Under the pieces are notes generated by a model. The model was not told where the DNA came from. It did no database searches and saw only the letters and a list, made by a program, of their open reading frames with translations. Made by a program: the position numbers and the translations under genes. Positions 1 through 64,000 of a DNA stretch of 64,000 bases are shown here, one piece after another. Position 1 is the first letter of the stretch. Each line of letters starts with the position of its first letter. This DNA comes from Rhizobium leguminosarum (GTDB taxonomy: Bacteria; Pseudomonadota; Alphaproteobacteria; Rhizobiales; Rhizobiaceae), in NCBI RefSeq assembly GCF_017876795.1, contig NZ_JAGIOR010000001.1, positions 1,374,501 through 1,438,500 of the forward strand, read 5' to 3'.

Positions 1-31
1 CGGCAGGCGTGTCAGAAGGGGTTCGTCGTAC

Positions 32-2347
32 ATGGCTCAGAGATTTCAGTCCCTGTCCTTCAAGGTCATTGCCACATTCATTCTGCTGACCGTGCTGTCG
101 ATCGCCGTGATCGACGTGCTTGCCTATTTCGCCAGCAGCCGTATCTCCGACGAGCAAGCGCTGAAGGCTAAGGAGAGCGTGCTGATCTTTCGCGGCGACA
201 TGCTGCAGGACCAGCTGACGCAGCTTGAAAACCAGGCAAATTCCATCGCGCGCATCGAAGCGTTGCAGATGTCGATCACCAGCCTGAAGAGCGGCTGGAA
301 GACGATCGAGAAGACCTCGGGCGATGCCCGCGCCGAATTGAAGAAGGTTTTCATTGCGGGCAATCCCAACCCGGCCGACCAGCGCGAGAAGCTGATGAAG
401 CCGGAAGGACCGAGCGGCTTTTATTATTCGAACCACGAGAAGACGCAGGGCGAAGTTGCCCGCGACCTCGAGGACACCGCCTTCAGCGATCTGTTGATCG
501 CCGATCTCGACGGCACCGTGCTTTATTCCTACAAGAAGCAGGACGACTTCGCCGAGAACCTGAAGTCGGACGCGTGGAAGACAACCGGCGCCGGTATCGC
601 CTTCGCCAAGGCGATCGAGAATACCGCCAAGGCGACCGATGACGCCGCGCCGACGGGTTTTTCCGGTCTTCGCGTCGATACCGCCAGCGGCAAATCGGCG
701 ATCTTCTATGCCGTACCGATCATCAAACTCGGGGCGGCCAAGGGCATCATCCTCTTCAAGGTGCGCGACGACATCGTCACCGGTATCCTTGGCAAGGGCA
801 TCGTCCAGGGCAGCACGGCGCAGGCAGCGATCGTCTCTAGCGATGGCTCCGCCGTCGGTCTCGACGCGAGCGGCAAGCTTGCGACGCTCGATGCGGCTCC
901 TTTCACCTTCATCAAGAACGCGCTTGCCAGTTCGGCGATGACGGTGGCCGACTTCAGCCGAGCGGACGGCGCGGCCCGCGCCTATGTCGGCGGTATCGAC
1001 TATCGCGGCGACCGCTTCCTCGTTGTCGAGAGCGTGCTTTTGAGCGAGCTTAATGCCGGCTCGATCGAGATCGCCACGCTGCTGACGATGATCGGCATCG
1101 GCGTGCTCGTCGTCATGGCGGTGGCGACCGGCCTCGTCACCAATTTTCTGTTTTCGCCGCTTACGCGGCTTGCCGGCGTCACCCGTGATGTTGCCGACGG
1201 CAAGCTCGACAGCGAGATCGGCAGCCTGAACCGCAAGGACGAGATCGGCACGATGGCGAATGCGCTCGCCCGCTTTCGGCAGTCACTGATCGAAAGCCGC
1301 GAACTCGAAGCCGCCAGCGAAGAAACGCGCCTGCAGGCCGATCACGACCGCCAGCAGAATTTGGCCGAGCGCGAAGCCGAGGCGAAGAGCCTGCAGCAGG
1401 TGGTCGAAGCGATCGATGAGGGCCTGCACCATCTGGCGGCTGGCGATCTCGCCTACCAAATCGATACCCGTTTCCCGAACGAGCTCGAAAGCCTGCGCGT
1501 CAATTTCAACGAGGCGCTGGCGACGCTGAGTGAAACCATGACGGCAATCGGCGGCAACTCGATGGCGGTGCGCGCCGGCTCCGAGGAGATGCGCACCGGC
1601 GCCGACGAGCTTGCCGGCCGCACCGAGCGCCAAGCCGGCTCGATTACCGAGACGGCGAATGCGATCAGCGCCATCACCCAATCCGTCCGCCGGCAGATCG
1701 AGCGAGCCGAACAGGCCGAACGCATCGCCCGCGACGCCAAGAAGGAGACGACCGGCTCCGGCCAGATCATGCGCGAGACGATTGCAGCAATGGAGGCAAT
1801 CCAAACGTCTTCACGTCAGATCAACACGATCATCTCGGTCATCGACGACATCGCTTTCCAGACCAACCTCTTGGCGCTCAATGCCGGCGTCGAGGCGGCG
1901 CGCGCCGGTGAATCGGGCAAGGGCTTCGCCGTCGTTGCCATGGAAGTGCGCGAGCTGGCGCAGCGCTCATCGAGTGCGGCAAAGGAAATCTCCAGCCTGC
2001 TGCAGAAATCGACACATGAAGTCGAAAGCGGCGTGGCGCTTGTGGAAAAGGCCGGCGTTGCGCTGACCGGCATCGGCGCCCATGTCGAGGCGATCAACGG
2101 ACAGATCAACGAGATCATGGGTGCGACCCGCGAGGAAGCCAATACGTTACGCGAGATCAACAGCGCCGTCGCCGAACTCGACGCGATGACGCAGCAGAAC
2201 GCGTCGATGGTCGAGGAGACGACGGCGGCAATCCACAGGCTGGCGACGGAAGCCCTGGAAATGGACCGCCAGCTCGGTAATTTCACGCTGCCGCACGGAA
2301 ACCACCACCCAAGCGCCGAGGTGCATGTGCTGCGCCGTCACCGGTAA
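32..2347 (+). CDS. Methyl-accepting chemotaxis protein
   Basis: Inner-membrane chemoreceptor, 771 aa, that would bind a ligand outside and control CheA through CheW. The sequence shows a first membrane segment at about residues 12-33, a large extracytoplasmic sensing region, a second membrane segment at about 346-373, a HAMP region after it, and a long methyl-accepting helical domain. The signalling hairpin tip ([20 protein letters not shown]) lies at about 611-630. The C-terminus has no obvious CheR/CheB-tethering pentapeptide. The ligand cannot be read from the sequence. The gene stands alone with no che genes near it, as usual for rhizobial receptors. ATG at 32 is only 31 bases from the window edge, so its promoter is not fully visible. 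Confidence 0.95.
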
Positions 2348-2473
2348 GCCGTGGCTTCTGAGAGCTGACACGGGGTCGCGCTCGCGTGGCCCTTTTGTTT
2401 GGGTGCATGGTTTGGAATGGCTGGGGCGGCAACCTACATAGACGGCATCGTTCAACTGCCCGGCAGGTTTCCC

Positions 2474-3475
2474 ATGGTTCCCTTCTCCATACTCGACCTT
2501 TCCCCCGTTGCCGAAGGCAGCAGCATCCGCCAGTCTCTCGAGAGCTCGGCGCGGATGGCCGGGAAGGCCGAGCAATTCGGCTACAAGCGCTTTTGGCTCG
2601 CCGAGCATCACGGCATGCCGGGGATCGCCAGCGCCGCCACTGCCGTCGTCATCGGCCATGTCGGGGCCGCAACAACGCGCATCCGCATCGGCTCCGGCGG
2701 TATCATGCTGCCCAATCATTCGCCGCTCGTCATTGCAGAGCAGTTCGGCACGCTCGAGGCGCTCTTCCCCGGCCGCATCGATCTCGGCCTCGGGCGCGCG
2801 CCGGGAACGGACATGCGCACGGCACAGGCGCTGCGGCGCAATCTCGAGGCCGGTGCGAACAGTTTCCCGAACGACGTGGTGGAACTGCAGCAACTCCTCG
2901 ATACGCCGGTCGAAAACCAGGCGATCCTTGCGGTCCCCGGCAATTCATCGCATATCCCGATCTGGCTGCTCGGCTCCAGCCTCTACAGTGCCCAGCTTGC
3001 TGCGATGCTCGGACTTCCCTATGCCTTCGCTTCGCATTTTGCGCCCGACATGCTGCTTGATGCGATCGCGATCTACCGCGACCGCTTCCAGCCCTCGTCG
3101 ACGCTCGACAAACCTTATGTGATGGTCGGCGTGATGGGCGCGGTGGCTGCGACCGACGAAGAGGCGCGGTACCATTTCACCTCCGCTGAGCAGCAGTTCG
3201 TCAATCTGCGCCGCAATGTCCGCGGCCCGTTCCCGCGCCCGTTGGCCGATATGGAAAATTTCTGGTCGCCGATGGAGAAGATGAACGTCGAACACACGCT
3301 GCGTTACGCCGTGGTCGGATCGCCGACGACGGCGGAGGCGAAACTGACGGAGTTTCTCAAGGAAACGCAGGCCGACGAGGTGATCATCTCGATGCCGATC
3401 CACGACATCGAAGCGCGGCTGACGTCGGTGGAACTGTTTGCGGGCTTGGGAAATTTCATGCGGGCCGCCGCGTAG
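2474..3475 (+). CDS. LLM-class flavin-dependent oxidoreductase
   Basis: Predicted FMN-dependent, luciferase-like monooxygenase, 333 aa. The TIM-barrel family pattern is clear: an N-terminal strand with [12 protein letters not shown], the RFWLAEHH motif near residues 43-50, [13 protein letters not shown], and [13 protein letters not shown]. This is the pattern of the YhbW-like group 1 subfamily; the substrate is unknown. I prefer the ATG at 2474 (MVPFSILDL) to the in-frame ATG at 2399, because the 25 extra residues do not resemble the family and homology begins at VPFSILDLS. It converges on yebC across a bidirectional terminator. Confidence 0.9.
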
Positions 3476-3534
3476 GCTTGGCAAGCAGCCCTTCTAGGGC
3501 GGAACATCGTGGGCGCTGACCGTCCATCGGCAGC

Positions 3535-3563
3535 AAAAACCCGGCATCGCGGCCGGGTTTTTC
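3535..3563. terminator. Bidirectional rho-independent terminator
   Basis: An 11-bp perfect inverted repeat, AAAAACCCGGC and GCCGGGTTTTT, with a 6-base loop gives a T-run on either strand. It sits between the convergent monooxygenase gene and yebC, so it can end both transcripts. Confidence 0.85.
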
Positions 3564-3587
3564 CATTGACGATCATTCTGAGGAAAT

Positions 3588-4334
3588 TCAGGCCGAGAGT
3601 TTCGCCAGCACTTCTTCCGAAACCTCGAAGTTTGAATAGACGTTCTGCACGTCGTCATCGTCTTCCAGGCTGTCGATGAGCTTCATCAGTGACTGCGCCT
3701 TTTCTTCGTCCACCGGCACGTTGTTCTGGGCGCGCCAGACGGCTTTGACAGTCTCGGCGTCGCCGAGGCTCGCCTCCAGCGCTTTTGCCACTTCGCCGAG
3801 GGCTTCGAAGCCGCAGGTAATGTAGTGGCCGTCGTCATCGGTCTCGACATCGTCGGCGCCGGCTTCGATTGCGGCTTCCATCACCTTGTCGGCATCACCG
3901 ACGGAAAGTTTGTAGGTGATCTCGCCGACATGGTCGAAGGAGAAGGAAACGGAACCGGTTTCGCCAAGCGCTCCGCCAGCCTTGGTGAAGATCGAACGGA
4001 CGTTGGAGGCGGTGCGGTTGCGGTTGTCGGTCAGAGCTTCGACGATGATGGCCGTGCCGCCGGGGCCATAACCCTCATAGCGGACTTCATCGTAGTTTTC
4101 GCCGTCGGCGCCGGCCGCCTTCTTGATAGCGCGGTCGATATTGTCCTTCGGCATGGACTGGGCCTTGGCGTTCTGGATCGCTAGGCGAAGGCGGGCGTTC
4201 ATCGTCGGGTCGGGCAGGCCGGCCTTGGCGGCAACGGTGATTTCGCGCGCAAGCTTGGAGAACATTTTCGACCGCACGGAATCCTGACGGCCCTTGCGGT
4301 GCATGATGTTTTTAAACTGTGAATGGCCAGCCAT
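3588..4334 (-). CDS. yebC: YebC/PmpR-family protein
   Basis: Member of the conserved YebC family (248 aa), DNA-binding or translation-associated proteins. The N-terminus [18 protein letters not shown] is diagnostic, followed by the family's acidic region and an acidic C-terminus. The open frame runs 31 codons further upstream, but the family start is the ATG at 4334. In many alphaproteobacteria yebC is followed by ruvCAB and the tol genes. Here the ruv genes are absent and the next tol gene is about 7.6 kb away. Confidence 0.95.
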
Positions 4335-4450
4335 GGCACCCCTGTCCACGTCATATTGTTCGGAATGGGCCGCCTTATAAGAGCGAAACGGTACCCGTTC
4401 AAGGAAAAAGCGGTGGATTTGCTGCATGATGCGCGCGCCCGCCGCCCGTC

Positions 4451-4885
4451 TCAGTCAACCGTCAATCGCTTACGGCTGGCCAAGAAACCATGTCCATCCC
4501 GGCGTCGACAACGCAGTCCCTCCGTCCCGGAGGTGCAGGAATAGGGTCCACCCCTCCAGGTATCGCCATAGTCGAGAATATGGTCCTCGCTGCAGCAGGC
4601 GGTATCGCCGACCATCTTGAAGATAGAGGCCTTGCCGCTTGCCGACAGGATGAGGCGGACGTAGAGCGGCTCTTTGCGATCGCAGGCAAGCTCCGGACCG
4701 CCGTCTTCGGGAACATACATTTCGACGCCGCCCTTTGGCGTATAGACACAGCCGATATTCCTTGTCGGGGTGACGAAGACGACTTGGCCATTCTCGTCGG
4801 GCTCGAAGGTCTTTTCTGCCGCAAGGACTGTTGGCGCAAAGGCTGCGCAAAAAATCAAAGCCAGAATCGAATGTTTTGTTCGCAT
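4451..4885 (-). CDS. Small exported cysteine-rich protein
   Basis: Unrecognised secreted protein of 144 aa. It starts with a clear Sec signal peptide (hydrophobic core [15 protein letters not shown], probable cleavage after VLA-A near residue 23). The mature part has six or seven cysteines, in motifs [38 protein letters not shown] and LRCRRRDG, which suggests disulfide bonds in the periplasm. The NIGC motif and length resemble small exported DUF proteins (possibly DUF6636), but I cannot confirm this. It appears monocistronic. Confidence 0.7.
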
Positions 4886-5022
4886 GGTGATCCTTTCTCG
4901 TTCAGGCGCACTATCGCATGTTCCCGCACGCTGAAAAGACGGCGTCTTCCGCTGCCGCTGCGGGGAACAAAGGCAGGGGGATGGCGTTTCAACCGAACTC
5001 CCTCCAACGGAAAGGAACGGTC

Positions 5023-5523
5023 ATGGCAAGTCTCAGCGAGGCGCAGGAACAACCAGCACGTCAGCTTTGGGAGCAGGTCAACGGTGTTCATGCCGGCATG
5101 CTCGGCGTTTCCGGCCTGGACATGCACATGCAGCCGATGGCGCCGCATGCCGATCCCACTACCAACACCATCTGGTTCTATACCAAGACCGACGCCGATA
5201 TCGTGCGCGCCATCAAGCCCGGTAGCCGCGCGCATTTCTGCGTCATCGGCAAGGATCACGATTATCATGCCTGTCTTGCCGGCATGATCGACGTGCGCCC
5301 CGATCCTGCGAAGATCGAGGAATACTGGAGTTCGGTGGTGGCGGCCTGGTATGACGGGAAAAAGGATCCCAAGCTCACCATGCTTTCCCTGCATGTCGAC
5401 GATGCCGAAATTTGGGTCTCCACAGGCAACGCACTGAAATTTGGCTGGGAGATCGCCAAGGCCAATCTTGACGACGACAAGTTGCCGGATGTCGGCATCA
5501 AGCGCCACCTGCAGTTCGCTTGA
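5023..5523 (+). CDS. PNPOx-fold general-stress-like protein
   Basis: Small flavin- or deazaflavin-binding split-barrel protein, 166 aa, of the pyridoxamine-5'-phosphate-oxidase-like general-stress family. Supporting motifs are NTIWFYTKTDADIVRAIK, HFCVIGKDHDYHACLAG and EYWSSVVAAWYDGKKDPKL, matching the order of strands and helices in these proteins. I chose ATG 5023 (MASLSEAQEQ) because a GGAAAGGAA ribosome site precedes it; an upstream in-frame ATG at 4918 would add a low-complexity leader. The reaction is unknown. Confidence 0.8.
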   Translation: MASLSEAQEQPARQLWEQVNGVHAGMLGVSGLDMHMQPMAPHADPTTNTIWFYTKTDADIVRAIKPGSRAHFCVIGKDHDYHACLAGMIDVRPDPAKIEEYWSSVVAAWYDGKKDPKLTMLSLHVDDAEIWVSTGNALKFGWEIAKANLDDDKLPDVGIKRHLQFA

Positions 5524-5546
5524 TGCGTTGAAACGCGCCGCGTTAG

Positions 5547-5576
5547 GCCCGGAGCAAAAGCCGCCGGGCTTTTTTA
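5547..5576 (+). terminator. Rho-independent terminator
   Basis: GCCCGG and CCGGGC arms followed by a run of seven T, 23 bases after the stop of the PNPOx-like gene. The T-run reaches into the 3' end of the convergent gene at 5574. Confidence 0.65.
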
Positions 5577-6419
5577 CTGCACACCTCTCAGTACATAGAT
5601 CAGCGGCTTTTTCGGCAGAGTGCGCATGGAGACGTTGATACTGTCATCGGGCGCATAGGCGACGTCGAAATCCTTGCCGAACATCGATACGAAGGCTTCG
5701 ACCGGCGGGCCGCGCCGGTGCATCGGCAGGATCAACGACGAGCGTAGCCGCTTGATGACGCGGCTCATGCTGTCGGCGCCCATCGTCAGGCCGCCATCGA
5801 CCGGCACCATGACGACGTCGAGGCGACCGATCTCGGTATAGTGGGCATCCGTCAGCTCGTAGTGCAGGTGGCCGAGATGGCCAATGCAGAGGCCGGCGAT
5901 TTCGAAGATGAAAATGGAGTTGCCGTTTTCCTGGGAGCCGCCGAGGCCATAGCTGAAGCGGATATCGGTCGTGACGTTGCGGATATAGGCGTCGCCGACG
6001 ACCAGTTTGACATTGGCCTTTTCGCCTGGAACGTCGCTCCACCCATGGAGCACATGCTTGATGCCGGGATCGGGCGTCAGGGTGAAGTGGGTCGGGTGGG
6101 CCTTGTTCATGGTCACGACATCGGGTGTCGTCGCGGGCCTGTACCAGCCATTGTAGTCCGTCGCGATGATGACGCCGGCAGGCGTGTCGATCTCGAAGGT
6201 GGAGTGGCCGAGGAAGGTGAACTTGACGTCCTCGCCCTCAGAGACGGCAGCTACGAGCGGCGGCGCGCCGGAAGAACTTGCGAAGGTCGCCTTGGGGAGA
6301 TTTTGCGCGATCGCCTGGCACTGGCTGACGGGCGTTCGCGGTTCCTGTGCCGTGGCAGGAACCGGCGCGGCGAAGATTGCAAGGCATGCGATAGCGAGGA
6401 CAAGATATCGCGGCTTCAT
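5574..6419 (-). CDS. Exported metallo-beta-lactamase-fold hydrolase-like protein
   Basis: Probably periplasmic protein, 281 aa, with signal peptide (AIACLAIFAAPVPATAQ). The body looks like the UPF0173/MBL metal-dependent hydrolase fold: FLGHSTFEIDTPAGVIIATDYNGW, then NKAHPTHF, HLGHLHYEL and ILPMHRRG supply candidate metal ligands. The usual HxHxDH motif is replaced by a shorter HPTH, so activity is uncertain. Start set at ATG 6419, after a G-rich ribosome site, rather than 6440. Confidence 0.75.
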   Translation of the reverse strand: MKPRYLVLAIACLAIFAAPVPATAQEPRTPVSQCQAIAQNLPKATFASSSGAPPLVAAVSEGEDVKFTFLGHSTFEIDTPAGVIIATDYNGWYRPATTPDVVTMNKAHPTHFTLTPDPGIKHVLHGWSDVPGEKANVKLVVGDAYIRNVTTDIRFSYGLGGSQENGNSIFIFEIAGLCIGHLGHLHYELTDAHYTEIGRLDVVMVPVDGGLTMGADSMSRVIKRLRSSLILPMHRRGPPVEAFVSMFGKDFDVAYAPDDSINVSMRTLPKKPLIYVLRGVQ

Positions 6420-6574
6420 GCCACCCCCCGGCGCTTTCACCGAGAGCGCCGCGCGTCCGAAGGGCGCGCCAAGGACGCTCGATCACTTTGAATAGGCGGC
6501 GCGAGGATGCGTCATGAGGTCGCGGCGGTCCAGACTAGGGATGCTCACAATCGCGTGTTGATGTGCGCGATGGC

Positions 6575-7399
6575 TTACCGCCAGAACTCCGGCACCGTCT
6601 CGGCCAGCCGCGGCCCGAGCCGAAGCGGCGCAACCTTTTCGGCCAGGCCTGTTCTATCGGAAATCTCCACGCCGACGCCGCAGATCGTCGCCGGGCCGTT
6701 CGCGGCTTCCATGCGGCCCTTCGGCATCTTGGAGATGAAGCGGTTGAGCGGCTCTTCCTTATCCATGCCGAGGGAGGAGTCGTAGTCGCCGCACATGCCG
6801 GCATCCGACATATAGGCGGTGCCGCCGTTCAGAATCTGCGTGTCGGCTGTCGGCACATGCGTGTGGGTGCCGACGACGAAACTGGCGCGGCCGTCGACGA
6901 AATGGCCGAAACATTGCTTCTCGCTGGTCGCCTCTGCATGAAAATCGAAGATGATCGCATCGGCCTGCTCCTTGAGCGGGCAGGCGGCGAGGATCACTTC
7001 CGCTGATTTGAAGGGGTCGTCGAGTTCCGGATGCATGAAGACCCGGCCCATGACGTTGGCGACGAGCACGCGCGCGCCATTCCTGGCATAGAACAGGCCG
7101 GAGCCGCGGCCGGGCGTGCCTTGCGGATAGTTGGCTGGCCGCAGAAATTGATCGTGCCGCCCGGCAAAAGCCACGGCTTCCTTCTGGTCCCAAACATGAT
7201 TGCCCGTCGTCACCACATCGGCGCCGGCGTTGATCGTCTCCAGAAAGATGTCCTCGGTAATGCCGAAGCCGCCAGCGGCATTCTCGCCGTTGACGACGAC
7301 GAAATCGAGCTTGAGGTCGGAGATCAGGCCGGGAAGGCGCTCCCAGACCGCCGTGCGTCCCGTCTTGCCGACCATGTCACCCAAAAAAAGCAGCCGCAT
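6575..7399 (-). CDS. YmdB-family metallophosphoesterase
   Basis: Calcineurin-like phosphoesterase of the YmdB/TIGR00282 family, 274 aa, which hydrolyses cyclic nucleotides in characterised members. Motifs: LFLGDMVGKTGR at the start, VVVNGENAAGGFG, TTGNHVWDQKE, FHAEATSEKQCFGHFVDGRASFVVGTHTHVPTAD, and CGDYDSSLG near the C-terminus, together supplying the Asp, Asn and His metal ligands. It starts three bases after the stop of the 5-formyl-THF cyclo-ligase gene, so the two form an operon. Confidence 0.92.
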   Translation of the reverse strand: MRLLFLGDMVGKTGRTAVWERLPGLISDLKLDFVVVNGENAAGGFGITEDIFLETINAGADVVTTGNHVWDQKEAVAFAGRHDQFLRPANYPQGTPGRGSGLFYARNGARVLVANVMGRVFMHPELDDPFKSAEVILAACPLKEQADAIIFDFHAEATSEKQCFGHFVDGRASFVVGTHTHVPTADTQILNGGTAYMSDAGMCGDYDSSLGMDKEEPLNRFISKMPKGRMEAANGPATICGVGVEISDRTGLAEKVAPLRLGPRLAETVPEFWR

Positions 7400-7402
7400 T
7401 CC

Positions 7403-7990
7403 CTATCCAATCCAAGAAGCAAAAAAGCGAAGGCCGCTTTCTGTCAGGATGGCATCCAGGCTTATGTCGTGCGGCTCAGCGGGCACATGTGCCACTTCCT
7501 GGCAGTCGAATGCAATGCCGATCAGCTTCGGATGCAGGCCTTTTTGCCTCAGCCGGCTGATGGCGCGGTCGTAGTGGCCGGCGCCATAACCGATGCGGTG
7601 GCCGCGGGCATCGAAGGCTGAAAGCGGTACCAGCATGATTTCCGGATCAAGAATGGCGGCATCCGCGCCAGGGCCGAGCGTGCCGAAACCGGTATCGACC
7701 AGCGGCGCACCCTCCGCCAGCTCGCGAAAGACGATGGTCTGGCGGTCGAGGATCGCCGGCACGCAGAGCCGGGCACCGCGCACGGCAAAGCGCGCCATCA
7801 GCGGCCCGAGATCAGCTTCCGAACGGATGGGCAGGAAGCTGGAGACAATCGTGCCCAGCGCAAAACCAACCGCCTCGCCGGCGTGATCGGCCATCGCAAG
7901 GCTTTTGGAGGCGCGCTTCTCAGGAGAAATGGCGTCGCGTGCCGACAATCGTTCATTGCGCAGCTGCGCTTTCAGTTCTTTCACGGTCAT
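7403..7990 (-). CDS. 5-formyltetrahydrofolate cyclo-ligase
   Basis: ATP-dependent conversion of 5-formyl-THF to 5,10-methenyl-THF, 195 aa. Family motifs: ELKAQLRNERLSARDAIS at the N-terminus, SFLPIRSEADLGPL, LVPLSAFDARGHRIGYGAGHYDR (ATP/folate site) and LIGIAFDCQEV. The open frame extends to 8284, but the upstream part is antisense to the next gene. ATG 7990 gives the normal length. It is followed directly by the ymdB-type gene. In many proteobacteria this gene lies beside 6S RNA; the 118-bp upstream gap here is too short for it. Confidence 0.93.
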   Translation of the reverse strand: MTVKELKAQLRNERLSARDAISPEKRASKSLAMADHAGEAVGFALGTIVSSFLPIRSEADLGPLMARFAVRGARLCVPAILDRQTIVFRELAEGAPLVDTGFGTLGPGADAAILDPEIMLVPLSAFDARGHRIGYGAGHYDRAISRLRQKGLHPKLIGIAFDCQEVAHVPAEPHDISLDAILTESGLRFFASWIG

Positions 7991-8108
7991 TCGATCCGCC
8001 GGATATGGAAAAGTTCGAGCGAGCATAGACGGCTGGGGGTCGGATGCAAATGCCGGATGCGACAGCGCTGCGCCCGTTTCACGTCTTGTCGCGGGATGCG
8101 GCCGAAGG

Positions 8109-8816
8109 TCAGACGACGATGCTTGTCGGTATTGTCGCAGTGCCGATGGAGAAGCCTGCCATATCAGGAACGGCGTTGGCACCGGGCTGCGGGTTCTGCT
8201 GTCGCAGGTCGCCCATCGCCTTTTCGAGCGATTGCTTGAGTTCGCGCACGAGCGCTTTGAACTCTTCCATCGTTTCTCGATCATCGGCAGAGATGCCCGA
8301 GAATTTTGGCGCGTCCTCGGCTATGCTCTGGTAGGCCTCGCGGGCCTGGGCGGCGTCGATCGGCTCCTGCGATCCGGTCGCTTCGGTTGCGGTTTTTCCT
8401 GAGGCATCCGTCAGAGCAGCCTCAGTCCCGCTCGTCGTGGCGGCCGTTGCATCCGTGCTCGCATCCACTGGAGCGACTGCTGCCGGGCTGCCGGTCGCGA
8501 CGGCCGATGCGAATTCGGAGGCGGCGGTGCCGACCTTGCGCGCCAGTTCGGCGGCCAGACGGGCGACCACCTCGGGCGGCATGTTGGAGTTCTTCAGCAT
8601 CTCCAGCTGCTGCTTTGCCTCGTCGAGCTTGCGTTGCGCCTTCGTCTTGGCTTCGTCCTCGGAATTCGCCAAGGTCTGCCGCATCTGCTGCAGCGTCTGG
8701 GTGCTGCGCTGCAGCTTCAGCACACCCTGATCGGTCTCGTTCCCGGCGGCAGATATGACGGCTGCTGAAGAGGTACCGCGCAAGATGACAGAGGCGGACG
8801 TGGTGGCGACCTGCAT
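8109..8816 (-). CDS. Hypothetical coiled-coil protein
   Basis: Unrecognised 235-aa protein. The N-terminus (MQVATTSASVILRGTSSAAV) is Ser/Thr/Ala-rich and is not a Sec signal. Residues about 33-70 form a charged amphipathic coiled coil (TLQQMRQTLANSEDEAKTK onward). A Thr/Ala-rich low-complexity linker follows, and a second helical segment (MEEFKALVRELKQSLEKAM) ends the protein. The start at 8816 is supported by a GGGGG ribosome site eight bases upstream. The layout recalls surface or flagellar accessory proteins, but nothing identifies a function. Confidence 0.65.
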   Translation of the reverse strand: MQVATTSASVILRGTSSAAVISAAGNETDQGVLKLQRSTQTLQQMRQTLANSEDEAKTKAQRKLDEAKQQLEMLKNSNMPPEVVARLAAELARKVGTAASEFASAVATGSPAAVAPVDASTDATAATTSGTEAALTDASGKTATEATGSQEPIDAAQAREAYQSIAEDAPKFSGISADDRETMEEFKALVRELKQSLEKAMGDLRQQNPQPGANAVPDMAGFSIGTATIPTSIVV

Positions 8817-8871
8817 GGACAATCCCCCGACAGTTCGGGTCCCCGATTGCAATTCGGCGTATCCTGCGACG

Positions 8872-9789
8872 TCAGACTTGTGTGGACCTGTGTTCCGGAA
8901 GTGTCGCGAGCGCCACGGCGAGCCGGTGCATCGTCTCTTCGAACAGCACGGCTCCGCCCGGCATCCAGCCAAGCGCGCGGATTTTCGCCGTGCTCATGGG
9001 ATTGAGCGCCATCCTGTCGGCGGGGGGCGGCAGCACGTTCCGACAGCCGGTCTCGCGCCGGATAGGCGAAAGAATATCGCAGGTGTCGACCGATATGTCC
9101 GAGACGTTGAAGACCTCGCCGGAGATGCGGGTGCTTTCCGTCTCCAGCATCAGCCGTACCGCACGCCCGAGGTCGCGGCCATGAACTTCCGTTCCCACAC
9201 GCGAAACAACTGGCCGGCCGGCGAGGTAATCGGCGATAAGCCCGTCCCATTTGTTGGGCGAGAGATCGCCGTATATGCCTGTCGCCCTCAGGCTCACGCC
9301 GGCAAAACCCGGCGTGGAGAGGTGGGCAAGCGCGCGTTCGGCATCGAGCTTGACCTGGCCGTAGAGCGTTTCGGGCTTGGCCAGCATCGTTTCCGCCAGC
9401 TCGGTTCCCTCGGGATGTTCGCCATAGGTGGCGCGGCTTGACAGGAAGACGCAGCGGCGTGTGCCGGCGCGTTTGGCGGCTTCGAAAAGCCGCACGGTGC
9501 CGTCGAGGTTCAGCCTGTGAAAACTCTTCGGATCGTCGCCCTCGCCGCCGCGATATTTTCCCGGAACATGGCTGAAGGCGGCGTGGACGAAGAAATAGGC
9601 ATCGTCGAAGACGTCGATCTGATCCTTGTCGGGATCGAGCGAAAGCGCTGCGAACTCGACCGGGCGAGAGAAGAAGCGGGGCAGCGGCGCACGGCGCCCG
9701 CCGACGATGACCTGGTATCCGGCAGCCAGCAGCTCCTCGACGACATACCGGCCGACGAGACCCGTTCCGCCAGATACCAGTACCTTCAT
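8872..9789 (-). CDS. sqdC: NAD(P)-dependent epimerase/dehydratase-like SqdC
   Basis: Extended short-chain dehydrogenase, 305 aa, with Rossmann motif VSGGTGLVGRYVVEELL at residues 5-21 and GRR at the end of strand 2. A YGQVK motif near residue 142 supplies the YxxxK. It is the third gene of a tightly coupled operon: its ATG overlaps the stop of the upstream glycosyltransferase by four bases (9786-9789). In Rhodobacter the sulfolipid operon is sqdB-sqdD-sqdC; the name here rests mainly on that order. Its exact step in sulfoquinovosyl-diacylglycerol synthesis is not established from the sequence. Confidence 0.75.
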   Translation of the reverse strand: MKVLVSGGTGLVGRYVVEELLAAGYQVIVGGRRAPLPRFFSRPVEFAALSLDPDKDQIDVFDDAYFFVHAAFSHVPGKYRGGEGDDPKSFHRLNLDGTVRLFEAAKRAGTRRCVFLSSRATYGEHPEGTELAETMLAKPETLYGQVKLDAERALAHLSTPGFAGVSLRATGIYGDLSPNKWDGLIADYLAGRPVVSRVGTEVHGRDLGRAVRLMLETESTRISGEVFNVSDISVDTCDILSPIRRETGCRNVLPPPADRMALNPMSTAKIRALGWMPGGAVLFEETMHRLAVALATLPEHRSTQV

Positions 9790-10634
9790 GCTGCCCCTTC
9801 CGGATTGTCCAGCGCCGTGATCTCGGGCACATCGCCGTCATCGTGGAAACGGTGCCACAAATCGATCAAGGGTTGTAGTTGCGCTGCCTTGGGATGATCC
9901 TTTTCCCACGGTTTTTCATATTGGTAATGCAGGATCGAAATGCTCTTCCAGTCCCAAAGCTCCGGCATGGTGAACCATACATATTGCAGCATGTTGAAAT
10001 AAACCGGCAGGCCGTGCCAATCCGGGAAGAACGTCTCGAGAAACGTCTGATCGGTGCGCCGCCAGAAAACGTCCACCCTGTCGAGGCTTTCGAGCATGTG
10101 TCGGAATGTGTCATGCGACGGCGTGGCGACGAAGACGCCGGAATTCATGCGGCGGAAGTCGGCGAGGTTTTCATAGACATTAGGGGCGGCGGAGAATTCG
10201 GGATAGAGGAAGAGCCTGTCGACGTTCTTCAGCACCAGGGCATCGGCGTCGATAAAGACGCAGCGCTCATATTCGACGAGCTGCCACAGCCTGAGCTTGC
10301 AGAAATTGTCGAGCGGCGAATGGAAGCCCGGCTTGCGGCCCTTGGTAAAGGGGGCTGCCGAATGGAGCCGCCCACGCGCATGGCGTTCGTTGAAGGCGGA
10401 TGACAGCGGCAGGTGCTCGACCTCGATCAGGTGGCAGTCGAGCGCTTTCAGGGGGGCGAGGGCGGCTGCATCGACGCCGCGGGTGTGGAGGACGACGATG
10501 TCGGCGGTGGTGTCGGTGCGACGGAGAGAATTCGCCAGGGCGGTGGCGCCCGTGGCGTAATCGGCATTGGTGACGAGGGTGACGTAGGCGAAACGGGCGG
10601 GTTTTCCGCTGGCGCTCGTCATGTCGCCGCTCAT
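9786..10634 (-). CDS. sqdD: GT8-type glycosyltransferase SqdD
   Basis: Glycogenin-like family-8 glycosyltransferase, 282 aa, probably transferring sulfoquinovose to diacylglycerol. Evidence: RFAYVTLVTNADYATGATAL near the N-terminus, the FIDADALVLKNVDRLF DxD metal site, and MNSGVFVATPSHDTF typical of GT8. The start at 10634 (MSGDMTSASG) overlaps the sqdB stop by four bases, and its own stop overlaps the sqdC start by four bases. The open frame upstream of 10634 is antisense noise within sqdB. Confidence 0.85.
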   Translation of the reverse strand: MSGDMTSASGKPARFAYVTLVTNADYATGATALANSLRRTDTTADIVVLHTRGVDAAALAPLKALDCHLIEVEHLPLSSAFNERHARGRLHSAAPFTKGRKPGFHSPLDNFCKLRLWQLVEYERCVFIDADALVLKNVDRLFLYPEFSAAPNVYENLADFRRMNSGVFVATPSHDTFRHMLESLDRVDVFWRRTDQTFLETFFPDWHGLPVYFNMLQYVWFTMPELWDWKSISILHYQYEKPWEKDHPKAAQLQPLIDLWHRFHDDGDVPEITALDNPEGAA

Positions 10635-11851
10635 GACACCGACTTCAGCCGCTTGCCTTCCGGATCGTGATTGATCGTTGCGGCGATGTCCTTGGTCCAG
10701 GCGGAGACGGCCGGCACGCGCGAGCGGTCGACGCGATAGGCGAATTTTTTCGCCACGTCGACGATCTCGCCGAGCAGGCCTGTTTCCAGCGTGATCGGTT
10801 CGAGGCCGAGATTGCGGAATTTCTCGTTCCGGACGATCAGCTCGTTCTCGGCGGCTTCCTTGCGTGGGTTCGGCAGCCAGGCAATCTTGGCGCCGCTTAT
10901 CCCTGCGATCATCTCTGCGAGGTCGCGCACCCGGTGGGTTTCCGTCATCTGGTTGAAGATCTCGACGCGTGCGCCGCGAGCCGGCGGGTTCTCGAGCGCC
11001 AGCTCGATGCAGCGCACCGAATCCTGGATGTGGATGAAGGCGCGAGTCTGGCCGCCGGTGCCGTGCACCGTCAGCGGGTAGCCGATCGCCGCCTGGATCA
11101 GGAAGCGGTTCAGCACCGTGCCGTAATCGCCGTCGTAGTCGAAACGGTTGATGAGCTGCGCGTGCCGCCGTGTCTGCTCGGTATGCGTGCCCCAGACGAT
11201 GCCCTGGTGCAGGTCGGTGATCCTCAACCCGTCGTTCTTGGCGTAGAACTGGAAGAGAAGCTGATCCAGGCACTTGGTCATGTGGTAGATCGAGCCGGGA
11301 TTGGAGGGATAGAGGATCTCCTGGCTCACCGTCTCGCCGCCTGGAGTTTCGATGCCGACCGGCAGGTAGCCCTCTGGGATGGCAGCGCCGACCGTCGAAT
11401 AGCCGTAGACGCCCATGGTGCCGAGATGGATGAGATGGGCGTCGAGATTGAGCTCGGTCAGCGCGTTCAAAAGGTTGTGCGTGGCGCTGACATTGTTGTT
11501 GACCGTGTAGTTCTTGTGTCGGTCGCTCTTCATCGAATAGGGTGCGGCCCGCTGCTCGGCGAAATGGATCACGGCATCCGGGCGGTGTTCGGAAAGCCAG
11601 TTCTTCAGCAGTTCGTAGTCCTTGGCGAGATCGATCAGATTGAAGTGGATGCGGCGTCCGGTTTCGGCATGCCAGATGCGGGTGCGCTCCTGGATCGAAT
11701 CCATCGGTGTCAGCGACTGAACGCCAAGCTCCGTGTCAATCCAGCGTCGTGAGAGATTGTCGAGGATATGAATGTCATGCCCGGCATCGGAGAGATGCAG
11801 TGACGTTGGCCAACCAATGAAACCGTCTCCGCCCATAACCGCAATCTTCAT
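10631..11851 (-). CDS. sqdB: UDP-sulfoquinovose synthase
   Basis: Converts UDP-glucose plus sulfite to UDP-sulfoquinovose for the anionic membrane sulfolipid, 406 aa. Motifs: KIAVMGGDGFIGWPTSLHL NAD site, the specific LSRRWIDTELG loop, HFAEQRAAPYSM, the YHMTKCLDQLLFQF catalytic YxxxK, and GIVWGTHTEQT. This is the usual length for bacterial SqdB. I prefer ATG 11851; a GTG sits one codon upstream, and CAGGAG serves both. First gene of sqdBDC, divergent from ybgC. In S. meliloti sqdB is required for sulfolipid but not for symbiosis. Confidence 0.93.
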   Translation of the reverse strand: MKIAVMGGDGFIGWPTSLHLSDAGHDIHILDNLSRRWIDTELGVQSLTPMDSIQERTRIWHAETGRRIHFNLIDLAKDYELLKNWLSEHRPDAVIHFAEQRAAPYSMKSDRHKNYTVNNNVSATHNLLNALTELNLDAHLIHLGTMGVYGYSTVGAAIPEGYLPVGIETPGGETVSQEILYPSNPGSIYHMTKCLDQLLFQFYAKNDGLRITDLHQGIVWGTHTEQTRRHAQLINRFDYDGDYGTVLNRFLIQAAIGYPLTVHGTGGQTRAFIHIQDSVRCIELALENPPARGARVEIFNQMTETHRVRDLAEMIAGISGAKIAWLPNPRKEAAENELIVRNEKFRNLGLEPITLETGLLGEIVDVAKKFAYRVDRSRVPAVSAWTKDIAATINHDPEGKRLKSVS

Positions 11852-11907
11852 CACATCGTCTCCTGATCAGTCGCTCAATATCGGGAATAGTTAGGAATTA
11901 TGACAAT

Positions 11908-11955
11908 CATTCAATGCTTGCCGGTCGGGCATTCAATGCTTGCCTGTGGGCAAGC
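11908..11955. repeat. 15-bp direct repeats and hairpin before ybgC
   Basis: CATTCAATGCTTGCC occurs exactly at 11908-11922 and 11930-11944, offset 22 bp (two helical turns). The second copy opens a perfect 7-bp hairpin, GCTTGCC-TGTG-GGCAAGC (11938-11955). It lies between divergent sqdB and ybgC, so it could be a regulator site. Confidence 0.5.
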
Positions 11956-11992
11956 GTTGCGCCAAAGAGGGCACCTCAGTTTGGAGAAAATT

Positions 11993-12448
11993 ATGACGGA
12001 GCGCCCTTTTTCCATTTCGGGAGAGCTGACCGAGGCCGGGCACCGCCTCGTCCAGCGGGTCTATTATGAAGACACGGACTTCTCCGGCCTGGTCTATCAC
12101 GCCCGCTACCTGCATTTCCTGGAGCGCGGCCGCACCGATTATCTGCGTTGCCTCGGCGTCGAGCAGCGGGAACTCGTCAGCGCCGACGAGGAGGGCTTGG
12201 TCTTCGTCGTCCACCGCATGGAGATCGACTTCAAGAGCCCGGCGCGCATGGACGACGTGCTGACGATCCTGACGCACACCGAAAAAGCCGGCGGCGCCAA
12301 GATGGTGCTCAATCAGCAGATCCGATCGGGCGAGACGCTGCTGATCGCCGCCAAGGTGATCATCGCCGTCATCAACGCCAGAGGGAGGCCGAGGCGGCTG
12401 CCGGAAACGCTGGCGGCGAAATTCCTGGAAGGCAGCATGCCGCTATAG
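11993..12448 (+). CDS. ybgC: Tol-Pal-associated acyl-CoA thioesterase
   Basis: Hotdog-fold acyl-CoA thioesterase of the YbgC family, 151 aa, first gene of the Tol-Pal cluster. The signature VYYEDTDFSGLVYHARYLHF sits at residues 23-42, with the catalytic Asp in EDTDFSG, followed by LERGRTDYLRCLG. I chose ATG 11993 (MTERPF), just after TTTGGAGAAAA, rather than the in-frame ATG at 11900, which would add 31 residues across the direct repeats. Confidence 0.93.
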   Translation: MTERPFSISGELTEAGHRLVQRVYYEDTDFSGLVYHARYLHFLERGRTDYLRCLGVEQRELVSADEEGLVFVVHRMEIDFKSPARMDDVLTILTHTEKAGGAKMVLNQQIRSGETLLIAAKVIIAVINARGRPRRLPETLAAKFLEGSMPL

Positions 12449-12823
12449 CCGCGAATCGCCCGGAATTCAGGCTTGTCAAAACTTGAACTTTATGTGAAGG
12501 AATTCCTGCGCCGCAGGATGAGCGCTCTTTCGGCAGCCGGATCTTGCTCCGGTCAAGTAATCCATGGAATGAAATCGTCCAAACGCAGGCTTACTGTCAC
12601 AGTTCGGCACTAACGATCTATTAACCATAATAGTGTCTTACTGGGAAAGTCGGAGTTTGTGCGGTGCACGCCTTCCTTTGACCAAATTTCACGGCAAGAA
12701 GGCGGAAGATGAGCTTGGAAGCTTGACCAGGGCTTTGGGCGGCGGCCACCGGACACTTCTTGCGAGATCAATTTGTGCCGCCCGGTCCAGCACCGGGCGT
12801 TTGGATTCGGGGATTTTGGATCA
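12449..12823. other. Intergenic region before tolQ
   Basis: 375 bases with no supportable gene. It contains a 15-bp perfect palindrome (TCCTGCGCCGCAGGA near 12509) and an AT-rich stretch at 12610-12640, a likely promoter zone for tolQRAB. No ribosome-site-bearing small ORF was found. Confidence 0.4.
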
Positions 12824-13543
12824 ATGGAACAAGTAGGATTGGCAGCAGCAACGACGGACGTCAGCCTCTGGTCGCTTTTCATGCAGGCCGGCATCGTCGT
12901 CAAGCTGGTTATGCTCGGACTTATCGCGGCCTCGGTGTGGACCTGGGCGATCGTCATCGACAAATACCTGGCCTATGGCCGCGCACGGCGCCAGTTCGAC
13001 AAGTTCGAGCAGGTGTTCTGGTCGGGCCAGTCGCTGGAAGAACTCTACCGCTCGCTGTCGGAACGCAACAATACGGGACTGGCAGCGATCTTCGTGGCCG
13101 CCATGCGCGAGTGGAAAAAATCCTTCGAACGCGGCGCTCGTTCGCCGATCGGCCTGCAGATGCGTATCGACCGGGCGATGGACGTGACGCTGTCACGCGA
13201 ATCGGAATTTCTCGGCGCCCGTCTCGGATCGCTGGCAACGATCGGTTCGGCCGGTCCGTTCATCGGTCTCTTCGGCACGGTCGTCGGCATCATGACCTCG
13301 TTCCAGGCGATCGCCGGTTCGAAGTCGACCAACCTTGCGGTCGTCGCGCCCGGTATCGCCGAAGCGCTACTTGCTACCGCGATCGGCCTCGTCGCCGCTA
13401 TTCCGGCGGTTATCGCCTATAACAAGTTCTCTGCCGATGCCGGCAAGCTGTCGGGCCGCATGGAAGGTTTCGCGGATGAATTCTCCGCCATACTTTCGCG
13501 CCAGATCGACGAGAAGCTGCAGCCGCGCGCTGCAGCTCAGTAA
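12824..13543 (+). CDS. tolQ: Tol-Pal proton-channel subunit TolQ
   Basis: MotA/TolQ/ExbB-family inner-membrane protein, 239 aa. With TolR it uses the proton gradient to energise TolA and pull the outer membrane inward at division. Three hydrophobic segments are visible: the N-terminal VVKLVMLGLIAASVWTWAIV, then LGSLATIGSAGPFIGLFGTV with the conserved GP(F/Y)xGLFGTV core, and LLATAIGLVAAIPAVIAY. I chose ATG 12824 (MEQVGLAAA) over the longer in-frame start at 12773. tolR follows 18 bases later. Confidence 0.96.
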   Translation: MEQVGLAAATTDVSLWSLFMQAGIVVKLVMLGLIAASVWTWAIVIDKYLAYGRARRQFDKFEQVFWSGQSLEELYRSLSERNNTGLAAIFVAAMREWKKSFERGARSPIGLQMRIDRAMDVTLSRESEFLGARLGSLATIGSAGPFIGLFGTVVGIMTSFQAIAGSKSTNLAVVAPGIAEALLATAIGLVAAIPAVIAYNKFSADAGKLSGRMEGFADEFSAILSRQIDEKLQPRAAAQ

Positions 13544-13561
13544 CCAACGGAGTATACTGAC

Positions 13562-14017
13562 ATGGGTATGGCTGTTGGAGGCAATGGCGGCGGGGGCGGC
13601 GGACGCCGCCGTCGCGGCGGTCGGAACAGGGCCGTGATCTCCGAAATCAACGTGACGCCGCTCGTCGACGTCATGCTGGTGCTTTTGATCATCTTCATGG
13701 TCGCGGCACCGATGATGACCGTCGGCGTGCCGATCGACCTGCCGGAAACCCAGGCCAAGGCGCTGAATTCCGAGACGCAGCCGATCACCATCTCCGTCAA
13801 GAACGACGGCGAAGTGTTCCTGCAGGAAACGCCGATCCCGGCCGCCGAGATCGCCGCCAAGCTCGAGGCGATCGCCACCACCGGCTATAACGAACGTATC
13901 TTCGTGCGCGGCGACGCGACAGCGCCTTACGGCGTCATCGCTGACGTCATGGCCCGTATCCAGGGCGCAGGCTTCAAGAATATCGGCCTCGTGACGCAGC
14001 AGAAGAAGGACCAATAG
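13562..14017 (+). CDS. tolR: Tol-Pal proton-channel subunit TolR
   Basis: ExbD/TolR-family protein, 151 aa, one membrane segment and a periplasmic domain. After a Gly/Arg-rich cytoplasmic tail comes ISEINVTPLVDVMLVLLIIF; Asp36 in PLVDVML is the proton-carrying residue of the family. The periplasmic part has VPIDLPETQAK and the usual C-terminal IFVRGDATAPYGVIADVMA. ATG 13562 is preceded by GGAG. tolA starts eight bases after the stop. Confidence 0.96.
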   Translation: MGMAVGGNGGGGGGRRRRGGRNRAVISEINVTPLVDVMLVLLIIFMVAAPMMTVGVPIDLPETQAKALNSETQPITISVKNDGEVFLQETPIPAAEIAAKLEAIATTGYNERIFVRGDATAPYGVIADVMARIQGAGFKNIGLVTQQKKDQ

Positions 14018-14025
14018 CGTTCAAG

Positions 14026-15165
14026 ATGAAGACCAGCGTCGTCACATCTGCTGTTCTGCACTGTCTGGTGCTTACCTGGGCGATGGTGTCGCTCAGCGCG
14101 CCGGAATCCTTCAAGGTGGAGGATTTCGAGGCGATGCCGGTCGATCTGGTGCCGGTGGAATCCATTACCCAGATGCAGCAAGGCGACAAGAAGGCTCCGA
14201 AGAAGGAGACTTCCGCACCCGTGCCGACGACGCGGCCGCCGATCGCGCAGCCGGCCGAGAACGCCGGCGACAACAATGTCGATCTGAAGACGCCGCCGGT
14301 TCCGAACGCCAAGCCCAGCAATACTGAGGCTGCCGCGGCGAATTCGAGCGACAAGCCGATGCCGAAGATCGATCCTAAGCCGAATGACGTCAAGGAGATC
14401 GTCAAGGAGGAAACGGAGGTCGAGCAGCCGAAGGAGGTCGCTTCCATTCCACCGCCGAAGCCTGTCGAAGTGACGCCGCCGAAGCCCGAGGAAAAACCGC
14501 CGGAAGAACAGGCAAAGCCGGAGGAGCCGCCGAAGCCCGATGCCGAGGCGCTGCCGGACAATGTGCCGACGCCTGTCGCCAAGCCGCAGGTGAAGCCGCC
14601 GGAACCGCAGAAGCCCGTCGAAAAGCCGCCGGAAAAGACTGCGGACCAGCCTAAGACCGCCGACACACCGACCGACAAGAAGAAAGCCGACAAGAAGCAG
14701 GAAACGGCGAAGGCTGCTTCTTCGATGAAGAGCGACTTCAATGCCGACGATATTTCGGCCTTGCTGAACAAGACCGATCCTTCCGCCGGCGGCGCCAAAC
14801 GCTCGACGCAGGAGGCATCGCTAGGTGCAAAGAAGAGCAATGGCGGCTCGAAACTCAGCCAAAGCGAAGAAGATGCAATGCGCGGCTTGATCGAGGGGAA
14901 CTGGCTGGTCACTCCGGGGATGGAAGGCCTTTCCGGCATGGTCATCAAGGTGCACATGAAGCTCGACAAGGATGGCAATATTATTGGCCAGCCGGAAGTC
15001 GAGTCATCGGGCGGCAGCAGCAGCGATTCCACACGCCGTGCGTTGGAAAGCGGCGCTTATAGAGCTGTTATGAAATCCGCGCCCTTCACGACGCTTCCGA
15101 AGGACAAGTATGACGCGTGGAACGAGTTCGATCTCAACTTCGATCCAAGCAGCATGGGAATCTAG
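14026..15165 (+). CDS. tolA: Tol-Pal bridging protein TolA
   Basis: 379-aa envelope-spanning protein. Residues about 7-25 form the membrane anchor (VTSAVLHCLVLTWAMVSL). Residues about 50-250 are a Pro/Lys/Glu-rich linker long enough to cross the periplasm, with many PPKP and PEEP units. The C-terminal TonB-like domain (about 285-379) carries MRGLIEGNWLVTPG, KLDKDGNIIGQPEV and TTLPKDKYDAWNEF, and should contact Pal/TolB. The following ORF repeats this C-terminal domain. Its ATG follows tolR closely without a strong ribosome site, suggesting coupling. Confidence 0.95.
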   Translation: MKTSVVTSAVLHCLVLTWAMVSLSAPESFKVEDFEAMPVDLVPVESITQMQQGDKKAPKKETSAPVPTTRPPIAQPAENAGDNNVDLKTPPVPNAKPSNTEAAAANSSDKPMPKIDPKPNDVKEIVKEETEVEQPKEVASIPPPKPVEVTPPKPEEKPPEEQAKPEEPPKPDAEALPDNVPTPVAKPQVKPPEPQKPVEKPPEKTADQPKTADTPTDKKKADKKQETAKAASSMKSDFNADDISALLNKTDPSAGGAKRSTQEASLGAKKSNGGSKLSQSEEDAMRGLIEGNWLVTPGMEGLSGMVIKVHMKLDKDGNIIGQPEVESSGGSSSDSTRRALESGAYRAVMKSAPFTTLPKDKYDAWNEFDLNFDPSSMGI

Positions 15166-15570
15166 ATGCTGATGGATCTGTCCCATGGCAAGACGGCTGC
15201 CGCCACGCTCAGCGCCATTCTGGCCTGTGCGCTTGATGCGTCAGCACAATCGACTAGCATGGCGACTTCCGACAAACTGACCTCAAGGTTGCACCAGGCG
15301 GTCGCCTCCCACTTCAACGCTCCTCCAGAGCTGTGGGGACCCGGCAAAGTCGTAATCGAGATCCACCTAAGGCTTGACCACACGGGCGCAATCGTCGGTT
15401 CGCCCGAGGTGACGGCTGCAGGCGGCAGCGAAGCCGCTCGAAAAAGCCTCTCGGCTGCGGCTCTTCGCGCGGTGCTGCGTTCGTCCCCGTTCCCCATGCT
15501 TCCGAAAGATAAATACGAATCCCGGAAGGAAGTCGTCCTGCGCTTCGAAACCGGCGATCCGACTCCTTAG
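15166..15570 (+). CDS. Free-standing TolA C-terminal-domain paralogue
   Basis: 134-aa protein starting on the base after the tolA stop. Residues about 1-27 look like a Sec signal ([18 protein letters not shown]). The rest aligns by eye with the TolA C-terminal domain: [20 protein letters not shown] against [32 protein letters not shown] against GAYRAVMKSAPF, and LPKDKY in both. It lacks the membrane anchor and the Pro/Lys linker, so it should be a soluble periplasmic domain that could compete with TolA for TolB or Pal, or be a duplication relic. The intact frame and coupling argue that it is expressed. A second in-frame ATG lies at 15172. Confidence 0.8.
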
Positions 15571-15590
15571 ATGCTGAAAGGCTGTTTGGT

Positions 15591-16901
15591 ATGACAAAGT
15601 GTTCCTTTTTTCGCGCCATTTTGGTCGCTGCCGGTCTGATGACCGCTGCCATCTTCGCGACGCCGGCCAATGCGCTAGTTACTCTCGACATCCGAAAGGG
15701 CAATGTCCAGCCGATGCCGATTGCGGTGACGGACTTCCTGCAGGGCGATATGGGCGCACAAGTTTCGCAGGTGATCGCCGCGGATCTGCAGCGTTCCGGC
15801 CTGTTTGCCCCGATCAGCAAGGCGGCCTTCATTGAAAAGATCTCCAACCCGGACGCTTCGCCGCGTTTCGAAGACTGGAAGGTCATCAACGCGCAGGCGC
15901 TGGTCACCGGGCGGGTTACCCAGGAAGCGGATGGCCGTCTTCGCGCCGAGTTCCGGCTCTGGGACCCGTTCGCCGGACAGCAGATGACCGGCCAGCAGTT
16001 CTATACGCAGCCGGAAAACTGGCGTGGCGTCGCGCATATCATTGCCGATGCGATCTACAAGCAGATTACCGGGGAAGAGGGCTATTTCGACACTCGTGTC
16101 GTCTTTGTCTCCGAATCCGGCACCAAGCAGCAGCGCAAGCGCCAGCTGGCGATCATGGATCAGGACGGCTTCAACGTGCGGATGCTGACGGATGGCAGCG
16201 ATCTCGTGCTGACGCCGCGCTTCTCGCCGAGCCGGCAGGAAGTCACCTACATGTCCTTTGCCAACCAGCAGCCGCGCGTCTATCTGCTGCAGCTCGAAAC
16301 CGGGCAGCGCGAGGTCGTCGGCAATTTCCCCGGCATGACCTTCTCGCCGCGCTTTTCGCCGGATGGCCAGAAGGTGATCATGAGCCTGCAGCAGGACGCC
16401 AATTCCAACATCTATACAATGGACCTGCGCTCGCGCACGACAACGCGCCTGACCTCGACGGCTGCGATCGACACCTCGCCCTCCTATTCGCCTGACGGAG
16501 CGCGCGTCAGCTTCGAAAGCGACCGCGGCGGAAAGCCGCAGATCTACGTGATGAATGCCGATGGCTCGGGCCAGACCCGTATTTCCTTCGGCGACGGCTC
16601 CTATTCGACGCCGGTCTGGTCGCCGCGCGGCGATCTCATCGCCTTCACCAAACAGGCCGGCGGCAAGTTCTCGATCGGCGTGATGAAACCGGATGGGTCG
16701 GGCGAGCGCATCCTGACGACCGGCTTCCACAATGAGGGCCCGACCTGGGCGCCGAACGGCCGCGTGCTGATGTTCTTCCGCCAGGCGGCAGGCGCAGGTG
16801 GTCCGCAGCTCTATTCGATCGATCTGACCGGTTACAACGAGCAGCTTGTGAAGACGCCGAGCTACGGTTCCGATCCGGCCTGGTCGCCGCTTATGGAGTA
16901 G
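15591..16901 (+). CDS. tolB: Tol-Pal periplasmic beta-propeller TolB
   Basis: Periplasmic protein, 436 aa, with signal peptide ([19 protein letters not shown]). After cleavage come the N-terminal domain ([29 protein letters not shown]) and repeated propeller blades such as [49 protein letters not shown] and [10 protein letters not shown]. It binds Pal and TolA during envelope constriction. The gene lies 20 bases after the TolA-C paralogue, in the usual tolB position. Confidence 0.96.
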
Positions 16902-17053
16902 GCAATGCGTTGCTGCCTTCATGTCGCCCCAAAATCATGGAAATCGGCGACCAAGGGACAAATCAGTAATTCGTTAACCATAATTTTTGAGGGGCGGTTA
17001 ACCGAGTGCGGTTACTGTCCGGAAACCCTGATGAACCCGCAAGGAGACCGGCC

Positions 17054-17587
17054 ATGAGCCGAATTCATACCCCGGCAATGAGCCGCATGCAGAATTTCGC
17101 CCGCAACCCCGTCATGATCGCGCTTGTCGCCGGTCTCGCGCTTGCGAGCTGCGCCAAGAAGCCGCCGAACAGCGCCGGCGATCTCGGCCTCGGCACCGGT
17201 GCGGGTGGCGCTGCAACACCGGGCTCGGCCCAGGACTTCACCGTCAATGTCGGCGACCGCATTTTCTTCGACACCGACTCCTCGTCGATCCGCGCCGATG
17301 CTTCGCAGACGCTCGACCGTCAGGCCCAGTGGCTCGGCCGCTACCCGAACTACCAGATCACCGTCGAAGGCCATGCCGACGAACGCGGTACACGCGAATA
17401 CAACCTCGCGCTCGGCGCCCGCCGTGCGGCTGCCGCCAAGGATTATCTCGCTTCGCGCGGCGTCCCGGCGCAGCGCCTGAAGACGATTTCCTACGGTAAG
17501 GAACGTCCGGTTGCCGTCTGCGACGATATTTCCTGCTGGTCGCAGAACCGCCGCGCGGTCACGGTTCTCGGCGGCGCCGGCATGTAA
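17054..17587 (+). CDS. pal: Peptidoglycan-associated lipoprotein Pal
   Basis: Outer-membrane lipoprotein, 177 aa, tying the outer membrane to peptidoglycan and binding TolB. The lipobox LALASC puts the lipidated Cys at residue 33. The OmpA-like peptidoglycan domain contains FFDTDSSSIRADA, ITVEGHADERGTREYNLALG and RLKTISYGKERPV. The start at 17054 has AAGGAGACC upstream; the longer frame from 17006 has none. The 152-base gap after tolB, AT-rich with GTTAACC twice, may carry a separate pal promoter. Confidence 0.95.
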   Translation: MSRIHTPAMSRMQNFARNPVMIALVAGLALASCAKKPPNSAGDLGLGTGAGGAATPGSAQDFTVNVGDRIFFDTDSSSIRADASQTLDRQAQWLGRYPNYQITVEGHADERGTREYNLALGARRAAAAKDYLASRGVPAQRLKTISYGKERPVAVCDDISCWSQNRRAVTVLGGAGM

Positions 17588-17610
17588 TTGCCGACTTGGT
17601 TCGCTTTCGG

Positions 17611-17642
17611 AAGGCGGTCCCATCAGGGGCCGCCTTTTCTTT
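17611..17642 (+). terminator. Terminator after pal
   Basis: AAGGCGG and CCGCCTT arms flank a 12-base loop and are followed by TTCTTTTTG, 23 bases after the pal stop. Confidence 0.75.
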
Positions 17643-17746
17643 TTGACCACACTTTGGCCAGACTCCGTTGCTTTTTGACAGCAATTGGAAAAATCTCCTG
17701 TTCGTGTCATCGAGGCGCGAAGAATCACTGAGACAGGACGATACAT

Positions 17747-18730
17747 ATGAAGAAACTTGTCGTGGCAGGCATGCTGTGCCTCGCGGCCGTGACCGGGAGC
17801 GAGCGGACGGCCTATTCGGCCTCGTTCTTCGGGCTGCATCTTGGCGGACGATCCGCGGAAAACCAACCGGCACCGCCGGTCATCAAGGTGCAGAGCGGCG
17901 ATGCCGAGGTCCGCGTGCAGCAGCTCGAAGAGCAACTGCGGCAGCTGAACGGCCGGATCGAGGAGATGAGCTTCCAGCTGCTGCAGATGCAGGAGACGAT
18001 CCGCAAGCAGCAGGAAGACAATGAATTCCGCTTCCAGCAGTTGGAAAAGACGGGCGCCGGCAGCGGTGCCGCCAAGGCTCCCGTCAAGAAGAGCGAAACC
18101 GATGCCGGTCCGGCGGCTTCCGGCGGCGATGACATCGCCAAGGTGATCCAGGCACCGCAGGGAGCCGAAATGGCTCCCTCCACCGACGTGCCTAGCAATA
18201 GCGGCCTCGGCCAACCGCCGAAGGAACTCGGCTCGATCGATTTCGATCAGAAGGGCAATGCGATCGGCGGAACTGTCGATGAAAATGCGGGGATCGGCTC
18301 CGGCCCGGTTCCCAATGCCGCCACTCCGCAGCAGACCGCATCGCTCGGTGGTGAAGCGGACCAGTACAAGTCGGCCTATGGTCACGTCTTGTCCGGCGAT
18401 TACAGCACGGCCGAACAGGAATTCACGCAGTACATCACCCGTTACCCGAGCAGTGCGCGGGCGGCGGACGCCAATTTCTGGCTTGGCGAGGCGCTCTATT
18501 CGCAGGGCAAGTACAATGAGGCGGCGAAGACTTTCCTCAATGCGCATCAGAAATACGGCACATCGGAAAAGGCGCCTGAGATGCTGTTGAAGCTCGGCAT
18601 GTCGCTAGCTGCTCTAGACAATACCGAAACGGCCTGTGCGACGCTGCGCGAAGTCTCGAAGCGTTATCCCAAGGCTTCGCGTGCCGTCATAAGCAAGGTT
18701 GCGAGCGAACAGAAGCGTCTCGCCTGCTAA
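17747..18730 (+). CDS. ybgF: Tol-Pal cell-division coordinator YbgF/CpoB
   Basis: Periplasmic protein, 327 aa, coordinating Tol-Pal with peptidoglycan synthesis at division in characterised relatives. A signal peptide (VVAGMLCLAAVTG) is followed by a coiled coil at about residues 45-100 (VRVQQLEEQLRQLNGRIEEM), a low-complexity linker, and C-terminal TPR repeats from about 205 (YKSAYGHVLSGDYSTAEQEF, FWLGEALYSQGKYNEAAKTF, KLGMSLAALDNTETAC). Length and layout fit the family. tilS starts 11 bases after its stop. Confidence 0.93.
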   Translation: MKKLVVAGMLCLAAVTGSERTAYSASFFGLHLGGRSAENQPAPPVIKVQSGDAEVRVQQLEEQLRQLNGRIEEMSFQLLQMQETIRKQQEDNEFRFQQLEKTGAGSGAAKAPVKKSETDAGPAASGGDDIAKVIQAPQGAEMAPSTDVPSNSGLGQPPKELGSIDFDQKGNAIGGTVDENAGIGSGPVPNAATPQQTASLGGEADQYKSAYGHVLSGDYSTAEQEFTQYITRYPSSARAADANFWLGEALYSQGKYNEAAKTFLNAHQKYGTSEKAPEMLLKLGMSLAALDNTETACATLREVSKRYPKASRAVISKVASEQKRLAC

Positions 18731-18741
18731 GGTCTTCCGGC

Positions 18742-20223
18742 ATGTCTCCGGAAGCCCGATCGCCGCAAGAGGCGATCCTCCAGTTTCTCACCTCGCTTCA
18801 AAGCCCTGCACGCATTCTCGTCGCGATATCGGGCGGCAGCGATTCCACCGGCCTGCTTCTCCTCCTCGATGAAGCCGTGAAGGCCGCGCCTCATCTCAAA
18901 ATTTCCCTATGCGCTGCGACCGTCGACCATGCGTTGCGCGCCGGCTCCGCAGACGAGGCGCATGCAGTCGCAGCCCTCTGCACCTCGCGCGGCATTCCAC
19001 ACACTATCCCGACCTGGCAGGGCGACAAGCCGAAAACCGGCATCATGGCCGCGGCCCGCGAGGCGCGTTACGGCCTTCTGGCCGAAGCGGCGGAAGCGCT
19101 TGGCGCCGATCTCATCGTCACCGCCCATACACTCGACGACCAGCGCGAAACACTTGCCATGCGCGGCATGCGAACGGAGCAGGTTTCGACCGGCATTGCC
19201 GATGCGGTGCTCTTCAACCGGCATTTCTGGGTCCTGCGGCCGCTTCTCTTTTCCAGCCGGGCGGATATCCGCACTTTCCTCAGCGAGCGGGGCGTGCCGT
19301 GGATCGACGATCCGAGCAATGAGGATGTGAAGTACGAGCGCGTGCGGATCCGGCGGCGCCTTTCGACCGATGCAGGTCCTGAGAAAAATATCCCCAGGGC
19401 CTGGGAAGATCGACTGGCGCTTTCGGCCAAGGCCGCAGACTGGCTGGATCGTCACTTCAGGCTTCACGGCGGCCTGCTGGGGCAGGTGATGCCGGACGGG
19501 TTGCGGCAGGATCGGGCAGTCCTCGACTATGCGCTCGGCCGTCTGACAGCCGTTTTCGGCGGGCAGCCGTTTGCGCCGGGGAGGGCGCATATGGAGCGCC
19601 TTCTCTCATTTGCCAGCGGCAGCCAGCCGGGACGGATGACCGCCGGCAGGGTGGTGTTCGATCTCAGGCGTGACGGGCTTTATCTCACGCGCGAGAGCCG
19701 GGGGATCTTGCCGCTGGTGTTGCGGCCAGGAGAGGCGGGGGTTTGGGATGGGAGGTTCGAGGCAATAAACGGGTCTGGAACGACAGTAAAGATCGAGGGG
19801 CAGGCCGCCGCGCGCTCCTCCCTCATTCCTGTCCTCGGGCCTGACCCGAGGGATGTCACAGGAATCCAGCCACCGCGCGTCGGCGCGGTGAATGACCTTA
19901 CAACGCATGAAGAGTCTCCCGCGCCCAAGGACTTGGGCGCACTGGATTCCTGTGACGAGCACAGGAATGAGGGAGGATGGGGCGCGGGCCTGCCCAAGGC
20001 CGCGTGGAAGCGCGCCATCGCCTCGGCGCCGGTGTTATCCGCCGACGGAACCATTCTATCGCAGGAATCTGCGCCGACGATCGACCTAACGCCTTATTTC
20101 GCACCCTTCGACCGCTTTTTGACACGATTTGATTTCATCTTTGCTGACAGGCTTTCGGCGGTTTTCGCAACGGCGCCCTATCCGAGACCGCCTTTAAGAA
20201 GTATTGACGGAAAAACCATCTGA
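18742..20223 (+). CDS. tilS: tRNA(Ile)-lysidine synthase TilS with repeat insertion
   Basis: Adds lysine to C34 of tRNA-Ile2(CAU) so that it reads AUA; essential in most bacteria. The ATP-pyrophosphatase loop AISGGSDSTG is at residues 28-37, followed by TVDHALRAGSADEA and TAHTLDDQRET. The protein is 493 aa. Codons about 359-412 are made entirely of a palindromic repeat (19816-19977, exactly 162 bp), which inserts 54 residues in frame within the C-terminal region without breaking it. The inserted residues (PVLGPDPRDVTGIQPPRVG onward) do not look like TilS sequence. Confidence 0.93.
   Translation: MSPEARSPQEAILQFLTSLQSPARILVAISGGSDSTGLLLLLDEAVKAAPHLKISLCAATVDHALRAGSADEAHAVAALCTSRGIPHTIPTWQGDKPKTGIMAAAREARYGLLAEAAEALGADLIVTAHTLDDQRETLAMRGMRTEQVSTGIADAVLFNRHFWVLRPLLFSSRADIRTFLSERGVPWIDDPSNEDVKYERVRIRRRLSTDAGPEKNIPRAWEDRLALSAKAADWLDRHFRLHGGLLGQVMPDGLRQDRAVLDYALGRLTAVFGGQPFAPGRAHMERLLSFASGSQPGRMTAGRVVFDLRRDGLYLTRESRGILPLVLRPGEAGVWDGRFEAINGSGTTVKIEGQAAARSSLIPVLGPDPRDVTGIQPPRVGAVNDLTTHEESPAPKDLGALDSCDEHRNEGGWGAGLPKAAWKRAIASAPVLSADGTILSQESAPTIDLTPYFAPFDRFLTRFDFIFADRLSAVFATAPYPRPPLRSIDGKTI
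19816..19977. repeat. In-frame multi-hairpin palindromic repeat inside tilS
   Basis: The ends are a perfect 17-bp inverted repeat, TCCTCCCTCATTCCTGT (19816-19832) and its complement (19961-19977). Inside are three more hairpins: CCTCGGG/CCCGAGG (19833-19851), CACCGCGC/GCGCGGTG (19871-19890) and the 9-bp GCGCCCAAG/CTTGGGCGC (19921-19940), plus complementary TGTCACAGGAATCCAG and CTGGATTCCTGTGAC segments. It resembles the short palindromic elements usually found between rhizobial genes, but here it is coding. Its 162-bp length is a multiple of three. Confidence 0.85.
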
Positions 20224-20320
20224 CCTGGGGGATCGCCTTGGCAATCGCACGGCGCAACCCTATGTTAGATACGAATAAGACGGTCGCCATGAGGCGGCTG
20301 TTCCAGTGCTGGGGAGTTCA

Positions 20321-22249
<1,929 letters not shown>

Positions 22250-22268
22250 GCGGCTAGCACCATCTTGA

Positions 22269-22307
22269 ACAAGGCCGGATTTCCCAAACGGGAGACCCGG
22301 CCTTTTC
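22269..22307 (+). terminator. Terminator after ftsH
   Basis: AAGGCCGG and CCGGCCTT arms, with an inner TCCC/GGGA stem, are followed by TTTCC about 20 bases after the ftsH stop. Confidence 0.75.
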
Positions 22308-22491
22308 CATTGGTAACGGGATATAATCATTTTTCTTGCTAATTTACGTGCTGATAGCCTCATTTTGTGGCATTCCGCTGAATTGAGGCAAGCATGAATC
22401 ACGCTCCTGGATGAACGACATTCCATGGAAGCCGGATTCGCTTGGAACGGTGCGCTGCCTTGAATGGCGCGCGGAAAGCGCAGGAGTGCAG

Positions 22492-23844
22492 ATGAAAAGA
22501 CGCTATTTCGGTACGGACGGCATTCGTGGCCAATCCAACGTCTTCCCGATGACGCCAGATCTCGCTATGCGGGTCGGCATTGCCGCCGGCACGATCTTCC
22601 GCCGCGGCAACCATCGCCACCGTGTCGTCATCGGCAAGGATACGCGTCTTTCCGGTTATATGCTTGAGAACGCCATGGTCGCGGGCTTCACGGCTGCCGG
22701 GCTGGATGCCTTTATTCTCGGCCCGATTCCGACGCCGGCCGTCGCCATGCTGACGCGCTCGCTGCGCTGCGATATCGGTGTGATGATTTCGGCTTCGCAC
22801 AATCCTTACGAGGATAACGGCATCAAACTCTTCGGTCCCGATGGCTACAAGCTTTCCGACGACCTCGAAACCGAGATCGAGGACCTGCTTGAAAAGGACC
22901 TGAACGCGCAGCTCGCCAAATCCGACGATATCGGCCGCGCCAAGCGCGTTGACGGCGTGCATGACCGCTATATCGAACATGCCAAGCGCACGCTGCCGCG
23001 CGATGTGACGCTGCAGGGCCTTCGGATCGCGATCGATTGCGCCAATGGTGCTGCCTACAAAGTGGCACCCGCCGTGCTCTGGGAGCTCGGTGCCGAGGTC
23101 GTCACCATCGGCAACGAGCCGAACGGCACCAATATCAATCTCAATTGCGGCTCCACCAGCCCCGTCGCGCTTCAGAAGAAGGTCGACGAGGTGCGCGCCG
23201 ATATCGGCATCGCTCTCGACGGCGACGCGGACCGCGTGATCATCGTTGACGAAAACGGCTCGATCGTCGATGGCGACCAGCTGATGGCCGTCATCGCCGA
23301 GAGCTGGGCCGAAAACCAGCAGCTGCGCGGCAACGGCATCGTCGCCACCGTGATGTCCAATCTCGGCCTCGAACGCTTCCTCGACGAGCGCGGCATGGCG
23401 CTTGCCCGCACGCGGGTCGGCGATCGCTATGTCGTCGAGCATATGCGCCAACACAATTACAATGTCGGCGGCGAGCAGTCGGGCCACATCGTGCTTTCGG
23501 ATTACGGCACGACAGGCGATGGTCTCGTCGCAGCGCTGCAGATCCTGGCCGCGGTCAAGCGCACCGGCCGGACCGTCAGCGAGGTCTGCCGCCGCTTCGA
23601 GCCGGTGCCGCAGCTCCTGCGCAATGTCCGCATCAGCGGCGGCAAGCCGCTGGAGGATATCCAGGTGCAGAAGGCGATCGCCGATGCCGAAGCCGAGCTC
23701 GCCAAGAACGGCCGCCTGGTCATCCGCCCCTCGGGCACCGAGCCGCTGATCCGCGTCATGGCCGAGGGCGACGACCGCGCGCAGATCGAGCGCATCGTCA
23801 ACGAGCTGATCGGCACGATCTCGAACGTTCGAACCGCCGCCTGA
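22492..23844 (+). CDS. glmM: Phosphoglucosamine mutase
   Basis: Converts glucosamine-6-phosphate to glucosamine-1-phosphate for UDP-GlcNAc, peptidoglycan and LPS, 450 aa. Motifs: [12 protein letters not shown] at the N-terminus, active-site [13 protein letters not shown] with Ser102 as phosphoserine, metal loop DGDADRV, and C-terminal [12 protein letters not shown]. Start chosen at ATG 22492, after CAGGAG, not the in-frame ATG at 22411, which would add 27 non-family residues. ftsH-glmM adjacency is common in alphaproteobacteria. Confidence 0.97.
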
Positions 23845-24223
23845 GTCGTTGATGCTCGGAGAATGGGCGGCTCCTCTCTCCGCCCTCAGGATCAGGCTGA
23901 TCGGTGTGCCGTGCGGCTGATGGGCTGATCGACGTGCTTTGCTCGTGAAGCTTCGTTCGACGCTGCGCTCCATGGCAGAAAATCTAGCGCAAGTATCAAC
24001 CCTCTCTCCCTATTTCTGTGACGAGCGCAGGTGAGGGAGGGTGAGGCGAGCGTGCCCACCAACTTGCGGCAATCCATGTTTCCTCTACCGGAAGCTTCAA
24101 GATCTACGGTAAATAATCGTGGTTAAGTAGCTTTTAACGTTTCCCATTCATTATCCATCCGAAGCGTATCAGTTTGGCAGCGACTTGAGCCTGCCGACGC
24201 AACGGGATTTTGGAGTGGGATCC
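23845..24223. other. Intergenic region after glmM
   Basis: 379 bases without a supportable gene. The segment at 24011-24040 (TTTCTGTGACGAGCGCAGG, then GAGGGAGGG) closely matches the right arm of the repeat in tilS and is probably a decayed partial copy. The AT-rich stretch 24100-24150 likely holds the promoter of the outer-membrane protein gene. Confidence 0.5.
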
Positions 24224-25063
24224 ATGAAAAGAAGCTTGTCCGGCATCTTCGCCGCATTGTTGATCGCGACAAACGCCTATTCCGCCGACCTCGCCCCTGC
24301 CGAGCCGATCCCGGAGCAGCCGCCCGAAGTGACGGTCAGTGAAGCGACCGGCTGGTACCTGCGTGGCGATGTCGGTTATGCCTTCACCGATCTGCGCGGC
24401 GCCCGCTATTTCCAGGGCAGCAACGCCAACGAAGTCGATTTCGACAGTGCCGATCTGGACGACGCATGGACGGTCGGCGGCGGTGTCGGTTATCAGATCA
24501 ACAGCTATCTGCGCACCGATCTGACCTTCGATTATCTGACGCAGGCTGATTTCGAGGGTTCGACGGTCGGGCAGTGCGGCTTCCCCTTGGTGGATTGCAC
24601 TTCGAGCGACCGCTCCTCGCTGACTGCCTACACGCTGCTCGCCAACGCCTATGTTGATCTCGGCACCTATGGTTACGTCACGCCTTACGTCGGCGCCGGT
24701 ATCGGCGGTTCCTACGTGAAGTGGAAGAACCTGCGCAACGTCGCCTGCGCCGATGACGGCAGCTTCTGCGACGACCAGGTCACCCATGGCGGCAAAGGCA
24801 ATTGGCGCTTTACTTACGCCCTCATGGCCGGCGCTTCGATCGACGTCACCTGCAACGTCAAGGCCGATGTCGGCTACCGCTACCTGCATATCGACGGCGG
24901 CAACATGTTCGGCTATGCCGATAACGGCGGCCCCGGCCGCGACAAGGGTCTCAGCGTCCACGAAGCCCGCGTCGGCGCCCGTTATCTCTTCAGTGGCTGC
25001 GCTCAACCCGTCGCCTATGAACCGCCGCCGGAAATTCCGCTGCAGCAGCCAGTCTACAAGTAA
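24224..25063 (+). CDS. Outer-membrane beta-barrel protein (Omp25/31-like)
   Basis: Predicted small outer-membrane porin-like protein, 279 aa. A signal peptide (LSGIFAALLIATNAYSA) is followed by GWYLRGDVGYAFTDLRGARY and alternating amphipathic strands such as YVTPYVGAGIGGSYVKWKN and VKADVGYRYLHIDGG, as in Omp25/Omp31/RopB proteins of Rhizobiales. Two pairs of cysteines (QCGFPLVDC, NVACADDGSFC) probably form loop disulfides. The start at 24224 follows GGAGTGGG. Confidence 0.85.
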   Translation: MKRSLSGIFAALLIATNAYSADLAPAEPIPEQPPEVTVSEATGWYLRGDVGYAFTDLRGARYFQGSNANEVDFDSADLDDAWTVGGGVGYQINSYLRTDLTFDYLTQADFEGSTVGQCGFPLVDCTSSDRSSLTAYTLLANAYVDLGTYGYVTPYVGAGIGGSYVKWKNLRNVACADDGSFCDDQVTHGGKGNWRFTYALMAGASIDVTCNVKADVGYRYLHIDGGNMFGYADNGGPGRDKGLSVHEARVGARYLFSGCAQPVAYEPPPEIPLQQPVYK

Positions 25064-25083
25064 ACCCAATCTTCTTATCTCAG

Positions 25084-25113
25084 AAAGCCGCTCCTAATCC
25101 GGGCGGCTTTTTG
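25084..25113 (+). terminator. Terminator after outer-membrane protein gene
   Basis: AAAGCCGC and GCGGCTTT arms followed by TT, 20 bases after the stop. Confidence 0.75.
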
Positions 25114-25165
25114 CTGCGTCAAGCGCGCCTGCGTCAAAATATCTTCTCTCTGCGACACTTCGATC

Positions 25166-25194
25166 TTGACTATGACGCCTCCGATCCATACACA
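25166..25194 (+). promoter_or_regulatory. Candidate promoter of serCA
   Basis: TTGACT at 25166-25171 and TACACA at 25189-25194 are separated by 17 bases. This would start transcription around 25200, leaving a leader of about 50 bases that contains the two serC hairpins. Confidence 0.45.
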
Positions 25195-25204
25195 CGGCGG
25201 CGGG

Positions 25205-25249
25205 ACACCCTTCCCCAACGAAGGGCTTTCTATCTGAGAGGATAGCATC
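25205..25249 (+). promoter_or_regulatory. Putative serC leader RNA motif
   Basis: Two tandem hairpins lie directly before serC: CCCTTC/GAAGGG (25208-25225) and CTATC/GATAG (25230-25245). The loop and 3' arm of the second contain GAGAGG, the probable serC ribosome site, so folding could hide it. A small conserved leader upstream of alphaproteobacterial serC (the serC motif) is known; position and layout fit, but I cannot run the covariance model. Confidence 0.55.
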
Positions 25250-26428
25250 ATGGCGAAGACCGCAAAGCCGGACATCCGTCCGCACAATACTCATTTTTCT
25301 TCTGGCCCCTGCTCGAAGCGCCCCGGTTGGTCGCTCGAGGCTCTTTCCGACGCGGCTCTTGGCCGTTCGCATCGCGCGAAGGTCGGCAAGGCCAAGCTCA
25401 AGCAGGCGATCGACCTTACCCGTGAAATTCTCGACGTGCCGGCGGATTATCGCATCGGCATCGTTCCGGCTTCCGATACTGGCGCCGTCGAAATGGCGCT
25501 CTGGTCGCTGCTCGGCGAACGCGGCGTCGACATGCTCGCCTGGGAAAGCTTCGGCGCCGGCTGGGTTACCGATGTCGTCAAGCAGCTGAAGCTCAAGGAT
25601 GTGCGCAAGCTCGAAGCCGGCTACGGCGAGCTTCCGGATCTCTCCGCCGTCGATTTCGACCGTGACGTGGTCTTCACCTGGAACGGCACCACCTCGGGCG
25701 TGCGCGTGCCGAACGCCGATTTCATCCCTGCCGATCGCAAGGGCCTGACGATCTGCGATGCGACTTCGGCCGCTTTCGCGCAGGAACTCGATTTCGCCAA
25801 GCTCGATGTCGTCACCTTCTCCTGGCAGAAGGTTCTGGGCGGCGAGGGTGCCCATGGCGTCATTATCCTTTCGCCGCGCGCCGTCGAGCGTCTGGTCACC
25901 TACACGCCGGCATGGCCGCTGCCAAAGATCTTCCGCATGACCTCTGGCGGCAAGCTCACAGAAGGCATCTTCCAGGGCGAGACGATCAACACGCCGTCGA
26001 TGCTCTGCGTCGAGGACTATATCGACGCGCTTGTCTGGGCCAAGGGCCTCGGCGGCCTCAAGGCACTGATTGCGCGCGCCGATGCCAATGCCAAAGTCAT
26101 TCATGACTTCGTCGCCGCCAACGATTGGATCGCCAATCTCGCCGTCAAGGCGGAAACGGCCTCCAACACCTCGGTCTGCCTGAAGATCATCGACAAGGAT
26201 ATCGCGGCCCTTGACGACGATGGTCAGGCGAATTTCGCCAAGGGCCTGGTCGGCCTGCTCGAAAAGGAAGGCGTCGCCTATGACGTCGGCCATTACCGCG
26301 ACGCGCCGTCCGGCCTGCGTATTTGGGCCGGCGCCACCATCGAGGCATCCGACATGCAGAAGCTGATGCCCTGGCTTTCCTGGGCCTTCGAAACGCAGAA
26401 GGCGCAGCTCGGCCAGGCTGCCACCTGA
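25250..26428 (+). CDS. serC: Phosphoserine aminotransferase
   Basis: PLP enzyme of the serine pathway, 392 aa, making 3-phosphoserine from 3-phosphohydroxypyruvate and glutamate. Motifs: [19 protein letters not shown] at the N-terminus, [13 protein letters not shown], and the PLP-lysine region [15 protein letters not shown]. The sequence belongs to the alphaproteobacterial/archaeal-type SerC group of about 390 residues. serA follows in the same direction 83 bases later, so the two consecutive steps share an operon. Confidence 0.95.
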
Positions 26429-26511
26429 CGTGATCGCATCCGGCTCCGCCCCAGGGCGGAGCCCAGCATTCTAATTTCATCCATCGCTGAACACTTTTGA
26501 AGGAGGCCATA

Positions 26512-28107
26512 ATGGCACCTCGCGTTCTCGTATCCGACGAATTGTCGGAAACCGCCGTCCAGATCTTCCGCGACCGCGGCGTCGAAGTCGATTTCGAACC
26601 GCAGCTCGGCAAAGACAAGGACCGTCTGCTCGAAGTCATCGGCAAGTATGATGGTCTGGCCATCCGCTCCGCCACCAAGGTGACGGAAAAGATCATCCAG
26701 GGGGCAACGAACCTCAAGGTCGTCGGCCGCGCCGGCATAGGCGTCGACAATGTTGATATCCCCGCCGCTTCGCGCCGCGGCATCATCGTCATGAACACGC
26801 CCTTCGGCAACTCGATCACGACGGCCGAACACGCGATCGCGCTGATGTTCGCCGTCGCTCGCCAGCTTCCTGCAGCCGATACCTCGACGCAGGCCGGCAA
26901 ATGGGAGAAGTCGAAATTCATGGGTGTCGAGATCACCGGCAAGACGCTTGGCGTCATCGGCGCCGGCAATATCGGCTCGATCGTCTGCGCCCGTGCCATC
27001 GGTCTCAAGATGCATGTCGTCGCCTATGACCCGTTCCTCTCCAAGGAGCGCGCCGAGGAAATGGGCGTCACAAAGGTCGAACTGGAAGAGCTCTTCGCCC
27101 GAGCCGACTTCATCACGCTGCATGTACCGATGACCGACAAGACGCGCGGCATCCTCAACAAGGAAGCGCTGGCAAAGACCAAGCCGGGGGTGCGCATCAT
27201 CAACTGCGCCCGTGGTGGTCTGGTCGACGAAGCAGCTCTTGCCGAAGCGATCAAGTCCGGCCATGTCGCCGGTGCCGCCTTCGACGTCTTCGAGGTCGAG
27301 CCCGCCAAGGAAAGCCCGCTCTTCGGCCTGCCGAATGTTGTCTGCACGCCGCATCTCGGCGCCTCGACGACCGAGGCGCAGGAAAACGTCGCCCTGCAGG
27401 TGGCCGAACAGATGGCGGATTACCTCGTCAAGGGTGCGGTCTCAAACGCCATAAACATGCCGTCGATCACCGCTGAGGAAGCGCCGATCCTGAAGCCCTT
27501 CATCCGCCTTGCCGATGTCCTCGGCGCCTTTGTCGGCCAGGTCACCGAGGAGCCGATCAAGGAAATCGAGATCCTCTACGACGGCGTCACCGCCAACATG
27601 AACACGCGGGCGCTGACGAGTGCGGTGCTTGCCGGTCTCATTCGCCCGCAGGTCGCCGACGTCAACATGGTTTCGGCGCCGATCATGGTCAAGGAAAAGG
27701 GCGTCGTACTGTCCGAGGTCAAGCGCGACAAGACAGGTGTGTTCGACGGTTATATCAAGCTGACGGTGACGACCGAAAGCATGACGCGCTCGGTCGCCGG
27801 CACGGTGTTTTCGGATGGCAAGCCGCGCTTCATCCAGATCAAGGGCATCAACCTCGATGCCGATGTCGGCTCGCATATGATCTACATCACCAATACCGAC
27901 GTTCCCGGCATGATCGGCTTCATCGGCATGACGCTTGGTACTGCCGGCGTCAACATCGCCAACTTCCAGCTCGGCCGCGACAAGCAGGGCGGGGACGCCA
28001 TCGCGTTGCTCTATGTCGATGGCGAGGTGGACGACGGCGTTCTCGGGGAGCTGACGGCCCACCAGGCCATCCGCCAGGCAAAGCTGCTCACCTTCAATAT
28101 CGACTGA
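26512..28107 (+). CDS. serA: D-3-phosphoglycerate dehydrogenase
   Basis: First step of serine synthesis, 531 aa, long form. The substrate domain with VVGRAGIGVDNVDI precedes the NAD fold (LGVIGAGNIGSIVCARAIG), catalytic region INCARGGLVDEAAL and CTPHLGASTTEAQENV. An intervening domain and a C-terminal ACT domain (TDVPGMIGFIGMTLGTAGVN) follow, the usual site of serine feedback. ATG 26512 follows an excellent AAGGAGG; the frame extends five codons upstream. Confidence 0.97.
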   Translation: MAPRVLVSDELSETAVQIFRDRGVEVDFEPQLGKDKDRLLEVIGKYDGLAIRSATKVTEKIIQGATNLKVVGRAGIGVDNVDIPAASRRGIIVMNTPFGNSITTAEHAIALMFAVARQLPAADTSTQAGKWEKSKFMGVEITGKTLGVIGAGNIGSIVCARAIGLKMHVVAYDPFLSKERAEEMGVTKVELEELFARADFITLHVPMTDKTRGILNKEALAKTKPGVRIINCARGGLVDEAALAEAIKSGHVAGAAFDVFEVEPAKESPLFGLPNVVCTPHLGASTTEAQENVALQVAEQMADYLVKGAVSNAINMPSITAEEAPILKPFIRLADVLGAFVGQVTEEPIKEIEILYDGVTANMNTRALTSAVLAGLIRPQVADVNMVSAPIMVKEKGVVLSEVKRDKTGVFDGYIKLTVTTESMTRSVAGTVFSDGKPRFIQIKGINLDADVGSHMIYITNTDVPGMIGFIGMTLGTAGVNIANFQLGRDKQGGDAIALLYVDGEVDDGVLGELTAHQAIRQAKLLTFNID

Positions 28108-28133
28108 GTTTCGCCTTCCCAAGGCAAGACAGG

Positions 28134-28167
28134 AAAAACCCGGCGCGGGAAACGGCGCCGGGTTTTT
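28134..28167 (+). terminator. Terminator after serA
   Basis: A 13-bp perfect stem (AAAAACCCGGCGC and GCGCCGGGTTTTT) with an 8-base loop, ending in five T. It may also serve the convergent small gene at 28191. Confidence 0.9.
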
Positions 28168-28190
28168 GCCGTGTCGGAAAAGAATGAAAC

Positions 28191-28457
28191 TTAATGGTGC
28201 TGGCGTTTCCGACGGGCGATCTTGCCGAAACGGGCGACATGGTCTTCAGCCTTCGTGCGGTTAAGGAAGGCGAGCCGGCTGCCGTCCAGGCCCTGGAAGA
28301 ATTCGTCCCAGGAAATTTCTTCCTGCGATTCCGAGGAAAAATCAACGCGGACGGTTTCGCTGTCCGGTGCGTTGTTAATACGGGCGGGATGGCCGCCGCG
28401 CGACTCGATCCAATGTCTGATCCTGCTGTAATCGGTCGTCGTGCCGAACCTGCCCAT
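28191..28457 (-). CDS. Small hypothetical protein
   Basis: Unrecognised 88-aa basic cytoplasmic protein with no signal or membrane segment. It starts MGRFGTTTDYSRIRHWIESR, has an acidic middle (VDFSSESQEEISWDEFFQGL) and a basic end (RFGKIARRKRQHH). The start at 28457 has GAGGAGGG eight bases upstream, strong support for translation; the frame runs 24 codons further without such a site. Confidence 0.7.
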   Translation of the reverse strand: MGRFGTTTDYSRIRHWIESRGGHPARINNAPDSETVRVDFSSESQEEISWDEFFQGLDGSRLAFLNRTKAEDHVARFGKIARRKRQHH

Positions 28458-28681
28458 GAAACCCTCCTCAGCAATTCGATTGCAACATCGATCAACGCAC
28501 GATCGGCGGAATTGTTCCGTATCATTCAAATAGTTTTATCGCAGGCCGAGACCGCGATAGTGAACCTCGCCTTTGCATATCCTGTAGGCGGAAGCTCAAA
28601 GTTTAAGCCGAGTATGATTCTGATTTTATTTAACTTTTCTCAGTATACCGCTGGCATCGGCATCAACCGCGTGCGAATTCC

Positions 28682-30766
28682 ATGGGCCCCTTGCAGAAGA
28701 CCGAGCAGATCGAAGCACTGAACGACGATTTCCGATCATTGTTTGCAACGCATCCATCGCCGATGTGGGTTTATGATCCGATATCGCTGCTTTTTCTCAG
28801 CGTCAACGAGGCGGCGGCAGAACTTTACGGCTATGGCCCAGACGAGTACCGGCACATGACGGTGCTCGATATCCGCCCCCAGCATGAGCGGGAGCGGATG
28901 ATCGACGCCGTCAACGGCCGTACCGACATGGAAAAGGCAGAGCGTTGGGTTCATCTCAAGGCGAGCGGCGAGACCTTTGACGTGCTGACCTATGGCCGCG
29001 AAGTGCGTTTCGAGGGCCGAGCCGCGATCTTGGCGATCGTGCAGGACCGCACCGAGGTCAACGCCGCCAGACGTCAGGTCAGCGATACGCGCTCGCTTCT
29101 CGACAGCATTGTCGACAACTTGCCGGTCGGCGTCTTTGTCAAGGACATGGAAGCGGACGGGCTTTACCTTCTCTTCAACGAGGCGTGTGGTGAAATCGTC
29201 GGCATGAGGGCGCAGGAGGTGGTCGGCCGAACCGACCGGGCGCTGTTTCCCGCCCGCCAGACGGATGCCTTCCGCGAGCAGGACCGCCGGGCCTTCGAAG
29301 CCGATAAGACGATCAGCTTCGAGGAGACGATGCTGCGCGCCGATGGCGCGCCACGCCTCTTGCGCACCGTCAAGCGCGTCTTGCCGACGCAGGAGGGCCG
29401 TGCACCGCGCTATCTGCTCGGCATCTCGCAGGACGTGACGGAGGAGCGCGCCATCGAGGCAAAGCTTGCTCATCTTGCCATGCATGATTCCCTGACCGGC
29501 CTGCCGAACCGGGCAGCCTTTTCCAATCATATCAGCCAGCGCGCGGTCGAAGCGACCGCCGACAGCCCGATCGCGCTGCTCTATATTGACGTCGATCATT
29601 TCAAGCTTATCAACGACAGCAAGGGACATGCCGCCGGCGACGCGCTGCTTTGCCAAGTGTCGGAGCGGCTGCTGCGGCTGGCTGAGAAGTGCGATCTCGT
29701 CGCCCGTCTCGGCGGCGATGAATTCGCCATCGTTCTGGAGCTCGGCGAACCGGAGCGGGCCGGGCGTTTCGCGGAGCGGCTGTTGCAGACGCTTGCCGGC
29801 GCCTTCGATCTCGATGGCGCCCGGGAGCATGTCACCTGCAGCGTCGGCATCGCCCTGGCGCCCGCTCATGCCGGCGATGCAGACGTCCTGATGCGGCACG
29901 CGGATCTGGCGCTCTATGCCGCTAAGGAGAGCGGGCGCTCGACCTATCGTTTCTACGAGACTGAGATGCGGCTTGCCGCCGAGGGCCGGCATGTGATGAC
30001 CGCCGAGCTGTGGGAGGCGCTGGAGAAGCGCCAGTTCCAGCTGCACTACCAGCCGATCGTGCAACTCGACAATGACGATATCGCCGGCTTCGAGGCGCTG
30101 ATCCGCTGGCGCCACCCCAAGCGCGGGTTGGTTGCGCCGATGGAATTCATTCCGCTCGCCGAGGAGACCGGCCTCATCGTGCCGATCGGCGACTGGGTGA
30201 TCCGGGAAGCCTGCCGCGCGGCAGCCGGCTGGCCCGCCCATTTGAGGATCGCCGTCAATCTCTCCGTCAGCCAGTTTCGGCATGCCAGCCTGCTTTCGAC
30301 AGTGGTCGCGGCGCTCAACGAAACGGGCCTCGATGCCGACCGGCTTGAAATCGAAATCACCGAGTCCGTGTTCCTGGCCGATGCCGATCAAAGTCTGCCG
30401 CTGCTGCGTGCACTGAAAGAGCTTGGCGTCCGCATCGCCATCGACGATTTCGGCACCGGTTATTCGTCGCTGAGCTATCTCAGGTCGTTTCCCTTCGACA
30501 AGATCAAGCTCGACCGCAGCTTCGTTTCGGGTATCGAGACGGATGCCGGCAATCTCGCCATCGTCCGCGCCGTCGTCGGTATCGGTTCCGGCTTCAACGC
30601 CACTACGCTGGCCGAAGGGATCGAGACGGAAGAGCAGTTGCAGAAACTGCGCGCCGAAGGTTTCAGTGAGGTGCAAGGTTATCTGCTTGGCCGGCCGATG
30701 CCGCAGCACGAGGCGGAGGTGCTGATCCACGGCCGCGCGCTGAAGGCCGTTTCGTCACGTTCGTAA
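28682..30766 (+). CDS. PAS-PAS-GGDEF-EAL cyclic-di-GMP protein
   Basis: 694-aa cytoplasmic protein that may both make and break cyclic-di-GMP. Two PAS modules occupy about 15-125 and 140-265. The first has PSPMWVYDPISLLFLSVNEAA and the second LPVGVFVKDMEADGLYLLFN. The GGDEF motif (RLGGDEFAIV) at 344-348 and the EAL motif (FEALIRW) at 471-473 are intact, as is DDFGTGYSSL near 588, so both activities are possible. No membrane segment is seen. ATG 28682 has no strong ribosome site, so the start is less certain. Confidence 0.92.
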   Translation: MGPLQKTEQIEALNDDFRSLFATHPSPMWVYDPISLLFLSVNEAAAELYGYGPDEYRHMTVLDIRPQHERERMIDAVNGRTDMEKAERWVHLKASGETFDVLTYGREVRFEGRAAILAIVQDRTEVNAARRQVSDTRSLLDSIVDNLPVGVFVKDMEADGLYLLFNEACGEIVGMRAQEVVGRTDRALFPARQTDAFREQDRRAFEADKTISFEETMLRADGAPRLLRTVKRVLPTQEGRAPRYLLGISQDVTEERAIEAKLAHLAMHDSLTGLPNRAAFSNHISQRAVEATADSPIALLYIDVDHFKLINDSKGHAAGDALLCQVSERLLRLAEKCDLVARLGGDEFAIVLELGEPERAGRFAERLLQTLAGAFDLDGAREHVTCSVGIALAPAHAGDADVLMRHADLALYAAKESGRSTYRFYETEMRLAAEGRHVMTAELWEALEKRQFQLHYQPIVQLDNDDIAGFEALIRWRHPKRGLVAPMEFIPLAEETGLIVPIGDWVIREACRAAAGWPAHLRIAVNLSVSQFRHASLLSTVVAALNETGLDADRLEIEITESVFLADADQSLPLLRALKELGVRIAIDDFGTGYSSLSYLRSFPFDKIKLDRSFVSGIETDAGNLAIVRAVVGIGSGFNATTLAEGIETEEQLQKLRAEGFSEVQGYLLGRPMPQHEAEVLIHGRALKAVSSRS

Positions 30767-30844
30767 GATTTCCAAGCAGGCTTCGATGACACCGCGACAT
30801 TGCGACTCTCGCCGCGCCCGACAGGGCGGGTTCAGCGTCTGTGT

Positions 30845-30912
30845 GAATAGTTAAGTGATGACTTGACAATTTAGTGGCACGACACAATACTCAAGTCCAT
30901 GCTTAACTATTC
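30845..30912 (+). promoter_or_regulatory. arsR-type promoter with flanking operator arms
   Basis: TTGACA (30863-30868) and AATACT (30886-30891) are 17 bases apart, a near-ideal promoter placing transcription start at about the A of the ATG at 30899. An 11-bp perfect inverted repeat, GAATAGTTAAG (30845-30855) and CTTAACTATTC (30902-30912), brackets the promoter, its right arm lying inside the first codons. Confidence 0.65.
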
Positions 30913-31249
30913 GGACATTGACGATATTCTGAAAGCCCTCGTCGAGCCGACGCGGCGGCAGATCGTCGAGCGGCTGAGCCGCGGCCCGGCCAGCGTCAGC
31001 GAGCTGGCGCACCCCTTCGACATGTCGCTTGCGGCGATCGTCCAGCATTTACAGGTGCTGGAGGAAAGCGGCCTCATCCGCAGCGAGAAGATCGGGCGGG
31101 TTCGCACCTGCCGCATCGAGCCATCCGGCCTCGATAGGATCGCCGGCTGGGTGGCCGAGCGCAGAAGCCTGATGGAGCGGCGGTTCGATCGCCTGGGCGA
31201 GATGCTTTCACCGCCGGCCGTAAATAACCAACAAGAGGAGAAAGAGTGA
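30899..31249 (+). CDS. ArsR-family transcriptional regulator
   Basis: Winged-helix repressor, 116 aa. ILKALVEPTRRQIVERLSRGPASVSELAHPFDMSLAAIVQHLQVLEESGLIRSEK (residues about 10-64, quoted in part) follows the ArsR pattern: LVEPTRRQIVERL, then VSELAHPFDMS, then IVQHLQVLEESGLI. No metal-binding CxC is present, so it is probably of the non-metal group paired with SRPBCC proteins. No ribosome site precedes the ATG, which coincides with the predicted transcription start. It overlaps the next gene by one base. Confidence 0.9.
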   Translation: MLNYSDIDDILKALVEPTRRQIVERLSRGPASVSELAHPFDMSLAAIVQHLQVLEESGLIRSEKIGRVRTCRIEPSGLDRIAGWVAERRSLMERRFDRLGEMLSPPAVNNQQEEKE

Positions 31250-31740
31250 TGACCGAGCAGTCCGCGCAGTCGACGGCCGCCCAGCCAGCCGTTTCCCACG
31301 CCACCTTCGCCGTCGAGCGTGCCTATCCCGTTCCGCCTGAGCGCGTCTTCTTCGCCTTTGCTGATCTTGACAGCAAGCGGCGCTGGTTCGCCGAAGGCGA
31401 AGGCTGGGAGGTGCTGGAATTTACCTCGGATTTCAGCGTCGGCGGCGCCGAATTTTCGCGCTTCCGCTTCGGTGATGGGCCGGAGATCACCAACGACACG
31501 CAATACCAGAATATCGTGCCGAACGAGCGCATCGTCATCTGCTACCGGATGGCAGTGGGCGGCGTGCCGATCTCGGTCTCGCTGGCGACCATCGAATTCA
31601 GTCCCTCCGGCAAGGGCACAGTCATGACCTATACGGAGCAAGGCGTCTATTTCGACGATGCCTCGGCGGGCGCCAACCGCGAGATCGGCTGCCGCGAGTT
31701 GATGGAGGCCCTAGCAAGGGAGCTTGATGTGGCCACCTGA
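31249..31740 (+). CDS. SRPBCC (AHSA1-like) domain protein
   Basis: 163-aa START/Bet v1-fold protein of the AHSA1 group, often paired with ArsR regulators. The pattern FAVERAYPVPPERVFFAFAD, KRRWFAEGEG and IVICYRMAVG, ending TYTEQGVYFDD, supports it. Ligand unknown. The ATG at 31249 shares a TGATG junction with the arsR stop and has GAGGAG upstream; a GTG one codon earlier is the alternative. Confidence 0.85.
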   Translation: MTEQSAQSTAAQPAVSHATFAVERAYPVPPERVFFAFADLDSKRRWFAEGEGWEVLEFTSDFSVGGAEFSRFRFGDGPEITNDTQYQNIVPNERIVICYRMAVGGVPISVSLATIEFSPSGKGTVMTYTEQGVYFDDASAGANREIGCRELMEALARELDVAT

Positions 31741-31834
31741 GAAGCAGGTATGCCGCCGGACCATCAAGCATTCGTCATTTTCAAAAAGGCGGGCGAAGCC
31801 GCATAATTGTCGTGGGCTGGAAAGGAGAATGTCT

Positions 31835-31936
31835 ATGAAACGCTATTCATTCTCGATAATCGGACTGGCGCTCTTGACCGCCATCATCGCCAATCCGGGC
31901 ATCGCATTCGCCTGCAACAAGCTGATCGGCACCTGA
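31835..31936 (+). CDS. Tiny exported peptide
   Basis: 33-aa ORF too small for automatic tracks. It is almost only a Sec signal peptide: MKRYSFSIIGLALLTAIIAN, then PGIAFA and a seven-residue remainder CNKLIGT. AAGGAG lies eight bases before the ATG (31835), good support for translation; ATG 31829 is too close to it. A terminator-like hairpin follows at 31951. The Cys after AFA is not in a good lipobox, so lipidation is uncertain. No function recognised. Confidence 0.6.
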   Translation: MKRYSFSIIGLALLTAIIANPGIAFACNKLIGT

Positions 31937-31950
31937 GCCGCACCCCCGCT

Positions 31951-31980
31951 CCAAGGCGTGGCTTCGGCTACGCCTTGCTT
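31951..31980 (+). terminator. Terminator after the tiny peptide gene
   Basis: CAAGGCGT-G-GC and GC-T-ACGCCTTG arms around a TTCG loop, followed by CTTT, 15 bases after the stop. Confidence 0.65.
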
Positions 31981-32155
31981 TGCCCTGGGGATGCCAAATC
32001 ATCGGCTGTCCGAGGCCGCCTCTTGCGTCCCGATACAATCCTTTCTATATCGGTTCCTCATCGAGAAGTGGCGGCCGATCCCGCCTGATATCGGCAAATC
32101 CGCCGCAATTGCAGCGCAAGGGCGGATTTGGCCCAAGCAGAATTTGGCACCACCT

Positions 32156-33355
32156 TTGAACACACTGGATTTTGACAAGCAGCCGGAAGAGACCCGTGTC
32201 GTCGTCGCCATGTCGGGCGGTGTCGATTCATCCGTCGTCGCCGGCCTTCTCAAACAGCAGGGTTACGACGTACTCGGCATCACGCTGCAGCTTTACGATC
32301 ATGGCGCCGCCGTTCACCGCGCCGGTTCCTGCTGCGCCGGCCAGGATATCGACGATGCGCGCCGGGTCTGCGAAACGCTCGGCATTCCGCATTACGTGCT
32401 CGATTACGAAAAGCGCTTTCGCGAGACGGTGATCAATCCCTTCGCCGAAAGCTATGTCGCCGGCGAAACGCCGATCCCTTGCGTCTCCTGCAACCAGACC
32501 GTCAAGTTCGCCGATCTTCTGGCGACCGCCAAGGAGCTCGGCGCCGATGCGCTGGCGACCGGCCACTATATTCGCTCGCGGCCGAACCCGTCGCCGGAGA
32601 ATCCCGGCCGACGCGCGCTTTACCGCCCGGCCGATGCCGACCGCGACCAGAGCTATTTCCTGTTCGCCACGACGCAGGAGCAAATCGACTATCTCCGCTT
32701 TCCCTTGGGCGGCCTGCCGAAGGCCGAGACCCGCAGGCTCGCTGAAGAGATGGGCCTCGTCGTCGCCAAGAAGGCCGACAGCCAGGACATCTGCTTCGTG
32801 CCGCAGGGCAAATATTCCGACATCATCACCAAGCTGAAGCCGAATGCGGCGCTTGCCGGCGAGATCGTCCATCTCGATGGCCGGGTGCTCGGAACCCATG
32901 AGGGCATCCTGCACTTCACCATCGGCCAGCGCCGCGGCATCGGCATCGCCACCGGCGAGCCGCTCTACGTCGTCTTCCTCGACGCCCGCTCGCGCCGCGT
33001 CATCGTCGGGCCGAAGGAGGCGTTGGAAACGCACCGCGTCTACCTGCGCGACGTCAATTGGCTGGGCGACGAGACGCTTGCGCAAGCCGCCTCCGGTAAA
33101 GGCTTCGCCTGCTACGCCAAGGTTCGCTCGACACGGGCGCCGGCACCCGCCGTGCTGCATATCAATGCGAACGGCACCTATGTCGACCTCACGGTCGGTG
33201 AGGCGGGTATCGCCCCCGGCCAGGCCTGCGCGCTTTATTCCGCACCCGGCGACAACGCCCGCGTTTTCGGCGGCGGTTTCATCGAGCGCTCGGAACGCGA
33301 ACCTTCGGCGGAAGCTTCGCTGAAGGCCCTTTTGGCCAGCCCCGTCGCCGCCTGA
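32156..33355 (+). CDS. mnmA: tRNA 2-thiouridylase MnmA
   Basis: Makes 2-thiouridine at position 34 of tRNA-Lys, Glu and Gln, about 399 aa. PP-loop [15 protein letters not shown], then [23 protein letters not shown], catalytic [10 protein letters not shown] and a second Cys region [16 protein letters not shown]. The frame is open from 31958, but that part is not family-like. I prefer the TTG at 32156, which gives [21 protein letters not shown] after the initiator, as I recall for rhizobial MnmA. No clear ribosome site supports either start. Confidence 0.93.
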
Positions 33356-33491
33356 AACCGATAGGGAACAACAGGTGGTAAAGCCCACCGTTTTTCTCGA
33401 TCATGCGCTTGACACAAAGCCGAAGCGCACCTTATAAGCCGCTCATCCCACGAGCCCGCTGCGCTTCGCGAGCAGGTATCGTTTGACCAGT

Positions 33492-33568
33492 GGCGGAGTA
33501 GCTCAGTAGGTCAGAGCAGAGGAATCATAATCCTTGTGTCGGGGGTTCAAATCCCTCCTCCGCTACCA
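33492..33568 (+). tRNA. tRNA-Met (anticodon CAU)
   Basis: A 77-base cloverleaf with encoded CCA. Acceptor GGCGGAG pairs with CTCCGCT (one G-T pair at the end), the D-arm has GCTCAGTAGGTCAGAGC, the anticodon loop is ATCATAA (CAT), and the T-arm is GGGGGTTCAAATCCCTC. The body matches the elongator tRNA-Met type of alphaproteobacteria rather than initiator tRNA. A tRNA-Ile2 reading of CAU is the alternative but less likely. Confidence 0.92.
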
Positions 33569-33704
33569 GTCAAATCTCCAATAATATCAATAGTCGACGA
33601 TATCTTGCTTCGGTTTTGGGCGTTTTCCTGTCTCGCCCAATGGGCGGGATAAAGTCCATGGTCGGGTTTGATCGCCAAATGGTTTCACCCGTATGCGAGC
33701 ACAG

Positions 33705-33721
33705 CGCGGGAAACCCGCGCC
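33705..33721. repeat. Small hairpin between tRNA and VCBS gene
   Basis: GCGCGGG and CCCGCGC arms with a three-base loop lie just past the stop of the minus-strand VCBS-type gene. There is no T-run, so termination is only possible. The rest of 33569-33734 shows nothing recognisable. Confidence 0.35.
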
Positions 33722-33734
33722 GTCCAGGCATCAG

Positions 33735-34568
33735 TCAAACGATGAAATGAAAATTGTCGTATCGCGCACCATAATAATCCGGACCGCTCGTTTCTGTAAT
33801 GACGGGCTCGGTGTCGAGCACGAGATAGTCGATTTTGCCCCAGGCGCTGAGATCGATCACTTGCGGTGCGTCCATGCTGTCGGCGGTCACGTTAACCGTG
33901 GTCGAGAACACGATATTGCCATTGAGATGACCTTCGATCGTCAGAACGTTGTCATAGTCCGACGTGCCGTTTGCGACGCTGAATTGTTCGATCTGGAAGG
34001 TTCCGCCATCGGCGGACAGAATGGGTGTCCAGAATACGCCGCCCGACAGAACATGGTTGCCGTCGGCTTCTTTCTGAACTGTGGCGTCGTCACCATCTCG
34101 CCAGGCGCCCCAATCGAAGCCTTTATAGCCGGTCGGGAAGTCGTATTTGCCGACATCCTCAAAATTGACGAATACGTCGCCGCGTTCCGGCAAGTCGACA
34201 GCGATATTGAGCAAGCCGAAGTCCGTGGCGCCTTTGCCGTCGGAAATCTTGAAATTGAACTGGTCGACGAGTTGATCCCCTGGGCCGAGCGCTGATACCA
34301 CCGGGTTGGAATGATCGAGCGCATACGTGTAACCACCGTCGGAATAGACAGTCAGCGTGCCGTATTTCCCCTCGATCGTCGTGCTCGTGGCGGGCCCGTT
34401 CGGATCGGCGGGTTGGGGAATTCGTTGTCCATTGACGAAATTCAGGCGCACCCGATCTCCATCGACATCGGTGGAACTGGTATTTTCGAGGATGTCGCCA
34501 CTGATCGGATCGTTGATATCGAAAACAGGCAAGTATACGTCAACTGCGACCGGCTTGTGGTTTGCCAT
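33735..34568 (-). CDS. Orphan VCBS/cadherin-like secreted protein
   Basis: 277-aa protein. Residues about 1-130 form one VCBS-type bacterial Ig/cadherin-like repeat: DVDGDRVRLNFV, then GKYGTLTVYSDGGYTYALDH, VSALGPGDQLVDQFNFKISDGKG and LLNIAVDLPE. Residues about 135-277 look like a separate beta-sandwich (DVFVNFEDVGKYDFPTGYKG, then YLVLDTEPV). There is no Sec signal, consistent with the C-terminal type I export of such proteins, but no transporter genes are near. Only one repeat is present, against many in typical adhesins, so it could be a matrix protein or a reduced adhesin. It lies between a tRNA and gene remnants. Confidence 0.7.
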   Translation of the reverse strand: MANHKPVAVDVYLPVFDINDPISGDILENTSSTDVDGDRVRLNFVNGQRIPQPADPNGPATSTTIEGKYGTLTVYSDGGYTYALDHSNPVVSALGPGDQLVDQFNFKISDGKGATDFGLLNIAVDLPERGDVFVNFEDVGKYDFPTGYKGFDWGAWRDGDDATVQKEADGNHVLSGGVFWTPILSADGGTFQIEQFSVANGTSDYDNVLTIEGHLNGNIVFSTTVNVTADSMDAPQVIDLSAWGKIDYLVLDTEPVITETSGPDYYGARYDNFHFIV

Positions 34569-34917
34569 TTCTACCTCCCGTGTGATGTTGTGTTCGACTA
34601 TGCAACCCTATCGGGTGGCTGGCAATGTAAATTGCCGGAGCATGGGATTAATTCGTCTACTCCAGCCGCAAAATCGACTGGCTGCAGTTCCCGGCACCAA
34701 ATAAAGAAGGCGGCGTTGATGTCGGTCCTGGTCGTAATTCAAGCGTTGGTGCTGCTGCGGTCTCGTCGGCTGTGGCAGAAGCATTCCTGGCAGGTAATAA
34801 TGACTGGCCAACGATGACGTCGTCATGACGATATACCGAATGAGTTGCTGCGCGTACGAAGCACAACCTTGGAACGAGGGAATATCCGGGAGGACCGACG
34901 GTTCTGCGATCGTCTCA
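34569..34917. other. Gene-poor region with a possible ORF remnant
   Basis: 349 bases without an intact gene. On the plus strand, 34652-34831 is open for about 59 codons with no ATG; its end, NNDWPTMTSS then TGA, and the Ala/Val-rich VGAAAVSSAVAEAFLAG look protein-like and may be the 3' end of a lost gene. A 13-bp palindrome ATGACGTCGTCAT lies near 34814. Confidence 0.35.
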
Positions 34918-35073
34918 TTAGTGCAGCCCGCCGACCACGAGCAATGTCTCGACAGCGTCATGAGCGCTGAAGAGACTTTCCGATGTCCCCGACCAGGCCA
35001 GTCTGCCTCGCTCGAGAATGACGACCTGATCGGCGAAATCGAGCGCGCTCTGGATATGTTCAAAATGCAGACT
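34918..35073 (-). pseudogene. 3' remnant of an ABC-transporter ATPase gene
   Basis: On the minus strand just after pobA, 51 codons read SALDFADQVVILERGRLAWS, then GTSESLFSAHDAVETLLVVG and GLH before the stop. This is the C-terminal tail of a LivF-type ABC ATPase (helix after the H-loop, then ILERGRL and the end). Walker A, signature and Walker B motifs are missing, and an in-frame stop lies directly upstream, so it is a truncated relic. It has no start codon. Confidence 0.7.
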
Positions 35074-35107
35074 TCAACGGCTCGCGCACCAGTCTCAAAT
35101 CTTCATA

Positions 35108-36355
<1,248 letters not shown>

Positions 36356-36362
36356 CTAAAAA

Positions 36363-36387
36363 TTGTACTAATCGAACATTAGTGCAG
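36363..36387. promoter_or_regulatory. Candidate PobR operator between pobA and pobR
   Basis: ACTAAT (36367-36372) and ATTAGT (36378-36383) form a perfect inverted repeat with a 5-base spacer; outer bases extend the symmetry to 36364-36386 with one mismatch. It lies 10 bases before the pobR start and upstream of pobA, so either gene could be controlled. Confidence 0.5.
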
Positions 36388-36396
36388 GAGAGCCCG

Positions 36397-37287
36397 ATGA
36401 GCAGACATGTCCCTACCTACGAGCTCTACGGTGAGAATACTGGGCGAGAGCCAGATTTTTGGTTGCATTGCGAAACAATTCGCTCCCGCAGCAGCTTGCA
36501 TCAATGGGAAATACGCCCGCACCGTCACGAGAGTTTCTTTCAGATATTGTACATCCAAGCGGGTTCGGGCGATGCGATCTTCGGCGAGGAGAGGCATGCC
36601 ATCCGGCCGCCGGCAATCATCACCGTGCCGCCCGGGGTCAATCACGGCTTTCGGTTTTCGCACGATATCGACGGTTTCGTCATCACCCTATTGAGATCCC
36701 ATCTCAGTCATCCGCCCGGCGAGCGGAGCCAGCTCGGCGAATGGCTGGCAATGCCGCATCTGACGGCGCTCGATCCCGATAATGCCGAGGCTGTCTATGT
36801 CATGCAGACGTTGCGCCGGCTGGGCGACGAATTCGAAAACCGCCGCAGCGGCCGCAACGAGACGCTAGGCGCCTACGTGGCTCTGGTGCTGCGGCTGACG
36901 GCGAGGATTTCACAGAAGGGAAACAGTGACGAACTTGCGTCGAATGAGAACGAGCGGCGGATGGAAATGTTGAGCGAGTTGGTCCAGCAGCATTTCCGAT
37001 CGCACAAACCCGCTTCCTTCTACGCTAGGGAGCTTGGGGTTTCGCCAACGCATCTAACCCGTATCGTCCGGTCGATGACCGGCAGCACGCCGCACGAGCT
37101 GATCGCCGGCAAACTTGTCGAAGAGGCGAAGCGTCAGCTTGTCTTTACGATGGGCAGCGTTCAGGAAATCGGATTTCGGCTCGGCTTTGCCGATCCCGCC
37201 TATTTCTCGCGTTTCTTCCTCAAATACATGGGAGAAACGCCGCGGGTCTGGCGCGTGAAGGAAAAGGCTCGGCTGGAACAGGCGTAG
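36397..37287 (+). CDS. pobR: AraC-family activator PobR
   Basis: 296-aa regulator, by position the activator of the divergent pobA. An N-terminal cupin-like ligand domain (IRPHRHESFFQILYIQAGSG, then PPAIITVPPGVNHGF) is followed by a C-terminal AraC double helix-turn-helix (FYARELGVSPTHLTRIVRSM, then VQEIGFRLGFADPAYFSRFF). This is the AraC-type PobR used in rhizobia, not the IclR type of Acinetobacter. The start at 36397 follows GCAGGAG; an in-frame ATG lies at 36307. Confidence 0.88.
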   Translation: MSRHVPTYELYGENTGREPDFWLHCETIRSRSSLHQWEIRPHRHESFFQILYIQAGSGDAIFGEERHAIRPPAIITVPPGVNHGFRFSHDIDGFVITLLRSHLSHPPGERSQLGEWLAMPHLTALDPDNAEAVYVMQTLRRLGDEFENRRSGRNETLGAYVALVLRLTARISQKGNSDELASNENERRMEMLSELVQQHFRSHKPASFYARELGVSPTHLTRIVRSMTGSTPHELIAGKLVEEAKRQLVFTMGSVQEIGFRLGFADPAYFSRFFLKYMGETPRVWRVKEKARLEQA

Positions 37288-37328
37288 GGTTTTGGCATTC
37301 GGCTACGCACTTGCAGCCCTCGGATCCG

Positions 37329-37752
37329 TCACGTCGCCGGCCACGTCCAGTTCTGTACTTCTGGCATGTCCTCGCCATACTCCCTGACGTAGGCGTGATG
37401 CTCTGCAAGCTTGCCTTGGAAGGTGGCGAGGGCTTCTTCCGCCTTTTCCTTCAGGCCCGGCACACGTTCGATCGCTTCGATGGCGAGGTGGAAGCGGTCG
37501 AGTTCGTTGAGGACGGTCATATCGAAGGGTGTCGTTGTCGTGCCCTCTTCGATGAAGCCGCGGACGTGGATATTGCGGTGGTTGGTGCGTTTGTACGTCA
37601 GCCGGTGAATGAGATAGGGATAGGCGTGATAGGCGAAGATGACAGGCTTGTCTGACGTGAAGATCGCGTCGAAGGCCTCGTCGGTCAGGCCGTGCGGGTG
37701 CTGATCCTTTGATTGCAGCGCCAGCAGATCGACGACGTGTCGTTGATCTGAA
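37329..37752 (-). pseudogene. 3' stump of a phosphoketolase gene
   Basis: About 140 codons encode the C-terminal end of xylulose-5-phosphate/fructose-6-phosphate phosphoketolase: [76 protein letters not shown] and the final WTWPAT. A full enzyme is about 790 aa, so some 650 residues, with the whole thiamine-diphosphate core, are missing. The homology begins directly at the ackA stop codon; the frame has no start of its own. Confidence 0.88.
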
Positions 37753-38931
37753 TCAGCCGCCGCCAAGAATGGACAGCGCCTCATCGGCGATGACCTGCTC
37801 CTCATCGGTGGCGATGACATGGGCGGCGATGCGGCTTTCCCTCGCGCTGATCGTGAACGCGTTGGCGGCATTGGCGTTTTCGTCGATCGCAAGACCGAGC
37901 CAGGAGAGCCGCCTCGCCACGCCGGCGCGGATCTCCGGCTGATGCTCGCCGATGCCGGCGGTGAAGACGACTGCGTCGAGGCCGCCAAGCGTTGCCGCCA
38001 TGCGGCCGATTTCGCCGGCGATGCGCAGCGTGAAGAGGTCGATCGCCTGGCGCGCCTCCAGCCGTGGGTCTTTTAGAAGGTCGCGGGTATCGGCGCTGAT
38101 GCCGGAGACGCCGAGCAGACCGGCGCGGTGATAGAGCAGGTCTTCGATTTCCTCGAAGGATTGGCGCCTTTCCCCTGCCAGATGCAGAATGACGCCGGGA
38201 TCGAGCCAGCCTGGGCGTGTCGCCATCGGAATGCCGTCGAGCGTCGAAAAGCCCATGCTGCAATCGCGGCTGACGCCTTGATCCAGCGCACAGAGGCTGG
38301 CGCCGCTGCCGAGATGAGCAACCACCACCTTTGCCGCGCGTGGCGCCTTGCGGACAAGCTCGCCGGCGACGAATTTATAGGAAAGCCCATGGAAACCGTA
38401 ACGCTTGACGCCCTCCTCATGCAGTGCACGGGGAATGGCGAAGCGGCGAACGAGATCGTCCTGCGTCGCATGGAAGGCGGTGTCGAAGGAGGCCATCTGG
38501 GCGAGATGCGGTTTCAAATGCCGCAGCGCGCGGATGAAACGCAGCGCCTGCGGCTGATGCAGGGGCGCAAGCGGCGTCAGCGCATCGACGGCATGGATTG
38601 CGGCATCGTCGAGGGCGATCGCCCTGGTGAAACGGTCACCGCCATGGACAACACGGTGGCCGGCGGCGCGCGTGGCGGTCATTTCGAAATGATCGGCGAG
38701 GAGCTTGAAGGTCTCATCGATGACGTCGTGCAGGTCTTCCGTCACCTCGGCCTTCAACGGCATGTCGAATGTCTGCGACCCCCGGCTCAGGCCGAGCGAG
38801 AGCGGTTCGGCGCGGAAATCGATCACACCCTTGCCGAGGCGCCGTGCTTTGGCGCCATCCATGGCAAAGATACCGATCTTGACGGTCGAGGAGCCGGCGT
38901 TGAAGGTCAGGAGCAGGTCGGTCGATGACAT
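37753..38931 (-). CDS. ackA: Acetate kinase
   Basis: Interconverts acetyl phosphate and acetate with ADP/ATP, 392 aa. Motifs: [17 protein letters not shown] at the N-terminus, [43 protein letters not shown] and [13 protein letters not shown]. The gene looks intact. Its usual partner supplying acetyl phosphate, phosphoketolase, survives only as the stump directly downstream, and no pta is in the window. The 288-bp gap to the divergent PiT gene shows no clear regulatory motif. Confidence 0.95.
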
Positions 38932-39219
38932 GATCTTCGGAAGACTCCGCGCGGACGTGAGATTGCCGAACTTAGTGTCGGGAGCCGCGGACGGAAAGGC
39001 ATCCGTTCGCCCCGTTGCGCCTTTTTGTCTCCGCGCATCCTATCACCTTGTTCGGCGGGGATTGTGACGCCGCATGTTCATGGATGCGCCGGCCGGGCGT
39101 CGGTGACGGTCTATCGTCCGATGTCAGCGGCTCTCGGGCCAGACAAGCGTCATGAGACCTTCACGCGGCGGAATTATTAACAAAAGGCAAATTTGCAAAA
39201 CGGAATAAGGAACTATGCC

Positions 39220-40821
39220 ATGGCCGATATTGCCCCCAGCCAGGTTCATAGCGACGCCTCCCACCCGCTCCACAGTTCGAATTCGGCCGGCAAATGGTTC
39301 TTGCCGGTGTTCGGGCTGGTTCTGGTCTGCGGCCTTGGATACGTCGCCTATGCACTCGCCCGCGATCTGACAACCGCAGCTGCGGTTCCCTGGATTCTCT
39401 TGGGCCTTGCGCTGCTGATCGCGCTCGGTTTCGAATTCGTCAACGGTTTCCACGATACGGCCAATGCCGTCGCCACCGTCATCTACACGCGTTCCATGCC
39501 AGCGGAATTCGCCGTCATCTGGTCCGGCTTCTTCAACTTCCTCGGCGTACTGACCTCGAGCGGCGCCGTCGCCTTCGGAATTCTGGCGCTGCTGCCGGTG
39601 GAACTGATCCTGCAGGTCGGGTCCGGCTCCGGCCTTGCCATGGTGTTTGCGTTGCTGATCGGCGCGATCGTCTGGAATCTCGGCACCTGGTATCTCGGCC
39701 TGCCGTCGTCGAGTTCGCATACGCTTGTGGGATCGATCATCGGTGTCGGCCTTGCCAATCAGTTCCTGGCGCCGGCAGGCACCGCGACGAGCGGTGTCGA
39801 CTGGTCGCAGGCGACCAATATCGGCCTGTCGCTGCTGATCTCGCCGCTGATCGGCTTCGGTCTTTCCGCGGTGCTTCTGCTGGTCATGAAACTTCTGGTG
39901 CGCAACAAGGAGCTCTATGCCGAACCGAGGGGCAACCAGCCGCCGCCGCTCTGGATCCGCGCGATCCTGATCTTCACCTGCACCGGCGTCAGCTTCGCCC
40001 ATGGCTCCAACGACGGCCAGAAGGGCATGGGCCTCATCATGCTCATCCTGATCGGCCTCGTGCCGACAGCCTTCGCACTGAACCGCACGCCCGATGTCAA
40101 CTATCTCGAAGCCTACAAATCGGCATCGATCCAGGTGGAAACCGCGCTCGGCAAATATGTGAAGCTTGGTGTGACCATCACTGACTACAAGGCAGAGGTC
40201 AGCAACGCCGTCAAAAACAAGACCTGGACGGATGCGACGACGCCGGCTCTGCAGCAATATATTCATCAGACGAGCGCCGAAGTCGCTGGTTTCCCGACGC
40301 TCGAAGCAGTGCCGACCAATCTCGTCGGCAACGTCCGCAACGACATCTACCTGATCGGCGAGGCGCTGAAGCTGATCGACAAGCAGAAGCTGCTGCCGAT
40401 GGATGCCGGTGACCTCAGCGCAGTGACGAACTATCACAAGGCGGTCGACAACGCGACGAAGTTCATCCCGCTCTGGGTGAAGGTGGCGGTCGCGATCGCG
40501 CTTGGCCTCGGCACGATGGTGGGCTGGAAGCGCATCGTCGTCACAGTCGGTGAAAAGATCGGCAAGACGCATCTGACTTACGGCCAGGGCGCCGCAGCCG
40601 AGGTCGTCGCGATGATCACCATCGCCTCGGCCGACCATCTCGGCCTGCCGGTCTCGACCACGCATGTGCTGTCGTCAGGCGTCGCCGGCACCATGGCGGC
40701 GAACGGTTCCGGCCTGCAATGGTCGACCGTGCGCAATATGCTGATGGCCTGGGTGCTGACGCTGCCGGCCTCGATTGCAATCGCCTTCGTGCTTTTCGTG
40801 ATCCTGCGCCAGGTGTTTTAG
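39220..40821 (+). CDS. PiT-family inorganic phosphate transporter
   Basis: Low-affinity, proton-driven phosphate transporter, 533 aa, with about ten or more membrane segments. The two inverted PiT signatures are visible: GFEFVNGFHDTANAVATVIYTR near residue 70 and FAHGSNDGQKGMGLIMLILI near residue 260. Between the halves is a soluble insert of about 130 residues (after NRTPDVNYLEAYKSA), typical of the longer proteobacterial PitA form. I chose ATG 39220 (MADIAPSQV), with AAGGAAC upstream. The PhoU-like regulator often preceding rhizobial pit is absent. Confidence 0.93.
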   Translation: MADIAPSQVHSDASHPLHSSNSAGKWFLPVFGLVLVCGLGYVAYALARDLTTAAAVPWILLGLALLIALGFEFVNGFHDTANAVATVIYTRSMPAEFAVIWSGFFNFLGVLTSSGAVAFGILALLPVELILQVGSGSGLAMVFALLIGAIVWNLGTWYLGLPSSSSHTLVGSIIGVGLANQFLAPAGTATSGVDWSQATNIGLSLLISPLIGFGLSAVLLLVMKLLVRNKELYAEPRGNQPPPLWIRAILIFTCTGVSFAHGSNDGQKGMGLIMLILIGLVPTAFALNRTPDVNYLEAYKSASIQVETALGKYVKLGVTITDYKAEVSNAVKNKTWTDATTPALQQYIHQTSAEVAGFPTLEAVPTNLVGNVRNDIYLIGEALKLIDKQKLLPMDAGDLSAVTNYHKAVDNATKFIPLWVKVAVAIALGLGTMVGWKRIVVTVGEKIGKTHLTYGQGAAAEVVAMITIASADHLGLPVSTTHVLSSGVAGTMAANGSGLQWSTVRNMLMAWVLTLPASIAIAFVLFVILRQVF

Positions 40822-40832
40822 AGCAAATTCCA

Positions 40833-40882
40833 GGAAAAGTGCGAAGCGGTTTTCCCAGGCAAAGCGCGAAGCGGTTTTGCCG
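40833..40882. repeat. Tandem pair of rhizobial hairpin repeats
   Basis: Two related units, GGAAAAGTGCGAAGCGGTTT at 40833 and GGCAAAGCGCGAAGCGGTTT at 40858, are offset by 25 bp. Each folds around a GAA loop; the A-to-C change in one arm is matched by T-to-G in the other (GGA/TCC against GGC/GCC). They lie between the convergent PiT and GGDEF/EAL genes. Similar sequences are common in rhizobial intergenic DNA. Confidence 0.6.
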
Positions 40883-40912
40883 GGAATTGCGTCAAAAAGG
40901 TAGGGCATTGCG

Positions 40913-42484
40913 TCAGGCGGTTGAGGCCAGACTGGTATTGCGATCACTGATGAAGTTGCCCGTCTCGGCGGCGGGCATCGCCTTGCCGAAAAGATAGCCC
41001 TGGCCGATGTCGCAGCCGAGTTGCAGCAGGAAGGCGAACTGGCCGTGCTCCTCTACGCCTTCCGCGGTCGTCTTGATGTTGAGGCTCCTGCCGAGTCCGA
41101 GCATGGCGCGGACGATTTTTTCCTGACGTTCGTCGTCGCGATAGGTAGCGATGAAGCTTTTGTCGATCTTGATCTTGTCGAAACGATAGCGGGCGAGCTG
41201 GGCGAGGCTCGAATAGCCCGTGCCGAAATCGTCGAGTGCGATCTGGATACCGGCCGCGTGCAGTTCGTCGAGGATGACGGCGGCGATGGCGGGATCCTGG
41301 ATCAGCGCGTTCTCGGTGATCTCCACTTCCAGGCGCTGCGGCGGCAGCCGGCTTGCCGAAAGGACCTTGAGAATGCGCGACGTCAGCAACCTGTCTTCCA
41401 TCTGTACCGGCGAGACGTTGAAGGACAACATCATATGGTCCGGCCAGGTGAGTGCGTCGCTGCAGGCCTGGGCGAGAAGATCCTCGAACAATGCGGTGAT
41501 CATCCCGTTTTCCTCGGCGATATCGATGAAGACCGGCGGCGGAATGTTGACGCCATCCTCACCGATCCAGCGCGCCAGCGCCTCGAAGCCGCAGAGCTGA
41601 CCGGTCTTCAGGTTGATCAGCGGCTGATAGAAGGGTTTGATCGCCTTATTTGCGATTGCAGCGCGCAGCCTAGTTTCCAGCGCAGCGCGTTCCGTTACCT
41701 TGTCCCGCATGGCCGGTTCGAAAACGAAATAATGGTTCGGGCCGCGTGATTTCGCCTCGTACATGGCGAGGTCGGCACGATGTGCGGCATCTTCCAGCGG
41801 TTCGGCTCCCTCGGCCCAACGGTCATAGCCGACGCTGGCGCCGACTTCGACGGCAAAGCCGTCGATATGGATCGGCCGGGTGACGGCCTGGATCAGCAGT
41901 CTGGCAAAACGCTCCTCGCGCTGCGTAGTCAGGGCAAAGGCCACAATGATGAATTCGTCGCCGCCGAAGCGATAGACGCAATCGGCATTGCCGAGCGTGC
42001 AGATCCGTCTGGCAACCTCGATCAGCAGGATATCGCCGCCCTTGTGGCCGACAAGATCGTTGACTTTCTTGAAGCCGTCGAGGTCGACGGAGAAGAGCGT
42101 GACGTTGCGGTCCCATTCCTCGATCTGGTCCTCATCGTCCTTGATTGGCCGTGAGAGGATCTTGCGTTCGAAGGCGTAGCGGTTCGGCAGCTTGGTCAGG
42201 TGGTCGTGGGTGGCGGTCCAATCGGCCTTCGCCTGGGCGACGGCGCGCAGTTCCGTTTCCTTGCGCAGGTCGGCGATGCGCAGCACCGAATAGATGAAGC
42301 TCATTGCGCCGGCGATGCCGAGCGCCAGAACGAGTTTGTCGGCGCCATATTCGCCGAAACCGGTCATGAAGAAGACAAGGCTGTCGTCGAGCTGCAAGAG
42401 CGCGCCGAGGAGCCAGAGAGTTATCCCAAGCCCGACGATCGACACGCATTGCCTTCCGGCCCTGCTCTGGAAAAACACCGGCAT
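40913..42484 (-). CDS. Membrane-bound GGDEF-EAL protein
   Basis: 523-aa cyclic-di-GMP protein. Two hydrophobic segments near the N-terminus (SIVGLGITLWLLGALLQL, VLALGIAGAMSFIYSVLRI) anchor it. GGDEF (VYRFGGDEFIIVAF) and EAL (GFEALARWIG) motifs are intact and ALDDFGTGYSSLAQL is conserved, so both cyclase and phosphodiesterase activities are possible. No PAS or other sensor is present beyond the membrane part. No operon partner. Confidence 0.92.
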   Translation of the reverse strand: MPVFFQSRAGRQCVSIVGLGITLWLLGALLQLDDSLVFFMTGFGEYGADKLVLALGIAGAMSFIYSVLRIADLRKETELRAVAQAKADWTATHDHLTKLPNRYAFERKILSRPIKDDEDQIEEWDRNVTLFSVDLDGFKKVNDLVGHKGGDILLIEVARRICTLGNADCVYRFGGDEFIIVAFALTTQREERFARLLIQAVTRPIHIDGFAVEVGASVGYDRWAEGAEPLEDAAHRADLAMYEAKSRGPNHYFVFEPAMRDKVTERAALETRLRAAIANKAIKPFYQPLINLKTGQLCGFEALARWIGEDGVNIPPPVFIDIAEENGMITALFEDLLAQACSDALTWPDHMMLSFNVSPVQMEDRLLTSRILKVLSASRLPPQRLEVEITENALIQDPAIAAVILDELHAAGIQIALDDFGTGYSSLAQLARYRFDKIKIDKSFIATYRDDERQEKIVRAMLGLGRSLNIKTTAEGVEEHGQFAFLLQLGCDIGQGYLFGKAMPAAETGNFISDRNTSLASTA

Positions 42485-42681
42485 ATGGTCTTCTCCGACT
42501 CCACCCGCGCCGAAGTAATCACGAAAGTCTGAAATGTTCGTTGAAACCAGAAGGCGAATTATCAGAGCGGCAGCCTATGGCTGTGCCGTGGAGGGACTGA
42601 GGGCGCTTTCGCGGAACCGGGTAAAACGCTGAGCGCGATCCTCGTCGTGATTGCAGACCGGCAGGCGCGGGAAAGAACGAA

Positions 42682-42710
42682 GGCGAGCGTGCCGTGGCAC
42701 CGCTCGCCCT
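42682..42710 (-). terminator. Terminator-like hairpin after the 38-aa gene
   Basis: GGCGAGC-GTGCC and GGCACC-GCTCGCC form a 12-bp stem with one bulge, beginning 10 bases after the stop of the small minus-strand gene. T-richness on that side is modest (CTTCGTTCTTTCC). Confidence 0.5.
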
Positions 42711-42719
42711 TTTCGTGCT

Positions 42720-42836
42720 TCAGGCGGTAACGATCAGCAGCGGTACGCTGACGATGAGACCGACCAGAACCGCAATTGTGGCGACACGCACCAAACGCAG
42801 GCGCCGCGTGCGCTCCCCACTCCAGTCATATGTCAT
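42720..42836 (-). CDS. Small single-pass membrane protein
   Basis: 38-aa ORF below track size. The N-terminus MTYDWSGERTRRLRLVRVAT is basic and is followed by one 17-residue hydrophobic helix (IAVLVGLIVSVPLLIVT) running to the C-terminus, so it is a tail-anchored or inserted mini-protein. AAGGAG sits nine bases before the ATG at 42836. Another ATG at 42845 touches the ribosome site and is unlikely. Function unknown; small one-helix proteins often regulate larger membrane partners. Confidence 0.6.
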   Translation of the reverse strand: MTYDWSGERTRRLRLVRVATIAVLVGLIVSVPLLIVTA

Positions 42837-42926
42837 TTCTTCCATCTCCTTGGGACAAGGAAGTAGTCCCGGCGAAACCGGGTTCAATAGAGATGACGCG
42901 ATTTGCTTGCGTAAGGCTGGATAAGA

Positions 42927-43490
42927 TCAGAGATCACTAATACTGAAGCGTAGCGACCAGCGCCGCCCATTGCTGGTCATGCGAACGATTGCGAGCGGCT
43001 CGACGTCCATCAGCCAGAAGGAGGAGAGCGGCGTCCGAAGCACATGCGCGACCGCCGCCCGGATAACCGCAGCGTGGCTGACCGCGATCACATGGCCGCC
43101 GAGCAGGGATTGCTCATCCATCCAGCTGGCAACGCGTGTGCGCAGGTCGACAAAGCTCTCGCCGCCGTGCGGTGCGGTTTCTGGATCGCTCATCCAGGCC
43201 ATGAGGCTTTCCGGCTCCTCTGCTTCTATCGCGGCGATCGGCCTGCCGGCCCAGCGACCGTGGTCGCAGTCGCGAAGCGCCGGGTCAGTCAGGGCATCGA
43301 GACGAAGCGCTAGCGCCGTCTGGCGGGCGCGCAACGCGGGGCTTGCAGCAATGCGGTCGGCGCGGGGTGGCGCAACCATCCCGGCCGCTTCCTCCACCGT
43401 CTTGTCTTCCAGCGGTTCGTCGAGCGGGAACAGGGCTTTGCGGCTCGCCATCGTCGCGCCGTGACAGATCCAGGTGAGGCGTGTGTTCAT
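42927..43490 (-). CDS. Histidine-phosphatase-like protein with CHG motif
   Basis: 187-aa member of the phosphoglycerate-mutase-like histidine phosphatase fold. The RHG signature reads TWICHGATMASR, so the usual Arg before the catalytic His is Cys. The other features are present: ASPALRARQTALAL, CDHGRWAGRPIAAIEAEEPE, and the second His in VIAVSHAAVIRAAVAH. It starts divergently from the cobalamin riboswitch and cbtBA, so a role in B12 metabolism (CobC-like) is plausible but unproven. ATG 43490 chosen; the longer frame crosses the riboswitch. Confidence 0.8.
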   Translation of the reverse strand: MNTRLTWICHGATMASRKALFPLDEPLEDKTVEEAAGMVAPPRADRIAASPALRARQTALALRLDALTDPALRDCDHGRWAGRPIAAIEAEEPESLMAWMSDPETAPHGGESFVDLRTRVASWMDEQSLLGGHVIAVSHAAVIRAAVAHVLRTPLSSFWLMDVEPLAIVRMTSNGRRWSLRFSISDL

Positions 43491-43561
43491 GGTCGTTCTG
43501 ATCTCCGAGGAGGGAGTGGGAGGCGGCCCTTTGCCGGCTTGTGAAGTTTCGTTGACAGTCT

Positions 43562-43684
43562 CTTCGGCGTGCAGATATAACCGTGCTGTTGCGGGTTTGG
43601 AAGCCGGTGTAAATCCGGCACGGTCGCGCCGCTGTGACCAGCGTGTCGAAGGTTCTTCGCGCTGGAAGTCAGACCCTGCCGCAC
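43562..43684 (+). promoter_or_regulatory. Cobalamin riboswitch
   Basis: Conserved adenosylcobalamin-riboswitch elements appear in order: GTGCTGTTGCGGGTTTGGAA, then AGCCGGTGTAAATCCGGCAC, then GGTCGCGCCGCTGTGACC, and finally the B12 box GAAGTCAGACCCTGCC (43666-43681). cbtB starts about 40 bases later, so cobalamin should turn off cobalt uptake. Confidence 0.93.
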
Positions 43685-43725
43685 AAGCACTCTTTCGACT
43701 GAACGCGTCATTCCCGGAGGAATAC

Positions 43726-43935
43726 ATGTCTGACACCACTTTTGCGCCCGTCGCGGCACCGGCGCCGATCCCTGTAGGAGAGATCCTGCCATGGGCGATC
43801 TTCGGCGGCCTGCTGATGCTCATCGCCATCTATTTCGTCGGCACCGAGGAAGGCGCGATGGCGCTGTTCAACGGCATGTATGTGCACGAATTCGTGCATG
43901 ACGGCCGTCATCTCCTCGGCTTTCCCTGCCACTAA
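43726..43935 (+). CDS. cbtB: Cobalt transporter subunit CbtB
   Basis: 69-aa membrane protein with one helix (ILPWAIFGGLLMLIAIYFVG) and the family's C-terminal metal-binding motif VHEFVHDGRHLLGFPCH, rich in His. CbtB works with CbtA in riboswitch-controlled cobalt uptake for B12. ATG 43726 has CCCGGAGGAA upstream. cbtA follows 13 bases later. Confidence 0.93.
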   Translation: MSDTTFAPVAAPAPIPVGEILPWAIFGGLLMLIAIYFVGTEEGAMALFNGMYVHEFVHDGRHLLGFPCH

Positions 43936-43948
43936 GGGGGATCCTGAC

Positions 43949-44695
43949 ATGGTTGGAAATCTTCTGCTTCGCGGCATGCTCGCGGGGCTGATTGCTGGCA
44001 TTCTGGTTTTCGCTTTCGCTCATATCTTCGGCGAACCGCTGGTCGATGCGGCGATCGCCTTCGAGGAGGCGAGCGCCCAGGCTGCCGGCGAAGCTGCCGA
44101 ACCTGAAATCGTCAGCCGGACCACGCAGGCCGGTCTTGGCCTTTTCACCGGCGTCATGGCCTACAGTATTGCCGTCGGCGGGCTTTTCGCGCTTGCCTTC
44201 GCTTTCGTGCATGGCCGCGTCAGCAGCCTTTCGGCGCGCGGCACCTCGGCGGTCATCGCCATTGCCGCCTTCGTGGCGATCGTGCTTGTTCCCGGCATCA
44301 AGTATCCGGCTAATCCGCCGGCGGTCGGTAATCCTGACACGATCGGCGTCAGGACCGAGCTGTTCTTCCTGATGATCGTCGTCTCGCTCGCTGCCCTGAT
44401 TGCCGCGGTGGCGCTGTCGCGCCGTCTTTCCGAACGTTTCGGTCTCTGGAACGGCGCGATCATCGCCGGCATCGGTTATCTCGTCTTCATCGGCCTGGTG
44501 CTTTATCTGCTGCCGCCGATCAACGAGGTGCCGGAGAACTTCTCGGCGATGGTACTCTGGCGTTTCCGCACGACCTCGCTCGGCATGCATGTGATCCTCT
44601 GGGCAACGCTCGGTCTTGCCTTTGGAGCGCTGGCGGAAAAGCGGGTTGCCGCGAAGGGCGGGCAACGGGGCCGGCCGGCAACGGCCTTTCACTGA
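43949..44695 (+). CDS. cbtA: Cobalt transporter subunit CbtA
   Basis: 248-aa polytopic inner-membrane protein with about five hydrophobic segments (LLLRGMLAGLIAGILVFAFA, GLGLFTGVMAYSIAVGGLFA, SAVIAIAAFVAIVLVPGIKY, LFFLMIVVSLAALIAAVAL, AIIAGIGYLVFIGLVLYLLP). The conserved HIFGEPLVDAAIAFEE and PGIKYPANPPAVG motifs identify CbtA. The start at 43949 follows AAGGGGG; the ORF extends upstream into cbtB in another frame. Confidence 0.93.
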   Translation: MVGNLLLRGMLAGLIAGILVFAFAHIFGEPLVDAAIAFEEASAQAAGEAAEPEIVSRTTQAGLGLFTGVMAYSIAVGGLFALAFAFVHGRVSSLSARGTSAVIAIAAFVAIVLVPGIKYPANPPAVGNPDTIGVRTELFFLMIVVSLAALIAAVALSRRLSERFGLWNGAIIAGIGYLVFIGLVLYLLPPINEVPENFSAMVLWRFRTTSLGMHVILWATLGLAFGALAEKRVAAKGGQRGRPATAFH

Positions 44696-44702
44696 ACACA
44701 TC

Positions 44703-44732
44703 AAGGGCGCCGTTTTGCCGGCGCCCTTAGGT
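44703..44732 (+). terminator. Hairpin terminator after cbtA
   Basis: AAGGGCGCCG and CGGCGCCCTT form a 10-bp perfect stem with a 6-base loop, followed by AGGTTTTC, directly after the cbtA stop. It may reduce rather than stop reading into the next gene. Confidence 0.7.
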
Positions 44733-44744
44733 TTTCGGGCGACT

Positions 44745-45377
44745 ATGAAAAGCAGCAGAGCCATATCACTCCTGTCGACGGCCTTTGCCGCCGCGGCTTT
44801 CTTTTACGTGCCTGCTGAAAACGCTCTTGCTCATAGCCGCAGCGCCAGCGGCAGCCATGCCGGCCTCGATATCCCTGAAATCGCGCATGGCGAGATGGCG
44901 GTGATTTCGGACTATCGCGGCCGAATTATCGGCCTGGCGTCCCGCGCAGTCGACACGAACGAGCCATTCCGGCGCGTTCTGAACTATGCCGAAATCCAGT
45001 ATTCCTATTGTCTCTGGGGGCGGATGCCGGGCACCGTGAGCGACGAGCAGAGCCCGTTCAATGAATGCGCTCATGCCTATCTGGCGGCGACCAAGGCGGT
45101 ATTGCTTTCGATGCGCGAGATGCCGCGGGAGGCCGTTGCGGCTGGTGAAATCATTTCAGCTGTCGATGCCGACATGGTGCGGCGTAGCCTGGCGCTCATC
45201 ACCTGCCGGTTCAGCGGCGAGGCCTTCAACACCGCCGATGTCGTCAAGCCACGCTGGAGCAAAGTGCCATTTCATGCCGCCAGCATGGCGTCGCTGACGG
45301 GACTCGCCGCTCTGTTCGCCCTTCTGGTGTTTGCGCTTGGCCGCTTTCTGCGACCGAAGGCTCAATCGTCGGAATAG
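44745..45377 (+). CDS. Unknown exported protein behind cbtA
   Basis: 210-aa protein I do not recognise. An N-terminal signal (AISLLSTAFAAAAFFYVPAE) is followed by a His-containing stretch (ALAHSRSASGSHAGLDIPEIAH), a helical periplasmic domain with three cysteines (YSYCLWGRMP, FNECAHAYLA, LITCRFSGEA), and a C-terminal membrane helix (MASLTGLAALFALLVFALGRFL). This would leave most of it in the periplasm. The position after cbtBA and the His/Cys content allow a role in metal handling, which is inference. ATG 44745 chosen; the hairpin upstream marks the gene start. Its end overlaps the convergent gene by 16 bases. Confidence 0.75.
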   Translation: MKSSRAISLLSTAFAAAAFFYVPAENALAHSRSASGSHAGLDIPEIAHGEMAVISDYRGRIIGLASRAVDTNEPFRRVLNYAEIQYSYCLWGRMPGTVSDEQSPFNECAHAYLAATKAVLLSMREMPREAVAAGEIISAVDADMVRRSLALITCRFSGEAFNTADVVKPRWSKVPFHAASMASLTGLAALFALLVFALGRFLRPKAQSSE

Positions 45378-46027
45378 CGCTGCTCGCGCCACGGATCGCC
45401 ATACATATGGTAGCCGTTCTTTTCCCAGAAGCCGGCCTCGTCACCCGGCATCAGTTCGATTCGGCGCAGCCATTTGGCGCTTTTCCAGAAATAAAGATGC
45501 GGCACGACGAGGCGCATCGGGCCGCCGTGGTCCGGCGTCAGCGGCAGGCCTTCCCATGATGTCACAAGGATCGCGTCCTCGGCGGCGAAATCGGTAAGCG
45601 GCAGGTTGGTGGTATAGCCGTCATAACTCGTCAGCATGACGTAACCGGCTTCTGGCTTCGGCATGGCGAGATCGAGCAGATCGCGCGTGGAAACACCCTG
45701 CCATTTGTTATCGTAGCGCGACCAGGTGGTCACGCAGTGGATATCGCTGACCTTGGTGCTCTGCTCAATCGCCTGGAAGTCGGCCCAGGTGAGTGTGAGC
45801 GTCGTTTCGACGAGGCCGCGCACTTGGAGACGCCAGGTATCGGTGGAGATGACGGGCTGCTGGCCGAGATCGAGCACCGGCCAGTTTTTGACGAGATGCT
45901 GGCCGGGTGGCAGGCGCTCGGCTTCAGGGCGGCTGATGCGGCCCGTCAGGAACTTGCCCTCTGCCGCCCAGCGACGCTTGGAGCTGGTGAGCTTGCTGTC
46001 TGCGGGCGTCTTGTCGTCGCTCGTGAT
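45362..46027 (-). CDS. Sulfite-oxidase-like molybdopterin oxidoreductase
   Basis: Predicted molybdenum-cofactor protein of the sulfite oxidase/MsrP fold, about 221 aa, without signal peptide. Motifs: LPPGQHLVKNWPVLDLG, LTWADFQAIEQSTKVSDIHC (the Cys that binds Mo), VTTWSRYDNKWQGV and HGGPMRLVVPHLYFWKSAKW. The family N-terminus (TSDDKTPADSK) begins at codon ATC 46027, with AAGGA just upstream; no ATG, GTG or TTG is near in frame. The next ATG is far upstream (46243), inside the divergent kinase gene. So either ATC is used or the start was mutated. Confidence 0.8.
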   Translation of the reverse strand: MTSDDKTPADSKLTSSKRRWAAEGKFLTGRISRPEAERLPPGQHLVKNWPVLDLGQQPVISTDTWRLQVRGLVETTLTLTWADFQAIEQSTKVSDIHCVTTWSRYDNKWQGVSTRDLLDLAMPKPEAGYVMLTSYDGYTTNLPLTDFAAEDAILVTSWEGLPLTPDHGGPMRLVVPHLYFWKSAKWLRRIELMPGDEAGFWEKNGYHMYGDPWREQRYSDD

Positions 46028-46070
46028 GGGGTTCCTTGCGATGCGGCAATAGGATATCGGCCCTTGCCGG

Positions 46071-48008
46071 GTGTCAAGTTTCGACGGCCCTTGGAAATCA
46101 CTGTCGGTGTTATTAGACTTGACCGGTCGGGTATGCCTTGCTGGGGAGTGGAGGCGGAAAGGGGAGGAGCCGGATCTGTCTTCGAGATATCGTGCGATAG
46201 CGGCGTTGTTGGTCGTGCCGCTGATCATCTTCGCCTTCTTCACCTATGGAAGCGCGATTGCGACGCGCGCCTATATGGGAGAGGCCTCGGCGCAGGCGGG
46301 AACGGCGCTGCGCCTTGCCGTCTCGGCGCTCAGCGGTCACCTTAACCGCTACGAGGCGCTGCCGGCGCTGATCGCCGATCACGACGACATCAAGGAACTG
46401 GTGAGCGCCCCTGAAGATGCAGCACTGCGCGATGCGGCCAATCTCTATCTCAAGGAGATCAACGGGCTGCTGAAATCCTCCGACATTTATGTGGTCAAGC
46501 CGGATGGAGAGACGATCGCGGCCAGCAATTACGATGAACCTGGAAGCTTCGTCGGGCAGAATTTCAGCTACCGGCCCTATTTCCAGGACGCGATCGAAGG
46601 CCGGCAGGCGCGGTTCTATGCGCTCGGCACCACCTCGCTGAAGCGCGGCTATTATTTCGCCGCGCCGGTCCGGACCGGCGCGGATATTGGCGGCGTCATC
46701 GTCTTCAAGGTCGATATCGACTTGATCGAATCCTCCTGGGGCGGCGGCGAATACAAGATCTTCGTCTCCGATCCGGAGGGTATCATCTTCATGTCCGGCA
46801 GCCCGGAATGGCTCTACGCCGCAATCCTCCCGCTGACGGCCGACCGCATCGCCCGCACGGAAGCGTCGCGGCGTTATGCCAATGCCAGGCTGACGGCGCT
46901 GCCGGTGACGCGTCAGCGCTTCGAGCCGCACGAGCTGATGACGCTGGCCGGCGAGCGCGGCTCGAGCGAATATCTGGTGCTCTCGCACTACATGCCGGCG
47001 GAGGACTGGACGGTGAACGTGCTGATGGAGACGAGTTCCATTCGCACCCAGGCGCGCACCGCGCTTGCTGCGGTCTTTCTCGTCCTCTGCATTGCCGGGC
47101 TCGCGGTCGCGGTTCTGCGGCAGCGGAGGGCGCGGCTTGCCGAGCGCATGCAGTTGCAGGCCGAAGCTCGCAACGAGCTGGAGCGGCGCGTCGAGGAGCG
47201 GACGGCCGATCTTGCCCGCGTCAACAGCCGCATCGAAGAAGAGATATCAGAACGGCGACTGACCGAGCAGCAGCTCCGTCAGACACAGGCCGACCTTATC
47301 CAGGCCGGGAAGCTCGCCGGCCTCGGGCAGATGTCGGCTGCCCTGTCGCACGAGTTCAACCAGCCGCTCGCCGCCGCCAAGACCTATACGGACAGCGCCT
47401 CCGTTCTCATCGATCGCGGCCGGACGGAGGAGGCGCGGGACAATATCCGGCGGATCGGCGGGCTGATCGACCGCATGGCCGCAATCAGCCGGCACCTGCG
47501 CAATTTTGCGCGCAAACCGAACGAGAAACTCGGCTCGGTTTCTCTCGACGAGGCGATGCATGACACGCTCGAGATCATCGCTTGGCGGCTGAAGGCGGCC
47601 GATGCCGAGCTCCGGCTTGATCTGGGAAGCCGGCCGCCGATCGTGCGCGCCGGTTCGGTGCGGCTGCAGCAGGTGCTGGTGAATGTGATTTCCAACGCGG
47701 CCGATGCGGTGGAAGGACTGGATGACAGACGCATCGAGGTTTCGGCCTTCGAGGCCGCCGGCAAAGTGGTGCTGACAGTGCGGGATCATGGGCCGGGAGT
47801 GCCGGCGGCCATCGCCGAGCGTATTTTCGATCCCTTCTTCACGACGAAGGGCGTTGGCAAAGGGCTCGGTCTCGGGCTTTCGATCTCCTACAACATCGTC
47901 AAGGATTTCGGCGGCAGCCTTGCTGCTGCCAATCATCCCGAAGGAGGCGCGGTGTTCCGCATCGAGCTGCAATCGGCGGCGAGGCTGATGCCGGAGGCGG
48001 CGGAATGA
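46071..48008 (+). CDS. DctB-type sensor histidine kinase
   Basis: 645-aa membrane kinase resembling DctB of the C4-dicarboxylate system. Membrane helix about 42-63, a periplasmic double-Cache region (SDIYVVKPDGETIAASNYDE, FSYRPYFQDAIEGRQARFY), second helix about 330-348, a coiled coil (ERRVEERTADLARVN) and the kinase core with the phospho-His in LSHEFNQPLAAAKTY (His427), then VLVNVISNAADAVEG and FFTTKGVGKGLGLGL. Location before tctCBA suggests it senses tri- or dicarboxylates. The N-terminal 40 residues are doubtful; an alternative start inside is possible. It overlaps the regulator gene by four bases. Confidence 0.88.
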   Translation: MSSFDGPWKSLSVLLDLTGRVCLAGEWRRKGEEPDLSSRYRAIAALLVVPLIIFAFFTYGSAIATRAYMGEASAQAGTALRLAVSALSGHLNRYEALPALIADHDDIKELVSAPEDAALRDAANLYLKEINGLLKSSDIYVVKPDGETIAASNYDEPGSFVGQNFSYRPYFQDAIEGRQARFYALGTTSLKRGYYFAAPVRTGADIGGVIVFKVDIDLIESSWGGGEYKIFVSDPEGIIFMSGSPEWLYAAILPLTADRIARTEASRRYANARLTALPVTRQRFEPHELMTLAGERGSSEYLVLSHYMPAEDWTVNVLMETSSIRTQARTALAAVFLVLCIAGLAVAVLRQRRARLAERMQLQAEARNELERRVEERTADLARVNSRIEEEISERRLTEQQLRQTQADLIQAGKLAGLGQMSAALSHEFNQPLAAAKTYTDSASVLIDRGRTEEARDNIRRIGGLIDRMAAISRHLRNFARKPNEKLGSVSLDEAMHDTLEIIAWRLKAADAELRLDLGSRPPIVRAGSVRLQQVLVNVISNAADAVEGLDDRRIEVSAFEAAGKVVLTVRDHGPGVPAAIAERIFDPFFTTKGVGKGLGLGLSISYNIVKDFGGSLAAANHPEGGAVFRIELQSAARLMPEAAE

Positions 48009-49339
48009 ACGATGCGAAGATCCTGCTGGTCGACGACGAGGAGGAACTGCGCCGCTCGACGGCGCAGGCGCTGGAGCTTTCGGGCTTTAGTGTCGAGACT
48101 TTTTCGAACGGCGATCATGTGCTGGAGCTGATCGGCTACAGCTTTCCCGGCGTCGTCGTCAGCGACATCCGCATGCCGGGCATGGACGGCATGACGCTGA
48201 TGCAGAAGATCCGTGAGCTCGACCCGGAGGTGCCGGTCATTCTCGTCACCGGCCACGGCGACGTTCAGCTTGCGGTGAAGGCGATGCGCGAAGGCGCCTA
48301 GGATTTCATCGAGAAGCCATTCACGCCGGAGATGCTGGCCGGCGTCATCCGCCGGGCGATGGAGCGGCGCGGCCTCGTGCTCGAAAACCGGCTGCTGAAG
48401 GCGGTCGCCGGTAAGCACGACGATATCGAGGCGCGGCTGCCGGGGCGCACGCAGGTGATGGTGGATTTGCGCTACCGCATCCGGGCGATCGGGGCAAGCG
48501 ATGCCGATACGCTGATTGTCGGGGAAACCGGCACCGGCAAGGAAGTGGTGGCGCGGGCGCTGCAGGATATCAGCGCCCGGGCGAGCCGGCCGTTCATCGC
48601 GATCAATTGCGCCGCGTTGCCGGCAAACCTGATCGAGAGCGAGCTTTTCGGCCATGAGATTGGGGCCTTTCCGGGGGCGGTGAGGCCGCGCTTCGGGAAG
48701 TTCGAACATGGGCGCGGCGGCACCATCCTGCTTGACGAGATCGGCTCCATGCCCTTCGACCTGCAGGCGAAGTTCCTGCGGGTGCTGCAGGAGCGGGTGA
48801 TCTCCAGGTTGGGATCGAATGAGACGGTGGCGCTCGATGTGCGCTTCATTGCCACGAGCAAGGTCGATCTGGAGGCGGAGGTGGCGGCGGGACGCTTCCG
48901 CGCCGACCTCCTCTATCGGCTAAACGTTGCGACGGTGCATGTGCCGTCGCTGTCGCAGCGGCGGGCGGATGTTCCGCTGCTCTTTCTGCAGTTGGTGCGG
49001 GAAGCGGCCGCCCGCTACGGCCGCGACGAGGTGGCGGTGCCGCCCGAGGTGATCTCCGACATTACCCAGCGCGACTGGCCGGGCAATGTGCGCGAACTCA
49101 GGAATGCCGCCGACCGTCTGGTTCTCGGTCTCGACGATGGCGGGCCACAGGCCGGGGAGGCGACCGGGCTTGCGGAGCGCGTCGCCGAATTCGAACGGGG
49201 CGTCATTGCCAGTGCACTGGTGGCGCATGGCGGTAGCCTCAAGCCGGTCTATGAGACACTCGGCATTTCCCGGAAGACCCTCTACGAAAAGATGCAGAAA
49301 TACGGCCTCGACAAGCGGATGCTGACCACCGAAGGCTAA
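48005..49339 (+). pseudogene. DctD-type sigma54 activator split by an amber codon
   Basis: One continuous frame of 444 codons, interrupted only by TAG at 48299-48301 (codon 99). The first piece is the receiver (ILLVDDEEELRRSTAQALEL, phospho-Asp54 in VVSDIRMPG), ending GDVQLAVKAMREGA. The next codons read DFIEKPFTPEM in the same frame, so the stop replaces the Tyr of the usual GAYDFIEKP. The second piece, restartable at ATG 48332 (335 aa), has Walker A VGETGTGKE, a GAFPGA loop, DEIGSMP, and a C-terminal Fis-type HTH (LGISRKTLYEKMQKYGL). Lys104 and the last receiver elements are lost from piece one. Confidence 0.88.
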
Positions 49340-49362
49340 TTCTCGGCGGTCGCCTGTGTTCT

Positions 49363-49387
49363 CGATGGGTGGAAATCCACCCCATCG
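49363..49387. promoter_or_regulatory. Palindrome between the activator gene and tctC
   Basis: GGGTGGA (49367-49373) and TCCACCC (49376-49382) are a perfect repeat with a two-base spacer; CGAT and ATCG extend the symmetry with one extra C. It lies about 170 bases before tctC, a distance typical of an enhancer for a sigma54 activator. A weak -24/-12-like sequence (GGCACG at 49506, TGT near 49517) is the only promoter candidate seen. Confidence 0.4.
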
Positions 49388-49555
49388 CGCAAGCCGTTTG
49401 TTTCCAAATCGACCCATGCTGCATTGCACTGCCGCGAAATCGTCTTTTGAAAGTAGCTGCAATGATTGCAGGTCGGTTTTTCCCGGCGGCAAATAGGTCA
49501 TGCCCGGCACGGAGGATGTGTCGACGGGCTTGCTTGTTTCATCAGGGAGGAAACG

Positions 49556-50539
49556 ATGAAAATTCTGAAGGCCATGCTCGGCCTGACCGCGGCTGCCGCG
49601 GTCTCTCTTCTCGCCAGCGCCGCTACGGCGCTGACCTATCCCGAGCGCACCATCACCATGGTCGTGCCCTTTGCGGCCGGCGGCCCGACGGACACCGTCG
49701 CGCGCCTCGTCGCCGAATCCATGTCGAAGGATCTTGGCCAGCAGATCGTCGTCGAAAATGTCGGCGGCGCGGGCGGCACGCTCGGCGCCGGCCGGGTGGC
49801 GAGTGCCGATCCCGACGGTTACACCATCCTGCTGCACCATATCGGCATGGCGACCAGCGCCACGCTCTACCGCAAGCTCGCCTATGACACGCTCGGCGCC
49901 TTCGACTATGTCGGCCTCGTCACCGAGGTGCCGATGACGATCGTTGCACGCAAAGACATGGAGCCTACCGACCTCAAGGGGCTGATCGATTATATCAAGG
50001 CCAACAAGGACAAAGTGACGGTCGCCAATGCCGGCATCGGTGCGGCCTCGCATCTCTGCGGCATGATGTTCATGAGCGCCATCCAGACGCCGCTGACCAC
50101 CGTTCCCTACAAGGGTACCGGCCCTGCCATGACCGATCTGCTCGGCGGCCAGGTCGACGTCATGTGCGACCAGACGACCAACACGACCAAGCAGATCCAG
50201 GGCGGCACGATCAAGGCCTATGCCGTGACTTCGCCGAAGCGCCTCGACGTGATGAAGGACATTCCGACGGCAGTCGAAGCCGGCCTTCCGGGTTTTGAAG
50301 TCGGTATCTGGCACGGCATCTACACGCCGAAGGGCACGCCGGCTGAGATCAACGACCGTCTGTCGAAGTCGCTACAGGTCGCGTTGAAGGACCCGAATGT
50401 CGCCGCGCGCTTTGCCGAACTCGGCACGGCGCCATCCTCAGATGCTGATGCGACGCCGGCGGCGCTGAAGGCCAAGCTAGAAAGCGAGATCGCCCGCTGG
50501 AAGCCGGTGATCGAGGCCGCCGGCGAATATGCGGACTGA
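49556..50539 (+). CDS. tctC: Tripartite tricarboxylate transporter binding protein TctC
   Basis: Periplasmic substrate-binding protein, 327 aa. A signal peptide (AMLGLTAAAAVSLLASAATA) is followed by YPERTITMVVPFAAGGPTDT, VVENVGGAGGTLGAGRVASA and DGYTILLHHIGMATS, all hallmarks of the TctC/Bug family. Likely ligands are citrate-like acids, not proven. ATG 49556 has AGGGAGG upstream. First gene of tctCBA, probably under the DctB/DctD-type pair upstream. Confidence 0.92.
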   Translation: MKILKAMLGLTAAAAVSLLASAATALTYPERTITMVVPFAAGGPTDTVARLVAESMSKDLGQQIVVENVGGAGGTLGAGRVASADPDGYTILLHHIGMATSATLYRKLAYDTLGAFDYVGLVTEVPMTIVARKDMEPTDLKGLIDYIKANKDKVTVANAGIGAASHLCGMMFMSAIQTPLTTVPYKGTGPAMTDLLGGQVDVMCDQTTNTTKQIQGGTIKAYAVTSPKRLDVMKDIPTAVEAGLPGFEVGIWHGIYTPKGTPAEINDRLSKSLQVALKDPNVAARFAELGTAPSSDADATPAALKAKLESEIARWKPVIEAAGEYAD

Positions 50540-50570
50540 GACTTGTCCTCGTCCAGGACATGCCGGATGA

Positions 50571-50669
50571 GCCCCTCACTCTAACCCGACCGGGGTCGAG
50601 CCACTGGTCTCGACCCGTCCTTCGGACTCTCGCAGGCGGGGAGAAGGTGGCGGCAGGCGGATGAGGGGC
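50571..50669. repeat. RIME-like palindromic element between tctC and tctB
   Basis: GCCCCTCA (50571-50578) and TGAGGGGC (50662-50669) bound a 99-bp element with an inner 8-bp hairpin GGGTCGAG/CTCGACCC (50593-50616) and the GGCGGGGAGAAGGTGGCGGC segment. This composition is typical of rhizobial intergenic mosaic elements. It separates tctC from tctB without a gene. Confidence 0.65.
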
Positions 50670-50714
50670 AATCGCTGCCGTAACGACGCTCCATCTCCAA
50701 CTCCAGGAGACATC

Positions 50715-51176
50715 ATGAAATCCATCAGTTTCGATACCACCAATGCGATCTGCGGCGCGCTTTTCGTCGCGACCGGCGCCTTCTTCGCCCTTCAGTCGCT
50801 GGGGCTCGACCTCGGCACAGCGGTGCGCATGGGGCCGGGTTATTTTCCGCTGGTGCTTGCCTGTGTGCTCGTGCTTCTCGGCGCGATCATCTTCATTCAG
50901 GCGCTGCGCGTCGAAGGGGAGCCGATCGGTGCCTTTGCCTGGCGCGGCATGCTCTTCATCCTGCCGGCGCCTGTCTTCTTCGGGCTGACGGTGCGCGGGC
51001 TCGGATTTGCGCCGGCGCTGTTCGTCACCGCATTCATCGCCTGCTTCGCGTCGCAAAAGATGAATGTGTTCTTCGCAATCATTCTTTCGCTGCTGCTGAC
51101 TGTCTTTTCGGTGGCGGTCTTCAGCTATGGGCTCGGGCTGCCGTTCGAGCGCTTCGGGCCCTGGGTCCGGTTCTAG
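50715..51176 (+). CDS. tctB: Tripartite tricarboxylate transporter small subunit TctB
   Basis: 153-aa membrane protein with four hydrophobic helices (AICGALFVATGAFFALQSL, FPLVLACVLVLLGAIIFIQA, MLFILPAPVFFGLTVRGL, FFAIILSLLLTVFSVAVFSY) and the family motif RMGPGYFP near residue 36. It ends FERFGPWVRF. ATG 50715 follows CCAGGAGA. tctA starts seven bases after its stop. Confidence 0.9.
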   Translation: MKSISFDTTNAICGALFVATGAFFALQSLGLDLGTAVRMGPGYFPLVLACVLVLLGAIIFIQALRVEGEPIGAFAWRGMLFILPAPVFFGLTVRGLGFAPALFVTAFIACFASQKMNVFFAIILSLLLTVFSVAVFSYGLGLPFERFGPWVRF

Positions 51177-51182
51177 GAGGCG

Positions 51183-52691
51183 ATGATGGATCTTTTCAGC
51201 AATCTCGCGCTCGGTTTTGCGACGGCCGGCACTCCGGAAAACCTGCTCTTCTGCCTGATCGGCGTGCTGCTTGGCACGCTGATCGGCGTGCTGCCCGGTA
51301 TCGGCGCCACGGCGACGATCGCCATGCTCTTGCCGATCACCTTCCAGCTCGAACCGGTCTCCTCGCTGATCATGCTCGCCGGCATCTATTACGGCGCGCA
51401 GTACGGCGGTTCGACGACGGCGATCCTCATCAACATGCCGGGCGAGTCCTCCTCGGCCGTCACCGCGATCGATGGCTACCAGATGGCGCGCAAGGGCAGG
51501 GCGGGGGCAGCGCTTGCGATCGCGGCGTTCGGTTCGTTCTTTGCCGGAACGGTCTCGACCTTCCTCGTTGCAATCTTCGCGCCGCCGCTCACCGCCATTG
51601 CGCTGCAATTCGGGTCAGCGGAATATTTCTCGCTGATGGTCGTCGGCCTCGTTTCGTCGATTGCGCTCGCGCACGGCTCCGTGGTCAAGGCGCTGGCGAT
51701 GGTGGTGCTCGGGCTGCTGCTCGGCCTCGTCGGCACCGACATCTATACCGGCACGCCGCGCTTCACGCTCGGCATCCGTGAATATGCGGACGGGCTGAAC
51801 TTTGTGGCGCTGGCCGTCGGTGTCTTCGGGGTGGCAGAAATCCTGCGCAACCTGGAGGGCGAGTCGACACGCACCGTGCTGATGGCCAAGGTGTCCGGCC
51901 TTTTGCCGTCGCGCCAGGAATTCAAGGAGATGATCGCGCCGATTATTCGCGGCACCGTGATCGGCTCGGCGCTCGGCATCCTGCCGGGCGGCGGCGCGAT
52001 CCTAGCCTCCTTCGCCTCCTATACGGTGGAAAAGCGAATGTCGAAGACGCCGGAGGAGTTCGGCAAGGGGGCGGTTGCCGGTGTCGCCGGACCGGAATCG
52101 GCCAACAATGCTGGAGCGCAGACCTCATTCATTCCGCTGTTGACGCTCGGCATTCCCGCCAATCCGGTCATGGCGCTGATGATCGGCGCGATGATCATTC
52201 AGGGCATCGTGCCGGGGCCGAATGTCGCCACCGAGCAGCCGGCGCTGTTCTGGGGCATCATCGCCTCGATGTGGATCGGCAATCTGATGCTGGTCATCCT
52301 CAACCTGCCGCTGATCGGGCTCTGGGTGAAGCTCCTGACCGTGCCCTACTACGTGCTTTTCCCCGTCATCATGGCCTTCTGCTCGATCGGGGTCTACAGC
52401 GTCAACGCCAACGTCTATGACCTCTACGCCGTCGCCTTCTTCGGGCTCATCGGTTATGTGCTGGCAAAGCTTCGTTGTGAGCCGGCGCCGCTCCTGCTCG
52501 GCTTCGTGCTCGGACCGCTGCTCGAGGAGAATTTGCGGCGTGCGATGATCCTGTCGCGCGGCGATCCAACGACCTTCGTCACACGGCCGATCAGCGCCAC
52601 TCTTTTGGCCATCGCGCTTGCCGTGCTGATCATCGTCTTCCTGCCAAGCGTCAAGAAGAAGCGCGAAGAGGTGTTCGTCGAAGAGACTTGA
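51183..52691 (+). CDS. tctA: Tripartite tricarboxylate transporter large subunit TctA
   Basis: 502-aa polytopic channel subunit, about twelve helices. Signature motifs: [42 protein letters not shown] (quoted in part) and [17 protein letters not shown], then [23 protein letters not shown] codons at 51183 and 51186 both follow AGGAGG; the second has the better spacing. Confidence 0.94.
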
Positions 52692-52736
52692 TGATTGAAT
52701 TTGCGAACCGTTTGATAAACAAGGGATGATCTGACG

Positions 52737-52760
52737 CGGGCGCCGGTTGGGCGCCCGTTT
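52737..52760 (+). terminator. Terminator after tctA
   Basis: CGGGCGCC and GGCGCCCG form a perfect 8-bp stem with a 5-base loop followed by TTT, between tctA and the amidohydrolase gene. Confidence 0.7.
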
Positions 52761-52782
52761 CGCATGAAGGGATTTCCAGGCC

Positions 52783-53952
52783 ATGAGCATTCCCGCGCGG
52801 ATCAGAGACGATCTGCCATTCCTCACCGCCCTGCGCCGCGATCTGCATGCCCATCCCGAACTCGGTTTCGAGGAGGAGCGCACCGCCGCCATCGTCGCGA
52901 GACTTCTCGAGGAGGCTGGCATCATCGTGCATCGCGGGCTGGCCGGTACCGGTGTGGTCGGCACGTTGCAGGTCGGCAACGGCACGCACCGGATCGGGCT
53001 CAGGGCCGACATGGATGCGCTCGCCATGCCTGAGATGGCGGAGCGGCCCCATAAATCGACGGTACCTGGCAAGATGCATGCCTGCGGCCATGACGGTCAT
53101 ACGGCGATGCTCCTCGGTGCCGCGCGGCATCTTGCGGCGACGCGAAGTTTCTCTGGCACGGTGCATTTCATCTTCCAGCCGGCCGAAGAAGGGCGAGGCG
53201 GGGCAAGGCGCATGGTCGAGAAGGGGCTGTTCAAACTTTTCCCCTGCGACGCCGTCTTCGGGCTGCACAATCTGCCTGGGCTTGCGCTCGATGAGATCGC
53301 CGTGGTCGAAGGACCGCAACTTGCTTCTTCGGACAGCTGGCGCATTACTTTTCGCGGCATCGGCACGCACGGCGCCAAGCCGCATCTCGGCCGCGATCCG
53401 ATCACGGCCACCGGCACCTTCCTGTCATCGCTGCAGACCATCGTCGGACGGGTGGTCGATCCGCTGCAGCCGGCCGTCGTCAGCGCGTGTTTCCTGCAGG
53501 CCGGTGACCCGAAGGCGCTGAATGTCATTCCCGATATCGTGGAGATAGGCGGGACGGCGCGGGCCTATTCGCCCGAGGTGCGCGACCAGTTGGAGAACGA
53601 GATCGGTCGGTTGGCACATGGCACTGCGGCTATGTATGCAGTTGCCGTCGACTACGTATTCGAGCGGCGGATTCCGCCTGTTATCAACGATGCGAATGCA
53701 ACCGCGCGGGCGCTCGCCGCGGCCGGCTCGGTGTTCGGCGGGAAGGTGCGGACAAGCTTTCCGCCGTCGACGGCAGGTGATGACTTCGCCTTCTTCGCAC
53801 AGAATGCGCCCGGCTGTTACGTCTGGCTCGGCAACGGTCCGGCGGTGGATGGGGCGCTGCATCACAACACCGCCTATGATTTCAACGATGGGGCGCTTGG
53901 ATATGGGGCGGCTTACTGGGTGGCGTTAGTGGAGCGGGAGTTGAGGATTTAA
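52783..53952 (+). CDS. M20-family amidohydrolase (hippurate hydrolase-like)
   Basis: 389-aa zinc or manganese aminoacylase/carboxypeptidase-type enzyme. Metal ligands appear in KMHACGHDGHTAMLLGAARH and the catalytic glutamates in FQPAEEGRGGARRMVEKG; the ADMDALAMPE motif and C-terminal GDDFAFFAQNAPGCYVWLGN complete the family. The natural substrate (N-acyl amino acid or similar) is not known. It is preceded by a terminator, so it is probably separate from tctCBA. Confidence 0.92.
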   Translation: MSIPARIRDDLPFLTALRRDLHAHPELGFEEERTAAIVARLLEEAGIIVHRGLAGTGVVGTLQVGNGTHRIGLRADMDALAMPEMAERPHKSTVPGKMHACGHDGHTAMLLGAARHLAATRSFSGTVHFIFQPAEEGRGGARRMVEKGLFKLFPCDAVFGLHNLPGLALDEIAVVEGPQLASSDSWRITFRGIGTHGAKPHLGRDPITATGTFLSSLQTIVGRVVDPLQPAVVSACFLQAGDPKALNVIPDIVEIGGTARAYSPEVRDQLENEIGRLAHGTAAMYAVAVDYVFERRIPPVINDANATARALAAAGSVFGGKVRTSFPPSTAGDDFAFFAQNAPGCYVWLGNGPAVDGALHHNTAYDFNDGALGYGAAYWVALVERELRI

Positions 53953-53992
53953 AGCCGCGCTTGCGGCCGCACGGCACTCCCTTCAATCGGCC

Positions 53993-55780
53993 CTACAAAA
54001 CCTCCAGCACCGGACTTTCCAGCACCTCGCCCTTCACCACATCGGCAATTCCCCGGTCCGTCTGGTGCGGGCCGACATTGCAGGCGAGTGTAGCGCCGAA
54101 GCAGGCCTTGAAGACCCGATAGGGCGGCTTCCAGTCGACGATCTTTTCCATGGCTTTGCGGATGCCGGCGAAAGCCGAAGCGGTGTCCTTCAGCGATGCG
54201 CCGGTCACCAGGCCGGAGAGCGACAGCGGCAGGAGCGCCTCGATCTTTCCGTCTTTGGCGACCGCCATGCCGCCGCCGGCTGAGATGACGGCGTTGGCGG
54301 CAAGCGCCATGTCGCGCGCATTGCCGCCGAAGACGGTAAGGTTGTGGCTATCGTGCGAGACGGTGGTGCAAAAGGCGCCGCGCCATTCGCCCCAGCCGGT
54401 GAGGAAGCCGATGCGCGGGGTGCCGTCGGCCCTGCCGTGGCGATGGGCGACCGCGATCATGGCGCTGCCGGCCGGTGGCACGACGAATCCATCCCTGACC
54501 TCTGTCTCCGCCTCCCCCCATTGCGTGAAGCGCGGGCGGTCGATGGTGGCGACGCGGACGCGCTCGCCTCTGGATGGAATGCGGAAATCATTCTCGCCGA
54601 GTTGCGGAAGTTTCACCGAATTTTCCAGCGGCGTCGTATCGAGCTGCTGGATATCAACCTGCATGTCGCCGTTGCGGGCGACGACACGGCCGCCCGAGAT
54701 GACCAGCCGGGCCTGAAATTGCTCGAGGTCCTCGAAGAGTACGATGTCGGCGCGGCGGCCGGGGGCGATGAGGCCGAGATCGGATCGCTTCAGCCGCTGT
54801 GCGGCGTTGAAGGTTGCGGCACGGATTGCCCACTCCGGCTTCATTCCGTAGCGCACCAGCCGGCGGGCGACGTCGTCGAGGCCGCCGCTTTCGTAAAGTT
54901 CATCGGGAAAGACGTCGTCGGTGCAGAGTGTCACGGTCGGGGGCAGGTGACCGAGACCATTCAGCACCTCGACGAATTCCTGCAGCAGATGGTCGTGCGA
55001 CCCGCGCAGCTCGATCGTCAGGCCGGCGGCAAGCTTGGCCGCGAGATCGGCGCCGGAGGTGAGTTCGTGGTCGGAAGTGATGCCCGATGCCATGAAGGCG
55101 TTGAGGTCCGCGCCTTCGAGGCCACGGGCATGGCCGCAGACGAGCTTGCCGGAGGCAAGGCCGGCATTGACGATGGCCACCATGCGCGGATCGCCGTCGA
55201 TGACGCCACGCATATTCATCACCTCGGCAACGCCGCCGACGGTGGAGGAGCGCAGCATCTCGGCGATGACGGTAGCATCGAAATCGGCGCCGGCAAATTC
55301 CAGGCCGGGCGCTGACGGCACGCAGGAGGGGGCAAGCAGGATCATGCGCAGCGGCAGGCAGCGGGCCGCCTCGATCGCCCAGCGCACGCCGTCAAGGCCA
55401 TGGACGTTGGCGAATTCATGCGGATCCCAAACGACCGTGGTGACGCCTCGCGCGAGCACGGCGCTCGCATATTCGGCGGGTGTCACCATCGAACTCTCGA
55501 CATGCATGTGGGTGTCGATCAGACCGGGCGTCAGGATGCCGCCCGCCGCGTCGATGATCTCGACCGCATCCGTGCGGCTTGCCGGCGTGTGGACGCTCGC
55601 AATCAGCGCGCCGACGAGGCCGATATCGGCGTCCCTGATCAGGCCGGTCACCGCGTCGAGCAGCCGGCCGCCGGTGATCAGCATGTCGAAGGGGGCATTG
55701 CCACGCGCGGCGGCGACGGCGCGGGCGCGCAAGGCGGGATCGTTGAGATCGCCGGGTTCCTGGCGAGGGATGGCGTTCAT
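53993..55780 (-). CDS. ade: Adenine deaminase
   Basis: Adenine to hypoxanthine plus ammonia, 595 aa, bacterial Ade type. Motifs: LTPGLIDTHMHVESSMVTPA, GVTTVVWDPHEFANVHGLDG, LVCGHARGLEG and TLCTDDVFPDELYESGGLDD supply His and Asp metal ligands. The last gene of the LacI-led operon; its ATG overlaps the stop of the nucleoside hydrolase gene by four bases, so nucleoside cleavage and adenine deamination are made together. Confidence 0.95.
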   Translation of the reverse strand: MNAIPRQEPGDLNDPALRARAVAAARGNAPFDMLITGGRLLDAVTGLIRDADIGLVGALIASVHTPASRTDAVEIIDAAGGILTPGLIDTHMHVESSMVTPAEYASAVLARGVTTVVWDPHEFANVHGLDGVRWAIEAARCLPLRMILLAPSCVPSAPGLEFAGADFDATVIAEMLRSSTVGGVAEVMNMRGVIDGDPRMVAIVNAGLASGKLVCGHARGLEGADLNAFMASGITSDHELTSGADLAAKLAAGLTIELRGSHDHLLQEFVEVLNGLGHLPPTVTLCTDDVFPDELYESGGLDDVARRLVRYGMKPEWAIRAATFNAAQRLKRSDLGLIAPGRRADIVLFEDLEQFQARLVISGGRVVARNGDMQVDIQQLDTTPLENSVKLPQLGENDFRIPSRGERVRVATIDRPRFTQWGEAETEVRDGFVVPPAGSAMIAVAHRHGRADGTPRIGFLTGWGEWRGAFCTTVSHDSHNLTVFGGNARDMALAANAVISAGGGMAVAKDGKIEALLPLSLSGLVTGASLKDTASAFAGIRKAMEKIVDWKPPYRVFKACFGATLACNVGPHQTDRGIADVVKGEVLESPVLEVL

Positions 55781-56697
55781 TTGCGGGCCTCGTTGACCAG
55801 GGCTGCAAGAATGATGACACGCGCCCTATCGGCATCGATGTCGGCGGCAAATTGGGCATTGAAGGCTGCATGCGTAGCGCGGGTCTCGACGACGGTGCGG
55901 CCACGGGTCAGGGCGCCCTGCAGCTCGACGTCGATACGGGCGGGCCGGAAACTGACGACATCCGGAGCGACGAAGGCGACGGCGGCTGTGGGATCGTAGA
56001 TCGCCATGCCCGGGCGGCCGCGGCTGGTGCCGATGCGGATATAGCCCGCAAATATGTCCGCAATCAGCTCCGCATTGGTGCCGCCGGCATTGCGCACCGG
56101 TTCGGCATCCTCGGGCCTTGCCAGCACCTTCCGGCAGAGGTCGAGATCGACCATGCGCAGCGGCAGGCCATGGGCGATGACGATCGACAGTGCCTCGGGA
56201 TCAGCGAGCGCGTTGAACTCGGCGGACGCCGTATGGTTGCCTGAGGTGACGCCGCCGCCCATCCACACGAGTTCGCTGATGCGGGCGGCAAGATCGGGGC
56301 GGGCGAGCGCCACGGCGGCGATATTGGTGAGCGGGCCGAGTGCCAGGATACGGTGCTGGCCCTGGCCTTCCAGCCAGCGGCAAAGCGCTGCGAAGGCATC
56401 GCTTTCGGCAAGGGCGGGCGCCTGCGGCAGGCCCCTGCCGATGGTCCGTATGCCGGTTTCGCCGAGGATCGCCTGAGCGGTTTCGAGCTTGCCGAGAACG
56501 GGCATGGCGCGACCGGTGTGGATGGGGAATTTCCAGCCGAAGGCACTGGCAGCGCCGGCGGCATTCGTTTTCACCTGCGGCAGTGGCGTATTGCCGAAAA
56601 CCAGCGATACGCCGTCGATGTCTAATTCCGATTGACCCACCACCAGAATGGCGGCGATGTCGTCGAAGCCCATGTCGGTGTCGATCCAGACGCCCAT
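55777..56697 (-). CDS. Inosine/uridine-preferring nucleoside hydrolase
   Basis: Calcium-dependent N-ribohydrolase, 306 aa, releasing base and ribose. The N-terminal Asp cluster WIDTDMGFDDIAAILVV (residues 4-20) is the diagnostic metal site; LALGPLTNIAAVALARPDLA and WMGGGVTSGNHTASAEFNAL with DPEA follow the family. ATG 56697 is only five bases from the ABC ATPase stop; the longer frame is antisense noise. Coupled to ade downstream, so purine nucleosides are likely substrates. Confidence 0.93.
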   Translation of the reverse strand: MGVWIDTDMGFDDIAAILVVGQSELDIDGVSLVFGNTPLPQVKTNAAGAASAFGWKFPIHTGRAMPVLGKLETAQAILGETGIRTIGRGLPQAPALAESDAFAALCRWLEGQGQHRILALGPLTNIAAVALARPDLAARISELVWMGGGVTSGNHTASAEFNALADPEALSIVIAHGLPLRMVDLDLCRKVLARPEDAEPVRNAGGTNAELIADIFAGYIRIGTSRGRPGMAIYDPTAAVAFVAPDVVSFRPARIDVELQGALTRGRTVVETRATHAAFNAQFAADIDADRARVIILAALVNEARK

Positions 56698-56701
56698 GAT
56701 T

Positions 56702-57727
56702 TCACCCAAACCGCTTGAGGCTGGCCGCGCCGGCAACCGGCAGGTCGAAGGCGAGCGCACTTCCGATCTCATGCGGCTGCAGACCGGCATCAATCTCGGC
56801 CTTGATCGGGCCGAGCGCGGTATCGAGGAGATATTCGCGTGTGTTGCCTGCGAAAGACGTGCCGCGCACGGTGCCCTGAAAAGTGCCGGAGCCAAGGATC
56901 ACCTTGCGCGGACGCCAGGCGAGGCCCGCCGCAGCTTGCGGTGCGGGGCCGGAAAGGGCGATCGGGCCGTTCGTCGTCACAAGCTTTCCGTCCTTCAGCG
57001 CGAAGACATTCTCGAAGCCGACGAAATCGGCGACGAAGGCGGAGGCCGGATTGTTGTAGATCTCTTCCGGCGTGCCGATTTGTTCAATGCCCCCGTTCAA
57101 CATCACGACGATGCGGTCGGCAAGCGCCAAGGCCTCCACCTGGTCGTGGGTGACGAAGATCATGGTGACGCCGGTCTCCTTCTGCACCCGCTGCAATTCG
57201 GCGCGCATCTCGAGGCGAAGGCGGGCGTCGAGATTGGAAAGCGGCTCGTCGAGCAGCAGAACTTTCGGCTCCATCACCATCGAGCGAGCGAGGGCCACCC
57301 GCTGCTGCTGGCCGCCGGAGAGTTCGGCGGGCTTGCGGCCGGCGAAAGCCGACAGGCCGACCGATTTCAGGCCGGAGCCGACGCGGGCGTCGAGATCGGC
57401 ACCCGAAATCCCCTTGAGGCGCAAGCCGAAGGCGACGTTCTCATAAACCGTCAGATGCGGGAAAAGCGCGTAGGACTGGAAGACGAGCCCGACGGCGCGC
57501 TTGTTGGCGGAGACGCGGGTGATATCGGCTCCATCGAGGCTGATACGGCCGGAGGCGGGCGTCAGCAGGCCGGCGATGGCCCGCATGGTCGTCGTCTTGC
57601 CGCAGCCTGAGGGGCCGAGAAGCGCAACGAGCTCACCCTTGCCGATCGAAAGGTCGAGATTGCCGACCGCAACCGTGTCGCCATAGGCAAGCGTCAGCTT
57701 GTCGAGTTGAAGATAGGCATCAGACAT
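56702..57727 (-). CDS. ABC-transporter ATPase, PotA type
   Basis: 341-aa ATPase with Walker A GPSGCGKTT, Q-loop VFQSYALFPHLTVYEN, signature LSGGQQQRVALARSM, Walker B VLLLDEPLSNLDARLR and a C-terminal TOBE-like domain (about 250-341). This is the polyamine/iron-type importer class. The ATG at 57727 lies eight bases inside the upstream permease gene, so translation is coupled. Confidence 0.95.
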   Translation of the reverse strand: MSDAYLQLDKLTLAYGDTVAVGNLDLSIGKGELVALLGPSGCGKTTTMRAIAGLLTPASGRISLDGADITRVSANKRAVGLVFQSYALFPHLTVYENVAFGLRLKGISGADLDARVGSGLKSVGLSAFAGRKPAELSGGQQQRVALARSMVMEPKVLLLDEPLSNLDARLRLEMRAELQRVQKETGVTMIFVTHDQVEALALADRIVVMLNGGIEQIGTPEEIYNNPASAFVADFVGFENVFALKDGKLVTTNGPIALSGPAPQAAAGLAWRPRKVILGSGTFQGTVRGTSFAGNTREYLLDTALGPIKAEIDAGLQPHEIGSALAFDLPVAGAASLKRFG

Positions 57728-58499
57728 AGCGCGAGAATCCCAGGAAACGTTCGGCGAGGAAGACGATGCCCATCGAGAGAAAGGCAAGGAGGGCGGAAAG
57801 CGCCGCGATGGACGGGTCGTAGGTGGTTTCCATGTAACCCAGCATGTCGATCGGCAACGTGCGGACGCCGGGACCGGAGAGGAAGAGCGAGACGGGCACC
57901 TGGTTGAAGCTGGTGACGAAGCCGAGGATGAAGGCGGCGAGGATGCCGCCGCGAATATTCGGCATTACTACGCGGAAAAAGGCGCCGAGTCTGGAGGAGC
58001 CCAGCAGGACGGCGGCCTCTTCGATGTCCGAGCGCAGATTGTCGAGGCTTGCCGAGACGACGCGCACGGCATAGGGCAGTACGAGGGCCGTATGGGCGAA
58101 GAAGAGTGCCAGTGTGATATCGAAACCGAAAGGCACGACGAGATAACGCAGCAGCGCCAGGCCGACGATGATGCCCGGCACGATGATCGGCAGCGAGACG
58201 ATGGTGCGGATGGTCTCCGCTGCGGGCAGCCGGTAGCGGGAAAGGGCGTAGGCGGCGGGAATGCCGAGGACGAGGGCTGCTAGCGTTCCGAAGACGGCGA
58301 GGAACATCGACATGGCGAAGCTGTCGCGGAAACTCTCGATGGTGAACACCTTCACGACCCAACGCAGCGACAGGCCTTGTGGGGGAAAGGCCAGCGTGTC
58401 GCCCGCCGACAACGAAGCGGCAATGATGATTAGGAACGGACCGATCAGGAAGACCAGCAGCAGGAAAAGCACGATCGGCGAAAACAGGCGCAAGGTCAT
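57720..58499 (-). CDS. ABC permease, PotC type
   Basis: 259-aa inner-membrane permease with six helices and the cytoplasmic EAA loop (DIEEAAVLLGSSRLGAFFRV, then VMPNIRGG). It pairs with the permease upstream, whose stop overlaps its start by four bases. The order PotB-like, PotC-like, ATPase follows the spermidine-type transporters. Confidence 0.93.
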   Translation of the reverse strand: MTLRLFSPIVLFLLLVFLIGPFLIIIAASLSAGDTLAFPPQGLSLRWVVKVFTIESFRDSFAMSMFLAVFGTLAALVLGIPAAYALSRYRLPAAETIRTIVSLPIIVPGIIVGLALLRYLVVPFGFDITLALFFAHTALVLPYAVRVVSASLDNLRSDIEEAAVLLGSSRLGAFFRVVMPNIRGGILAAFILGFVTSFNQVPVSLFLSGPGVRTLPIDMLGYMETTYDPSIAALSALLAFLSMGIVFLAERFLGFSRYV

Positions 58500-59323
58500 C
58501 GGCGGTTCCTCGCCGTCGCGAGACGTTTCAGCAGGATGTTGGCCGCAAAGCTCATGATGATCAGAATGAAAGCGATGACGCTTGCCGAGACGAAATCATT
58601 GGCGACGGAAACCTGCTGATAGAGCAGCGTTTCCAGCATCAGCACCTTGGAGCCGCCAAGCACGGCAGGGGTGATGTAGGCGGTCAGCGATCCGGTGAAG
58701 ACAAGTGTGCCGCCGACGACGAGGCCTTCCCTGGTCAGCGGCAGGACCACCTTCGAGAAGACCTGGAACCAGTTGGCGCCAAGCACGCGGGCGGCGGGAA
58801 TCGCATCCTTCGGCATGTTTTCGAGCGCACTGATTAAGGAAAGGATCATCAGCGGCAGAAAGAGCTGTAGGAGGCCGATGAAGACCGCGGTCTCGGTGAA
58901 CAGCAGCCGCAGCGGCTCGGCGCTGAGGCCCAGGCTCGTTATCGCCTGGTTGACGATGCCGGTGCGGCCGAGAATGACGATCCAGGCATAGGTGCGCGCC
59001 ACCGGAGAGATCATCAGCGGCAGGGTGACTAGGCCGATCATGCGGCCCTTGCCATTCGGTGGCAGGTTGACGATGGCGAAGGCTGCGGCATAACCGATGA
59101 CCGCCGAGACAGCGGTGACTTCGAGGCCGAGCCGGAAACTGCGGAGGAAAACGGTGCGGTTCAGCGTCTCGGAGAAGAAACCGGCATAGGCCGACAGCGA
59201 CCAGCCGCCCTCGGCATGGTAGCCCTCCGACAGCAGGATCGCGACAGGCAGCAGGAAGACCAGGGTCGCAAAGACGGCTGCCGGCAGTGCAAGCACCAGG
59301 GCTTCTGCGCGGTTCTGGAACAT
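58496..59323 (-). CDS. ABC permease, PotB type
   Basis: 275-aa permease, six predicted helices, with an EAA loop near MPKDAIPAARVLGANWFQVF and SKVVLPLTREG. A periplasmic-facing insert (EGYHAEGGWSLSAYAGFFSE) after the first helix is typical of PotB-like proteins. It follows the binding-protein gene after a 67-bp gap containing a strong hairpin. Confidence 0.92.
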   Translation of the reverse strand: MFQNRAEALVLALPAAVFATLVFLLPVAILLSEGYHAEGGWSLSAYAGFFSETLNRTVFLRSFRLGLEVTAVSAVIGYAAAFAIVNLPPNGKGRMIGLVTLPLMISPVARTYAWIVILGRTGIVNQAITSLGLSAEPLRLLFTETAVFIGLLQLFLPLMILSLISALENMPKDAIPAARVLGANWFQVFSKVVLPLTREGLVVGGTLVFTGSLTAYITPAVLGGSKVLMLETLLYQQVSVANDFVSASVIAFILIIMSFAANILLKRLATARNRR

Positions 59324-59350
59324 GAGGCGCCTTTCGAGCGGACGGAGGAT

Positions 59351-59374
59351 GGTCCCGGCAGAGGCGCCGGGACC
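59351..59374 (-). terminator. Intercistronic hairpin between binding protein and permease
   Basis: GGTCCCGGC and GCCGGGACC form a perfect 9-bp stem with a 6-base loop and no T-run. Such hairpins after a binding-protein gene often stabilise its message or reduce read-through. Confidence 0.5.
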
Positions 59375-59390
59375 GGTTCGCAGGCAGGCC

Positions 59391-60413
59391 TTATTGCCCG
59401 ACCTTTTCGTTCCATGTCTTCAGCCAGCCAGCGCGGTTGTCGAGAGCGACGGCGGAGGGGATCAGCTTGAGGCTCTTGGCGGTTTCCTCGCCATAGGTGA
59501 GGTTGTTGGCTGCTGCCTCGGGAAGCTTGACCTCGCGGTTGGCAGGGCTGTCGATCAGCTTTTCGGCGAGCTTGGTCTGGATGTCGGTCGAGAGCCAGAA
59601 GTCCATGAACTGCAAAGCGAGATCCTGGTTCTTCGAACCCTTGGTCAGCACCAGTACGTTCATGCCACCGGTCTGGCCCTCCTTGGGCGTCGCCCAGGCC
59701 ACCGGCACGTCGAGCTTGGTGAAGCCGGCCCAGGAGAAACGGCCGATCGGCGCTGCCCAGATCTCCTCTTGCTGCATCAGCTGCACCAGTTGCGAGGATT
59801 TTTCATAGAAGGTGACGATCTCGTCCTTCTTTTCGCCCAGCGCCTCGATCGGTCCCTTCAGATCGGGCGTATCCTTTCCAAGCGCCAAGCCCAGCATGTA
59901 GAGGGCCGGCGGGCCCTGATTGGTGGTCACGTTCGGAAAGGCGACGTGGCCGACATATTCCGGCTTCAGGAGATCGGCCCAGGAATCGATCTTCATCTTG
60001 TCGGACCGATAGGCGATCGAGGTGGCATAGAAAGTATAGCCGACGCTCATGCCGTCGCCGTTCGGATTCTTGGCAATGTCGTAGAGCTTGGCGAAGCTGG
60101 CGAGCTTGGCGGTATCGATCTTGTCGATCAGGCCGGCGCGCGAGGCGGCCAGCGCATCGGCCATGGAAACGGCGGCGAGATCTATGACGGGATTGGCTTT
60201 GTTGGCTTCCAGCTTGGCCAGGCGCTCGACGCTGTTGCCGGTTTCGACCACCAGCTTGCAGCCGCATTTGGCTTCGAAGGGATCGTAGACCAGCGTCTTG
60301 AAATCGTCCTGTGCAAAGGCATAGACGGAAATGGTCAGCGTGCGGTCCGCTGCGGCCGCTCCGAGCGGAGACAGGGCGGCGAGTGCTGCCGTGGCAATGA
60401 GAGCTTTTTTCAT
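59391..60413 (-). CDS. ABC substrate-binding protein, PotD/Fbp type
   Basis: 340-aa periplasmic binding protein with a signal peptide (ALIATAALAALSPLGAAAA). Class motifs: LTISVYAFAQDDFKTLVYDP, CGCKLVVETGNSVERLAKLE, DSWADLLKPEYVGHVAFPNV and WAAPIGRFSWAGF. Sequence class alone suggests polyamines or metals, but the operon partners (nucleoside hydrolase, adenine deaminase) point to a purine nucleoside or related ligand. That is inference from context. Confidence 0.9.
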   Translation of the reverse strand: MKKALIATAALAALSPLGAAAADRTLTISVYAFAQDDFKTLVYDPFEAKCGCKLVVETGNSVERLAKLEANKANPVIDLAAVSMADALAASRAGLIDKIDTAKLASFAKLYDIAKNPNGDGMSVGYTFYATSIAYRSDKMKIDSWADLLKPEYVGHVAFPNVTTNQGPPALYMLGLALGKDTPDLKGPIEALGEKKDEIVTFYEKSSQLVQLMQQEEIWAAPIGRFSWAGFTKLDVPVAWATPKEGQTGGMNVLVLTKGSKNQDLALQFMDFWLSTDIQTKLAEKLIDSPANREVKLPEAAANNLTYGEETAKSLKLIPSAVALDNRAGWLKTWNEKVGQ

Positions 60414-60414
60414 T

Positions 60415-61458
60415 TTACGTGTTCTCCATCTCTGAGGTTTTTGGTCCCGGGTGCGCAGGCCCGGATGATTGGCGGACGATCAGCTGCATGGCGACGCGAT
60501 CGATCTCGGCGGTAACCAGCATGCCTTGCCGGATGCTGCTCGTTCTTATGGTATCCACCAGCGCTGACACGGCAATGCCGGCAATAGCGTCCATGTCCAT
60601 TCGAATAGTCGTCAGCGACGGCGTGACGACCGGCGACCAAATGAGGTCGTCGAAGCCGGTGACGCTGACATCGGCCGGAATGCTGACGCCGGCCTGCTGC
60701 AGCTCCGTCAGTGCGCGCAGCGCCTGCAGGTCGGAGAGGGCTGCGAAGGCCGTGAACCCCTGCCTGACTTTTTCGGCGAGACCGAGCGGGCAGCCGCTGC
60801 CGCCATCCTGCTCCAGTCTCTCTATCCACAGTGTTTCCGAATGCATGCCCGGGCGCATGCCGGAGCGGATGCCGTCGGCGCGGTCATTCTGGACGGTGGA
60901 TTCCTGATTATTGCCGATGATGAGGATGCGGCGATGGCCGAGGCTGGCGAGATGGCCGGCGATTTCGCACCCGCCCTGCCAGTGGTCGGCGGCAACCGTA
61001 TTACCTGGCGTCGAAGCGGTGTCGATAACGGCGACCGGACAGGCGGCGGCGGAAATGCGAGTGGCGCGGCGGGGAATGATGACCATGCCGTCGACGCCGC
61101 GCTCGACCAGCCGATTGATCGCCTCGGTCTGCGCGGTGACATCGCCGCGGGAATCGGCGATCAGCACGCCGTAACCGGCGGCGGATGCGGCGAATTCGAT
61201 CGCCTGGGCAATCTTTGGGAACAGCGGATTTGCGATATCGGGGAGCACCAGGCCGAGAACGCCGCTGCGGCCGGTCCGCAACGCTCGCCCGGCCTGGCTC
61301 GGAACATAACCGAGTTCGGCCGCATGCTCGCGGATCCTTTCAACCAATTGGCCGGATACCCGACCCTTGCCGGATAACGCATTGGAAACCGTGGCGACGG
61401 AAACGCCGAGCGACGTCGCTATCCTGCTGAGGTTCGGTCCCGAACGCGATGAAGCCAT
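60415..61458 (-). CDS. LacI-family repressor of the nucleoside operon
   Basis: 347-aa regulator. The HTH (LSRIATSLGVSVATVSNALSG) is followed by the hinge and a periplasmic-binding-like ligand domain (VLGLVLPDIANPLFPKIAQA, HRRILIIGNNQES, DVSVTGFDDLIWSPVVTPSL). It is the first gene of the operon, one base from the binding-protein gene, and a perfect LacI-type palindrome lies just upstream of its start, so autoregulation by a purine or nucleoside is likely. Confidence 0.92.
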   Translation of the reverse strand: MASSRSGPNLSRIATSLGVSVATVSNALSGKGRVSGQLVERIREHAAELGYVPSQAGRALRTGRSGVLGLVLPDIANPLFPKIAQAIEFAASAAGYGVLIADSRGDVTAQTEAINRLVERGVDGMVIIPRRATRISAAACPVAVIDTASTPGNTVAADHWQGGCEIAGHLASLGHRRILIIGNNQESTVQNDRADGIRSGMRPGMHSETLWIERLEQDGGSGCPLGLAEKVRQGFTAFAALSDLQALRALTELQQAGVSIPADVSVTGFDDLIWSPVVTPSLTTIRMDMDAIAGIAVSALVDTIRTSSIRQGMLVTAEIDRVAMQLIVRQSSGPAHPGPKTSEMENT

Positions 61459-61471
61459 GATCGACGGCGCT

Positions 61472-61493
61472 CTTGATTAATCGTTTAATCAAG
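61472..61493. promoter_or_regulatory. LacI-type operator
   Basis: CTTGATTAA and TTAATCAAG, perfect 9-bp inverted repeats with a four-base TCGT spacer, lie 14 bases upstream of the regulator's ATG on the minus strand. Symmetric AT-rich operators of this size are typical of LacI proteins. Confidence 0.75.
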
Positions 61494-61572
61494 CTTTACA
61501 TCAGCTGTTTTCGCTTGTCGATTCCCAATTCAACTTATGTGAGTTATCCGGATACAAAATTCGGTCAACATG

Positions 61573-61604
61573 AAAAAAGCCCCGCGAGACGATCGCGGGG
61601 CTTT
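61573..61604 (-). terminator. Terminator after the efflux channel gene
   Basis: AAAGCCCCGCGA and TCGCGGGGCTTT form a 12-bp perfect stem with a 5-base loop; read on the minus strand it ends in six T. It sits 28 bases past the stop of the channel gene. Confidence 0.9.
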
Positions 61605-61631
61605 GTATGTCAAACGGCACAAGGCGGCCGA

Positions 61632-63071
61632 TCAGGTCTTGGCGGGCTTCACCACGACAGTGGTGTTGGCTACGGTCGTCTTGCCGCCGGGGGCAAAGCC
61701 GCCGCCGACCGCGACGTTCAGCGAGACATAGTCCTTGGCCATCTGCTGGACGGCTGCGGCAAGGCTTGCTTGGGCAAGCGAAACCTGGCGCTGGGCGTCG
61801 AGAACGTCGAGCAGCGACGAAGCGCCGTCCTTGTAGGATGCTGTCGACAGTTCGAGTGTCTCCTGCGTGGTCTTTACCTGAGCCTGGAGTGCCGAGACCG
61901 TGCGGGCGTCACGCCGGACGGCCGAAAGCGCGTTCTCGACCTGTTCGATCGCGGTCAACACGGTCGATTTCCAGTTGAGGTAGGCCGTAGCAGCATCCGA
62001 CTGTGCCGACTTGACGTTGGCGCGCAGGCGGCCACCATCGAGGATCGGCAGGTTGAGGGTCGGGCCGAAGGACCAGGGCGTCAGGCCGCCATGGACGCCG
62101 CGCTGATTGATATAGGCTGGCGAAATCGAGCCGCTGAGCGAGATGCTTGGATAAAGCTGCGCCTGGGCAACACCGATATTGGCCGTTGCGGCAGCGAGGT
62201 CACGTTCCGCTACGCGGATATCAGGCCGGTTGCGGATCAGATCGGCCGGGATGCCGGAGGTGATACTGCCGTGGAACACCGGCTGACCGGCGCCCCTCAG
62301 CAGTTCATCGACGAGAGCCGAAGCAGGCAGGCCGAGCAACGTGGCGATGTGATGGGCGGAAATGCGGATATTGGTTTCGAGGCCGGGAATTTCGGCGAGC
62401 GTCGACTGTACCAAGCCTTCGGCCTGGACGACGTCGAGACGCGAGGCGGCACCAGCTTCAAGCTGGAATTTGGTCAGTTCGTAGGTCTCCTGGCGAGACT
62501 TCAGGTTGGCCTTGGAAAGCGCCAGGCGCTGCTGGAAAAAGCGGACGTCGATATAACTCGAGACCATGTCCTGCACGAGAGTGAGCTTGGCAACGTCCGC
62601 GGATGCGTAAGCGGAATCGAGCGAAGCGAGAGCGCCTTCCGTGCTGCGCTTGTAGAGGCCGAAGATGTCGAGCAGCCAGCTCAGCTGTGCATCGCCGCCG
62701 CTGGTGTTGCGTGTGTCAAACTGCGTGCGCAGCTCACCCCTCTGGCCGCTGACCGTGTGCGAGGCGCCGACCGTCAGGTTTGGCAAGCCGCCGGCTCCTG
62801 CTACGGTAACGTTGGCGGAAGCCGCATTGATGCGTTCGATCGCCTGCTGGATTGACAGGTTCTGGTCGAGGCCGCTCTGGACATAGCCGTCCAGCTTGCG
62901 GTCGTTGAAGGCATTCCACCAGGCCACGGTGGTTCCGTCGCCATCGCTCTTGGTGTTGCCCTCTCCGAATTTGGCGGGCAGTGGCATCTCAGGAGGAACA
63001 TGATCCGGGCCAACAACGCAGCCCGACAACAATAACAATAATGCCGGTGTGGCAAAACGAAGAGATACCAT
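61632..63071 (-). CDS. RND efflux outer-membrane lipoprotein (NodT/OprM family)
   Basis: 479-aa outer-membrane channel of the TolC/OprM/NodT class. The lipobox LLLLSGC puts the lipidated Cys at residue 18. The two OEP repeats are visible (AWWNAFNDRKLDGYVQSGL, LSIQQAIERINAASANVTVA, RPDIRVAERDLAAATANIGV, ALQAQVKTTQETLELSTASY). It follows the RND pump gene in the same direction by 150 bases and forms the outer part of a tripartite drug pump. Confidence 0.93.
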   Translation of the reverse strand: MVSLRFATPALLLLLSGCVVGPDHVPPEMPLPAKFGEGNTKSDGDGTTVAWWNAFNDRKLDGYVQSGLDQNLSIQQAIERINAASANVTVAGAGGLPNLTVGASHTVSGQRGELRTQFDTRNTSGGDAQLSWLLDIFGLYKRSTEGALASLDSAYASADVAKLTLVQDMVSSYIDVRFFQQRLALSKANLKSRQETYELTKFQLEAGAASRLDVVQAEGLVQSTLAEIPGLETNIRISAHHIATLLGLPASALVDELLRGAGQPVFHGSITSGIPADLIRNRPDIRVAERDLAAATANIGVAQAQLYPSISLSGSISPAYINQRGVHGGLTPWSFGPTLNLPILDGGRLRANVKSAQSDAATAYLNWKSTVLTAIEQVENALSAVRRDARTVSALQAQVKTTQETLELSTASYKDGASSLLDVLDAQRQVSLAQASLAAAVQQMAKDYVSLNVAVGGGFAPGGKTTVANTTVVVKPAKT

Positions 63072-63221
63072 TCATTTCATCCTGTACTCGAGCAAGTCAA
63101 TTCTTGTCCGAAGCTTCATGCTTCACTAACGGCCGCTGCGCCTCGCCCTACCAAAAACACCATGCCGAAGCAGTCGGCCGCAATGTAGCAACGAGAACAG
63201 CATTATCACAGTGCATTTATA

Positions 63222-64000
63222 TCACACTCCTGCCGCATTTTTGCGGCGTGTGGCAAAGATGCGTCGAATGACGACGAAGAAGGACGGTACGAAGAAGATT
63301 CCGAGCATCGTTGCCGCCAGCATGCCGCCGAGAACGCCGATACCGATGGCGTTTTGTGCCGCCGAACCCGCGCCCGTCGCGATCGCCAGCGGCACGACGC
63401 CGAGAATGAAGGCAAGCGAGGTCATGATGATCGGCCGCAGGCGCAATCTCGCCGCTTCCAGCGTCGCTTCGTAGAGGCCCATGCCGCTTTCCATGCGGTC
63501 CTTGGCGAATTCGACGATCAGGATCGCGTTTTTTGCCGCCAGCCCGATGGTTGTGAGCAGGCCGACCTTGAAATAGACGTCGTTCGCCTGACCGAACAAG
63601 GTTGCTGCCGTCAGCGCCCCGAGAATACCGACAGGCACCGCCATGATCACCGAGAAGGGGATCGACCAGCTTTCGTAGAGCGCCGCCAGGCAGAGAAAGA
63701 CGACGAGAACGGAGATCGCATAGAGCATCGGCGCCTGCGAACCGGAAAGGCGCTCCTGATAGGAGATGCCCTGCCAGGCGACGGTATAACCGCCGCCGAG
63801 CTGTTCGGTCAGCGCTTCCATCTCGTTCATCGCATCGCCCGAGGAAACCCCGGGTGCGGAAGCTCCGTCGAGCGGAATGGCGCTAACGGCGTTGAAACGG
63901 GCAAGCGAGGGCGCACCTTTCACCCACTCCGTCCGGGTAAAGGCGGAGAAGGGCACCATTTCGCCGTCATTGTTGCGGGCGTACCAGTGGTCGAGATCGC
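63222..64000 (-). CDS. RND multidrug efflux permease, C-terminal part (cut by window edge)
   Basis: The last ~259 residues of an AcrB/MexB-type proton-driven pump; the gene runs past base 64000. Visible: [20 protein letters not shown] of the porter domain, [20 protein letters not shown], then the C-terminal membrane helices ([80 protein letters not shown]) and end [10 protein letters not shown]. No frameshift is seen in this part. The periplasmic adaptor gene should lie beyond the window. Confidence 0.93.

Follow-up and report, generated by a model that had tools for sequence, protein, structure and literature searches.

The stretch analysed here (the window, 64,000 nucleotides of Rhizobium leguminosarum DNA) comes from C1, a 5.09-Mb contig of a genome that comprises 7.58 Mb in nine contigs. 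An ORF of 493 codons in the window encodes the tRNA(Ile)-lysidine synthetase TilS, as indicated by matches to ATP_bind_3 (PF01171, E 3.1e-43) and lysidine_TilS_N (TIGR02432, E 1.2e-44). The top PDB structures found by Foldseek for a model of this protein were also TilS (3a2k, 1ni5, and 2e21), and its nearest named relatives were from Rhizobium. Among the matches listed for the window genome, one was a full-length TilS, and the remaining ones were to a repeat located inside the gene. The next ORF, which from inspection by eye we take to be ftsH, starts approximately 80-100 nt after the end of tilS. The features of the locus are as follows.

18742..20223, + strand: tilS, tRNA(Ile)-lysidine synthetase, 493 aa, host of the element (ORF, PF01171, TIGR02432, Foldseek)
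19816..19977, + strand: REP-dimer element in F orientation, 162 bp, TilS residues 359-412 (inverted repeats, genomic copies, fold, shared site in relatives)
19816..19832, + strand: left terminal inverted repeat, 17 bp, perfect (sequence, repeat search)
19821..19869, + strand: left REP unit, CCTC-ATTCCTGT ... ACAGGAAT-CCAG (stem 19825-19832/19858-19865)
19871..19890, + strand: spacer hairpin 1, CACCGCGC / GCGCGGTG (repeat search)
19921..19940, + strand: spacer hairpin 2, GCGCCCAAG / CTTGGGCGC (repeat search; stem pairing across copies)
19942..19972, - strand: right REP unit, minus-strand reading CCTC-ATTCCTGTG-CTCGT-CACAGGAAT-CCAG (sequence, unit pattern)
19961..19977, - strand: right terminal inverted repeat, 17 bp, perfect (sequence, repeat search)

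An earlier note on this DNA had described a 162-bp element with perfect 17-bp ends and inner hairpins, lying wholly within tilS and adding 54 residues in frame. Both parts of this description were confirmed. Codon 359 starts at position 19816 and codon 412 ends at 19977, and the reading frame is kept. The ends are exact reverse complements, and the repeat search extended them to 40-nt arms that are 85% complementary. Four inner inverted repeats were found, one of 15 nt with 100% complementarity (19855-19869/19942-19956) and three others at 19871-19878/19883-19890, 19921-19929/19932-19940, and 19946-19954/19960-19968. In the window, the loop of the left REP unit is enlarged by an extra hairpin at 19834-19850, which is missing from alleles with a 132-nt core. 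The element RNA folded at -108.1 kcal/mol, compared with -57.4 kcal/mol (sd 4.05) for 200 shuffled sequences, giving a z score of -12.5.

CGTC REPs have been described as having a CGTC tag (or the variants TGTC and CCTC), an 8-9 bp stem that begins with AT, a loop of 4-5 nt, and a CCA tail; they lie mostly outside genes, with cases inside ORFs in several species, and according to the sections of the survey used here no dedicated transposase is known for them (PMC3733652). In both units of the element, the CCTC tag variant precedes the stem, and CCAG, corresponding to the CCA tail, follows it. The right unit, ATTCCTGTG-5 nt-CACAGGAAT, has a 9-bp AT-first stem and a 5-nt loop as in CGTC families 3-4, and other tilS alleles have 5-nt loops at the position of the left unit. 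The two units form an inverted pair with the tags pointing outward, and the spacer between them contains two hairpins 30 nt apart; the CGTC-3 dimers of A. tumefaciens also have two stem-loops in the spacer, with a reported value of 20-23 bp (PMC3733652). Judged by their sequence, the units fit CGTC families 3-4 as the survey describes them in words. The element most resembles CGTC-3, with which it shares the tag, stem, loop, tail, and two-stem-loop dimer spacer given in those sections (PMC3733652). The 17-bp ends also fall within the MITE range of 15-30 bp, which is a MITE-like feature.

The earlier note made other copies in the genome a test of whether the element is a dispersed repeat, and such copies were found. 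In the window genome, 19 BLAST matches, which we grouped into 12 places, were all located on contig C1, and the REP unit pattern occurred at 8 places with up to 2 mismatches. Within the window, the pattern with up to 3 mismatches occurred once, against a chance expectation of 0.00. Plasmid searches gave 1012 places in 183 records with the window element as query and 1324 places in 195 records with another copy as query, and nearly all of these records were from Rhizobium and Sinorhizobium. With the latter query, 48 of the 60 listed matches were annotated and a gene lay under none of the 48, and with the window element, the 40 listed matches comprised 34 without a gene, 1 in a hypothetical protein, and 5 unannotated; the gene table behind both counts is incomplete. 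A search of phages for the element gave no match. Copy number differed greatly between genomes, and some related genomes had more than 60 matches. No match to the transposase domain PF01797 (Y1_Tnp) was found in the window genome, and the control search was positive in 5 of 14 genomes. At one intergenic locus, a search for an empty site or target duplication returned diverged spacers only, with neither a clean site nor a duplication.

We then surveyed the genes that contain a copy. A search with the peptide of the window orientation against proteins of approximately 270-860 aa found 42 proteins, namely 36 TilS, 1 unnamed protein, and 5 di-heme oxidoreductases (DHOR) that carry the peptide N-terminally. 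A search with the peptide of the opposite orientation found 24 TilS and 1 hypothetical protein (25 in all). Of the 83 copies that DNA similarity searches of four genomes provided, 26 were within an ORF of at least 120 aa. A Pfam scan of 20 element-spanning ORFs from 19 loci, picked mostly by length, found a domain on both sides of the element in none; 14 had no domain, and 4 CcmH, 1 DHOR, and 1 ribose-isomerase domain all lay after the element. In the partial surveys made, tilS thus appears to be almost the sole conserved gene with an internal copy. The earlier note also proposed that such elements can mobilise into coding DNA and create new protein segments. In the searches made, insertion into conserved genes looks rare, and selection on the amino acids of the new segment left no sign, as described below.

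Several observations on the other hosts were made during this survey. The unnamed protein (P0121, 416 aa) is an ORF of four successive repeat copies with their spacers, in the same register as the tilS allele L063 described below. The DHOR copy was present in at least 4 of 50 genomes (L288-L291 in G071, G005, G019, and G065), and in a fifth, G061, the match began at query residue 25. Since this copy has a stop in one of the four genomes, a wrongly called start is likely, though it may also be a real N-terminal insert. Three element lengths, 129, 147, and 168, were all multiples of three, and two of them were recognised as DHOR by eye. At L216 (1506-1637), the element is flanked by two ORFs, of which the first, presumably ccmF as judged by eye, stops 20 nt before it. 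Copies before ccmH were also seen at L140, L147, L153, and L155.

The tilS site was compared in 49 named loci of the Rhizobium clade (L050-L098), with one genome per species in most of the collections used. F denotes the orientation of the window element and R the opposite one. Among sequenced strains, R. etli CFN 42 is of F type and R. johnstonii 3841 of R type. There were 9 full F alleles, 14 full R alleles, 1 R core in F flanks (L063), 6 partial F and 5 partial R alleles, 5 remnants, and 9 loci without a recognisable insert; the labels were assigned by hand, including F or R for L062, L063, L093, and L098, which an automatic orientation score left undecided. F alleles read SSLIPV...VTGIQPPRVGAVND. 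R alleles use the opposite strand and a different register, reading SPSFLCLSQESSAPKSLG...TRGGWIPVTSTGM, and in L063 the opposite strand is read in the F register. The distances to the fixed flanks were typically 60|18 nt in F and 59|16 or 19 in R. The left flank measured 57-63 nt in 8 of 10 F rows including the window and 72 nt in the other 2, and 59 nt in all 14 R rows. A rough regex sorting of 120 protein clusters gave 55 R2, 44 F, 1 R0, and 20 short or unparsed clusters, the last including 5 parse failures and P0023, which is F by eye.

The distance between the fixed flanks was 69-78 nt in six outgroup loci, compared with 204-252 nt in full-length alleles, and more distant Rhizobium TilS lacked the element. 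These data support the view of the earlier note that the segment was inserted. The clean 162-bp gap sought among near relatives was absent, however, because the site is filled in two orientations and at many lengths. As the occupied site extends over the R. leguminosarum/etli group and into some lineages beyond it, the idea of a private or recent 162-bp insertion was not upheld. Going by the sequences compared, the insert is a dispersed REP dimer that throughout the R. leguminosarum/etli group sits at a single site in the C-terminal part of the gene. It occurs in both orientations and in three registers, with the frame unbroken in the named loci examined.

In all 49 named loci, a single open frame joined the motifs on either side of the site, and the proteins had 417-500 aa. 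The lengths of the full tilS cores, measured between the repeat ends, were multiples of three in 25 of 25 cases, compared with 46 of 83 copies elsewhere (lengths modulo 3: 46/18/19, thus 37 not; Fisher p 5.9e-6, with related alleles that are not independent). The 83 control copies, which still favour higher-scoring matches, were the remainder of 90 loci after removal of 6 without both ends and 1 in tilS. Another control set, obtained by translated search, left out 9 loci without recognised ends and the overlapping loci of the window genome. It was dropped because frameshifted copies score lower in such a search, and the resulting ascertainment bias explains its 52 of 53 genomic copies in multiples of three. 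The corresponding lengths of the 49 site segments are also no evidence, because the segments were cut at codon borders. Forward frame 0 was open in 59% of the 83 copies, the other forward frames in 1% and 4%, and the reverse frames in 40%, 48%, and 29%. Many insertions would therefore be readable by chance.

We examined selection on the element using dN/dS. Values for the core were 0.71 in 10 F alleles and 0.99 in 14 R alleles, and tilS itself showed 0.19-0.20 before the element and 0.33-0.34 after it. Copies outside tilS, treated as if coding, gave 0.74-1.02. As the core values are like those of the outside copies, nothing indicates that the amino acids of the element matter, and core dN/dS of F and R alleles gave no sign of selection on them. 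The core dS was 0.14-0.18 compared with 0.52-0.56 for the gene body, approximately 3-4 times lower. The nucleotides are therefore constrained, homogenised, or younger than the gene, and have not simply drifted neutrally; the low dS may reflect structure, gene conversion, or younger age.

An AlphaFold2 model of TilS from 40 sequences had a mean pLDDT of 83.8. Residues 362-405 formed the only long stretch below 50, with short ones at 99-101 and 490-493. The ten-residue blocks flanking this stretch averaged 81 and 79, and the next blocks averaged 96 and 95. The model thus puts the element in a disordered loop, in agreement with the surface loop that the earlier note predicted for the inserted peptide.

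The relationship between orientation and gene history was analysed with a tree of the 5' part of tilS, leaving out L089, L090, and L097, which have no recognisable insert. Neighbouring rows were often of different orientation. Orientation changed 10 times over 36 labelled tips, compared with a mean of 12.0 for shuffled labels, and 51 of 300 shuffles were as low. F as a single clade was rejected (p-AU 1.3e-5), although this group was chosen after the first tree had been seen. These results suggest that orientation hardly follows the 5' tilS tree. We next compared 11 pairs of near relatives with opposite types. Over the 48 nt left of the element, identity was 31-58% in 10 of the 11 and 73% in the remaining pair, which consists of two degraded alleles, and it was 80-91% in the 25 columns just before these 48 nt. 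Three pairs of the same type were 85-98% identical left of the element. Since left-flank identity follows orientation, a short stretch together with the element appears to behave as an exchangeable unit. After the element, opposite-type pairs were 56-97% identical over the next 12 codons, 55-99% over the following 28, and 82-99% in the last 39 columns; the last few columns before LPK were too short to count. Because identity after the element varies widely between pairs, the right border of the exchanged stretch is not sharp.

L063 has an inverted core in F geometry (60|18). Its left flank was 0.71-0.73 identical to L051-L053. Identity to R alleles averaged 0.43, and L057 and L058, although of F type, matched no better (0.42). 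It is the best case for inversion in place and is probably one, with separate insertion or conversion as other possible origins. In a poorly resolved tree based on few columns, the tilS cores mingled with genomic copies without forming a separate group, and for several of them the nearest match was a genomic copy (the window core was 0.90 identical to a copy in G071). As the tilS cores are not one group, they could stem from repeated insertion or gene conversion just as well as from one or two founding events.

Taken together, these results quite probably reflect a REP dimer that is translated, tolerated, and neutral with respect to its amino acids. Selection on TilS would keep it in frame, and recombination would pass it between species. 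The translated element would form a disordered loop on the surface of TilS, which the enzyme tolerates, and selection would remove frameshifts and stops while ignoring the amino acids that the repeat encodes. Two old versions of flank and element, F and R, would have been exchanged between species by homologous recombination. Now and then, recombination between the inverted ends would flip the element where it lies, and the shortened forms would stem from deletions inside the palindrome. The prominence of tilS may be due to a tolerant loop combined with recombination among an old set of alleles. A further idea, which we regard as unlikely, is that recombination between the inverted ends acts as an orientation switch within a lineage, so that the two strands are alternative code for 42-59 residues of an essential enzyme and the often-open frames (forward 0 and reverse) make flips or insertions survivable.

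The main competitor of exchange and inversion is that F and R arose from separate insertions at a repeat hotspot, which is perhaps still being hit. The mingling of F and R cores with genomic copies, the genomic nearest matches of several tilS cores, and the very different copy numbers between genomes would all fit such a history. Insertion alone, however, does not predict that the flank next to the element differs with orientation in near relatives, and the R position is fixed at 59 nt in 14 of 14 alleles; we consider separate insertions possible but doubtful. Alternatively, the element could act as RNA: a very stable hairpin of the tilS message, located ahead of the next gene, would pause ribosomes or be cut by an RNase and thereby tune output, the peptide being a by-product. 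The fold energy, the low core dS, and the closeness of the next ORF are consistent with this role, as is the pairing of the stems, with 97.8% of stem cells paired in 14 tilS copies and 99.0% in 66 genomic copies. Among the genomic copies, 6 of 33 stem pairs were changed on both sides, and one stem pair of spacer hairpin 1 was G-C in 35 of 66 and C-G in 30 of 66. Such two-sided changes numbered 0 of 33 in the tilS copies, however, and in many alleles half or almost the whole of the element is gone (L059, L062, L067, L069, L077, and L083) with the gene still open. Moreover, copies elsewhere share the structure, which therefore need not serve tilS, and we regard an RNA role as quite improbable.

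Two further explanations concern the gene itself. If tilS were broken or read in two parts, the element could lie outside the working protein, and an apparent frameshift does occur in the related tilS of G007, though away from the element. The single open frame across the site in all named loci, the low dN/dS on both sides of the element, and the lone full-length TilS among the matches listed for the window genome argue against this. Lysidine at tRNA-Ile2 is, in addition, essential in the bacteria studied, and we regard a broken or split gene as very improbable. The segment might also be an ancestral part of TilS that merely resembles the repeat, in keeping with its long presence in the group. 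This is refuted by the empty outgroup loci, and the repeat is multicopy and was found in both orientations, leaving almost no probability for an ancestral origin.

To our knowledge, Rickettsia and some other genomes are the main source of palindromic repeats lying in frame within genes, and each case has usually been a single snapshot. The tilS site can be traced through dozens of alleles (empty, F, R, probably flipped, and shortened) in hosts that are free-living and easily grown. A mobile-looking repeat seems to have been turned here into a variable but tolerated protein loop. The system makes several open questions testable, including translation of the insert, the response of the enzyme, the movement of REPs without a known transposase, and the passage from a random repeat to accepted protein.

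The likeness to Rickettsia palindromic elements suggested in the earlier note is apt, since RPE-4 and RPE-6 of R. conorii are members of the CGTC superfamily that the units fit (Di Nocera et al. 2013, PMC3733652). Like RPE-1, RPE-4, and RPE-6, the element is palindromic and lies in frame within a protein gene, and RPE-1 was reported within tRNA pseudouridine synthase B, another tRNA-modification gene (PMC3733652). Many genes are hit in Rickettsia, whereas nearly one gene was found in the searches made here, and the likeness is one of description. The full-length tilS cores encode 42-59 residues (126-177 nt), compared with 20-30 for over half of the inserts reported in the sections of the survey used here and 43-82 for clusters (PMC3733652). 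Unlike the CGTC-3 description there, the present analysis traces a single site, in tilS, across a genus, where it is filled in both orientations and read in three registers. REPs in recB of X. campestris and X. oryzae similarly lie at about one place in two related species, but gene and host differ from the tilS case (PMC3733652). The RIME and A, B, and C palindromes of Sinorhizobium are also dispersed palindromic repeats of rhizobia; unlike the tilS element, they are described as intergenic in the part of the source used for this comparison of descriptions (PMC2573895). A literature search, weak on subscription papers, found no paper on a repeat in rhizobial tilS.

Some minor observations were made in the window and in related genomes. 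In G007 (C1, 3349034-3350490), the tilS match is split into two overlapping pieces near codon 180, which is either a frameshift or a sequencing error. A second dispersed repeat of approximately 150-200 bp with many matches in related genomes was seen at L203 (approximately 2889-3091). In the window, a match to a cobalamin riboswitch barely above the cut-off was found at 43570-43712, and a match to the serC leader RNA was found at 25198-25250.
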